From Sideroxydans sp. (GTDB taxonomy: Bacteria; Pseudomonadota; Gammaproteobacteria; Burkholderiales; Gallionellaceae): DNA of 44,710 bases. The stretch is from NCBI GenBank assembly GCA_027310725.1, contig DAIDAG010000025.1, forward strand, positions 1 through 44,710, in the 5' to 3' direction. Both the position numbers and the translations under genes were made by a program. Position 1 is the first letter of the stretch; the number at the start of each line of letters is the position of its first letter. A model generated the notes under the pieces. The model was given only the letters and a program-made list of their open reading frames with translations, was not told the origin of the DNA and did no database searches. This document shows positions 1 to 44,710 of this stretch, in pieces.

Positions 1-847
1 CGTGAACAGGCTCATCGCGAGCGGCCACACCTATGAACAGGACGATGCGCTGTGGCTGCGCACCACGGACTTTGGCGACGACAAGGACCGCGTGATGCGC
101 AAGAGCGACGGCGGCTACACCTATTTCGTGCCGGACGTGGCTTACCACCTGGACAAGTGGCGGCGCGGTTTCGAGCGCGTCATCAACGAACAGGGCTCCG
201 ACCACCACTCGACCATCACCCGCGTTCGCGCCGGTTTGCAGGCGCTGGATGCGGGCATCCCGCAAGGCTGGCCGGACTATGTGCTGCACCAGATGGTGAC
301 GGTGCTGAAGAACGGCGAAGAGGTGAAGATTTCCAAGCGCGCTGGCAGCTACGTGACGTTGCGCGATCTGATCGACGAAGTGGGTTGCGACGCGACGCGC
401 TATTTCCTTGCCGCGCGCCATCCCGATTCGCAACTGGTGTTCGACATCGACCTGGCGAAGTCGCAGAGCAATGACAATCCTGTGTATTACATCCAGTATG
501 CCCATGCCCGCATCAGCACGGTGCTGTCGCAATGGGGCGGTGACCGCGCGGTGTTGCTGCATGGGGATGTCGGCGTACTCGACAGCGAATACGAAACGCA
601 ATTGCTGCAGCGCATGATCGATTATCCGCAGGTGATCGAGACTGCGGCGGAAGACCTTGCACCACATCTGGTTGCTTTCTACCTCAAAGAATTGGCAGCC
701 GATTTTCACAGCTACTATAATGCCTCGCGCTTTCTCGTCGAGGACGAGAAGCTCAAGCTGGCGCGCCTGGCATTGATTGCCGCCGTGGCGCAGGTGATCA
801 AGAACGGATTGGCCTTGCTGGGTGTCTCTGCACCCGAGAAGATGTAA
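1..847 (+). CDS. argS: Arginyl-tRNA synthetase, C-terminal part (5' truncated by window edge)
   Basis: Class I aminoacyl-tRNA synthetase that charges tRNA-Arg in the cytoplasm. Only the last ~281 codons are present; the reading frame is already open at base 2, so the start lies outside the window. Visible are the end of the catalytic domain, the KMSKS-equivalent loop KISKRAG followed by [12 protein letters not shown], and then the DALR-type anticodon-binding domain beginning near [13 protein letters not shown], which is typical of ArgS. The gene ends in TAA and is followed after 18 bp by the SPOR-domain gene. The order argS-SPOR-dsbA is common in betaproteobacteria. Identification is firm; no oddities are seen in the visible part. 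Confidence 0.96.
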
Positions 848-865
848 CAAGAAAAAGGAAAGAAC

Positions 866-1459
866 ATGAGCGATGGTAAAGGCAAGGTTGTAGCGGGCGT
901 CTTCATCGGCATGGTGCTCGGCATTGCGGCGGCCGGGGGAGTTGCATGGTATGTGCTGCAAAAGAAAGCGACTTCCTTCACCAACAAGGATCAAGTTAAA
1001 CCTGCCCCGCAAGTGGCGCAGATTCCGGCAAATTCTCCCGTTGTTGCGCCGTCTTCAGCACCTGTGGCCGCTTCCGGCGTAGGCGAAGCCAAACAGCATT
1101 TTGAATTCTACAAAGTGCTGACCGACAAGCCCGATGCCGCGGCACGCAAAAACATCCCGAAGACCGTTGCACCGAAAGAACCGGCGGTTGCCAAAGCGCA
1201 GTCCGTACCGTCTGCACCGGCATCGAAAGAGATGTATTACGTGCAGGCCGGTTCGTTTCAGAACGAGGGCGATGCGGAGAAACTAAAAGCCAAGTTGGCG
1301 TTCTCAGGTTTCGAGGCAAGCATCCAGAAGGTAGCCATACCGGAAAAAGGCGAGTGGCACCGCGTGCGTCTTGGCCCGTATAACAACAGCGAAGCGGGCA
1401 AAACCATAGCAGCATTGAAGCAAAACGGCATTATCGCCACCCAATTACATGCCCAATGA
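866..1459 (+). CDS. SPOR domain-containing envelope protein (FtsN-like)
   Basis: 197-residue protein with one N-terminal membrane segment (about residues 8-31, VAGVFIGMVLGIAAAGGVAW), a low-complexity Pro/Ala/Lys periplasmic linker (about 40-120) and a C-terminal SPOR domain (about 122-195) starting MYYVQAGSFQNEGDAEKL and ending in HRVRLGPYNNSEAG. SPOR domains bind denuded septal peptidoglycan, so a role at the division site is expected. The single-pass plus linker plus SPOR architecture matches FtsN-like proteins, and this neighbourhood between argS and dsbA is where such a gene often lies in betaproteobacteria. ATG at 866 is preceded by an AAGGAAAG ribosome-binding sequence. I leave the symbol empty because SPOR proteins are poorly told apart without alignment. 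Confidence 0.85.
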   Translation: MSDGKGKVVAGVFIGMVLGIAAAGGVAWYVLQKKATSFTNKDQVKPAPQVAQIPANSPVVAPSSAPVAASGVGEAKQHFEFYKVLTDKPDAAARKNIPKTVAPKEPAVAKAQSVPSAPASKEMYYVQAGSFQNEGDAEKLKAKLAFSGFEASIQKVAIPEKGEWHRVRLGPYNNSEAGKTIAALKQNGIIATQLHAQ

Positions 1460-1490
1460 ATGGGCGCATCGATTCAATAAGGAGACGAGC

Positions 1491-2114
1491 ATGAGATTCT
1501 TCAAGCAGTTGTTGGCAGCGGTGGCACTGTTGTGCGCGACTTATGCGCAGGCCGAAGTGGTGGCCGGAAAAGATTACACGGTCATGAATTCTCCGATGCC
1601 GACAAGTAGCGGAAAAAAAGTCGAAGTGCTGGAGTTTTTCTTCTACGGCTGCCCTCATTGCTATCACCTGCATCCGTATCTCAGCGCATGGGAAAAAAAG
1701 ATGCCCAAGGATGTCGCGCTGGAATACGTCCCGGTCATTTTCAATGAAAGTTGGGAGCCGATGGCCCACACATACTATGCTCTTGAGGCAATAGGAAAAA
1801 TCAAGGATCTGCACAACGCGCTGTTTGAAGCCTGGAATGTGCAAAATATCGATCTGAGCGATGAAGCGCGTATTGCCGAATTTGTGGCAAAGCACGGCGT
1901 GGATCGCAGCAAGTTCGACGCTGGCTACAATTCCTTCGCGATATCCAGCAAGATTGCACGCAGCAACCAGCTGGTGCAGAGCTATGGTATCCGCGGCACA
2001 CCCACCATTGCGGTAGATGGCAAATACATCATCACCGGGCTGCAACCGCAAGAGACAATTCGCGTGCTGGATGAAGTCGTTGCACTGGCACGCAAGGAGC
2101 GCAGCAGGCATTGA
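1491..2114 (+). CDS. dsbA: Thiol:disulfide interchange protein DsbA
   Basis: Periplasmic disulfide oxidoreductase that introduces disulfide bonds into exported proteins and is reoxidised by DsbB. The 207-residue product has a Sec signal peptide (MRFFKQLLAAVALLCATYAQA, cleavage after about residue 21) and a thioredoxin fold with the DsbA-type active site C54-P-H-C57 in FFYGCPHCYH. The cis-proline region is GTPTIAV. I chose ATG 1491 rather than an in-frame start at 1449 because it has a good AAGGAG ribosome-binding site and puts the signal peptide at the N-terminus. It follows the SPOR gene closely and overlaps the candidate start of the next gene. Confident call. Confidence 0.95.
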   Translation: MRFFKQLLAAVALLCATYAQAEVVAGKDYTVMNSPMPTSSGKKVEVLEFFFYGCPHCYHLHPYLSAWEKKMPKDVALEYVPVIFNESWEPMAHTYYALEAIGKIKDLHNALFEAWNVQNIDLSDEARIAEFVAKHGVDRSKFDAGYNSFAISSKIARSNQLVQSYGIRGTPTIAVDGKYIITGLQPQETIRVLDEVVALARKERSRH

Positions 2115-2959
2115 TCAGGATCCGGGAATTGGGGGGCAGGATTTTGGGGCGGGAAGGAAGTGGAATTGCTGATTTGGCCCAATCCCAGATCCCAAATCCA
2201 AAATCCCTGGTTATCTCAGGCGCGTCGAGCGGCATCGGCCTGGCTTTGGCGCGCCATTATCTCAAGTGCGGCGCAGTTGTTGCCGCTTTCGCCCGTCGCG
2301 GCGATCTTCTGCAAAAACTCGCCGCAGAGTTTCCTGGCAAAGTGTATTGCTATACGCTGGATGTGCGCGACGCGCCTGCCATTCAGGCGGCGGCAACCGA
2401 TTTCATGTCGCACGTTGGTGTGCCTGACATCGTCATCGCCAATGCAGGGGTGAGCAGGGGCACGCTCACCGAGTATGCCGAGGACGAAGAAGTGTTCCAG
2501 AACATCATGGATATAAACGTGCTGGGCATGGTAAAGACGTTCCAGCCTTTTCATGCCGCGATGCGTGAAGCCAAGCAAGGAACGCTGGTCGGCATTGCCA
2601 GTGTAGCCGGCTTTCGCGGCCTGCCCGGATCTGGCGCGTACTCGGCTTCCAAGGCGGCTGCGATGTCTTACCTGGAAAGTCTGCGCGTCGAACTGCATGG
2701 CAGTGGCGTGAAGGTAGTGACGATCTGCCCGGGTTATATCAAGACGCCAATGACAGACATCAATACTTACCCCATGCCTTTCATCCTGGAAGCAGATGAG
2801 GCGGCACGCCGCATGGCGCGTGCAATCGAGAGAGGTGCATCATTCTCCGTCGTACCTTGGCAGATGGGATTGACAGGTTGGCTACTGAAGCGCTTACCTA
2901 ATTGGATCTACGATCCGGTATTCAGCAAGGCACCGCATAAGTCGCGTGACCATCAATAG
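2111..2959 (+). CDS. Short-chain dehydrogenase/reductase (SDR family)
   Basis: Classical SDR oxidoreductase; the substrate is not predictable. Motifs visible: cofactor loop GASSGIG, the NAG motif in IANAGVS, the catalytic Ser in ASVAGFRG, the YSASK catalytic Tyr/Lys pair, and PGYIKTPM after it. The start is uncertain. The domain proper begins with SLVISGASSGIG near base 2204, and there is no ATG upstream. The coordinates use a TTG at 2111 overlapping the dsbA stop; TTG 2144 or TTG 2174 (with AAGGAAG about 12 bp upstream) are equally possible. The first ~32 codons cover degenerate CCAAATC-type heptamers and may be untranslated. Cytoplasmic; last gene of the argS run. Confidence 0.85.
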   Translation: MIRIRELGGRILGREGSGIADLAQSQIPNPKSLVISGASSGIGLALARHYLKCGAVVAAFARRGDLLQKLAAEFPGKVYCYTLDVRDAPAIQAAATDFMSHVGVPDIVIANAGVSRGTLTEYAEDEEVFQNIMDINVLGMVKTFQPFHAAMREAKQGTLVGIASVAGFRGLPGSGAYSASKAAAMSYLESLRVELHGSGVKVVTICPGYIKTPMTDINTYPMPFILEADEAARRMARAIERGASFSVVPWQMGLTGWLLKRLPNWIYDPVFSKAPHKSRDHQ

Positions 2960-3018
2960 GCTCAACCACCCTTTCGGGTTATGTCAGATGCGTTCCGCAA
3001 CGCACTTGAGTGACTTCC

Positions 3019-3056
3019 AACATTAAATTTCTTTTAAGAATATCCCCCTTAATGTT
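3019..3056. promoter_or_regulatory. Inverted repeat AACATTAA-N22-TTAATGTT upstream of petA
   Basis: Perfect 8-bp inverted repeat (3019-3026 and 3049-3056) in the 170-bp AT-rich gap between the SDR gene and petA. It could be an operator or part of a promoter for petABC; I found no convincing -35/-10 pair to place it against. Confidence 0.25.
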
Positions 3057-3132
3057 AATTGCAAGTAAAAGGGCGCGCGCGTAGAATTCACGCGATTTTA
3101 ACAAACTGCAATAAACTCAAAGGAGCGTAAAG

Positions 3133-3645
3133 ATGGAGAATGAGGCTTTGAGCAACAGCGACCGCCGGGATTTTCTGGTCAAGTTGACTTCAGTAGTTGG
3201 TGGGGCAGGGGTGGCGGCAACCTGCGTACCTTTCGTGGCAAGTATGAATCCAAGTTCCGATGTGCTGGCAAAAGCCGAGACCGAGGTCGATCTGACCGGT
3301 ATTCCGCCGGGTGGCCTGCGCACGGTTGCCTGGCAGGGCAAGCCGGTCTTCATACTGCGCCGCACTCCGGACGAGATCAAAGAGGCTCAAGCCAGTAATG
3401 GGGGATCTGACCCGGAGCCGGATAGCCAGCGTGTAAAGAATCCAGAGTGGCTGGTCGTTATTGGAGTTTGTACACATATGGGTTGTGTGCCGAACAAGGA
3501 AGGGGCGGGTTGGACATGCCACTGCCACGGTAGCCAATATGACGATAGTGGCCGCGTAACGCGTGGTCCGGCACCGAAAAACCTTGAAGTTCCGCCATAT
3601 CACTTTGTGTCGGAAAACAAGATCGTTATCGGCAAAGTTGCTTAA
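3133..3645 (+). CDS. petA: Ubiquinol-cytochrome c reductase iron-sulfur subunit (Rieske)
   Basis: Rieske [2Fe-2S] subunit of the cytochrome bc1 complex, which passes electrons from ubiquinol to cytochrome c1 on the periplasmic side of the inner membrane. The 170-residue protein has a twin-arginine motif (SDRRDFL, R11-R12) before a single membrane anchor (about 18-38), consistent with Tat export. Cluster box I is C113-T-H115-M-G-C118 and box II is C129-H-C131-H132-G-S; C113, H115, C129 and H132 are the expected ligands, and C118-C131 the structural disulfide. ATG 3133 has an AAAGGAG ribosome-binding site. First gene of petABC, 12 bp before petB. Confidence 0.97.
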
Positions 3646-3657
3646 GGAGGCCACCCC

Positions 3658-4896
3658 ATGAAAACAAAAATTATCAATTGGATAGACCAGCGCTTCCCTC
3701 TCACCAGCTTTGTCGAACATGATCTGACAGGTTATCCCACCCCGCGCAACCTCAGTTACTGGTGGAACTTCGGCTTCCTCGCCGGATTTGTGCTGGTACT
3801 GCAGGTAGTGACGGGAATATTCCTGGCGATGCATTACAAGGCAGATGTTTCACTTTCGTTTGATTCCATCCAGCACATCATGCGTGATGTGAATTACGGC
3901 TGGTTGTTGCGTTATATGCATGCGATGGGTGCATCTGCATTCTTCTTTGTGATCTTTGTTCACATGGCGCGTACGTTGTATTACGGCTCATATCGCGCAC
4001 CACGCGAATTGCTGTGGTGGACAGGACAGGGGTTGCTATTGCTGCTGATGGCAACGGCTTTCATGGGCTATTTGCTGCCATGGGGACAAATGTCGTTCTG
4101 GGGTGCGACGGTCATTACCAATCTGTTCCGGGCAACGCCATTTTTTGGTGACCAGGTTGTCATCTGGCTACGAGGCGATTTCACGGTAGGCGATGCAACT
4201 CTGTCACGCTTTTTCTCGTTGCACTATCTGTTCCCGTTCCTCATCATCGGGGCGGTAGTAGTGCATCTGGTGGCGTTGCACACAGTCAAGAGCAGCAACC
4301 CGAGCGGTATCGATCTGGCCGACCACGACAATATCCCGTTCCACCCGTACTTCACGATCAAGGATCTGTATGGGCTGGGCTTGTTCCTGATGTTGTATAG
4401 CGTGTTTGTGTTCTTCATTCCCGACAGTTTGATTGAACCCGCCAATAACATTCCTGCAAACCCCATGATGACCCCGAACCACATCGTTCCGGAATGGTAT
4501 TTCCTGCCGTTCTACGCGATATTGCGCTCGGTGCCGAATATGGTCGGCGGCGTAGTCGCAATGGGCTTGTCGGTGATCATATTTGCCTTCATGCCATATC
4601 TGGATCGTTCGCGCATACCCGGTGGCGCAAGGCATCGTCCGATATACAGAGTACAGTTCTACCTGTTCATGATCGACATGCTGGTGCTGGGATTCGTGGG
4701 CTACTATCCGCCAACTGATCAATCGATCCTGATCGGTCAAGTTGCGACACTGTGCTATTTTGGTTCTTTCTTTATCGTCCCTTTCTTGTCCAAGGTAGAA
4801 GAGCGCTGGCTCATCAAGCGTGGCTTGCCTCCGGAGGTGATGGCCCTTATTGAGAGCGAAAAACATGAGATAAGTAAAAAAGGAGGCAAGCTGTGA
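3658..4896 (+). CDS. petB: Cytochrome b of the bc1 complex
   Basis: Membrane core subunit of ubiquinol:cytochrome c oxidoreductase, carrying hemes bL and bH and the Qo and Qi quinone sites. The 412-residue length is normal for a proteobacterial cytochrome b. Eight or so hydrophobic helices are visible, with the Gly-rich YLLPWGQMSFWG stretch and the Qo-site PEWY motif in VPEWYFLPFYAILRS. The conserved N-terminal WWNFG segment is present. The gene is preceded by AAGGAGG and overlaps petC by 4 bp (GTGA), so translation is probably coupled. No anomalies. Confidence 0.97.
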   Translation: MKTKIINWIDQRFPLTSFVEHDLTGYPTPRNLSYWWNFGFLAGFVLVLQVVTGIFLAMHYKADVSLSFDSIQHIMRDVNYGWLLRYMHAMGASAFFFVIFVHMARTLYYGSYRAPRELLWWTGQGLLLLLMATAFMGYLLPWGQMSFWGATVITNLFRATPFFGDQVVIWLRGDFTVGDATLSRFFSLHYLFPFLIIGAVVVHLVALHTVKSSNPSGIDLADHDNIPFHPYFTIKDLYGLGLFLMLYSVFVFFIPDSLIEPANNIPANPMMTPNHIVPEWYFLPFYAILRSVPNMVGGVVAMGLSVIIFAFMPYLDRSRIPGGARHRPIYRVQFYLFMIDMLVLGFVGYYPPTDQSILIGQVATLCYFGSFFIVPFLSKVEERWLIKRGLPPEVMALIESEKHEISKKGGKL

Positions 4897-5531
4897 AAAA
4901 GCTCATGACAATTTTGGCTTCATGCCTTATCGCTACATCGGTGCTGGCATCGGAAGCGGAACTGAAAACAGTCAAAGTCGGCCACGATGTGCAGACGTTG
5001 GAGCGCGGAGTGGATGCCGTGATGACTAACTGCCATTCTTGCCACAGCCTGAAGTACATTACTTACAGGGACTTGGTTGCGGCGGGAGTAGACGCAAAAA
5101 AGGTAGATGCCTGGCGCGGTGATCAGCCGTTGTCTTCTGCCTTGCTCGCTCAGATGTCGGAAGCCGATGCTGCCCAGGCTTTCGGCATAGCTCCGCCGGA
5201 TCTGAGCCTGATGGCAAAAGCACGAGAAGGCGGAGTGAACTATGTTTACTCCTATCTTTTGGGCTATTACGTTGGCCCCGATGGTGCGACCGGGAATCAT
5301 TATTATCCACCCACCAAAATGCCGGATATTCTCGGGGTCAGTACCGCACCGCAGGATCAGCAGGCAAAAATACAAGATACAGCACATGACATCGTATCTT
5401 TCTTGTCCTGGGCGGCCGATCCGCACGGAGATGAGCGGATCCGTCTGGGGTATTACGTAATGGCGTACTTGGTTGTGCTGACGACCTTGCTCTATTTGGT
5501 CAAGAAGCGGGTCTGGTCAAAGTTGAAATGA
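4893..5531 (+). CDS. petC: Cytochrome c1 of the bc1 complex
   Basis: Membrane-anchored c-type cytochrome that takes electrons from the Rieske protein and passes them to soluble cytochrome c. The 212-residue product has a signal peptide (about 1-20, ending SVLAS), a heme-binding C47-H-S-C50-H51 motif followed by SLKYITYRD, the likely Met ligand in PPTKMPDILG, and a C-terminal anchor (about 188-205, YYVMAYLVVLTTLLYLV). It starts with GTG at 4893 inside the petB stop (GTGA overlap) after AGGAGG. It is shorter than mitochondrial-type c1 but normal for betaproteobacteria. Last gene of petABC. Confidence 0.96.
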   Translation: MKKLMTILASCLIATSVLASEAELKTVKVGHDVQTLERGVDAVMTNCHSCHSLKYITYRDLVAAGVDAKKVDAWRGDQPLSSALLAQMSEADAAQAFGIAPPDLSLMAKAREGGVNYVYSYLLGYYVGPDGATGNHYYPPTKMPDILGVSTAPQDQQAKIQDTAHDIVSFLSWAADPHGDERIRLGYYVMAYLVVLTTLLYLVKKRVWSKLK

Positions 5532-5543
5532 TCTATTTATGTC

Positions 5544-5573
5544 CGGCTTCATGAAAAACATGGAGCCGGCATG
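5544..5573 (+). terminator. Hairpin after petC
   Basis: CCGGCTTCATG, a loop of five A, then CATGGAGCCGG form an 11-bp stem with one G-T pair just downstream of petC. There is no following T-run, so it may act as an RNA stability element ahead of the stronger terminator at 5631. Confidence 0.4.
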
Positions 5574-5626
5574 AAAGAGTCTTAAATGATCTTTTGCCGA
5601 TGTGACGGATCGTTTATGGCGTAATG

Positions 5627-5662
5627 AAAAACTGGCGGGCGCTTAGCCCGCCAGTTTCTTTT
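5627..5662. terminator. Bidirectional rho-independent terminator between petC and gatB
   Basis: Perfect 10-bp stem: ACTGGCGGGC (5631-5640), 5-nt loop, GCCCGCCAGT (5646-5655). It is flanked by AAAA on the left and TTCTTTTT on the right, so it can terminate both the petABC (+) and the gat (-) transcript. The right arm lies inside gatB and encodes its last residues Leu-Ala-Gly. Confidence 0.8.
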
Positions 5663-7145
5663 TCAGGATGTCGTTCAGCTGAGCGGGATTGGCTTTACCC
5701 TTGCTTGCCTTCATGGCGAGACCGACGAAGAAACCGAACAATTTGTCTTTGCCGCTGCGGTATTCCGCGACCTTGTCGCCATTGGCAGCGATAATTTCAT
5801 CAACCAGCGCTTCGATGGCGCCGCTGTCGGAAACCTGCTTCAATCCTTTGGCCTCGATGATTACATCCGCTTCGCCGCCTTCCGCCCACATGGTGCGAAA
5901 CACTTCTTTCGCGCCGGAGTTCGAAATAGTGCCGTCGATGACGCGCATGATCATGCCGCCGAGCTGTTGCGCGCTGATCGGGCATTGCGTCATGTCCAGA
6001 CCGTCACGGTTCAACTGGGCGCTAACTTCGCCAATGATCCAGTTGGCGCAAAGCTTTGCTGCATATGGCTCAGCAGAAGAAGCGGCACCAAGATTAATGG
6101 CACTGCGAACTTGTGAAAATAATGAATTAACCGAGCCCTCGAAGAAATCTGCTATCTCGCGCGACGCGGTGAGGATGCTCGCATCATATGCGGAAAGACC
6201 GAGTTCGCTCACATAACGCACCTGCTTGGCCTGCGGCAGTTCCGGCAAGGTGCCGCGCACTTGCTCAATCCATTCGGTTGATATTTCCAGAGGCAACAGA
6301 TCGGGATCGGGGAAATAACGATAGTCGTGTGCATCTTCCTTGCTGCGCATCGCACGCGTCTCGCCGGTATCCGGGTTGAACAGCACTGTCGCCTGGTGGA
6401 TCTTGCCGCCGTTCTCGATGGTGTCGATCTGCCATTGCACTTCATAGTCGATGGCCTGCTGCATGAACTTGAACGAATTCAGGTTCTTGATCTCGCGGCG
6501 CGTGCCCAGCGGTTCGCCTGGGCGGCGTACCGACACGTTCACGTCACAGCGGAACGAACCCTCTTGCATGTTGCCGTCGCAGATGCCGATCCACCGTACC
6601 AGCGTATGCAGTGCTTTGGCGTAGGCGACCGCTTCGGCGGCGGAGCACATGTCCGGTTCGGACACGATTTCCAGCAGCGGGGTGCCGGCACGGTTCAGGT
6701 CGATACCTGTTACGCCTTGCGAATTGCCGTGTACCGATTTGCCAGCATCTTCTTCCAGGTGGGCACGGGTGATGCGTACCGTTTTTTCATAGGGTTTTGC
6801 GTTACCCGACAGCGGCTCTACCTGGATGGTCAGCGCGCCTTGGCCGACCACCGGCAGATCGAACTGGCTGATCTGGTAGCCCTTGGGCAGGTCGGGGTAG
6901 AAATAATTCTTGCGTGCGAACACCGAGCGTTGAGCGATGCGCGCGCCGGTGGCAAGGCCGAACTTGATCGCCCGCTCGACTGCGCCCTTGTTCAGCACCG
7001 GCAATACGCCGGGCAGCGCGATGCTCACCGCATCGGCTTGCGTGTTGGGTTCGGCGCCAAATGCGGTCGAAGCACCGGAGAATATCTTGGTGTTGGTGGA
7101 GAGCTGGGTATGTACTTCCAGTCCGATGACGATTTCCCACTGCAT
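5643..7145 (-). CDS. gatB: Aspartyl/glutamyl-tRNA(Asn/Gln) amidotransferase subunit B
   Basis: Subunit of the GatCAB amidotransferase that binds and phosphorylates misacylated Glu-tRNA-Gln or Asp-tRNA-Asn before amidation. About 500 residues. The N-terminal kinase-like domain begins [15 protein letters not shown]; visible family signatures include [19 protein letters not shown] and the [13 protein letters not shown] block. A C-terminal helical/YqeY-like tail (about 350-500) ends KKKLAG. I chose ATG 7145 over an in-frame start 54 bp upstream because it matches the family N-terminus and overlaps the upstream gene's stop by one base (TAATG). Last gene of the gat operon. Confidence 0.96.
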
Positions 7146-7945
7146 TATTTGCTCCGTATATTCGAGGAGGAAGGCAGGGCGGCGCGCACGCCGTCCCAAA
7201 GCGCGATGCGCGCTTCGATGGCTTCGCGGCCGGCCTTCGATGCAGCGCGCAATTTCGTATCGCTACCGCTGCATAGGTGTCCCAGCAATTTGAGCGACAG
7301 CGGACCGTGGAGCTCGTCGTCGAGGTGGATGTGGCGCTCGAGGTAGTAATGGAACAGGGGCGCCTTTCTCTTGCCGATGTTCATGTCGGCCAGCAAGGCG
7401 CGGAACATGCCGGGGATCACCTGTTCGCGGCCGAGCGCGAACGCCGCAGCCACGATATGCGTCTTGCCGCTGCCGATGAAACCGAACGTCGTCTGCATGA
7501 ACCGGCGCGACGGTTCGGGAATCTTTGCGATCTTCAGCGCCTTCTCGATGCCGTTCCTCTGCACCGACCTGATGAAGGCTTTCACCGGGGCAGTGTCGGC
7601 ACCCACTTCTTCCATCGCGCCGATGTACAGGTCAAAATGGCTGATGAATGTCGGGTTTCCCTTCGCATCCGGCAAGCCGTCGTCGGTCTCTTCGCCCAGC
7701 ACGATCTCGTTGATGAAGCGCTGTGCCGAGGTGACGGTGGCATCGCCGGTCGGCATCCACGGCATGGCGGCCGGCGCCAGGTCGCGTTGCAGGTATTTGA
7801 GCAGCGACATGAAATCCCATACCGAATAGACATGGTGTTCCATGAAGCGGCGCAGATCGTCGATGTTGCGCACCGCGCCGTAGACGGGATGGCGGTCGAG
7901 CTGTCTCTTGAGTGTGGGCACACCGGTGAATCTCGTGATTTTCAT
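7145..7945 (-). CDS. DUF3050-like protein (possible heme-oxygenase-like fold), inserted in the gat operon
   Basis: 266-residue soluble protein that I recognise as DUF3050-like from [18 protein letters not shown] near the N-terminus and a His/Asp-rich C-terminal helix [18 protein letters not shown]. Members of this family are predicted to adopt a heme-oxygenase-like helical fold. Repeated acidic and His residues ([23 protein letters not shown]) would suit a metal site, but that is inference. ATG 7945 is preferred over a TTG at 7957 because GAGG lies 6 bp upstream. The gene sits between gatA and gatB with end-to-end contacts on both sides, so it is co-transcribed with the amidotransferase, an unusual partner. 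Function unknown. Confidence 0.75.
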
Positions 7946-7953
7946 GAATTGCC

Positions 7954-9405
<1,452 letters not shown>

Positions 9406-9411
9406 GGCGGT

Positions 9412-9699
9412 TTACTCGATGACCTGCGGAACCAGGTACAGGCCGTTTTCAACCTGTGGGGCAATCGCCTGGAAAGCCTCGCGCTGATTGGCTTCGGTGA
9501 CTTTGTCCTCGCGCAGGCGCTGTGCCACATCCTGGGCGTGGGACATCGGTTCTATGCCCGTAGTATCGACTGCCTGCATTTCGGCGATCAGGCCGAAGAT
9601 GTTATTCAGTTGATCCCGGGCGGCTTGGAGTTCTGGGTCGGTCATCGCCAGCCGGGCAAGGCGGGCGACTTTTTCGACATCGGCTAAACTTAGGGACAT
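9412..9699 (-). CDS. gatC: Aspartyl/glutamyl-tRNA(Asn/Gln) amidotransferase subunit C
   Basis: Small 95-residue subunit that stabilises GatA-GatB. Begins [19 protein letters not shown], the conserved start of GatC, and ends [12 protein letters not shown]. An in-frame start 66 bp upstream would add a tail not found in the family and would run into the divergent mreB promoter, so ATG 9699 is preferred. First gene of gatC-gatA-DUF3050-gatB. Confidence 0.95.
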
Positions 9700-9711
9700 A
9701 AACGGGTTTAA

Positions 9712-10833
<1,122 letters not shown>

Positions 10834-10848
10834 TCGTACGGCAGTACC

Positions 10849-11766
10849 TTGGACGACACTCGCACCCTACGGTTCTTTAATCGCGGCCCCAGCCCGGCCG
10901 CTCGCCTTGTCTTTTTTTGCCTGCTCTCGCTGTTGCTGTTATTTGTCGATGCCCGTTACCAGTATCTGGAATCCGCCCGCAAGGTCCTTGCCGTCGTGAT
11001 CTATCCGTTTCAGCGCCTGACCGCACTGCCCGGCGAGACCGTGGGGCGGATCGCCGTTTATTTCGAGATGCAAAATCAACTGCAGACGGAGAACGCAAAA
11101 CTGCGCCAGCAGCATGATGCGGATGCCGCACAGCTGGCGCAGCTGAATGCGATCCGGGCCGAAGATACTCAGTTACGCACCTTGCAGGAGCTCAAGCAGC
11201 GGGTCGACTATCCGATGCAGATGGCGGAGATTGCCTACGTAGAACGCGATATCTTCAAGCGCAAACTGTTCGTGGATAAAGGGTCGCAGGCCAATGTATT
11301 GCCCGGGCAGGTGGTAATGGACGACATGGGAGTGGTGGGCCAGGTCACCCGCGTGTACCCGTGGCTCTCCGAGGTCACGCTGGTCACAGACAAGGATCAC
11401 GCAGTACCGATACAAGTATTGCGCAACGGATTGCGCGCGGTGGTGTTCGGTTCGGGCGATATCAGCGAAATGTCGCTGCGCTACATGCCGGTCAGCGCGG
11501 ATATCGCCGAGGGCGACGTACTGGTGACATCCGGTATCGACGGTACCTATCCCCCAAACCTGCCAGTGGCGAAAGTGCTCAAGATCGAGCGCGATCCGGC
11601 CTACCCGTTCGCGCGCATCATCTGTACACCGCTGGCCGGCGTCGATCGGCATCGTGCCTTGCTGATTGTTTCCGGCCTGCCGCAATTGCCGGAGCATCCG
11701 GCCGCATCGGAAACGAGTGCCGAGTCCGAGCGTCTGAACAAGCGACTCAAGCGGAGGAAGCAGTGA
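10849..11766 (+). CDS. mreC: Rod shape-determining protein MreC
   Basis: Bitopic inner-membrane protein of the elongasome that links MreB to the PBP2/RodA synthase. 305 residues: cytoplasmic N-terminus, membrane segment about 20-36 (LVFFCLLSLLLLFV), a periplasmic coiled coil (about 68-108) and the beta-barrel MreC domain with GVVGQVTRVYPW. The only in-frame start after the preceding stop is TTG 10849, 15 bp after mreB; its ribosome-binding site is weak, which suggests dependence on mreB translation. The C-terminal tail is Arg/Lys/Ser-rich. It overlaps mreD by 4 bp (GTGA). Confidence 0.93.
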   Translation: MDDTRTLRFFNRGPSPAARLVFFCLLSLLLLFVDARYQYLESARKVLAVVIYPFQRLTALPGETVGRIAVYFEMQNQLQTENAKLRQQHDADAAQLAQLNAIRAEDTQLRTLQELKQRVDYPMQMAEIAYVERDIFKRKLFVDKGSQANVLPGQVVMDDMGVVGQVTRVYPWLSEVTLVTDKDHAVPIQVLRNGLRAVVFGSGDISEMSLRYMPVSADIAEGDVLVTSGIDGTYPPNLPVAKVLKIERDPAYPFARIICTPLAGVDRHRALLIVSGLPQLPEHPAASETSAESERLNKRLKRRKQ

Positions 11767-12281
11767 TATCCAACCTCCCCAAAGACCAGGAATTCCTGCT
11801 GCCCGCGAGTACGGGTTTCATCGTGTTCAGTCTGTTCGTGGCGGTGATGCTCAACTGGCTGCCCTGGTATGGCTGGGCCTTGGCACTGCGTCCGGATTTC
11901 GTGGCGCTGGTATTGCTGTACTGGTGTACGCACAAGCCGCATCGCGTCGGTATCGGCATCGCATGGCTGGTAGGCATCTTCGCCGATGTCGCGGATGCGA
12001 GCCTGTTCGGCCAGCATGCGCTTGCGTATACGGTGCTGGCTTTCGGCGGCATCGTGCTGCACCGCCGCGTGCAGATGTTCGACCTGCGCCAGCAGTCCCT
12101 GCACGTGTTCCCGATGTTGCTGCTGAGTTACGCAGCCTACGCCGCCGTGCACTGGCAGGTGCGCGGTTATGTCGCGTGGGAATATTTTCTTGGCAGCGCA
12201 GTATCGGCGCTGCTGTGGATGCCGATGACCATCCTGCTGCAAGCCCTGCGCCGTCCCCGTCGCGACCCTAACGAACTATGA
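11763..12281 (+). CDS. mreD: Rod shape-determining protein MreD
   Basis: Polytopic inner-membrane subunit of the elongasome, partner of MreC. 172 residues with about five hydrophobic helices and the conserved RPDFVALVLLYW and GIFADVADASLFGQHAL segments. The start is GTG 11763, which overlaps the mreC stop; the frame is open further upstream, but that part lies inside mreC. Its own stop overlaps the mrdA ATG (ATGA). Position and motifs make the call secure. Confidence 0.94.
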   Translation: MISNLPKDQEFLLPASTGFIVFSLFVAVMLNWLPWYGWALALRPDFVALVLLYWCTHKPHRVGIGIAWLVGIFADVADASLFGQHALAYTVLAFGGIVLHRRVQMFDLRQQSLHVFPMLLLSYAAYAAVHWQVRGYVAWEYFLGSAVSALLWMPMTILLQALRRPRRDPNEL

Positions 12282-14170
12282 ATCGTTACGTCGAGCTGAA
12301 GAACCATCAGCGCGAAATCTATTATTTCCGTCTGCGGCTGGTGTTGAGTCTGGGTTTCGTGGTGGTGATGCTGCTCATCCTGCTGCTGCGTTTCTTCTAC
12401 CTGCAAGTCATCCGTCACGATTACTTCCATACCATGGCGGACAGCAACCGCATCTACGTCGTTCCCATCGTGCCGAACCGCGGGCTGATCCTGGACCGCA
12501 ACGGCGTGGTGATGGCGCAGAACTATTCCGGTTACACGCTGGAGATCGCGCCGAACAAAGTTGCCGACATGGATGCGCTGATCGCCGAATTATCCAAGCT
12601 GGTCGAGATTACTCCCAAGGACATCAAGCGCTTCCAGAAACTGCTGACCGAGCGGCAGACGCTGGAGACCATGCCGATACGCAGCCATCTGAGCGACGAA
12701 GAAGTGGCGCGCGTTTCCGCGCAGCAATTCCGCTTTCCCGGCGTGGAGGTCAAGGCGCGCCTGTTCCGCGAATATCCCTTTACCGACATGACCTCGCACC
12801 TCATCGGCTATGTCGGTCGCATCAACCAGAATGACATCGATCAGCTGGACGACGACGATGTCGCTTCCAATTACCTCGGTTCCGACTACATCGGCAAGAC
12901 CGGTATCGAACAGAGCTATGAAAAGGACCTGCACGGCAAGACCGGGTTCGAGCAGGTCGAAGTGGATGCCGGCGGGCGCGCAGTGCGTGTGCTGTCGCGC
13001 ACCGCACCGCAGTCCGGCAGCAACCTGATGCTGACGCTGGATGCGAAATTGCAGGAAGTGGCGGAGAAGGCATTCGGCGAATACCGCGGCGCACTGGTGG
13101 CGCTCGACCCCACCAACGGCGAAGTGCTGGCTTTCGTCAGCAAGCCAGGCTATGACCCCGGTCTGTTCATCGACGGCATCGACACCGAGACCTGGGATGC
13201 GTTGAACAACTCGCCCGATACACCGCTCAACAACCGCGCCTTGCGCGGACAATATCCACCCGGCTCCACCATCAAACCCTTCATGGCATTGGCGGGACTT
13301 TTCTACGGCACGCGTTCTCCCACACACGCCATCAGCGATCCCGGCTATTACATGCTGCCCGGCAGCCGGCACCAGTACCGCGACTGGAAAGCGGGCGGGC
13401 ACGGCGCTGTCGACATGTTCAAGTCCATCGTCATCTCCTGCGACACCTATTACTACGGGCTTGCCACCGAGCTGGGCATAGACAATATGCACAGCTACCT
13501 GTCGCGTTTCGGCTTCGGCCAGAAGACCGGGCTGGATATGGAGGGCGAAGTATCCGGACTGTTGCCTTCTTCCGAATGGAAAGCCAAGCGCTACCAGCAG
13601 ATATGGTATCCGGGGGATACGGTCTCAGCAGGGATCGGCCAGGGCTACAATCTGGTGACTCCGCTGCAACTGGCCTATGCCACGGCCATTTTGGCCAACG
13701 ACGGGGTAGCCTTCCAGCCGCATCTGGTCAGGGAGATGCGCTCGGCCGGCGGGGGCGCAGTGCAGACCGAAAGCAAACAGATGTTCGACCTCAAGATCGA
13801 TCCGGAGAATCTCAAACTGGTGAAAGGCGCGATGGAAGCCGTCACCAAGCCCGGCGGTACTGCGGCCGTGGCGAGCTACGGCGCGACTTACCGGATGGCG
13901 GGCAAGACCGGAACGGCGCAGGTGATCGCCATCAAGCAGGGCGAAAAATACGACGCGAAAAAAGTCTCGGAATACAATCGCGACCATGCCTGGTTCATCG
14001 CTTTTGCGCCGGCCGACAAGCCGCGCATCGCAATGGCGGTGCTGGTTGAGAACGGCGGTCACGGCGGCACGACCGCAGCCCCGATCGCGCGCAAAGTGAT
14101 GGATTATTACCTGCTCGGCAAAACACCCCAGCCGCTGCCGACGGATAAAACCGGGGATCAGAGCGACTGA
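12278..14170 (+). CDS. mrdA: Penicillin-binding protein 2 (peptidoglycan DD-transpeptidase MrdA)
   Basis: Class B penicillin-binding protein that crosslinks lateral-wall peptidoglycan together with RodA. 630 residues: N-terminal membrane anchor (about 19-42), PBP dimerisation domain (about 60-240, with NRGLILDRNGVVMAQN) and transpeptidase domain with catalytic Ser330-T-I-K333 in PPGSTIKP, second motif S387-C-D and third motif KTGTAQ near residue 545. Overlaps mreD by ATGA and ends 2 bp before rodA, in the standard elongasome order. Beta-lactam target; no unusual substitutions noticed. Confidence 0.97.
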   Translation: MNRYVELKNHQREIYYFRLRLVLSLGFVVVMLLILLLRFFYLQVIRHDYFHTMADSNRIYVVPIVPNRGLILDRNGVVMAQNYSGYTLEIAPNKVADMDALIAELSKLVEITPKDIKRFQKLLTERQTLETMPIRSHLSDEEVARVSAQQFRFPGVEVKARLFREYPFTDMTSHLIGYVGRINQNDIDQLDDDDVASNYLGSDYIGKTGIEQSYEKDLHGKTGFEQVEVDAGGRAVRVLSRTAPQSGSNLMLTLDAKLQEVAEKAFGEYRGALVALDPTNGEVLAFVSKPGYDPGLFIDGIDTETWDALNNSPDTPLNNRALRGQYPPGSTIKPFMALAGLFYGTRSPTHAISDPGYYMLPGSRHQYRDWKAGGHGAVDMFKSIVISCDTYYYGLATELGIDNMHSYLSRFGFGQKTGLDMEGEVSGLLPSSEWKAKRYQQIWYPGDTVSAGIGQGYNLVTPLQLAYATAILANDGVAFQPHLVREMRSAGGGAVQTESKQMFDLKIDPENLKLVKGAMEAVTKPGGTAAVASYGATYRMAGKTGTAQVIAIKQGEKYDAKKVSEYNRDHAWFIAFAPADKPRIAMAVLVENGGHGGTTAAPIARKVMDYYLLGKTPQPLPTDKTGDQSD

Positions 14171-14172
14171 GC

Positions 14173-15273
14173 ATGAACGCGAGACAATTCAAACAACGAT
14201 TGATGGTGAATCTTGACCCCGTGCTGCTGGCTGCGCTCGGGGGCTTCGCATTGGTCAGCCTGGTGTTGCTGTACAGCGCCAGCGACGGCAACCTGGTGCG
14301 CGTGCTGGCCCAGCTTGGCAACATCGTGGTGGCTTTTACCGCGATGTGGATCGTTGCCAACATGCCGCTGCACTACCTGATGCGCGCAGCTTTTCCGATA
14401 TATGTGCTGGGCATGATCCTGCTGCTGCTCGTGATGACGCCGCTCGGTGTAAACAGCCACGGCGCAACCCGCTGGCTCAACATCGGCGTGGCTACCATCC
14501 AGCCATCCGAACTGATGAAACTTGCCGTGCCGCTGATGATGGCCTGGTACTTCGAGAAGAACGAGGCGACCCTGAAGCTGAGGAATTATTTCGTCGCAAC
14601 CATTCTGTTGCTAATGCCCGTGGCGCTGATCGCGAAACAACCCGACCTGGGTACTGCCATCCTGATCGGCGCGAGCGGGTTTTATGTACTGTTCCTCGCC
14701 GGCCTGTCCTGGCGCATCATGATCGGTTCCGCGCTGGCGGCGGCAGCCAGCGCGCCCTTTCTGTGGTCTGCATTGCACGACTACCAGCGCCATCGCGTCA
14801 TGATGCTGTTCGATCCTTCGCAGGACGCGTTGGGCAAGGGCTACCACACCATCCAGGGCATGATCGCGGTGGGTTCGGGTGGCATCCTCGGCAAGGGTTA
14901 CCTGAACGGTACACAGACGCATCTGGACTTCCTGCCCGAACGCACCACCGACTTCATCTTTGCCGTCTGGTCCGAAGAGTTCGGGTTGATCGGCAATCTG
15001 CTGTTGCTGTCACTATACGTTTTCGTCATCGGGCGCGGCTTCATCATCACCGCCAATGCCTCCACGTATTTCACGCGCCTGATGTCGGGCAGCATCACGC
15101 TCACCTTCTTCACCTATGCCTTCGTCAACATGGGCATGGTCAGCGGCATCCTGCCGGTAGTCGGCGTGCCGCTGCCGCTCATCAGTTACGGCGGTACATC
15201 CATGCTCACGCTGATGCTGGGTTTTGGTATCCTGATGAGCATCCAGTCGAACAAGAAACTCGTTAAAACTTGA
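14173..15273 (+). CDS. rodA: Peptidoglycan glycosyltransferase RodA
   Basis: SEDS-family polymerase that extends glycan strands from lipid II in complex with PBP2. 366 residues with about ten membrane helices. Visible conserved stretches include the loop QPSELMKLAVPLMMAWYF, KQPDLGTAIL, the FLPERTTDFIFAVWSEEFG loop and the C-terminal PLPLISYGGTSML signature. ATG 14173 lies 2 bp after the mrdA stop, so the two partners are made together. Confidence 0.97.
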   Translation: MNARQFKQRLMVNLDPVLLAALGGFALVSLVLLYSASDGNLVRVLAQLGNIVVAFTAMWIVANMPLHYLMRAAFPIYVLGMILLLLVMTPLGVNSHGATRWLNIGVATIQPSELMKLAVPLMMAWYFEKNEATLKLRNYFVATILLLMPVALIAKQPDLGTAILIGASGFYVLFLAGLSWRIMIGSALAAAASAPFLWSALHDYQRHRVMMLFDPSQDALGKGYHTIQGMIAVGSGGILGKGYLNGTQTHLDFLPERTTDFIFAVWSEEFGLIGNLLLLSLYVFVIGRGFIITANASTYFTRLMSGSITLTFFTYAFVNMGMVSGILPVVGVPLPLISYGGTSMLTLMLGFGILMSIQSNKKLVKT

Positions 15274-15284
15274 GGGGGACGATG

Positions 15285-16244
15285 ATGAAAAGAGAATCGC
15301 TGTTGGTGCTGTCTGTAGCGCTTGCCTTGGGCGCCTGTTCTACCACGCAGAAAGCGATGGAAAAGCAGCAAAGTGCCGCGCCGATCGTGGATGCGGTCGC
15401 CGGCCCCAGCGGCAAATCCGCAAGCACACCACCGACAGCGGGTGGCGGTTATCTGTCCGGCGATGGTCCCGGCACCGATGCACCAAACCTGGATAGCATC
15501 CCCGATGCGGTACCCAAGGCCGAGCCCCTGCATCGCTACGCCAACCGTCCCTACACCGCGCTGGGCAAAACCTACACACCGTTGCAGGCTACGGGCAACT
15601 ACAAGGAACGCGGCATCGCTTCCTGGTACGGCAAGAAGTTCAACGGACAACGCACCTCCATCGGCGAGACATATAACATGTACGAGATGACCGCCGCGCA
15701 CCCGACGCTGCCCATACCCAGCTATGCGCGTGTCACCAATGTTGCGAATGGCAAGTCCGTCATCGTGCGCATCAACGATCGCGGCCCGTTCCTGCACGAG
15801 CGCATCATGGATCTTTCCTATGCCGCCGCCTACAAGCTCGGTTATGTCAACAACGGCAGCGCCGAAGTCGAAGTCGAGAGCATCGCGGTCGGTGCTGGCG
15901 CACCGGTTACAGGTACGGTCGAAACGGCTGCCCTCAACGTCGAGCCGATCGCGGTAACCCCCATCGCGCCGGCTGCGCCCAGCATACCGGTAGATACGGT
16001 CGGCAGTTCGAAAGGAAAAATTTTCCTGCAACTCGGCGCATTCAAATCGGCGCAGGGTGCGGAAAGTTTCCTTGCCAAAATGAATGCAGAACTGGGCGAC
16101 AGCGGCAAGGAACTGAAGCTGTATGAAAAGAACGGACTGACCCGCGTGCACCTCGGCCCCTATGCGAACGAGAGCGAAGCACATGATGCCGCAAGCAAGC
16201 TTGCTTCGAGGCTGGGCTTCAAACCTTTCGTGAGCCTGCACTGA
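15285..16244 (+). CDS. rlpA: Septal ring lytic transglycosylase lipoprotein RlpA
   Basis: Outer-membrane lipoprotein that cleaves denuded glycan strands at septa. About 319 residues: lipoprotein signal peptide with lipobox ALGAC (lipidated Cys18), a Pro/Gly-rich linker, a double-psi beta-barrel domain (about 105-195, GIASWYGKKFNGQRTSIGE and VRINDRGPF) and a C-terminal SPOR domain (about 243-319) starting IFLQLGAFKSAQGAE. Two adjacent ATGs (15282, 15285) are possible; 15285 is better spaced from GAGGGGG. In the operon with rodA, and its stop overlaps the DUF1304 start (TGATG). Confidence 0.94.
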   Translation: MKRESLLVLSVALALGACSTTQKAMEKQQSAAPIVDAVAGPSGKSASTPPTAGGGYLSGDGPGTDAPNLDSIPDAVPKAEPLHRYANRPYTALGKTYTPLQATGNYKERGIASWYGKKFNGQRTSIGETYNMYEMTAAHPTLPIPSYARVTNVANGKSVIVRINDRGPFLHERIMDLSYAAAYKLGYVNNGSAEVEVESIAVGAGAPVTGTVETAALNVEPIAVTPIAPAAPSIPVDTVGSSKGKIFLQLGAFKSAQGAESFLAKMNAELGDSGKELKLYEKNGLTRVHLGPYANESEAHDAASKLASRLGFKPFVSLH

Positions 16245-16603
16245 TGCACGCCGCCGCCAACATCGTTGTCGGCATCGTCGCCCTCATCCACGTGTACATT
16301 CTTGTGCTCGAGATGTTCCTGTGGGAAAGACCAACCGGCCTGAAGACTTTCGACATGGACGAGAACTTCGCCGCCGCGACCCGGATACTCGCGGCGAACC
16401 AGGGGCTGTATAACGGTTTTCTGGCGGCGGGGTTGTTCTGGGGGTTGTTTGCCGGGGACATCCACGTGCAGAGGTTCTTTCTCGGGTGCGTGGTGACGGC
16501 GGGGGTGTATGGGGCGATGACGGCGAATGCCAGGATATTGTGGATACAGGCGGCGCCGGCGGTGGTGGGGTTGGTGTTGTTGGGGTTTGTGCCGGCCTAT
16601 TGA
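16244..16603 (+). CDS. DUF1304 family small membrane protein
   Basis: 119-residue protein with four hydrophobic helices (about 4-24, 50-68, 74-92, 98-117), recognisable as DUF1304 from VALIHVYILVLEMFLWERP near the N-terminus and NQGLYNGFLAAGL. The family is widespread in bacteria and without a known function. The ATG overlaps the rlpA stop by one base, so it is the last gene of the mre/rod/rlp operon here, though that linkage may be incidental. The 3' part is very G-rich, unlike the genes before it. Confidence 0.8.
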   Translation: MHAAANIVVGIVALIHVYILVLEMFLWERPTGLKTFDMDENFAAATRILAANQGLYNGFLAAGLFWGLFAGDIHVQRFFLGCVVTAGVYGAMTANARILWIQAAPAVVGLVLLGFVPAY

Positions 16604-16639
16604 GGATTTGAGGTTGTTCGTGCCACGCGTTACATAGGA

Positions 16640-16798
16640 CCGTTCGTCCTGAGCCTGTCGAAGGATGGGCGAAGCCCACAAATTTCAGCCGTTCGCCCTG
16701 AGCCTGTCGAAGGGTGAATGTCTTCAGCCAAACCAGCACCGTCGGGGGTAGCCCGACAGCTAAAGCCGTTCGTGGTGAGCTTGTCGAACCATGAATGG
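16640..16798 (+). repeat. Three tandem copies of a REP-like CCGTTCGTCCTGAGC repeat
   Basis: Copies begin at 16640, 16689 and 16766. Each has the form CCGTTCG..CTGAGC.TGTCGAA, with the third more diverged. A fourth copy lies inverted at about 18330-18368. This repeat type is widespread between genes in many proteobacterial genomes. These copies form the outer end of the left arm of the 16640-18370 element. Confidence 0.75.
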
Positions 16799-16829
16799 CT
16801 GGGTGCACAGTTTGCCGGGGGTTGCCCGG

Positions 16830-17058
16830 CGGCTAGTCACTTTCTTTTGCTTCGCCAAAAAGAAAGTAACCAAAGAAAAGGCGACCCCGGTTTGCCGCCC
16901 TTCGGGTTCCCTCGATATTTCGCCAACAAGCGGGGCTGCGCAACTCGCCCTGGCGGGGCACACAAACCGTGCCCCACTGCGGAGCTCAAACAGTGCTCGC
17001 CTAAACCTCCGCTTGTTGGTGAAATATCGAGGCGGCGCACAGGGGAGGGAAAGTCAAA
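16830..17058 (+). repeat. Left arm of a long inverted-repeat element, with a 123-bp core
   Basis: The outer part (16833-16909) begins CTAGTCACTTTCTTTTGC and matches the reverse complement of 18207-18283 almost base for base. The 123-bp core (16910-17032) is bounded by a 24-bp inverted repeat (CCTCGATATTTCGCCAAC... and its complement) and contains the hairpin GGGGCAC-N7-GTGCCCC (16955-16975). Small open frames across this stretch are repeat-derived and not credible genes. Confidence 0.85.
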
Positions 17059-17103
17059 ACCTAAAACCAGCGCGTGGGCACTTCGTGCCCGCCAAATGAA
17101 CCA

Positions 17104-17931
17104 TCAAAACGGTAGTGCCTGCAACCCTTTTGACTTTACTGAAAACGCAGAGTACGGAATGATTTTCCCAGACTCCTGGCGAATGAATATTTTTTCTTCT
17201 AGCGGATGAATATCAACCAAAGTTCCTATTACTTGCCATTCTTGATTAGCAATTGAATCGTTAATTTCACCTTCTGAACCTTCAGCAAAAATCACTTTAT
17301 CACCTTCTATCCGGAAGTAACGCGCAGTAGACACTCCCTTAATCTCTACTGATTCAATTCGACGTTCCAGCGCCCCAATTGCAGAAAGAAGTAATTGAGT
17401 GTCAGGTGAAACCTTTTGACCCGCAGGAACTTCCGCTGTCTTAATTCCTGCAAGCTGAATCACTGAATTCAACCCATTTTCGCCAACCTTGGCAGTTTCG
17501 GTAATTGCGACTGAAATTTTCGAAACATCTTTCTGGACTGAATCAATCCTGAGGCTGTCGTCATACTCTGTGTAACGTAGGCCTTGAATATCGAACACCT
17601 TTTCTGTTCGTCTATCTTTAACCAACGTGACAGGTTTGTTAAATGCATGTCGAATTCCTAGCTCATACATAACGTTTGGATTTCGCGCGCTGAAATCGCA
17701 GATAACCATTTCGGATTCAACAATCTTTTGAATTATCCCAACGACAATGTAGTCCGTTTTTACGGCATCGTCAGCTCTAACTGGGGAATAGCCAGCGGCA
17801 ACAATGGCTGGCTTAAGAAGATGCTCATAGACCCTTGCAAAGTGCCCAGGTTCGTATCCGTGAACATCAGAAATAGGCATTATCACAAAACAGATTGGCG
17901 TCGTCTTTTCGGCATTTTCTTGAGTTGTCAT
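17104..17931 (-). CDS. Unknown protein with an N-terminal TIR/nucleoside-deoxyribosyltransferase-like domain
   Basis: 275-residue soluble protein. Residues about 12-125 show the pattern FVIMPI, then VYEHLLKPAIVAAGY, then R-A-D-D, I..KIVESEMVICDFSARNPNVMYELGIRHAF, a Rossmann-like arrangement seen in nucleoside 2-deoxyribosyltransferase and TIR-like proteins. The NPNVMYELG block with its Glu is the part usually linked to nucleotide or NAD binding. The C-terminal ~75 residues are not recognised. The gene is clearly more AT-rich than its neighbours and is enclosed by long inverted repeats, which points to horizontal acquisition. Such domains occur as effectors in antiphage systems, so a defence role is possible but unproven. 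ATG 17931; ribosome-binding site weak. Confidence 0.6.
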   Translation of the reverse strand: MTTQENAEKTTPICFVIMPISDVHGYEPGHFARVYEHLLKPAIVAAGYSPVRADDAVKTDYIVVGIIQKIVESEMVICDFSARNPNVMYELGIRHAFNKPVTLVKDRRTEKVFDIQGLRYTEYDDSLRIDSVQKDVSKISVAITETAKVGENGLNSVIQLAGIKTAEVPAGQKVSPDTQLLLSAIGALERRIESVEIKGVSTARYFRIEGDKVIFAEGSEGEINDSIANQEWQVIGTLVDIHPLEEKIFIRQESGKIIPYSAFSVKSKGLQALPF

Positions 17932-18039
17932 TATGTATTCCAGCTCTTAGGAAGAATTTCAAGTCTTAAATGTACCGGAGTCAAGCTGTTTTGACCATGC
18001 GTCCCACACCAAGTTAGAGTTGGACAACGTGCCCACTCT

Positions 18040-18368
18040 GGGTTTGATTCTGGATTTTCGCTTTTTCTTCCCCTGAGCGCCGCCTCGATATTTCGCCAAC
18101 AAGCGGGGCTGCGCAACTCGCCCTGGCGGGGCACACAAACCGTGCCCCACTGCGGAGCTCAAACAGTGCTCGCCTAAACCTCCGCTTGTTGGCGAAATAT
18201 CGAGGGAACCCGAAGGGCGGCAAACCGGGGGCGCCTTTTCTTTGGTTACTTTCTTTTTGGCGAAGCAAAAGAAAGTGACTAGCTGTCGGGCTACCCCCGA
18301 CGGGGTTGGTTTGTAATTTGAAAATCAGCGGGCTTCGCCCATCCTTCGACAGGCTCAGGACGAACGGT
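18040..18368 (-). repeat. Right arm of the long inverted-repeat element
   Basis: Inverted counterpart of the arm at 16640-17058. The outer part 18207-18283 is the reverse complement of 16833-16909 with about one mismatch; further out, GCTGTCGGGCTACCCCCGAC (18283-18302) and the REP-like repeat (18330-18368) also mirror the left arm. The 123-bp core (18083-18205) is in the same orientation as the left core, with one base difference. The inner flank 18040-18082 is a diverged mirror of 17033-17070. Confidence 0.85.
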
Positions 18369-18400
18369 CATTAGGTGCTCATCACAAACGAAGAGCAGAG

Positions 18401-19741
18401 CTAAGCAACCCGTAACACCAACCCCTTCAAATACGCCCCCTCCGGAAAACTCAACAACACCGGATGATCCGCCGCCGCATGCAGCTTCTTCACGATCTGC
18501 GCATCCACCCCCGCATCGAGCGCCGCCCCCGCAATGATCTTCTGAAACAGATCATCACTGATGCCACCCGAACAGGAGTAAGTGAACAGCAACCCACCCG
18601 GCCGCAACAATTTAAAGCCCAGCAGGTTGATGTCCTTGTAGGCGCGCGAGGCTTTCTCGGCAAAAGCAGCGGTGGGTGCGAATTTGGGCGGATCAAGCAC
18701 GATGAGGTCGAACTTGCGGTTCTGGTCGCGCAGTTTGCGCATGGCTTCGAACACGTCGGCGCATTGCCATTCGGTGCGCGACGGATCGAATCCGTTTAAC
18801 TCAACATTGGCTTGCGCCAGTTGTAGCGCTTCCTGCGACGAGTCGATGGAAAGCACCGACTTCGCATCGCCGCGCAATGCATAGAGCGAAAAGCCACCGG
18901 TGTAGCAGAAGCAGTTGAGCACGTCGCAATCGGCAGACAGCGTGCCGGTCAGGGCGCGGTTGTCGCGCTGGTCCAGGTAGAAGCCGGTCTTCTGCCCGGC
19001 CGCCACATCCACCGCGAAGCGGATGCCGTGCTCAACTACTTCCACATGTTTCGGCAAGGCCCCGCGCAGCACGCCGCTGCGCACGGGCAGGCCTTCCAGC
19101 TCGCGTCCGTCGGAATCCGAGCGTTCGTAGATGCAAACGGGCGAGCACAATTCCTGCAGGATGTCGGCCAGTGTGTCGCGCCAATGTTCCGGCCCTGCGC
19201 TGCCTAGCTGCATCACCAGTACGTCGCCATACTTGTCCACGATGAGGCCGGGCAAGCCGTCCGATTCGCCGTGGACTAGGCGCATGCCGTTGCTGTCGCG
19301 ACCAAGGCCGAGTGCGCGCCGTGCTTTCAGAGCGCTGGCGATGCGGTTGCGGAAGAATTCCTTGTCGATGACATCGGCTTCGCGCCACGACCATACGCGT
19401 GCGGTGATCTGCGATTCGGCGTTGTATGCGGCCCATGCCAGAAACTTCCCCGAGGCATCGCGTACCGCTACGGTATCGCCGCTGGCAGGCGCACCGTCGA
19501 TGCACTCGACGGCGCCGGAGAATATCCACGGGTGGCGGCGCATCAGCGATTTGTCGCGGTCCGCCTTGAGGATGAGGCAGGGTCGCCCCATCGGGTTGCC
19601 CGTACGCGGCGGAGCGGAGGTATTCTTCGGCGCATGCGCTTCTGCCTTCTGTTTGTCGCGCTTCACACGGTTGCGAAAATCGATGCCGCCTTGCGATGGG
19701 CGGTGCGGGGTCGAATGTGATTTGGATTTTGGAGTGTTCAT
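18401..19741 (-). CDS. rlmI: Class I SAM-dependent 23S rRNA methyltransferase, RlmI-like
   Basis: Predicted rRNA cytosine-5 methyltransferase. 446 residues from ATG 19741, which overlaps the xerC stop (ATGA). Domains: a basic, low-complexity N-terminal tail (1-50), a PUA-like RNA-binding domain beginning GRPCLILKADRDKSLMRRHPWIFSG, and a Rossmann methyltransferase domain with the SAM loop VLNCFCYTGGFSLYAL, DLIVLDPPKFAP and the CSGGI catalytic cysteine region. RlmI is about 396 residues, so the true start may be ATG 19591 at MGRPCL and the tail may be untranslated. Last gene of the dapF-xerC operon. Confidence 0.85.
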   Translation of the reverse strand: MNTPKSKSHSTPHRPSQGGIDFRNRVKRDKQKAEAHAPKNTSAPPRTGNPMGRPCLILKADRDKSLMRRHPWIFSGAVECIDGAPASGDTVAVRDASGKFLAWAAYNAESQITARVWSWREADVIDKEFFRNRIASALKARRALGLGRDSNGMRLVHGESDGLPGLIVDKYGDVLVMQLGSAGPEHWRDTLADILQELCSPVCIYERSDSDGRELEGLPVRSGVLRGALPKHVEVVEHGIRFAVDVAAGQKTGFYLDQRDNRALTGTLSADCDVLNCFCYTGGFSLYALRGDAKSVLSIDSSQEALQLAQANVELNGFDPSRTEWQCADVFEAMRKLRDQNRKFDLIVLDPPKFAPTAAFAEKASRAYKDINLLGFKLLRPGGLLFTYSCSGGISDDLFQKIIAGAALDAGVDAQIVKKLHAAADHPVLLSFPEGAYLKGLVLRVA

Positions 19742-20637
19742 GTTTTCTTTTTGGCACGCGGATGCGCACTGTCGTAGATTTTGGCGAGGTATTGAAAATC
19801 GAGGTGAGTATAGACCTGTGTGGTGGAAATGCTGGCGTGACCCAACATTTCCTGTACCGCACGCAGGTCGCCCGAGGATTGCAGCACATGCGTGGCGAAG
19901 GAGTGGCGCAGCAGGTGCGGATGCACGCCGCTGGCGATGCCCTGGGTGATGCCGCGCTGGCGCAGTTGCAGTTGTACCGTGCGCGGGCTGATGCGGGCGC
20001 CGTTCTTGCCGACGAACAATGCCGTCTCGCCCGGTTTGGCGATCGGCTCGCGTACCGCCAGCCACGCTTTCAAGGCGTCGATCGCATGGCTACCGAGCGG
20101 AACGATGCGCGTCTTGTTGCCCTTGCCGGTGACGCGCACCGAGGCGTCGGCAAAATCCATGTCGATCGGATCAAGGCTCACCAGTTCTGCCAAACGCAAA
20201 CCTGAGGAATAGAGCAACTCGAACATCGCCTTGTCGCGTGCATCTATCGGCGTTTCAACGGGCATCTCCACCAGTTTCACCGCCTCGTCGGGCGAGAGTG
20301 CATGCGGCAGGGTCTTGGGCGCTTTCGGCGCACGCAGGCCGACACAGGGATTGCTCTTGCAGCCGTGGTCGCGCATAAGGTAACCATAGAAGCCGCGCCA
20401 CGCAGAGAGCACTCGCGCCAGAGAACGCCCTCCCAGGCCGCTGCCGTGCAACTGCGCGATAAAGCGGCGGATGTGATGGCTCTTGAGGTCGGGTAGCGGC
20501 GTCGTGCCGGCAAGCGCCAGCAAGCGCCGGATGTCGCGTGCGTAGTTCTCGGCAGTCAGCGGGGAGTAGTTGCGCTCGTTGTGCAGGTAGGCAAGGTAGC
20601 CTTGCAGTGTGGCAGGAACCTGTTCAGTGGCGGGCAT
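19738..20637 (-). CDS. xerC: Tyrosine recombinase XerC
   Basis: Site-specific recombinase that resolves chromosome dimers at dif with XerD. 299 residues, normal length. N-terminal SAM-like core-binding domain (about 8-90) and C-terminal catalytic domain with R148 (SGLRLAELV), K172 (TGKGNKTR), H241-L-L-R244, H267 (GHASISTTQ) and nucleophile Y276 (VYTHLD). Encoded in the classical dapF-DUF484-xerC order; its start overlaps the DUF484 stop by one base. This is the housekeeping recombinase, distinct from the integrase at 27417. Confidence 0.96.
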   Translation of the reverse strand: MPATEQVPATLQGYLAYLHNERNYSPLTAENYARDIRRLLALAGTTPLPDLKSHHIRRFIAQLHGSGLGGRSLARVLSAWRGFYGYLMRDHGCKSNPCVGLRAPKAPKTLPHALSPDEAVKLVEMPVETPIDARDKAMFELLYSSGLRLAELVSLDPIDMDFADASVRVTGKGNKTRIVPLGSHAIDALKAWLAVREPIAKPGETALFVGKNGARISPRTVQLQLRQRGITQGIASGVHPHLLRHSFATHVLQSSGDLRAVQEMLGHASISTTQVYTHLDFQYLAKIYDSAHPRAKKKT

Positions 20638-21257
20638 CAGACATGCAGATGGAACGCACTGCCCAGAGTCTCCGCGATGCGTTGCAGGAACAGCGTGCCC
20701 ATTTCCGGATAGAAACGCTCCTTGTCTTCGCTGGCGAGGATGAGCAGGCCGATGGTCTGACCGTGCGCGCGCAACGGCAGGTAGGCAAAAGAGCGCAGGT
20801 GCTCGCCCGCTTCGCCGAACCAGGCCAGGGTGTCATGCACGGCATGGTGGGTGCAGACCGGTTGTTTGTGTTCGTCGGCGAAAGCCAGTATTTCGGCGCT
20901 GGGAGGCTCGTCTTTCCACAGGTGCAAGGCGACATGCGGAACGGCGAAGATGTCGCGCAGGTTATGCACGATCAGGTTCTGCAGTGTGGAGCGGTCATGC
21001 GGGCCGAACAGCGCAGTGTTGAATTGGTGCACTTTGAGTTGCAGCGCATCGTTCTCTTTGGCGTATTCCAGCAAGTCGTGCAGTTTCTTTTCCAGGTCTT
21101 TCACGCGTTCGCGCAGGGTGAGCAACTGGCGTTCGCTCAGAGAGATGGTGCGACCACCGTGCGGGTGGGGCAGGTTGATCTGCGACAGCATCTCCGCGTG
21201 ATCCTCAAAGAACTGCGGGTTGTCCAGCAAGTATTGTGCAACGTCTTCTGCTCTCAT
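20637..21257 (-). CDS. DUF484 family protein
   Basis: 206-residue cytoplasmic protein of the DUF484 family, which has a GAF-like C-terminal domain and is of unknown function. Begins MRAEDVAQYLLDNPQFFEDH, characteristic of the family, followed by a coiled-coil segment (about 42-78) and a GAF-like region (about 85-205). Almost always found next to xerC, as here. 10 bp downstream of dapF, and overlaps xerC. Confidence 0.92.
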   Translation of the reverse strand: MRAEDVAQYLLDNPQFFEDHAEMLSQINLPHPHGGRTISLSERQLLTLRERVKDLEKKLHDLLEYAKENDALQLKVHQFNTALFGPHDRSTLQNLIVHNLRDIFAVPHVALHLWKDEPPSAEILAFADEHKQPVCTHHAVHDTLAWFGEAGEHLRSFAYLPLRAHGQTIGLLILASEDKERFYPEMGTLFLQRIAETLGSAFHLHV

Positions 21258-21267
21258 TGTTTACCTT

Positions 21268-22098
21268 CTACAAGTTGATCTCGCCCTCGAACACCGTGAT
21301 GGCCGGGCCGGTCATCAGTACCGGCGAATGTTCGCCGGCCCAGGTGATGCTGAGTGAACCGCCGCGCGTGGCGACATGAACGGTGTTGTCCAGAAGTTTG
21401 CGCCGGATGCCGGCAACGACGGCGGCGCAAGCGCCGGTGCCGCAGGACAGGGTTTCGCCCGCACCGCGCTCGAACACGCGCAGCCTGATATGGGTCCTGT
21501 CCACGACCTGCATGTAACCGGCGTTCACACGCTTGGGGAACCGGGGGTGATGTTCGATCAGAGGCCCTTGCGTGGTCACGGGAGCGACTTCGATATTCTC
21601 AACCACTTGCACGGCGTGCGGGTTACCCATGGATACGGCGGTAATGTGCAGGACCTCTGTGCCGAGTTGCAAGGGCTGGATCACTTCATGGCTATCGCTC
21701 ACGAAAGGGATCTGCGACGGGTCAAAGATCGGCGCGCCCATATTCACGGTGACGCGTCCGTCATCTTCCAGGCGCGGCGAGATCAGTCCGCTTTTGGTCT
21801 CCACCACGATCTCGCGTTTGCCGGTGAGTTTGTGCTCGTGCACAAAACGTACGAAGCAACGCGCACCGTTGCCGCATTGCTCCACTTCGCCGCCGTCGGC
21901 ATTGAAGATGCGATAACGGAAATCCGCGTCGTCGCGGTGCGTTTTTTCCACCACCAATATCTGGTCGCAGCCGATACCGAAATGGCGGTCGGCGATGAAA
22001 CGGATCTGCTCGGGCGACAATGCAACCGATTGGCGCACCCCGTCGAGCACCACAAAGTCGTTGCCTGCGCCGTGCATTTTGGTGAATTTTAGGGTCAT
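21268..22098 (-). CDS. dapF: Diaminopimelate epimerase
   Basis: Converts LL- to meso-diaminopimelate for lysine and peptidoglycan synthesis. 276 residues. The two catalytic cysteines are Cys75 in [10 protein letters not shown] and Cys219 in LSCGTGACA; the N-terminus [20 protein letters not shown] is typical. The start overlaps the tag stop (ATGA). Cytoplasmic, cofactor-independent. Confidence 0.97.
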
Positions 22099-22679
22099 CT
22101 CAATAGTTCTTTATATCTGAAACAGTCTGTCGTATGGTCGTTCACCATGCCGGTTGCCTGCATGTGAGCGTAGCAGATGGTGCTGCCGACGAATTTGAAC
22201 CCGCGCCGTTTCAACTCCTTGCTCATCGCATTCGATTCCTCCGTGCTGGCCGGGATCTTGTCGATGCTGCGTCTTGCATTCTGCTTCGGTTTGCAGTCGA
22301 CGAACTGCCAGATGAATCTGTCGAAGCTGCCGAACTCGGCTTGTACCTCAAGAAACTTTTGGGCGTTGGTCACGGCTGCAGCCACTTTCAACCGGTTGCG
22401 GACGATCCCCGGATTCTGCAGCAACGATTCTATTTTATTCGCGTCATAGCGGGCAATCCGTGTTGCATCGAAGCCATCAAATGCGGCGCGGTAGTTCTCG
22501 CGCTTTTTCAGGATGGTGATCCAGCTCAATCCGGCCTGCGCGCCTTCCAGGATCAGGAACTCGAAAAGCGAATGGTCGTCGTGCAAAGGAACACCCCACT
22601 CGGTATCGTGGTAGGTCTGATACAACGGATCATTGCCGCACCAGACACAACGCGGCTTGTTCAAGACCCGGTTCCGCAC
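22095..22679 (-). CDS. tag: DNA-3-methyladenine glycosylase I
   Basis: Base-excision repair glycosylase that removes 3-methyladenine. About 194 residues from GTG 22679; a TTG at 22664 that overlaps the upstream stop (TTGA) is equally plausible and gives the family-like start MNKPRCVWC. Visible: [19 protein letters not shown], the [15 protein letters not shown] helix-hairpin-helix region, and a C-terminal H-T-T-D-C that with the N-terminal Cys/His would form the Tag zinc site. Translationally linked to dapF by ATGA. Confidence 0.93.
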
Positions 22680-23086
22680 AACTGGGTGTGGTCGCGGAAC
22701 ATGCAGCGATCCATCACCACATTGATTCCAGCCTGCTTTGCGCGCAACGCAGCTTCCTCATGCACCACGCCGTCTTGCAGCCACAGATTCTTGACGCCCA
22801 GCCTGATGCAGCTATCCACGATAGCGGGCACATGCTCTGGAGCGCGGAATACATCCACGATGTCGGGCAGTTCGGGCAGGCTTTCCAGATCGGGATAGGC
22901 TTTCTCGCCGAGTACCTCCGTCACTTTTGGATGGACCGGGAAGATGCGATAGCCGAAGCTCTGCAAAGCCTGTGCCACGTGGAAACTGGGGCGGCCCGGG
23001 TTGGATGACAGGCCGACCACGGCCACGCTGCGAACTTCGCGCAGCAATTTGCAGATGTCTTGAGGGGCGGGATTGGAGAAGCTCAT
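22661..23086 (-). CDS. CoA-binding domain protein (YccU-like)
   Basis: 141-residue single-domain protein with a Rossmann-type CoA-binding fold: VRSVAVVGLSSNPGRPS, YRIFPVHPK, DIVDVFR and GINVVMDRC are the usual blocks of YccU-like proteins. The cellular role is unknown. ATG 23086 (MSFSNPAP) fits the family start; an upstream TTG would add 17 unsupported residues. First gene of the minus-strand operon; overlaps tag. Confidence 0.88.
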   Translation of the reverse strand: MSFSNPAPQDICKLLREVRSVAVVGLSSNPGRPSFHVAQALQSFGYRIFPVHPKVTEVLGEKAYPDLESLPELPDIVDVFRAPEHVPAIVDSCIRLGVKNLWLQDGVVHEEAALRAKQAGINVVMDRCMFRDHTQLCGTGS

Positions 23087-23145
23087 GCTGTGTACGATAG
23101 CATTTTTTGCGCTATCCGGCGCGGGCGGGGTATGCAAAAAAACGC

Positions 23146-23151
23146 TATACT
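23146..23151 (+). promoter_or_regulatory. -10 element (TATACT) with GC-rich discriminator of a stable-RNA promoter
   Basis: TATACT lies 21 bp before the tRNA-Arg 5' end and is followed by GCGCGCC, a discriminator typical of stringently controlled tRNA promoters. The -35 region is not recognisable. Confidence 0.45.
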
Positions 23152-23166
23152 GCGCGCCGTTTCAAA

Positions 23167-23207
23167 GCGCTCGTAGCTCAGCTGGATAGAGTATTGGTTT
23201 CCGAAGC
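23167..23207 (+). pseudogene. 5' half of a tRNA-Arg(CCG) gene, broken at the anticodon stem-loop
   Basis: Starts GCGCTCGTAGCTCAGCTGGA, keeps D-arm and anticodon loop TTCCGAA, then loses all tRNA sequence two bases later. No 3' anticodon stem, T-arm or acceptor partner follows; instead there is an 8-bp inverted repeat CGGTCATT...AATGACCG. The 5' half is the form usual for host tRNA-Arg(CCG), so this looks like the original gene, interrupted. Confidence 0.75.
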
Positions 23208-23281
23208 TTACGGTCATTCGGGTGCTCTGAGGTAAAATGACCGAAGGTTCACTTTGTAGTTTCCGTGCCTTTTTCAAGAAC

Positions 23282-23358
23282 GCGCCCGTAGCTCATTTGG
23301 ATAGAGTATCGGTTTCCGAAGCCGAGGGTGGTGGGTTCGAATCCCGCCGGGCGCACCA
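23282..23358 (+). tRNA. tRNA-Arg (anticodon CCG)
   Basis: Complete 77-nt cloverleaf with encoded CCA: acceptor GCGCCCG/CGGGCGC, D-arm GCTC..., anticodon stem-loop with loop TTCCGAA (anticodon CCG), T-stem GTGGG/CCCGC with loop TTCGAAT, 3' ACCA. It differs from the broken copy upstream in the acceptor and D-loop. It is followed at 23363 by a strong hairpin and then by phased GTGCCCA repeats, so its 3' end is the probable attachment site of the element to the right. Confidence 0.93.
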
Positions 23359-23362
23359 TTTC

Positions 23363-23397
23363 AGACTTGTGGTCATGCGACTTTAGGTCACAAGTCT
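23363..23397 (+). terminator. Hairpin downstream of tRNA-Arg
   Basis: AGACTTGTG (23363-23371) and CACAAGTCT (23389-23397) form a perfect 9-bp stem directly after the tRNA. Only a short T-rich stretch (TCTTGAG) follows, so it may be a processing or termination element. Confidence 0.5.
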
Positions 23398-23413
23398 TCT
23401 TGAGATTAATCTC

Positions 23414-23519
23414 GTGCCCATTCCGTGCCCAAAATGTGCCCAGCCTGTGCCCATATATAATTGTCGGGTTGGCTAGCACGAATATTTTGAGTCTTGCTCT
23501 CTGTGCCCAAATTGTCAAA
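23414..23519 (+). repeat. Five GTGCCCA direct repeats phased at 11 bp (possible integrase arm sites)
   Basis: GTGCCCA occurs at 23414, 23425, 23436 and 23447, exactly 11 bp apart, and again at 23513, which is 66 bp (6 x 11) further. All are on the same strand and 56-161 bp from the tRNA 3' end. Spacing by one helical turn next to a tRNA attachment site fits arm-type sites for a tyrosine integrase, such as the one at 27417. Confidence 0.65.
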
Positions 23520-23944
23520 GTAACCAAGCGTACTAGGATATCCTCGATGCAGCTTTATGATCATCTCAGGTAGCTTGACGACGGTACGGGATGAGTTGAC
23601 TGTAACTATGTAGTCAATTTGACTTGCAGACCAATAATTTGGTCATAACCATTACACCATATGTTGACATAACCCGGCGAACTCCAATACAGTTCGCCGG
23701 ATTGCAGTTCCAAAGCACGCACATCACACCGCACGAACGGGGTGAGGCTCACTGCGGAATTCCCAGAACAGGATGGCTGGCGCAAGGATCGATTTTCCGC
23801 ACAGACGGAAAGCATCGCTAATAGCCGCACTTGTTCATAAAATGGGATTCACTTAATTCAAACACCCCCAACACTATGATTGAGACGCAATTCTTTGCTG
23901 TCTGATTTCTATATGTTGTAGAGAACCAAAAAAGAAAGCTGGTT
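23520..23944. other. Intergenic region at the left end of the element
   Basis: No convincing gene. Contains a perfect 10-bp-stem hairpin CCGGCGAACT-N7-AGTTCGCCGG (23674-23700) without a T-run and a smaller inverted repeat TTGACT...AGTCAA near 23595-23616. Short open frames on both strands here lack ribosome-binding sites and protein-like composition. Confidence 0.5.
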
Positions 23945-24961
23945 ATGCCTAACAATATCGTGCATTTGGTCGTCCACAAGCTGATTAAAGATCCACATGG
24001 AACGGCCACTATTGAATTGGCAACTGCGCCCATTACCGTTACCCCATCAGCACAGAGACTGATTGACCATCTATATAAACTTTATGCTGATCGTCCTGGG
24101 AAAGGGTATGGGAGGTTTGAAGACGATGAAATCAATTTCCCGATGCAAGTTTTGGTTCGCAATTGTTTCATTGAAAACACCACCGACTTCAGAGTCCTGA
24201 CGGAATTGATGATGCAACACCTTCAATTCCGTGCGCAACAAGAACAACTCTCTACCGGCGGGTATGTTCTTATCGCACATGTTAATAATGGAACAACTGA
24301 CTTTCTGCTGGTGGCGATCGTAACCGAAGTTGTTGGGACAGCAATTACTCAAGGGTTGGAAATTGTCGACAGTGTTCATCTTGACATGAATAATTTGAGG
24401 GTGGCAGGTCGTGTCGATTTAACTGCCTGGCAAAGCGGCGCCGAACGGTATATCAGTTTTTTAAAGGGACGCGGTGAGGTTGCCAACTACTTCAAACAGT
24501 TCCTTGGCTGTAACGATGTACTGGCTGCACTGGAAGAAACCCAAAAATTGGTACGCTGCCTTGAGTCATTTGCTACAAATCAGCATCTTGAGCCTGCTGC
24601 ACGCGATCAGCTTTTTGAACATGCCTACAATTACCTCGGCGATTTAGGCCGCGCTGGAGCGTCCATCAGTTTGGATGCCTTCTCGAATTTATTATGGCCG
24701 AACGCGCCCGATGAATTGAGAACTGCATTAGCTTTTGAGGATCTTCAGCTGTCGGACGGTTTCGTTCCAGACCGGCGCGCAATTAAGGTGTTAATGAAAT
24801 TTAAGGGAACCTCTACGCATTGGAAACTGGAATTCGATAGACGCGGATTGCGGACTGGTGATATTCGATACGACCAAGATAATAATGAGCTTATTCTGTC
24901 CAACATCCCCGCCGCTCTGCGCAATGAATTGCTCGATGAAATAAACGATGAGCCAGGCTAA
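23945..24961 (+). CDS. Nucleoid-associated protein, YejK/NdpA family
   Basis: 338-residue protein matching the 37-kDa nucleoid-associated family across its length: N-terminal HKLIKD, the central GGYVLIAHV..FLLVAIVTEV strand, HLDMNNLRVAGRVDLTAWQSG, and the diagnostic ISFLKGRGEVANYFKQFLGC. Chromosomal YejK binds the nucleoid; the function of copies on mobile elements is unknown. It starts at ATG 23945 after AAGAAAG and overlaps the next gene by 14 bp, so the two form an operon. The codon use is more AT-rich than that of the host genes. A possible role is in maintaining the element or in defence together with its membrane partner. Confidence 0.8.
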   Translation: MPNNIVHLVVHKLIKDPHGTATIELATAPITVTPSAQRLIDHLYKLYADRPGKGYGRFEDDEINFPMQVLVRNCFIENTTDFRVLTELMMQHLQFRAQQEQLSTGGYVLIAHVNNGTTDFLLVAIVTEVVGTAITQGLEIVDSVHLDMNNLRVAGRVDLTAWQSGAERYISFLKGRGEVANYFKQFLGCNDVLAALEETQKLVRCLESFATNQHLEPAARDQLFEHAYNYLGDLGRAGASISLDAFSNLLWPNAPDELRTALAFEDLQLSDGFVPDRRAIKVLMKFKGTSTHWKLEFDRRGLRTGDIRYDQDNNELILSNIPAALRNELLDEINDEPG

Positions 24962-26141
24962 GTTCGACAATTTGGCTGCAATTTACCGTGCTATGGACTT
25001 CGGAGCCAATTCGCGCCGGGGAATACTAACTATTGCCGATGACGTGCAGCGCGAAAGCATTACAAAGATGCTTTCGGACGATAATGATGAGTATGGCTTG
25101 AAAATACTCCAAGGCAATGCCGATGCGCTTCAAATTGGGGATGTTGTTGAACTCGAGATTACTGATCCCAAAATATCCATCGGGATAGTCGCGACGGATT
25201 ATGATGAATTGCTCTTGTCTTCAAAAGCCCATATTCGGGAGCCCATCAGGTACTACATTCTTAGCGATAAGTTTTCCAAAACCGACCACGTCGTACCAGA
25301 CCTGGTCGAACGCTATCGGAATATTCTGAAGTTCATCGAATTGCTCAAGCAAGCTGCTGCTTATCTGGATGAAGATAGCCGCGAATTAATTTTCATCCAT
25401 GATGGTAAGTACGAATTACCTATACGGTTTACTACCGCAGATTTGCGTCAAATGAATAATGCGCTCATATCTCGACTGCTTGATTCGTTTGAGAATGACA
25501 CGCATAGGGATCAAAAGCTGGCAATTCTGGCAAAGTCCGCACAGACGCTGTGCAGCTCCGCTAAACCAAAGGAACGATTTGGATTGCTTTTGGAACATCT
25601 AAGCGAATTGAGCAAGAGCTTCGCCGAAGGATATCGATTATTTGTTGCCGACTTCTCTTATGACAAGATCGTCAACCAACTTGAAGTGGCGAAACTGGAG
25701 GAAATCGGCAAGATCCACAAGACCTTTTCTGATATTCAGAATCAGATCCTCGGCATACCGGTAGCAACAATCATCGTTGCCACACAGATGAAGTCCGCTT
25801 CTACCGTAGGTTATGAATTCTGGGTCAATACCGCTGTTCTTGTTGGTTGCTGGGTTTTTGCAATTCTCAGTATTTTTGTTCTCGTAAATCAATTGCACAC
25901 ACTCAATGCAATTGGCGATGAAATAGCCCGAAAAAAGAAACAGATGCTTAGTGACTACAAATCTGTGGCGGATTTGATTACTAAAAGTTTTCCATTTTTA
26001 GAAACTCGCTTGTCTGCGCAGCGTTGGGCGTTTTACGTTGTGGGATCTATCTTGATCATCGGCCTCATTCTCTCCCATATTGTCTATTTTGTTTTAACAA
26101 GTCCTGCGCATGTTTGGCTGTCGAAGTTCTTTTATCCATAG
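24948..26141 (+). CDS. Unknown protein with two C-terminal membrane segments, partner of the YejK-like gene
   Basis: 397 residues, not recognised. Residues 1-270 are soluble and mixed alpha/beta (for example RRGILTIADDVQRESITKML, then GDVVELEITDPKISIGIVATDYDELLL). The long middle part, about 115-275, is helical. Two hydrophobic segments follow at about 285-314 (VNTAVLVGCWVFAILSIFVL) and 360-385 (AFYVVGSILIIGLILSHIVY), separated by a charged helix. The ATG overlaps the end of the YejK-like gene by 14 bp. The topology is that of a cytoplasmic sensor or binding domain tethered to the membrane. No known family is claimed. Confidence 0.7.
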   Translation: MSQAKFDNLAAIYRAMDFGANSRRGILTIADDVQRESITKMLSDDNDEYGLKILQGNADALQIGDVVELEITDPKISIGIVATDYDELLLSSKAHIREPIRYYILSDKFSKTDHVVPDLVERYRNILKFIELLKQAAAYLDEDSRELIFIHDGKYELPIRFTTADLRQMNNALISRLLDSFENDTHRDQKLAILAKSAQTLCSSAKPKERFGLLLEHLSELSKSFAEGYRLFVADFSYDKIVNQLEVAKLEEIGKIHKTFSDIQNQILGIPVATIIVATQMKSASTVGYEFWVNTAVLVGCWVFAILSIFVLVNQLHTLNAIGDEIARKKKQMLSDYKSVADLITKSFPFLETRLSAQRWAFYVVGSILIIGLILSHIVYFVLTSPAHVWLSKFFYP

Positions 26142-26222
26142 CCGAAGGACTTTCGACCAGTTTACAATAGCATATGAAATCTCCCCATCTACTCCACGGC
26201 AGATTAAATGACCACAGGTATT

Positions 26223-26281
26223 CATTGGACTAATTCGTCAGTCAGTAAATTCGCACCTAACATGGATCCAGTAGAGGTCAT
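26223..26281 (-). pseudogene. Truncated small ORF at the end of the relic minus-strand operon
   Basis: ATG 26281 overlaps the previous small ORF's stop by ATGA and reads 19 codons (MTSTGSMLGANLLTDELVQ) before a stop. It looks like the 5' remnant of a gene cut off where the YejK-like operon begins. Confidence 0.25.
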
Positions 26282-26385
26282 GGAGTCGCGTATTCGTTCG
26301 GTAGGCTGTTGGGATTCTCGGCTCCCTTCGCAGCCATAATCAGCTTTTCTTTGATTGAGTTAATATTATTCTTTTCTCTATTCAT
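26278..26385 (-). CDS. Small unknown ORF (35 aa) in the relic operon
   Basis: ATG 26385 with a strong AGGAGAGAG ribosome-binding site. Encodes MNREKNNINSIKEKLIMAAK and 15 more residues. It overlaps the preceding frame by ATGA and the following one by ATGA, which supports minus-strand coding. A 43-codon open frame on the plus strand (26208-26339) overlaps it and cannot be excluded. Confidence 0.3.
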   Translation of the reverse strand: MNREKNNINSIKEKLIMAAKGAENPNSLPNEYATP

Positions 26386-26747
26386 AAACTCTCTCCTATT
26401 GCAATAATTATTGTACGCACCGACTCATGTTGGGCCAGTGCCGTTGCTTCAATCGACAACCCAACTATTGGCTGATTTGCCACGTTACTTGATGGAGTTG
26501 AGGAAGGCTCTTTGGCTGAGCGGTGTTCCTGCCACGAGATTGTCCAATTTCATCAGTCAAGATAATTCCCATATCTATCCGCCTCAAGACATCGATGACC
26601 TCTGACTGCAAATTCGTCTCTTTATTGCTTGCATTTCGAGGGGTAAACAGCGTGTCTAGAATTGTGGCGTAACGATGAGGGGGTTATGTCAGTTGAGACG
26701 GTCATTTCGTACATGAACTTCGTAACCAAATTGGCCGAGGTCATCAT
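26382..26747 (-). pseudogene. Frameshifted relic gene downstream of the XRE repressor
   Basis: The minus strand reads a protein-like sequence in pieces. It starts at ATG 26747 (MMTSANLVTKFMYEMTVSTD). A single extra C in the CCCCC run near 26680 shifts it into a second frame running to 26465 (HRYATILDTLFTPRNASNKE, then VIDVLRRIDMGIILTDEIG). A third frame ends at 26382 with ALAQHESVRTIIIAIGESL and a stop that overlaps the next ATG. Restoring the frame at the C-run joins the first two pieces smoothly. The family is not recognised. Confidence 0.4.
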
Positions 26748-26793
26748 ATTGTCAGACGTAAACGAATCTCAGACTCCCTGGAATACGCCAAAA

Positions 26794-27042
26794 TTATTTT
26801 ATGTGCTGCTGTACATGTCCATCAGGGCTGGACATTTCACTATCCGGTATGTATTCAAAGATCTCGTTTACCGAACAGTTGAAATAACGGCATAGAGCGT
26901 TAATTACATCAATTTCTACTCGTTCCGCCGTCTCATGATAGAGACGTGTCGCAGTACCTCGATTTATTCCCGTATCCCTTGATAAGTCTGAAATTTTCAT
27001 CTTGCGCTCCCCAAGCAAGCGGGACAAATGACACTTGATCAA
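26794..27042 (-). CDS. XRE-family transcriptional regulator
   Basis: 82-residue helix-turn-helix protein of the Cro/cI type. HTH around residues 14-60: ERKMKISDLSRDTGINRGTATRLYHE, then VINALCRYFNCSVNEIFEYI. The start is TTG 27042, supported by a strong AGGAGG 5 bp upstream. It is divergent from the excisionase-like and integrase genes with a 151-bp gap between, so it probably represses them and itself. It also heads a decayed minus-strand operon. Confidence 0.8.
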   Translation of the reverse strand: MIKCHLSRLLGERKMKISDLSRDTGINRGTATRLYHETAERVEIDVINALCRYFNCSVNEIFEYIPDSEMSSPDGHVQQHIK

Positions 27043-27088
27043 AAAAACCTCCTATAGAGCATATTGGTCTTCAGACGAAAAATATAAC

Positions 27089-27116
27089 TTGCAAATGAGC
27101 TAATACTTGTTATTAT
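27089..27116 (+). promoter_or_regulatory. Candidate promoter for the excisionase-like/integrase operon
   Basis: TTGCAA (27089-27094), a 16-bp spacer and TATTAT (27111-27116) lie 78 bp upstream of ATG 27194, between the divergent XRE gene and the integrase operon. Confidence 0.5.
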
Positions 27117-27193
27117 GACCTGCAGGAGATCATTTAAGTCTTCTGTAAGCAGTAATGGCTAATTGTAGTATATTTTTGAAGGGAGTAATTTTT

Positions 27194-27424
27194 ATGTCAC
27201 TGACATATTTAACGACAGATGAGTTATCAGGAGTAATCAAATACGACAGTCGCACCATCCGAGAACGCTTGAAAGATAGCGTGCTGCTTGAGGGAATTCA
27301 TTACATCCGACCATTTGGCGGCCGCAAAATTCTCTATATCTGGGAGCATATTGAGCGAGACATGGTAACAGCCGGAAGCGCGCTTGCTATTCCCATGGCG
27401 AACGGAGGCGTTTGCCATGGGTAG
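27194..27424 (+). CDS. Small excisionase-like DNA-binding protein
   Basis: 76 residues with an MerR/AlpA-like winged-helix pattern (YLTTDELSGVIKYDSRTIRE ... IHYIRPFGGRKILYIWEHIERD). Its size and its place directly before and overlapping the integrase suggest a recombination directionality factor, but the family is assigned only by context and fold-like pattern. ATG 27194 has GAAGGGAG 8 bp upstream; an upstream in-frame start at 27155 is less well supported. It overlaps the integrase start by 8 bp. Confidence 0.6.
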   Translation: MSLTYLTTDELSGVIKYDSRTIRERLKDSVLLEGIHYIRPFGGRKILYIWEHIERDMVTAGSALAIPMANGGVCHG

Positions 27425-28787
27425 TATCAGAAAACGCGACGATAACGGACTGCTATTTATCGACTTTCGATATAGAGGTATTCGCTGCCGAGAACAAACT
27501 GCTCTTCCGGAAAGTGCCGCAAACCGCAAGAAAGTACAGAAAGTCCTGGATCGTATTGAATCAGAAATTGCGGCAGGGACGTTTGATTACCGTCGATTCT
27601 TTCCCGCAAGCAAGAACGCGGAAAAATTCGACGAAACGAATGCACCGTCTACAGTCAATCAAGTCACTCAAGCAGTGGGTGATGCGATGGGGCAGGCTGG
27701 AATGCCTCAAGTGCCAGCAAATGTAGCTGCCACTCCTTTGCTTCGTGATTTTGCTGAAACGTGGTTCACCGAGAAAGAGGTCGAGTGGCGCAGGTCGCAC
27801 AAGAAAACCATTCGCAGTGATATTGATGGTCGACTGATTCCGAAATTCGGGGATTGGGAGGTCGGCAGAATCACCAAGGCAGATTTACTTGCATATCGTG
27901 CTGATCTCGCCAAAGTCCAGGCACGAGGCAAAAAGAACATGCTGTCGAATCGCCGCATCAACAAGATATTGAATCTGTTGAGGCAGATCATCAATGAAGC
28001 CGCCGACCGTTTCAATTTTCGCACGCCGTTCCAGAATATCAAACAGCTCAAGGTGAAACGCACGGATGTGGAGCCATTCACGCTGGATGAAGTGAAGTTG
28101 ATCCTTGCAACCATTCGCCCTGACTTCAAAAGCTACTACACCGTCCGGTTTTTCACGGGCATGCGCACCGGTGAGGTGGATGGGCTGAAATGGAAGTACG
28201 TCGATTTCGAAAAAAAGCTCATCCTAGTGCGGGAAACGATCGTACTTGGGGAGGACGAATACACCAAGAATGACAGTTCGCAGCGCGATATCCAGATGTC
28301 GCAGATGGTGTACGACGCGCTCAAGGCGCAGGAGAAGGTAACGAGGGAACAAACAGAGTATGTGTTTTGCACTCGCACTTGGACGGTGCTCGACAACAAA
28401 AATGTTACCACTCGCGTGTGGTACCCCATTCTGCGTCATCTCGGCTTAAAACCTCGGCGTGCCTATCAGACCCGGCATACCGCCGCCACCCTATGGCTGG
28501 CCGCAGGAGAGAACCCGGAGTGGATTGCAAAGCAAATGGGACATACCACGACCGAAATGCTGTTTCGGGTGTATTCACGCTTTGTTCCGAACATGACTCG
28601 GCAGGATGGCAGCGCATTCGAACGAATGTTGCTACAGAGCGGAGCAGCAGATCCGAACCCGGCAGCGGACGCCGCCACCATATCTTCAAAGCGGCCCCAT
28701 GAAGCCACCATGCACACAACGGGCATGGAAAAATCTTTAACGTTGCCCAACGCAGGAACGCAATTCCTCCCGACTGAGGAGCGTTGA
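27417..28787 (+). CDS. Tyrosine integrase with N-terminal DUF3596 arm-binding domain
   Basis: 456-residue phage/ICE-type integrase that would catalyse insertion of the element at tRNA-Arg. The N-terminal arm-binding domain (1-62) begins MGSIRKRDDNGLLFIDFRYR; the core-binding domain is about 108-205; the catalytic domain has R250 (FTGMRTGEVDGLKW), R353-H354 in YQTRHTAATLW (Tyr in place of the first box-II His, common in this group), H376 (MGHTTTEM) and nucleophile Y386 (RVYSRFVP). ATG 27417 with GGAGG 8 bp upstream is preferred to an upstream in-frame start. Its last ~50 codons recur, diverged, at 29983-30141. Confidence 0.93.
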   Translation: MGSIRKRDDNGLLFIDFRYRGIRCREQTALPESAANRKKVQKVLDRIESEIAAGTFDYRRFFPASKNAEKFDETNAPSTVNQVTQAVGDAMGQAGMPQVPANVAATPLLRDFAETWFTEKEVEWRRSHKKTIRSDIDGRLIPKFGDWEVGRITKADLLAYRADLAKVQARGKKNMLSNRRINKILNLLRQIINEAADRFNFRTPFQNIKQLKVKRTDVEPFTLDEVKLILATIRPDFKSYYTVRFFTGMRTGEVDGLKWKYVDFEKKLILVRETIVLGEDEYTKNDSSQRDIQMSQMVYDALKAQEKVTREQTEYVFCTRTWTVLDNKNVTTRVWYPILRHLGLKPRRAYQTRHTAATLWLAAGENPEWIAKQMGHTTTEMLFRVYSRFVPNMTRQDGSAFERMLLQSGAADPNPAADAATISSKRPHEATMHTTGMEKSLTLPNAGTQFLPTEER

Positions 28788-28793
28788 ATTGTT

Positions 28794-29816
28794 ATGAATA
28801 AACAAGACACACTACCGAAAGGAATTAGCGGCGAGAAACATAGTGAACCGAATCACTATGAGCGACGCGCCATCGGGTCCGGCATACCAAATCCGATGAA
28901 ACATATGGCCGTCTTTGTAACGCTTACCGCTGCCTGTATGGCCGCAGTCGCCGCAGGGGAACGCGGGGGCACACTGCTCGACAAGGTTCTGCTGGTCTCT
29001 ATGTCTGCAATCATCGTACTGGCTGTCCACTTGCTACCTGCACTGTCCCGCCGCTGGATCATGTGGCCGGTGTGGATGGGATGCCTGCTATGCGCGATGT
29101 ATGGGCACCTGACCTTCCTGATTCATGCGAGCGTGCACGCAGAAGAAGATAGGGCGCAGCACTCTGCGCTGACAGTAGGCACTGAACGTCAGATCGAGGT
29201 AACACGCGAGTCGCTTGGACGGATCAATGCCAGGCCTGTCGCCACGGTGGCAGCCGAGTTGGCGGTGACTCGCGACAGTCAGCAGCGCACGGCATTGCGT
29301 GCGGAAATTGCCGAGGGCAGGCGGGCGGAAGCACTTGACGACGAACTGGTGAAATTGTCCGGAATTTCTACAGTTGCCCGGAGCACGAGGGAAACTGATC
29401 CGGTCACGGCCAGTCTTGCCGAAGTCACGCGATATAGCGACGGGGCGGTCGCTATAGTCATCGGCATGACTTTTTCCGTCCTGATCGAGTTGGTCGGCGC
29501 GCTGCTCTGGTATGAGGTTCTACGGCACCCGGATAGGGACGAAGGTCAGACATGGAATGCCAATACCGCCGACGTGACTGACGACGTGACTCACCCGGAC
29601 GAAGCAGTCACGGGATTCATCAAGACGGAAGCCCCCGTCACTGCTGCCACATCTGCGGTGACTACCGAGCTTTCAGGACAGGTTGCACCAGTCATAAATG
29701 CCATAAAGATCGGCGAGTGTCGGCCAACGGTGGCAGGAATCCGGAAGTACCTTGGGTGTTCGCAAGCACGCGCGTCGGAGTTGCGGCGCAAGCTGGTGGG
29801 AATGGGAGCCGTATGA
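28794..29816 (+). CDS. Unknown membrane protein with a possible C-terminal DNA-binding segment
   Basis: 340 residues, not recognised. Three clustered membrane helices (about 36-55, 64-84, 88-110), a soluble coiled-coil-like region (about 115-205) rich in Glu, Arg and Ala, a fourth helix (about 220-243, AIVIGMTFSVLIELVGALLW) and a Thr/Asp-rich linker. The last ~45 residues (INAIKIGECRPTVAGIRKYL, then QARASELRRKL) resemble a helix-turn-helix, as in small regulators of mobile elements. 6 bp after the integrase and co-directional. The stop overlaps the next ATG (ATGA). Similar gene arrangements occur beside integrases of integrative elements. Confidence 0.65.
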   Translation: MNKQDTLPKGISGEKHSEPNHYERRAIGSGIPNPMKHMAVFVTLTAACMAAVAAGERGGTLLDKVLLVSMSAIIVLAVHLLPALSRRWIMWPVWMGCLLCAMYGHLTFLIHASVHAEEDRAQHSALTVGTERQIEVTRESLGRINARPVATVAAELAVTRDSQQRTALRAEIAEGRRAEALDDELVKLSGISTVARSTRETDPVTASLAEVTRYSDGAVAIVIGMTFSVLIELVGALLWYEVLRHPDRDEGQTWNANTADVTDDVTHPDEAVTGFIKTEAPVTAATSAVTTELSGQVAPVINAIKIGECRPTVAGIRKYLGCSQARASELRRKLVGMGAV

Positions 29817-30058
29817 ACATCAACGTTGATCAGAAAATTCTTTGGAAATTTGTCGACCTAGGTAAATTGGCTCCACTCATTCAAGAAAGGGTTAAACATG
29901 AGATCAGAGATACGTCACATAGCAATAATCAAAGAACCAAAACACAAGACGGTCAGCGACATCAAATCCGCGCCAGTCCAACTGGATTGCAAAACAGATG
30001 GGACATGCCACAACCGAAATGTTGTTCCGGGTGTATTCGCGATTCGTGCCCAATATGA
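29813..30058 (+). pseudogene. Truncated small gene fused to integrase-derived sequence
   Basis: ATG 29813 overlaps the preceding stop (ATGA). The first ~55 codons (MNINVDQKILWKFVDLGKLA...) look like a real gene start. From about 29983 the DNA is homologous to the integrase 3' end but read in a different frame, so the original C-terminus has been lost. The residual product, if made, has 81 residues. Confidence 0.4.
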
Positions 30059-30141
30059 CCAGGCAAGACGGCAGCGCGTTCGAGCGAATGTTGCTGCAAT
30101 CCGCCACCTCAAACCAAACTACTGAAGCTGCCGCCTCTTGA
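29983..30141 (+). pseudogene. Diverged copy of the integrase 3' end
   Basis: 53 codons read WIAKQMGHATTEMLFRVYSR and on through FVPNMTRQDGSAFERMLLQS to a stop. The first 43 codons are almost identical in protein to integrase residues 369-411, including catalytic His and Tyr, while differing at many synonymous sites. It lacks a start and everything upstream. It therefore derives from a related integrase gene, not from a recent duplication of the one at 27417. Confidence 0.85.
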
Positions 30142-30152
30142 AAGGAGACTCC

Positions 30153-30545
30153 ATGACCCATACCAGCAATAGCGTATTTACATCAAACAAGTCCGAACGG
30201 GATGTCGAGAGCGAACACGCATCCACTGAAACGCTATCCCTGACAGGCAAACTAATCCAGTTGAATGATGATTTTGGAGAATTCAGCGACGTCAGTGCCT
30301 TCATGTGCAATGCATTCGCCAATGCACTGCAAGAGCATGAACGGCTCAATAAGGAAATCATTTCCGGGGCCCGAATCTGCTCTGACTGGTTGCAGCAAAA
30401 GACCAGCGAATTGAAGGATGACATCCGGCAGGTGCGCATGCGCTATGTCGCCGAGCATAACCAAGCCTCGCCGAACGACCAAACAAAGACGAATGAGCCT
30501 GTCCGGAATCCGCCGCGGCATCGTGCATTCAAGTATTTTTATTGA
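30153..30545 (+). CDS. Unknown protein (130 aa) of the element
   Basis: Hydrophilic protein, not recognised. It is predicted mostly helical in the middle (about 30-100, SLTGKLIQLNDDFGEFSDV ... QEHERLNKEIISGARICSDW), ending in a basic tail. ATG 30153 has a good AAAGGAGA ribosome-binding site; the upstream in-frame extension is integrase-derived. Co-directional with the next gene and topoisomerase III. Confidence 0.6.
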   Translation: MTHTSNSVFTSNKSERDVESEHASTETLSLTGKLIQLNDDFGEFSDVSAFMCNAFANALQEHERLNKEIISGARICSDWLQQKTSELKDDIRQVRMRYVAEHNQASPNDQTKTNEPVRNPPRHRAFKYFY

Positions 30546-30575
30546 TCTGAAAAATTCAAAATTAGGAGAAAAGCT

Positions 30576-30863
30576 TTGAAAGACTCAATCGACAATTTGA
30601 TGCGCAAGTTCACCTATGACGACAAGCGGATCAGCCATCTGCTTGGCATGTTTGACGACAACGTGAGATTCATCAGGGATTACGACGACCAGTTCGACCT
30701 GGGCAGCGCCGAACACGACAAATCCATGCTGGCCGGCTACCGGAATCATGCCTTCGGTATCCTGCTGTCCCTGCTTCAGTTAGGACATATCACGACCGCA
30801 GACTTCCACCATCGTATGCATGCCCTAAATTCAGCCTTCTACAAGAAAGTGAGGGCTGATTAA
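30576..30863 (+). CDS. Unknown small protein (95 aa) preceding topoisomerase III
   Basis: Small helical protein, not recognised (starts MKDSIDNLMRKFTYDDKRIS). TTG start at 30576 supported by TAGGAGAAA. The stop overlaps the topoisomerase ATG by one base (TAATG), so it is translated with it. Small genes in this position recur in integrative elements that carry topB. Confidence 0.6.
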   Translation: MKDSIDNLMRKFTYDDKRISHLLGMFDDNVRFIRDYDDQFDLGSAEHDKSMLAGYRNHAFGILLSLLQLGHITTADFHHRMHALNSAFYKKVRAD

Positions 30864-32488
30864 TGGAGTACGACACTCTGTATTTGTGCGAAAAGCCCTC
30901 GCAGGCGCGCGCACTGGCCAAACAGCTGGATGCGAGCAAGACCGAGGATGGCGTGTATGTTGGCGGCGGCAACGTTGTGCTGAATGCATACGGCCATCTG
31001 CTGAATTTGGCCATGCCGGAGGACTATGGTCACTCCGGCCCGTGGAATCTGAACACCCTTCCTATCCTTCCCCAAAAATGGGAGTGGAAGGTCAAAGCCG
31101 AGCATCTGCAGCAATACAACAAGATCGCTTTCTGGCTTGAATGCGTCAAAACCGTGGTCATCGCGACGGATCCGGATGAAGAAGGTGAAGTGATTGGCCG
31201 TCAGATTCTCTCCGAATTGGGTTTCAAGGGAAATATCAAGCGTCTATGGGTATCTGCGCTCGATCCGAATTCACTGAAGCAAGCATTGGGGAATCTGCTA
31301 CCTCTTTCAGCGACGGACACGGCTTATCGTGCCGGCTGTGTGCGCCGACAGTTGGATTGGTTGTACGGTATCAATCTCAGCCGTGCTGTATCCGTCAGCT
31401 CAGGTCAAAAGACAAGTGTGGGGCGCGTTACGACAAAGTTGCTGACCGAATTGGTCAAGCGTGAAATCGAGATCAGGCGTTTCAAGCCAGTTTCTTATTA
31501 CACCGCTACAGCAAGATTCGGAGATGCCGTGCTTGAATGGCAGCCCGCCAATGGGCATGACAACATACCTCTCTTGCCAGCAAATGGAGCAATCACCGGA
31601 ATATGTATAGCCGCCAGCGAATACCAGGAAACCCTGGATCCGCCTTTGCCGCTGACACTTTCTGCGTTGCTGGCAAACGCGGCCGAAAGGGGCATCGATC
31701 TGACTAGCGGTTATATGGCAGCACAAAGGTTGTATGAAGCCGGTGCGATCAGTTATCCGCGTACCGGCTCGACCGATATGCCGGGTGCGGGCAAGCAGGG
31801 ATTCGCCGCACATCACGCCATCGTCAATACGAGGCATACCTGCCCAGACTGGCTACCAGAGGACTGCCAGATCATATTCAATATGGTGCATCACAACTGT
31901 GTGCTGCAGCACTTGGGGGAGGCAATCATCCATGTGCGGAAGCTGGTATTTGATATGGGTGGGGAGATATTTACTACTACTGAGCGCTGGCTCGCCCCGA
32001 ACAGGCCACGCGCTGCGGGATGGTTGCTCTGCGATAACCGGCAAATTGCACTGGAGAGCAACGTCAAGACGGACAAATTCAGGCCCGGCGATCAGGTCAG
32101 GGCAACGTTGAGCGTAGTGCGCAAGCAAACCGAGGCACCACAGCGGTTTACTGAAGCGGAATTGTTGCGTCACATGGCCGAAACCGGGATTGGCACGGAA
32201 GCGACTCGCGTCGAGGCGATCAACAGTCTGGTGAAGAATCAGGTCGCAGAGCGCACACAGACTAAACCAGGTTTTTCACTGGAACTACGTCCGACAGAAC
32301 AGGGCATGAACCTGATCGAACGCCTCCCGTCTTCGGTAACAGGAACCACCATGGAAACGCAACTGCGGAATGCGCTGGACTATGTGAGAAGCGGGCAGGC
32401 CGATTTCGAAGGGCATTTGAGAAATGCAGCCAGATGGCTCGCGATCACGATTGACGGGATGAAACGCGGCAGCGTCTGTCAGTCATGA
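30863..32488 (+). CDS. topB: DNA topoisomerase III, short element-borne form
   Basis: Type IA topoisomerase that relaxes and decatenates DNA through a 5'-phosphotyrosine. 541 residues, shorter than chromosomal TopB (about 650) and lacking a C-terminal zinc-finger part. The TOPRIM domain has the invariant Glu in LCEKPSQA and the D-P-D-E-E-G-E metal motif at 103-109; the active-site Tyr298 is in AISYPRTGS. Such short forms are carried by integrative elements of the ICE/genomic-island type. The last ~60 codons recur, diverged, at 32931-33119. Confidence 0.92.
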   Translation: MEYDTLYLCEKPSQARALAKQLDASKTEDGVYVGGGNVVLNAYGHLLNLAMPEDYGHSGPWNLNTLPILPQKWEWKVKAEHLQQYNKIAFWLECVKTVVIATDPDEEGEVIGRQILSELGFKGNIKRLWVSALDPNSLKQALGNLLPLSATDTAYRAGCVRRQLDWLYGINLSRAVSVSSGQKTSVGRVTTKLLTELVKREIEIRRFKPVSYYTATARFGDAVLEWQPANGHDNIPLLPANGAITGICIAASEYQETLDPPLPLTLSALLANAAERGIDLTSGYMAAQRLYEAGAISYPRTGSTDMPGAGKQGFAAHHAIVNTRHTCPDWLPEDCQIIFNMVHHNCVLQHLGEAIIHVRKLVFDMGGEIFTTTERWLAPNRPRAAGWLLCDNRQIALESNVKTDKFRPGDQVRATLSVVRKQTEAPQRFTEAELLRHMAETGIGTEATRVEAINSLVKNQVAERTQTKPGFSLELRPTEQGMNLIERLPSSVTGTTMETQLRNALDYVRSGQADFEGHLRNAARWLAITIDGMKRGSVCQS

Positions 32489-32599
32489 GGACGATATGCA
32501 CTAAGTGTAGTATTACGTCTACTAATTCGAATGCAATGAGAACAATGGAGAAGACTTTGGTTCTACCAGGGTTATATGAATGAATAGATAGCAAAAAAA

Positions 32600-32800
32600 A
32601 TGAAGAAAACGACACGTAAATCTGGCAAATCAGAACCCCAGCGTGAGCCGAAAGCTCCAGTACGGAAAAAAGAAGCTGATTCGATTGCGCGATATCCAAT
32701 ATGTGATCACGACTGGCAGCCCGATGGTCAGACTATGACGGCGGTCAGATGGACCTGCACCAAGTGCCACCAAACAAGGCTAAATGGGTTGGATATCTAG
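32600..32800 (+). CDS. Small zinc-ribbon-like protein (66 aa)
   Basis: Basic N-terminus (MKKTTRKSGKSEPQREPKAP) followed by C-D-H-D-W ... W-T-C-T-K-C-H, a Cys/His spacing that could bind one zinc. It lies in the segment between topB and the copied topB 3' end. No clear ribosome-binding site; coding status moderate to weak. Confidence 0.4.
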   Translation: MKKTTRKSGKSEPQREPKAPVRKKEADSIARYPICDHDWQPDGQTMTAVRWTCTKCHQTRLNGLDI

Positions 32801-32930
32801 CTACTGATCTGACTGCAGCAATGCCCAGCCAAATGGACGGCCAAACACAGGCCTGTTTCGGGTCGACTTACTGCCGGTATCGGCACATCCGTCGCGGCCT
32901 GCAGCCAGCACATCGATCACGCGTTGGGAT

Positions 32931-33119
32931 ATGAATCTGATCGAGAGTCTACCAGCCTCGGTAACAGAAACCACCACGGAAAATCAGTTGCGTAATGCAC
33001 TGGATTACGTGAGAAGCGGACAAGCCGACTTCGAGGGGTATTTGCGCAATGCGACCAAGTGGCTCGCAATCACAATCAAGGGGATGAAAAGGTGTAACGT
33101 TCGCAGATCTACTGTTTGA
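32931..33119 (+). pseudogene. Diverged copy of the topoisomerase III 3' end
   Basis: 62 codons (MNLIESLPASVTETTTENQL, then NALDYVRSGQADFEGYLRNA) align with the C-terminus of topB ending at 32488, with synonymous and some amino-acid differences. No TOPRIM or catalytic part is present. It mirrors the situation at the integrase gene. Confidence 0.85.
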
Positions 33120-33281
33120 GGAATATGGACGAAAAATCTTGGCGTATCATGAAGAATATCAATATTATGAATCATCGACATTTCATTTAAAGAGCGTTAT
33201 ATGGAATGTTGTTTGTCTGCTCAACGACTGTTGATATAAGTGTTGGGTAACTCCACGTCTTTGGGAGTATGAGACGGACAG

Positions 33282-33536
33282 CTAAGACAACTTCAACTGA
33301 ACTTTGGATTTTCTACCTGGAGCTGCTGGAGGAACAAACCCAGCAATTCGACATCTGATGCCTTCGATTTTCTTGCCGTTCTCAAACTTGGTTGACTGGT
33401 AAGACATCACTTCTCCCTTGATCGTCATCTCTGACAATTGGATACGTACTTTGGCTAATGACATACCAACCGCTTCAGCGATCTCAGCATCGAGTCGCTC
33501 ACCGTGGGTTTTCAGGTACTGGAGGATTTCATTCAT
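33282..33536 (-). CDS. Small winged-helix DNA-binding protein (84 aa)
   Basis: Begins MNEILQYLKTHGERLDAEIA and continues AEAVGMSLAKVRIQLSEMT, a winged helix-turn-helix pattern with a wing around GEVMSYQSTKFENGKKIEG. The C-terminal tail is basic (PGRKSKVQLKLS). Probably a small transcriptional regulator; the target is unknown. 47 bp downstream of the HU gene on the same strand. Confidence 0.6.
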   Translation of the reverse strand: MNEILQYLKTHGERLDAEIAEAVGMSLAKVRIQLSEMTIKGEVMSYQSTKFENGKKIEGIRCRIAGFVPPAAPGRKSKVQLKLS

Positions 33537-33583
33537 GGGGTTTGCAATAGAACCGGCCTGCTATGACCGGTCCTGTATCGTGC

Positions 33584-33865
33584 TTACTTGCCGCCGTTCA
33601 CCGTTGCTTTAAGCGTTGCACCAGCCTTGAATGCTGGAGCTTTGGAAGCCTTGATCTTGAGTTCAGCACCAGTGGCTGGATTACGGCCAATGCGTGCTGC
33701 GCGTTTGCGCACTTCGAACGTACCGAAGCCAACCAAGGCGACATTGTCACCTTTCTTTAGAGTGGCAGTGACGATTTCAATCAGCGCGGCGATGCTACGG
33801 TCAGCATCAGCCTTACTGCTACCAGTCTTGTCTGCCAATGCGTTGATCAGTTCTTTGCGATTCAT
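33584..33865 (-). CDS. hup: HU-family DNA-binding protein
   Basis: 93-residue histone-like protein: MNRKELINALADKTGSSKAD, VGFGTFEVRKRAARIGRNPA and the basic arm with the conserved Pro of RNPATG, then KAPAFKAGATLKATVNGGK. Binds and bends DNA. ATG 33865 is the family start, with AGGAAA upstream; the frame stays open further upstream but that part is unlike HU. It may be a host gene or carried by the element. Confidence 0.93.
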   Translation of the reverse strand: MNRKELINALADKTGSSKADADRSIAALIEIVTATLKKGDNVALVGFGTFEVRKRAARIGRNPATGAELKIKASKAPAFKAGATLKATVNGGK

Positions 33866-34585
33866 GTGTATTGATTTCCTAATTGTTGTGGCAGAAGTGC
33901 CGACGCGGATTGTTGTGGATATTTGGCCTGCATGCAAGGGGTTGTTGACCGCGCCCAAGGTTTGATGAGCGAGGCCTAGCAGCACACTACACCATTTCAA
34001 AGCGATACTGTGATTTTGAGACTGAATGAATTTGGTATTGTGGGCAATTAACTGATTTCTGGAAGCCAATTTAGCAGATCAAAATTTGGATGTCTCCTCT
34101 TTGCAGATGGTCAACGCGATTGCAATGAGCGACTGCACTTCGGTGCCAATGCGGACGCTGACGATTTACCGAAAAAATTGTTGGTGTAGTGTGCTGGAAG
34201 GTCTGCTTTCAAAATTCTCGTTCGATCAATTTTAACTTTCTCGCTCATTTAGGATTCCCGATACGTATACTCAACGTTGAAGGTGAACCGTCTAGCCCAT
34301 AAGGTCGACATTGTGAAAAGCAGACGCCTTCTGGCCTAGCTATTTAGAAATGAGCACTTCATTTATCAGAATTACGAGCTCGATATCTGTGTAGTTTGAC
34401 ATGTCGCCTCGGAGCACCGTATCGAACAGTGCGTAAACAAAAACTTGTCGAGGGAGGCGCCTATGATGACTGCCATGAGAGTCACTCGAAATAGATTCCC
34501 TGTTTGTGATGCATCCATCTGATGCTTTGCCGGACGCTAAATATCCTGTCCGACAGCTTGCCGAAGGAATATTTTCGGCAACCTA
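33866..34585. other. 720-bp region with no secure gene, probable relics
   Basis: Two weak traces on the minus strand. One is a 45-codon open frame at 34111-34248 (MSEKVKIDRTRILKADLPAH...) without a good ribosome-binding site. The other, at about 34340-34476, begins MAVIIGASLDKFLF and, after a one-base shift in the TTTTTG stretch, continues ALFDTVLRGDMSNYTDIELV to a stop. Otherwise nothing recognisable. Confidence 0.3.
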
Positions 34586-35026
34586 TTACCTGTCAGTTAA
34601 CTGCTCCAGAATGGAATGAACTTCTTTCTTGCCCATCCCTCGCAGCAAGACGATTCTAACCATTTGCTGTTCACGAGGAGTGGTATTTCCAGCCTCCCAG
34701 TTATAAATCGTTGGCGCTGAAACCCCAAGTAGAGTCCCAATTGCCCCGGCAGACAATCCCAAACGCTTTCTAAGCGTACAAAATCCTTTAGCAGTGAATC
34801 GTGCTTTGGTCGTTGCTTCCGCCTCAGCCTTCACCTCGACATTCTGAGAAAGTGACTTTCCCAGTCGGGATATCTGTTGCTCTAGCGATACAGTCTGACG
34901 CATCAGAGCCGCGATCTCAGATCGGAATTGAGCAGATGCTTTTCTAAGTTTTTCGGTTTCGATTCGTGTTTCTTTGCGGGACAATCGGGTAATTTCTTCT
35001 TTCAGTGCTGATGCTATGTTTGACAC
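34586..35026 (-). CDS. Helix-turn-helix regulator with N-terminal coiled coil
   Basis: 146 residues. The N-terminal half (about 1-65) is a charged coiled coil (EEITRLSRKETRIETEKLRK ... QQISRLGKSLSQ); the C-terminal part (about 80-130) has an XRE-like HTH (TLRKRLGLSAGAIGTLLGVS, then YNWEAGNTTPR). GTG start at 35026 with a strong AGGAGG. Likely a DNA-binding regulator; the target is unknown. A similar coiled-coil plus HTH layout is seen in small regulators of betaproteobacteria. Confidence 0.7.
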   Translation of the reverse strand: MSNIASALKEEITRLSRKETRIETEKLRKASAQFRSEIAALMRQTVSLEQQISRLGKSLSQNVEVKAEAEATTKARFTAKGFCTLRKRLGLSAGAIGTLLGVSAPTIYNWEAGNTTPREQQMVRIVLLRGMGKKEVHSILEQLTDR

Positions 35027-35220
35027 CCTATCCTCCTACGGAAATGTACATATATTTATCGGGCAACTCTATGGCTGCTCGGCTCAATTTGCAACTTCTT
35101 TCATGCAAGGGTTGATATGAGAATCCTATCACGCTTGGCTTATTCAAGAGGAGCACAGCTTTCTAGTTTCACTTAGATGTACTGCTGCTCGCTAAAATTC
35201 AAAACATAAACGGAGAAGAT

Positions 35221-35376
35221 ATGGGCCCCAGTCTCGGAATGTTGCTGGCCTTAGCTATTGTCGTGCTGGGTGGCCTTTTAATGGCAGGAATTGTGGTATT
35301 GCTGCGTAATCGTGACAGCGTCAAGACTGCAAAGACTGAATCATCTGCCTACAAATCGGTAGAACCAAAGAAGTAA
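35221..35376 (+). CDS. Small single-pass membrane protein (51 aa)
   Basis: ATG 35221 with GGAGA 6 bp upstream. Hydrophobic residues 4-30 (SLGMLLALAIVVLGGLLMAG) form one membrane helix, followed by a short basic tail ending EPKK. It is convergent with the efflux operon, whose end is 8 bp away. No family recognised. Not part of the efflux operon, but its good start and composition support coding. Confidence 0.5.
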   Translation: MGPSLGMLLALAIVVLGGLLMAGIVVLLRNRDSVKTAKTESSAYKSVEPKK

Positions 35377-35384
35377 TGTATTTT

Positions 35385-36809
35385 TTAATTTGTTTCTTTC
35401 CAGCTTCCACCCAGTGCCTTCAGCAGACTCACCGCCGATTGAAATTGGCCCCCGCGTATCTGGGACTGGATGCGCAAGGCAGACAACTGGTTTTGCTGAA
35501 CCGTGGCAAGGGTCAGGGCATTGTCCAGCCCTTCCTTGTAGCGCAACAGGGTGATCTCATAGGCCTTGTTCTCGTCACGCACGGCTTCGTCCTGCTTTTG
35601 CCTGGCTGACTCCAGGCCTTGCAGGTTGCCCAGCGCATCCTGGGTTTCCTGTATTGCGACCAGTACGGCTTGCCGGTAATTGGACACTGCAGCGACGTAG
35701 CCCGCCTGCGCAAAATCGACCCCTGCGCCGATTCTTCCGCCGTCGAACAGGGTCTGGCTGGCCTGTACGCCGACGGACCACACCAATGAAGGTGCCGAAA
35801 CCAGATTGGACAGGGTGTTCGACTCGTAGCCTCCAAGTGCCGGCGCCAAGATCAACGTTGGAAAATAGGCCGCCTTGGCCACGCCGATCTGGGCATTGGC
35901 CGCCGCCATCGCGCGTTCTGCCGAGGCGATATCGGGCCGCCGCTCAAGCAGGTTTGCCGGCAGCCCGACGGGGATCGCCGGGGTCAGGGCCGGAAGCGCG
36001 CCTGCAGCGATGTTGAAGCTCGCGGCCGGAACACCCGTCAGTGTCGCCAGCGTGTCTTCAGTCTGTTTGCGCTGATTCTTCAGCAATTCGAGTTGTGCAT
36101 TGCTCGACGAGACCAACGCGTTCTGGAAAGCCACATCGTTCTCCGCAGCCGCACCGAAATCGTGACGTATGCGGGTCAAATCGAGCACCTTTTCCTGCAA
36201 TGCTATCGAGCCGGAGACGAGACCGATCTCTTCGTCGAGCTGGCGCACTTGAAAATAGGCCGATGCGACCTGGGCGGTCAGCACCAGGCGCACGTTTTCC
36301 TGGTCGGCAGCCGCTTGTTCGGCGCTGGCTCGGGCACTCTCGATATCCCTGCGCACCCGCCCCAGCCAGTCGATCTCGTAACTGACGGTGACGTTCGGCC
36401 TGAAGTCGTTCTGTATCGTACTGGTGTTGGGTATGTTGTAAGCTGCCAGTGGCCGGTTTGCCGACGTTCGGGTGCGTGAAGCGTCCGCATTCAGTGCGAC
36501 CGTCGGGAACATGGCGGCGGCATGTGCATTGCTTTGTGCAAGCGCCTGGTCGAGGCGCGCCACCGACGCTTTCAGGCTCGGATTGTCCCTGAGGCAATTG
36601 CTTTCAAGTTCGTCGAGCCGCGTGTCGCCGAAGGTCTTCCACCATTCCTTCTTGGGAGCGGCGTCGGCAGGGTTGGCAGGCTGCCACTCAGTCCCGGTCT
36701 TCCAGCCGGCGGGCATGTCGGTTATCGCCGGGCGCTTGTAGTCGGGGCCGATAGACGCACAAGCCGCACACAGCAGCGGCAGACTGGCGAGCAGCATGAG
36801 GAGGCGCAT
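35385..36809 (-). CDS. RND efflux outer-membrane channel lipoprotein (OprM/NodT family)
   Basis: Outer-membrane component of a tripartite efflux pump. About 474 residues with a lipoprotein signal peptide (MRLLMLLASLPLLCAACASI; Cys in LCAAC) and two outer-membrane efflux protein repeats (about 60-250 and 265-465), including ERRPDIASAERAMAAANAQIG typical of the NodT family. ATG 36809 has AGGAAG 9 bp upstream; an upstream TTG overlaps the adaptor stop. Last gene of the efflux operon. Confidence 0.92.
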   Translation of the reverse strand: MRLLMLLASLPLLCAACASIGPDYKRPAITDMPAGWKTGTEWQPANPADAAPKKEWWKTFGDTRLDELESNCLRDNPSLKASVARLDQALAQSNAHAAAMFPTVALNADASRTRTSANRPLAAYNIPNTSTIQNDFRPNVTVSYEIDWLGRVRRDIESARASAEQAAADQENVRLVLTAQVASAYFQVRQLDEEIGLVSGSIALQEKVLDLTRIRHDFGAAAENDVAFQNALVSSSNAQLELLKNQRKQTEDTLATLTGVPAASFNIAAGALPALTPAIPVGLPANLLERRPDIASAERAMAAANAQIGVAKAAYFPTLILAPALGGYESNTLSNLVSAPSLVWSVGVQASQTLFDGGRIGAGVDFAQAGYVAAVSNYRQAVLVAIQETQDALGNLQGLESARQKQDEAVRDENKAYEITLLRYKEGLDNALTLATVQQNQLSALRIQSQIRGGQFQSAVSLLKALGGSWKETN

Positions 36810-36814
36810 GGCGA

Positions 36815-37990
36815 TCAACTTCCTTTGGCGGTTTCGGCGGCGATCGCCACCGACTGTCCGTCGCCGATCGAGTCGGGAGGGTTCATGATCACCTTGTCGT
36901 CTGGCTTCACACCTGCCTTGATCTCGACGTCGTGGCCGTAGTCGGTACCCAGGATCACGGCCTGCAACCTGACCTTGCCGTCCGGCTGAACGACCGCGAC
37001 CCGCGTACCCGCAGAGTTGAACAACAAGGCATTGGTCGGCAGGATCAATCCTCCGTTCGATTTCAGCGTGAGCGCGACGTCCACATACGTACCGGGCAAG
37101 AGGCTGTGGTCGGAGTTCGGCACCTGTATTTCGACCTGCAAGGTCCGCGTCGCAGGATCGATCGCGCCCGCGGTTCGCACGATCCGTCCCTTGACCGGCC
37201 TGTCGGCAGCTTCCTGCCGGAGAATATCCACGCTGTCGCCGACGCGTATCCTGTCGGCCCGGTATTGGGGGACATAGACATAGAGACGCAGCCTGTCGAT
37301 CTGCGCGACAGCGAACATCGTCTGCCCCTTGCCGCCGTTACCGGCATTCATCAGGTCTCCGTTGTCGATTTCGCGCTTCGTCACGATGCCATCGAAAGGG
37401 GCGAGCACGTTGCTGAAGCTCTGCTGGTCGCGCAGACGTTTGAGCACGGCCTCGGTCTGTTGGTATGCGGCGGTCTTTTCGTCATATTCCTGCTGCGAGA
37501 CCGCATCGTGTTCGCGCAACTTGCCCCACCGCTCGTAAGCGATCTTTGCAAGTTCGAAATTCGCCTTTGCCTCATCGACCTGCTTGTTGATGTCGGGGAT
37601 GTCGAGTGTCGCCAGCAAGTCACCTTTTTTCACCGACTGGCCGATGTCCTTGAACCATTGCCTGACATATCCGCTGGTGCGCGCATAGATCTGCGCCTCG
37701 TAGATCCCCTGCAAGGCACTGGGCAAGGTCAGCTTCGGTTCATAGCCACCGGCGCTCGGTTGAACGACGTGCACCTGGAGGACGGCATTTTCAGCCGCCC
37801 GCGTTGCCATCAGCTCTGCGTTCGCACGGCGCACGAGCAACGCCCAGCCGAGACCCAGCAACAGCAGAACGACAATGGCCACAGTCACCCACCGGGCGGT
37901 GCGGACGACCTGATGCCGGCTGCTCTCCTGTGCAGCTCCGTACAGATGGAATTCCGGCAAACCCTGATGAGAATGTCGCTGATCGGTCAT
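36815..37990 (-). CDS. RND efflux periplasmic adaptor (membrane fusion protein)
   Basis: Links the inner-membrane permease to the outer-membrane channel. 391 residues: cytoplasmic His-rich N-terminus (MTDQRHSHQGLPEFHLYG), one membrane helix (about 34-52), a lipoyl/barrel-sandwich domain interrupted by a helical hairpin (about 110-175) and beta-barrel domains. ATG 37990 fits the family; the frame is open upstream but lies in the permease gene. 10 bp after the permease gene and 5 bp before the channel gene. Confidence 0.92.
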   Translation of the reverse strand: MTDQRHSHQGLPEFHLYGAAQESSRHQVVRTARWVTVAIVVLLLLGLGWALLVRRANAELMATRAAENAVLQVHVVQPSAGGYEPKLTLPSALQGIYEAQIYARTSGYVRQWFKDIGQSVKKGDLLATLDIPDINKQVDEAKANFELAKIAYERWGKLREHDAVSQQEYDEKTAAYQQTEAVLKRLRDQQSFSNVLAPFDGIVTKREIDNGDLMNAGNGGKGQTMFAVAQIDRLRLYVYVPQYRADRIRVGDSVDILRQEAADRPVKGRIVRTAGAIDPATRTLQVEIQVPNSDHSLLPGTYVDVALTLKSNGGLILPTNALLFNSAGTRVAVVQPDGKVRLQAVILGTDYGHDVEIKAGVKPDDKVIMNPPDSIGDGQSVAIAAETAKGS

Positions 37991-38000
37991 GATGTGTGTC

Positions 38001-41000
38001 CTATGCAGAAGCGGGTGTGGTGGTGGGCGCGCCGTCGTCCCGATTGCGGGCATTTCGCGCGGCGAGCCATTGGTGGAAAGAGGCAAAGACGGCAGGAACG
38101 AAGAGCAGCGTCGAAACAGTCGCAAACAGCAAGCCCCCTATCACGGCGCGGCCGAGCGGCGCATTCTGCTCGGAGCCCTCGCCGATGCCGATCGCCATCG
38201 GGATCATGCCGAGTATCATCGCCAGGGCCGTCATCAAGACCGGGCGCAGCCGCGTGGCGCCGGCCTCAAGGGCTGCCGAGAGCGGCGGCAACCCGGCATC
38301 CAGCCGCTGCCGGGCGAACGCAATGACAAGTATGCTGTTGGCGGTCGCCACACCCATCGTCATGATCGCGCCTGTCAGCGCCGGCACGCTCAGATCCGTT
38401 CCGGTCAATATCAGCATCCAGGCGATGCCAGCCAGGGCAGCCGGAAGCGCGGAAATGATGATCAACGGATCGATCCAGGACTGGAAGTTGACCACGATGA
38501 GCAGATAGACCAGGACGATGGCGCCGATGATCCCCAAACCCAGGCCGATGTAGGAAGACTGCATGGTCTGCACCTGCCCGCGCATCGCGATGCGGCTGCC
38601 CTTCGGCAAGCCCGGTTTGGCTTCGTCAATGAGCGCCTGGATTTCCCTGGCCGTAGAACCGAGATCGCGACCGCGCACATTCGCGTAGATGTCTACCGAC
38701 GTCAGGATGTTATTGTGTGTCACGATGCTCGGCTCCTTGTACGGCGAGACCTTCACCAGATTGCTGAGCACCTGCGGCGCCGTATCCTTTGCGCCGGGGA
38801 TATTGACCGGCAGATGCATCAGGTCGTCGAGGGAGCTGATCCTGTACTGCGGCGCCTGCACCTGGATGTTGTAGACGATGCCGTTGGCCGGATTGAGGAA
38901 AAAGGCCGGTTGCGTCTGCTGGCTTCCCGAAAGCGGCAGAAGGATATTCTGGGCCACGTCGGCGGGACTGATGCCGATGCTCTGCAAGCGGGGACGATCC
39001 ATCTCCAGCGCGATCCCCGGCTCATCCAGCCGCTGATGGACATGCACGTCGACGGCCCCATTGACGGCCTTGATCCGGTTCATGAGTTTTCCGGCGAAGG
39101 CGGTGTTCTCGGCGACGTTGTTGCCGTATATCTGCACGTCAATTGCCGCGGGAATGCCAAAGTTGAGGATCTGGGCCACGATATCGGCCGGCTGGAAAAA
39201 GAACTCGACACCCGGGAAGCGTTTGCCCAACTCTGCCGGGATCTTGTCGATGTATTCCCGCGTCGGCCGGTGGTCGGGGTTGAGCGAGATCAGGATGTCG
39301 GCATCCAGCGTGCCGATGGTGCCCGAGTTGCTGTATGAAAGATTGATGCCGCTGTAGGGCAAACCGATATTGTCTATGATCGACGCCAGTTCCGTTGCGG
39401 GGATTATCTCGCGCAACGCACTGTCGACGGCGTCGGAGATCAGTGCGGTGTTCTCTATCCTGGTTCCGGTCGGTACCCGCATATGCAGCTTGATCTGGCC
39501 GGTATCCACCGTGGGGAAAAGATCGCGCCCAAGCATCAGGTAGAGTCCGCAGGACAAGAGGCAAAACCCGAGAAACCCCGCGATAAAACTGCGACGGTGC
39601 GTCAGCAGGTGGCTGAGCAGAAGCACGTAGACGTTGCGCAACTTTTCGAAACGCCGGTTGAACGATTCATGCACGCTGAACACCCACTTTGCGATCCTGC
39701 CGGTGCGCTTCTGGTGTCCCATCAACAGCAGGGCCAGGGTCGGCACCAACGTGCGAGACAGCACGTAGGACGCCAGCATCGCGAACACCACGGCTTCGGC
39801 CAGCGGCACGAACAGATAGCGTGCCACACCTTCCAGAAAGAACATGGGCACAAACACGATACAGATGCACAAGGTCGAGACAAAGGCGGGGATGGCGATT
39901 TCGCCTGCACCGTCGAGAATCGCCGTATAAAGGTCCGAGCCCATATGCAGATGACGCTCGATATTCTCGATCGTCACCGTCGCGTCGTCCACGAGAATAC
40001 CGACCGCCAGGGCCAGGCCGCCCAGCGTCATGATATTGATGGTCTCGCCTACCGCATGCAGCAATATGATCGAAGTGAATATCGACAACGGGATCGAAAT
40101 GGCAATGATCGAGGTCGTGCGCAAATTGCCCAGGAACAGCAGCAACATCAAGGCCGTCAGTCCCGCTGCGACGAGCGCTTCATGAGTCACCCCCTTGATC
40201 GCCGTCTTGACGAATACCGACTGGTCCGCCAGCAACGCCACGTCGACGCTCTTGGGCAGCAGGGGCAACAACGTGGGCAACCTGGCTTTGAGGTCATTGA
40301 CCACGTCGATGGTCGAGGCTCCGCCATTCTTGTAGATGGACAAGAGCAGGCCGCGCTGGCCGTTCTGTTTGACGATATTCGTTTGCGGGGAGAATCCATC
40401 GCGGACATGGGCGACCTCCCGCAGGAAAGTCGTTGCACCCGCTGTGGTCTTCACGGGCATGTTGTTCAGCCCTTCGATCGTCGTCGGCGAACTGTTCAGA
40501 CTGACGTTATATTCCGTCTCTTCTATTTTGGCGGTGCCGGTAGGCAGAATCAGGTTCTGGCTGTTGACCGCATTGATCACGTCCGCCGACGTCAGGCCTT
40601 TTGCCAGGAGGGCCTGCATATCGAGATCCACGGACACCAGACGCATTTTGCCGCCGTAGGGCCAGGGAACGGCAACACCCGGGATCGTAACCAGCTGGGG
40701 CCTCAGCGTATTGGTGGCCAGGTCGAACAACCCCTGTTCGGGCACATCCCTGCTCGACATCCCGATCTGGATCACGGGAACACTCGACGCGGTGTATTTG
40801 ATGATCAGCGGAGGCATCATTCCCGGCGGCATCTGGCGCAACACGGTCTGGGAGACGGCTACGGTCTGGGCAATGGCGGTCTGGATGTTGACGTTCGGCT
40901 GAAAGAATATCTTGACCACCGCGATGCCGTTCAAGGATTGCGATTCGACGTGCTCGATGTCGTTGACCGTCGTCGTCAGGATGCGCTCGTGCACCGAAGT

Positions 41001-41189
41001 GATGCGGTCTGCCATCTGCTTTGGCGCCATTCCGCTGTAGTTCCAGATCACACTGATAACGGGAATGTCAATTTCCGGCAATACATCCACTGGCGTGCGC
41101 AGAATCGCAAGAGGAGTGGCGAGCAGGATGATGATCGCCAGCACGATGAAGGTATAGGGCCTTCGTAAAGCTAATTCAACTATCCACAT
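38001..41189 (-). CDS. RND efflux transporter permease
   Basis: Inner-membrane proton/drug antiporter of the AcrB-like superfamily. 1062 residues, normal length. N-terminal helix (about 12-32), periplasmic porter domain, TM4 with the proton-relay pair in AVGILVDDATVTIENIERH, and a C-terminal helix cluster. The second half has LAVGI-like repeats such as GVATANSILVIAFARQRLDAG. The substrate cannot be told from sequence. First gene of the operon (permease-adaptor-channel). Upstream is an 860-bp gap; no linked regulator is seen. Confidence 0.94.
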   Translation of the reverse strand: MWIVELALRRPYTFIVLAIIILLATPLAILRTPVDVLPEIDIPVISVIWNYSGMAPKQMADRITSVHERILTTTVNDIEHVESQSLNGIAVVKIFFQPNVNIQTAIAQTVAVSQTVLRQMPPGMMPPLIIKYTASSVPVIQIGMSSRDVPEQGLFDLATNTLRPQLVTIPGVAVPWPYGGKMRLVSVDLDMQALLAKGLTSADVINAVNSQNLILPTGTAKIEETEYNVSLNSSPTTIEGLNNMPVKTTAGATTFLREVAHVRDGFSPQTNIVKQNGQRGLLLSIYKNGGASTIDVVNDLKARLPTLLPLLPKSVDVALLADQSVFVKTAIKGVTHEALVAAGLTALMLLLFLGNLRTTSIIAISIPLSIFTSIILLHAVGETINIMTLGGLALAVGILVDDATVTIENIERHLHMGSDLYTAILDGAGEIAIPAFVSTLCICIVFVPMFFLEGVARYLFVPLAEAVVFAMLASYVLSRTLVPTLALLLMGHQKRTGRIAKWVFSVHESFNRRFEKLRNVYVLLLSHLLTHRRSFIAGFLGFCLLSCGLYLMLGRDLFPTVDTGQIKLHMRVPTGTRIENTALISDAVDSALREIIPATELASIIDNIGLPYSGINLSYSNSGTIGTLDADILISLNPDHRPTREYIDKIPAELGKRFPGVEFFFQPADIVAQILNFGIPAAIDVQIYGNNVAENTAFAGKLMNRIKAVNGAVDVHVHQRLDEPGIALEMDRPRLQSIGISPADVAQNILLPLSGSQQTQPAFFLNPANGIVYNIQVQAPQYRISSLDDLMHLPVNIPGAKDTAPQVLSNLVKVSPYKEPSIVTHNNILTSVDIYANVRGRDLGSTAREIQALIDEAKPGLPKGSRIAMRGQVQTMQSSYIGLGLGIIGAIVLVYLLIVVNFQSWIDPLIIISALPAALAGIAWMLILTGTDLSVPALTGAIMTMGVATANSILVIAFARQRLDAGLPPLSAALEAGATRLRPVLMTALAMILGMIPMAIGIGEGSEQNAPLGRAVIGGLLFATVSTLLFVPAVFASFHQWLAARNARNRDDGAPTTTPASA

Positions 41190-41745
41190 CGGGGAAATTT
41201 ACCTTATTTGGTTATCCTGAATTTCACCGGCGTTTTACCCACGGAAGACAAGCCCTGCGGCTCGCCCGGCGTTGCCTCCGTGACACATGACGATTACGGA
41301 ACAGCCAGCTGGACTGAGACAGTCCATAGGGACAGGTTCGCATTCTTAGAAATCTTGCCTATGCTTACCCGAAGTGCAAGTAAATCCTCTTGGCCAGGCA
41401 TTCCCGCAATTTCTTCAGGCATCCAATTGGATGGGCCAATGCTTTGATGTTGCCACCAATAACAGGGGTGACTTTTGACCATGTGGCTATTAAGTCCTTT
41501 TGTTGCTCAATAAATAAAAAAACAACAAAGTCTAAAGTAATTCCAATACAGGTAAACAACCCTGTTGGGTGAATAAGCTTTTAGTCCTCAAATATATTTT
41601 AACGATTAACTATGTCATCTGGAGTATGAATTTGTAACAACCTTGTTGGATATCCGTAACAAAATCTGTGCAACTCCCTATGCCATAATTTTGACACCGG
41701 ATCACCGTTGATATTTCAAGTTCTATCCTGAGGAGGTTGCTTTTA
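41190..41745. other. Intergenic region upstream of the efflux operon
   Basis: No secure gene. Contains a hairpin GGACTG-aga-CAGTCC (41311-41325) and two copies of AACAACCYTGTTGG, each a CAAC-N3-GTTG palindrome, at 41555-41568 and 41636-41649. The efflux operon promoter should lie here, but I could not place it. Short open frames on both strands have unremarkable composition and weak ribosome-binding sites. Confidence 0.4.
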
Positions 41746-41889
41746 TTACTCCTTTTCGGCCGGACTCTGCCTGTTTACTTCACTTCCAGCCGTTAACCGA
41801 GCTGTAGCTCGCGCAATATCTTTCTTGCTTGGCTGGCGTTTCTCTGGATTTACGTTTAATGTAAATCCACGTTGGTTGGCAAAACACAT
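41746..41889 (-). CDS. Small unknown ORF (47 aa)
   Basis: ATG 41889 with AAAGG 6 bp upstream. Encodes MCFANQRGFTLNVNPEKRQP and 27 more residues, hydrophilic and Lys/Arg/Glu-rich in the middle, ending in a double stop TAATAA. Protein-like composition and a reasonable ribosome-binding site, but the short length and an overlapping alternative frame leave doubt. Confidence 0.3.
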   Translation of the reverse strand: MCFANQRGFTLNVNPEKRQPSKKDIARATARLTAGSEVNRQSPAEKE

Positions 41890-41937
41890 TACCAGCCTTT
41901 CGCGGTCTGTGTGTCTGCGACATATCTAGCGTAATAA

Positions 41938-41984
41938 CAATATGCCGTTCGTACTAGGCTTGAACTAGTACGAACGGCATATTG
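41938..41984. repeat. Perfect 20-bp inverted repeat (hairpin) upstream of the phospholipase D-like gene
   Basis: CAATATGCCGTTCGTACTAG (41938-41957), 7-nt spacer GCTTGAA, and the exact complement at 41965-41984. It sits 68 bp before ATG 42053, and the direct repeat GACATATC occurs on both sides (41919-41926 and 41998-42005). There is no T-run. It may be an operator, an RNA stem or a miniature mobile element. Confidence 0.85.
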
Positions 41985-42052
41985 CCGAGTTTCTAGTGAC
42001 ATATCGATAATTCCTTCATTGCTGCCATTTCCGCAAACGCAAAGGAGTTCAC

Positions 42053-43759
42053 ATGACAATTGAAGCCCGTGCTTATGCAAATTGCGACGAAGTGACTATC
42101 GTCTGGCGTTGCGATGCCCCCATCAAGAGCTGCCTTGGCTTTGCGCTGCATCGCCAAACGCGAGATAGAGATGGCAAAATCTACGACACTGCAGTTGAAA
42201 CGTGGGTCGGATTTTCCAATGACCCAAATGCTCAATCGGGAACGCATAAACCCAGCACGACTTGGCCAATTCAGCGTTACGTCTGGAGCGACTATTTCGT
42301 GCAAGGAGTCAAGGTTCGCTATCAAGTTGTGTCGATGCTGGGTACACCTAATGCGCTAGTGCCAGATCCGAATGTGAGTAACTGGACAGATTGGGTGTCA
42401 ATGGACACCGGAAAGACGCCTGGATTCAATGCATGGTTTAACCGAGGCATGATTGCATCGCAATGGGTCGCTCGTGCACTTGAAGCCGATGGCGGCGGCC
42501 CACAGGCCGCCCTAGCGCAAGATATCAAGAAGGTGAACAATTCGTTGCGAAATGAACTTGGTGGCACATTGCTCACGGCGATGTGCGACCTATTCACAAA
42601 AGCAAATAGCAACAGCTTTACCATTTATGCGGCACTGTATGAGCTAAACGATCCGCAGTTAATCGACTTACTAAAGTCGTTTGGTTCCCGCTGCAATCTG
42701 ATATTAGGCTCGGGAGCATACAAGACAGGAGTAAAGGACGAGAATGCGTTGGTGCGCGCAGATCTAAAGGCATCCAAGACTATTAACGTTTTCGATCGAC
42801 TGGTTGGCAGCCCTCATTTCGCCCACAACAAGTTCGTAGTCATCTGTGATAAAGACGGCAAGCCAATTAGTCTCTGGACCGGCAGTACCAACTGGACTGT
42901 TACGGGTCTATGCACTCAGGTCAACAACGGTATTCTGGTTGAGGATACGGGGATTGCCCAGATCTATTTCGAACGTTGGAATCAAATAAAGGCAGCAGGC
43001 AGTAGTTATCCAGCTGAACTTGCCGATGCAGGTTCCACACCAGGGCGTAGTCAGGTGGGTAGCACCCAGCTGACGGTATGGAACGCACCCGTGAACAATC
43101 TCGTGGATTTGGACAGTGCAAGAAAGCTTATTCAAGGTGCTAGCCAAGGGGTCTTGTTCTTGATGTTTAACCCCGGTCCGCACGGTACATTGCTCAATGA
43201 TATTTTGGCGTTGAACCAACAGGATTTGTTTGTGCACGGAGTCGTCAACCGGGATCCCGGCGGATCAAAAGCGCCGATACTGACGCTGCACGACCGCGGT
43301 ACGCCCATTGATGCAGATCCCGAAGTCGCAATACCCGATCAGATAAAAGGCATCATGAATAAATGGTTCGGCGATGAGTACCGAGGCAATATGGTCATGG
43401 TTCACAGCAAAGTGATCGTGATCGATCCTTTCGGCCCTCATCCCGTCGTGATGACAGGTTCACACAACCTGGGACCCAAGGCAAGCTCCAAAAACGACGA
43501 TAATCTACTGATTATCGAAAACGCATCAGGTCTTGCTGCTGAATACGCAGTACACATTTTGGGAGTCTACGGCCACTACAAATTCCGCCATAACCAAAAG
43601 CTAGCGCAGTCCGGTACGGCGGCCCAAAAGCAGCAGTCGACAAAATGGGCAGGGTTGGATGTCAGCGATGGTTGGCAACAATCCTACTTTGAGAGCTCCA
43701 AACTTCGAGAAATCAACTTCTGGTTTGGTGAAACTGCGCCAACTACTGTGTCTGTGTAA
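42053..43759 (+). CDS. Phospholipase D-like protein with two HKD motifs
   Basis: 568 residues, no signal peptide. An N-terminal beta-rich domain (about 1-115) precedes two PLD repeats. Repeat 1 has H258-N-K260 with Asp at 266, one position later than canonical HxKx4D, and G-S-T-N at 277-280. Repeat 2 is canonical: H451-S-K453-x4-D458 with G-S-H-N at 469-472. The PLD superfamily includes phospholipases and nucleases; the substrate is unknown. ATG 42053 has AAGGAG. It stands alone, between a strong hairpin upstream and a hairpin-rich region downstream, within accessory DNA. It could be a secreted or defence-related enzyme; neither is shown. Confidence 0.85.
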   Translation: MTIEARAYANCDEVTIVWRCDAPIKSCLGFALHRQTRDRDGKIYDTAVETWVGFSNDPNAQSGTHKPSTTWPIQRYVWSDYFVQGVKVRYQVVSMLGTPNALVPDPNVSNWTDWVSMDTGKTPGFNAWFNRGMIASQWVARALEADGGGPQAALAQDIKKVNNSLRNELGGTLLTAMCDLFTKANSNSFTIYAALYELNDPQLIDLLKSFGSRCNLILGSGAYKTGVKDENALVRADLKASKTINVFDRLVGSPHFAHNKFVVICDKDGKPISLWTGSTNWTVTGLCTQVNNGILVEDTGIAQIYFERWNQIKAAGSSYPAELADAGSTPGRSQVGSTQLTVWNAPVNNLVDLDSARKLIQGASQGVLFLMFNPGPHGTLLNDILALNQQDLFVHGVVNRDPGGSKAPILTLHDRGTPIDADPEVAIPDQIKGIMNKWFGDEYRGNMVMVHSKVIVIDPFGPHPVVMTGSHNLGPKASSKNDDNLLIIENASGLAAEYAVHILGVYGHYKFRHNQKLAQSGTAAQKQQSTKWAGLDVSDGWQQSYFESSKLREINFWFGETAPTTVSV

Positions 43760-43924
43760 TGGAAAGCTTCTTTAACCACGAGAAGAACGAGCGAACACGT
43801 CCATCAACGTTAAGCCCCCAGAGAAGATGTGAGACGGACGTCTTTAAGTCGTGGCAGAAATGAGGGCAGGTTATCCTGCTAGTTGGCACCTATTTTGTAA
43901 CTTATTGTTTCTTTATATTAATAG

Positions 43925-44166
43925 CGTGACTCGTACTCACTTTGTACCGTTTTGTGAGGTTTTACCTCTCAAGTTACCGAAAGGTCACCATGATTTTTTT
44001 GGAAGCCTATTTTTTTCTGCTCCACCGGAACTATTTAAGCATTTGCTTATCTATGTGTCAGGTAGCGCAAGCTCCTTCACGTTTACCCTCCCTGAGCGTG
44101 AAGTCTTAACTCTCCCCTTTGTTAAGACACTTGCCCCTGTTCCATTAGGTTCAGGGGCATTTTTTT
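43925..44166 (+). ncRNA. Candidate structured RNA ending in a rho-independent terminator
   Basis: Dense local hairpins on the plus strand: GTAC-N7-GTAC (43933-43947), GAGGT-ttt-ACCTC (43956-43968), ACC-GAAA-GGT (43976-43985, GNRA loop), AGC-GCAA-GCT near 44064-44073 (GNRA loop), CTTCACG/CGTGAAG (44075-44103), GTCTTAAC/GTTAAGAC (44103-44128), then the terminator at 44132. GTG 43926-43928 can pair with CAC 43986-43988 to close a multibranch loop. No known RNA family is recognised. A 105-codon open frame (43851-44168) spans the region but has poor protein character. Confidence 0.4.
44132..44166 (+). terminator. Rho-independent terminator
   Basis: TGCCCCTG (44132-44139), 12-nt loop, CAGGGGCA (44152-44159) and seven T residues (44160-44166). 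Strong intrinsic terminator on the plus strand, for the candidate RNA or the phospholipase D-like transcript. Confidence 0.85.
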
Positions 44167-44292
44167 AGTATGTAGGCCAAGAGTGGCCATGCAATCCATT
44201 AATTATGAATTATCAATGATGCTGAATTCGAACGTTTTTCCTGTACCTGTGCAAGTCCTTAACTACCCTGAAGTTGGCTGAAAGGCGGGTTC

Positions 44293-44710
44293 TATGAGTA
44301 CCTTGAAAATCACGCTTGCGCAGATCAACCCAACCATCGGCGACATCCAAGGCAACATCGACCTGATGCGCCGGGCCGCATTGAAAGCGCAAGACGAAAA
44401 ATCGCAGATGGTGGTTTTCCCCGAGCTTTCCTTGACTGGCTATTCGCCTGGAGATCTCCTTGATGAACCAGAATTCATCAGTCGCACCGAGGCGGGCTTG
44501 GCCGATCTGATCGATGCGACTGTGGAAACTCCCGGCCTGCACTGGGTGATGGGAGCGCCTAGCCGCCGGACCGGACCGGGCAAGCACTTGGAAAACTGCC
44601 TGTTGGTGCTGGCGGACGGCAAGGTAGTGATGAAATACGCCAAACAGCTGTTGCCGACTTACAACGTCTTTGACGAGCATCGCTACTTTGAACCGGGGCC
44701 GGATGTCGCC
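44293..44710 (+). CDS. nadE: Glutamine-dependent NAD+ synthase, N-terminal part (3' truncated by window edge)
   Basis: Final step of NAD synthesis, amidating nicotinic acid adenine dinucleotide with ammonia from glutamine. Only the first 139 codons are present. They cover the nitrilase-like glutaminase domain: start MSTLKITLAQINPTIGDIQG, catalytic Glu44 in VVFPELSLTGY, and the Lys region KYAKQLLPTYNVFDEHRYF with Lys117. The ammonia-ligase domain lies beyond the window. ATG 44293 follows AAGGCGGG. It marks the return to ordinary chromosomal sequence on the right. Confidence 0.93.

Follow-up and report, generated by a model that had tools for sequence, protein, structure and literature searches.

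Units made of two structured arms that face each other at shared chromosomal sites, in short form or loaded with cargo that usually differs between genomes, were found in Gallionellaceae and their relatives, among them iron-oxidising bacteria akin to Sideroxydans, and in one genome (G024) two such units have exchanged flanks. We read these units as docking loci whose cargo would be exchanged mainly by homologous recombination; we infer this mechanism from sequence comparison and rate its chances as about even. The gain and replacement of single accessory genes without integrases or transposases has so far been largely inferred. The arm family is a system that can be counted: its arms are defined, its units come short or loaded, its sites recur between genomes and its cargos are many. 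It occurs in genomes of cultivable relatives and makes arm-driven gene exchange testable.

The armed unit between DUF1304 and rlmI

The initial annotation of the window (the whole 44.7-kb stretch of DNA analysed here) had described one AT-rich gene enclosed by facing, block-built arms in the gap between DUF1304 and rlmI, and both arms and the gene were confirmed at this place by alignment and ORF analysis (Table 1; the two gene names are those of that annotation, and both proteins served as queries). Read from the outside inward, each arm consists of a REP, the 17-bp hairpin H1, the CTAGTCACTTTC block, a 123-bp core and an inner tail. The description of these blocks as near-exact inverted copies holds for the REP, the GTCGGGGGTAGCCCGAC block, the CTAGTCACTTTC block and the tail (86–97% identity) and fails for the core, the two copies of which are direct repeats with 99% identity; one copy looks flipped because the core ends in 24-nt inverted repeats. 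An extra hairpin-REP module is present in the left arm and absent from the right. Three arm sub-motifs, searched with up to 3 mismatches, occur in 2, 4 and 3 copies in the window, all of them inside the unit, and shuffled sequences gave 0. The cargo ORF has a G+C content of 0.43, as against 0.60 in the flanks. An Rfam scan of the unit returned nothing above chance.

Table 1. Features of the armed unit and its flanking genes (window positions)
Feature	Position	Strand	Remarks
DUF1304 gene	16244-16603	+	left flank of unit
Left outer REPs, two copies	16638-16716	+	16638-16685 matches right end
H1 copy a (GTCGGGGGTAGCCCGAC)	16741-16757	+	part of extra left module 16741-16832
CTAAAG-REP module	between H1 copies a and b, within 16741-16832	+	left arm
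H1 copy b (GCCGGGGGTTGCCCGGC)	16814-16830	+	left arm
Left terminal block	16833-16906	+	CTAG foot, hairpin CACTTTCTTTT...AAAAAGAAAGT, purine tract AAAGAAAAGG, TTCG hairpin
Left 123-bp core	16910-17032	+	24-nt terminal inverted repeats, strong hairpin
Left inner tail	17033-17062	+	CGGCGCACAGGGGAGGGAAAGTCAAAACC
Inner hairpin, cargo 3' end	17070-17093	+	GTGGGCACTTCGTGCCC type; limits by eye
Cargo gene	17104-17931	-	275 aa, TIR / nucleoside 2-deoxyribosyltransferase-like region
5' box (TCAAAACAGCTTGACTCCGGTACATT)	17969-17994	-	reads into gene; common to 22 other loaded units
Inner hairpin, cargo 5' end	18017-18038	-	degenerate in window; limits by eye
Right inner tail	18056-18082	-	
Right 123-bp core	18083-18205	+	flipped (direct repeat of left copy, 99%)
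Right terminal block	18209-18282	-	
Right hairpin H1 (GTCGGGGGTAGCCCGAC)	18285-18301	-	
Right outer REP	18322-18369	-	
rlmI gene	from 18401	-	right flank of unit
Inverted match, REP	16638-16685 / 18322-18369		48 nt, 94%
Inverted match, GTCGGGGGTAGCCCGAC block	16729-16762 / 18280-18313		34 nt, 94%
Inverted match, CTAGTCACTTTC block	16816-16933 / 18182-18299		118 nt, 97%
Inverted match, inner tail	17009-17059 / 18056-18106		51 nt, 86%

Across the family, a typical arm is mostly about 220–260 bp long and comprises two hairpin types, a purine tract, the core and the tail. In 110 aligned arms, the pairing of H1 and of its loop with the CTAG or CAAG foot is kept in 99.4% of alignment cells, the variable foot pair being A-T in 69 arms, T-A in 36, G-C in 2 and other in 3. 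The covariation score for H1 and foot lies above all 500 shuffles and the slid controls, in arms that are mutually related; changes on both sides are seen in only two of nine pairs, a count that 365 of the 500 shuffles also reach. The left arm of the window unit combines a TTG loop with a CTA foot, which is one of 2 T-T mismatches among 108 parsed arms and looks as if the arm were a recombinant. Formal pair counts were limited to H1 and the foot because the MAFFT alignment loses the register of the second-hairpin tracts, and the three-tract relation was taken from motif parsing of 102 of the 110 arms. The purine tract after the second hairpin corresponds to the purine strand of that hairpin in mirror order (e.g., 16838-16885), a relation kept over 7–8 bases in six tract classes, to which 84 of the 102 arms belong. 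Mirror tracts that change with the hairpin are compatible with the geometry of an intramolecular DNA triplex, which in related sequences is no proof of one. The window core folds strongly as DNA (z -8.4); the outer blocks alone fold weakly (z -0.6 and -2.0). The two arms of a short unit have a mean identity of 0.72, as against 0.80 in loaded units; judged by eye, the cores of the two arms in short units are of different types. The right-arm core is flipped in two units of the source bin, that of the window (contig C72) and that of contig C63 (locus L021, 4661-4783), and is inverted in the unit of contig C45 and in other listed right arms with the same core; this variation suggests that the core may invert between its 24-nt repeats.

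Distribution of the arms and their cargo

The arm was matched in 38 of 61 genomes searched and in 30 of the 34 of the genus, the source genome included. At least 118 stretches in named genomes carry an exact 30-base arm pattern, which was absent from the viral contigs searched. Among the matches listed are Sideroxydans, Sideroxyarcus, Gallionella, Methylotenera, Novimethylophilus, Sulfuricellaceae, one Glaciimonas and one Burkholderiales bin, along with many bins titled only Nitrosomonadales, Gammaproteobacteria or Proteobacteria. Three complete genomes contain 10, 15 and 13 arm-motif hits (reversed-pattern control: 0, 0 and 1), and 32 of these 38 lie in facing pairs, leaving 6 solo arms. Being few and mostly paired in complete genomes, the arms are not a common dispersed repeat; the initial annotation's phrase "repeats common in the chromosome" suits the outer REPs in kind and is inapplicable to the arms themselves. 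Nor did the search of the source genome and its relatives reveal arms scattered genome-wide with no tendency to flank genes.

A profile of the arm end gave 261 hits in 162 fetched loci. Among neighbouring hits less than 3 kb apart, 91 pairs face each other (2 being overlap artefacts), none are back to back and 8 are on the same strand, 6 of the latter less than 50 bp apart. When the 2 overlapping hits, gaps below 150 bp and units fetched twice are left out, 81 non-redundant facing units from Gallionellaceae and relatives remain, of which 41 are short, with gaps of 226–524 bp that leave no room for a gene, and 40 are long, with gaps of 596–1720 bp. The interiors of the long units have a mean G+C content of 0.454 versus 0.589 in the flanks, and are lower than the flanks in 39 of 40. 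An ORF listing that gave at most two per unit found one ORF of at least 60 aa in 36 long units and two in the other 4. L222, still counted among the 40, probably has no real cargo because it is G+C-rich and its ORF is 72 aa long. Inner hairpins bracket the cargo in many loaded units. In most short units parsed at both ends the spacer measures 91–110 bp (231 bp in one) and contains two hairpins, and may have a function of its own. Similar two-hairpin spacers of ~95 bp (e.g., L054, L057, L060) are also seen at sites where no loaded unit was observed.

The window cargo has weak similarity to a TIR effector in PADLOC (E = 2.7e-6, residues 33–145) and, below the cut-off, to the nucleoside 2-deoxyribosyltransferase family PF05014 in Pfam (E = 0.017). 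A search of solved structures with this protein gave no match, and an AlphaFold model of it alone was discarded as unusable (pLDDT 40.5). Its relatives occur in 37 other genomes among 399 sampled in the order, the best being 48% identical. These 37 include no further genome of the genus, the share of the genus in that sample not being listed. None of 29 fetched homologues has the arms, and one has a 48-nt inverted repeat. A Pfam scan of the main ORF of 30 of the 40 long units, that of the window included, found HEPN (RiboL-PSP), AbiU2, DUF3800, CoiA, RelA/SpoT, KilA-N, DUF4145, HNH, RES, DUF4116, DUF2441 and BRCT, with weak or no matches for the rest and no transposase or integrase family. When 20 ORFs besides that of the window were compared with PADLOC, 5 matched at 0.001 (PDC-S33, BstA, PD-T7-4 and two of restriction type). 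The units are a shortcut to uncharacterised genes, some of them with HEPN, AbiU2, RelA/SpoT, BstA-like, RES, HNH or restriction-type matches.

A box similar to ATAGTCAAAACAATTCGACTCCGGTACATTG is associated with the cargo in 23 of the 40 long units, in a scan that allowed up to 5 mismatches over 22 positions. It lies on the strand of the cargo gene and reads into the 5' end of the gene in all 23 cases, and is one-sided in 22; the remaining unit has a second, opposite copy. A genome scan at no more than 3 mismatches found it in 23 of the 34 genus genomes, with 0 for the reversed control. Of the 30 box loci fetched, 18 lie no more than about 1.5 kb from an arm and the other 12 have no arm so near, so the box is not confined to the units.

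Shared sites and the exchange of cargo

By flank comparison, 60 of the 81 units fall into nine shared-flank groups, each drawn from different genomes or bins according to the record list. The shared sites include polA, mutY, aroC, pstB and DUF1304-rlmI; the automatic grouping merges some of them, namely mutY with another site, and polA with rlmI because of the rearrangement in G024 described below. By direct links, seven loaded units at the mutY site carry six types of cargo. Five loaded units at the polA site, which also has two short ones, carry five types, and six at a third shared site carry five types. The aroC site presents ten directly linked units from ten genomes, all short. Pairs of units with the same cargo (L066/L258, L073/L089, L171/L211) are all at shared sites, and among the 40 loaded units a single cargo family was found at two different sites (L056/L090), its members being distant (53%). 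The strand of the cargo relative to the flanks is mixed at the mutY site, and a free choice of orientation is not general, since all six loaded units at the third site have the cargo on the same strand; the orientation of flanking genes by longest ORF was left unused as too noisy at such G+C. The proposal that the unit is an exchangeable cassette lacking its own transposase is well supported, since relatives have the same kind of arms at shared sites with another gene, or no gene, between them. Movement to new sites, which the same proposal allowed, was not upheld: most units are at sites shared between genomes, and no clean insertion with a target duplication was demonstrated.

Of the 22 other genomes of the genus in which rlmI was matched, 20 were viewed at the DUF1304-rlmI site itself. 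A unit is present in G024 and a short, truncated pair in G029. In G001 a single arm is present (L138, G001:C21:5640-9200); between it and rlmI lie two ORFs of 223 and 195 aa, the first MT-A70 methyltransferase-like by eye, and there is no second arm. G019 and G003 retain a hairpin-REP remnant only, G004 has a REP only, and the other 14 of the 20 have no arm; several arm-less sites contain two small genes, rhodanese-like by eye. The gap therefore presents arm-less, one-armed and empty paired forms among relatives, and the window gene was not found there without arms in any relative viewed. The source bin (3.03 Mb, 80 contigs, 65% complete) carries the arm also on contigs C45 and C63 and at the end of C48. 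C45 has a second rlmI, 96% identical to that of the window over 200 aa; after it come the same arms, which here enclose another gene, of 222 aa, and the contig ends in the second arm. We take this cargo to be DUF2971-like; in Pfam it has a weak DUF7392 hit only. C45 may derive from a second strain in the bin. The two rlmI segments perhaps represent two strains or species, and both C45 and C48 break inside arms. On C63 a short pair adjoins pstB; an AT-rich-looking ORF of 201 aa (L021, 4943-5548) is located just outside this short unit beside a glmM-like gene (by eye), and is not enclosed by arms.

In the reading that we prefer, two structured arms face each other at a fixed intergenic site, with a spacer of ~95 bp or an AT-rich accessory gene, often with the shared 5' box, between them. 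Incoming DNA bearing another armed gene would pair with the resident arms, and RecA-type homologous recombination would swap the inside of the unit; the cargo could enter in either orientation because the arms are inverted, and recombination could also take place between arms at different places. The genes carried would be accessory ones, several of a defence-like kind, which selection would maintain and which would often be replaced. DNA uptake is a putative capability of these bacteria, since ComEC was found in 32 of the 34 genus genomes (and in the E. coli control), though not in the source genome at 65% completeness. Two units of G024 (loci L064 and L069) have exchanged flanks: one lies between polA and rlmI, the other between DUF1304 and the left flank of the polA site, which in other genomes lies opposite polA. 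An inversion with its ends in the two units would give this arrangement; three of the four arms of these units are 97–98% identical to each other. Arms of loaded units have a mean identity of 0.81 at the same site in different genomes and 0.74 between other sites, in a comparison where a few records of one genome are double-labelled and other-site pairs were sampled one in four. An identity of 0.81 is marginal for RecA pairing and counts against recombination, as do the arm-less homologues of the window cargo and the near absence of cargo families found at two sites. More tentatively, the family may represent a dispersed, integrase-free form of gene capture, in which the arms would be a portable docking interface for the loading, loss and replacement of one gene at a time at a few fixed sites across a bacterial family. 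A protein of the host, or one derived from a transposase, would possibly recognise the arms as folded single strands (pseudoknot, mirror-repeat triplex).

The main rival to recombination is transposase-aided movement, in which a Y1 (HUH) tyrosine transposase of the RAYT/TIRYT type would move units or cargo in trans via the folded arms or the 5' box. We regard this as unlikely overall, albeit with several observations in its favor: the arms are hairpins with a covarying loop-foot pairing, Y1_Tnp was found in 20 of the 34 genus genomes, and the box stands upstream of genes without nearby arms at the 12 loci noted above. In G005, a Y1_Tnp gene has inverted flanks of 34 bp that contain a TACCTT variant of the box and agree with it within 3 mismatches of 26. 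The box may accordingly be a promoter or a transposase end, both candidate roles, and its likeness to a transposase-linked terminal repeat points to a process other than recombination. The G005 gene (L324 1123-2172, G005:C34) encodes 242 aa and has a tandem partial duplication of its 5' end. Against such movement, the complete genome of G004 has four paired units and no Y1_Tnp match, and none was found in the incomplete source genome either. The box reads inward and is nearly always one-sided in the units, where it ends in TACATT or CACATT, whereas at the transposase gene it reads outward and ends in TACCTT. The concentration of units at shared sites and the scarcity of solo arms likewise disfavor transposition. 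No target duplication was found at the rlmI site, where the flanks are too diverged and REP-rich to decide.

Passive accretion, whereby the arms would be old, terminator-like mosaic repeats, genes would gather where insertion is tolerated, and the arms would be idle in exchange, appears improbable. By eye, REPs and other hairpin repeats do surround the arms, and three of the nine shared-flank groups consist of short units only, as accretion would allow; the strictly facing geometry (91:0), the finding that in 27 of the 40 long units the tail motif bounds the interior on either side, the shared 5' box and the rearrangement between two units in G024 argue against it. An invertible switch, in which the inverted arms would flip the cargo or the core and so turn expression on or off, could draw on the long inverted arms and on the right-arm core, which is flipped in the units of C72 and C63 and not in that of C45. 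It is nevertheless very improbable, as the cargo itself differs between species, beyond its orientation, and flipping would not separate the 5' box from the gene because the box lies inside the arms with it. An integron origin was examined because intI is present: an integrase above the cut-off was found in 15 of the 34 genus genomes. Integron gene cassettes are single AT-rich ORFs, varied and often of unknown function, with hairpin recombination sites, and the cargo resembles them in being single and AT-rich. It is nonetheless scarcely credible that the cargos are cassettes of integrons, or that IntI serves the units as dispersed sites of an integron-like kind. The units form no array, each occupying its own chromosomal site; the complete genomes of G004 and G024 contain units and no IntI above the cut-off; and a crude attC scan, which caught 2 of 4 control copies in L332, found an attC-like site in 1 of the 40 long units. 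G029 has a true chromosomal integron that coexists with units (intI at 388278-389222, four attC-type repeats beside it in L332 at 17905-18999 and more in L333), and its attC repeats are unlike the arms. Comparison of unit cargo with three stretches around integrons gave no match except one unit's own copy.

Comparison with known systems

The exchange of cargo between arms by recombination, as proposed here, appears closest in kind to the neisserial minimal mobile elements and to mobile insertion cassettes. For the minimal mobile elements of Neisseria, recombination has been proposed as the sole route of entry (Saunders and Snyder 2002, in PMC3898611). They likewise place different whole-gene cassettes between the same two conserved genes, there among strains and here among species (PMC3898611). 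The units differ in having portable, structured, inverted arms and an empty armed form; the passages of PMC3898611 on these elements describe no dedicated arms. An armed unit would resemble in its working a minimal mobile element that has been given portable arms, and is not filed under that name because recombination as the sole mechanism is not established. The neisserial NIME arrays, as presented in the same source, are also mosaics of repeats between genes, for which a role in promoting recombination with incoming DNA has been suggested; the arms are ordered and facing, unlike those variable arrays (PMC3898611).

Mobile insertion cassettes such as MIC231 and mic-qnrD share with the units a passenger between inverted ends and the lack of an internal transposase (PMC3913671). 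According to the account in PMC3913671, MIC231 has a parent transposase, and mic-qnrD, with ends of 24 bp, shows a target duplication of 2 bp. The arms of the units, in contrast, measure about 250 bp and have no known parent or demonstrated duplication; no parent IS was found for them, the comparison being with the Y1_Tnp locus via the box. REP, BIME and REPIN systems resemble the arms as intergenic hairpin repeats (PMC3733652, PMC6006769), and RAYT-TIRYT genes, as outlined in these sources, are Y1 genes with terminal inverted repeats, comparable to the flanks of the G005 gene. REPs are described as short (20–40 bp) and abundant (PMC3733652), whereas the arms are long, few, paired and often gene-enclosing. 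With respect to a REPIN/RAYT system, the arm has a hairpin (H1) with a conserved foot, and the cognate Y1 transposase is absent from the complete, unit-bearing genome of G004. Four exact arm strings had no match in the literature text searched, and the family is undescribed in the literature found on related repeats and cassettes, as judged mostly by titles and abstracts. New here are arms built of several hairpins in which loop and foot pair and covary, the existence of an empty form, and a box common to the 5' side of 23 of the 40 cargos that resembles the terminal repeat of a tyrosine-transposase gene.
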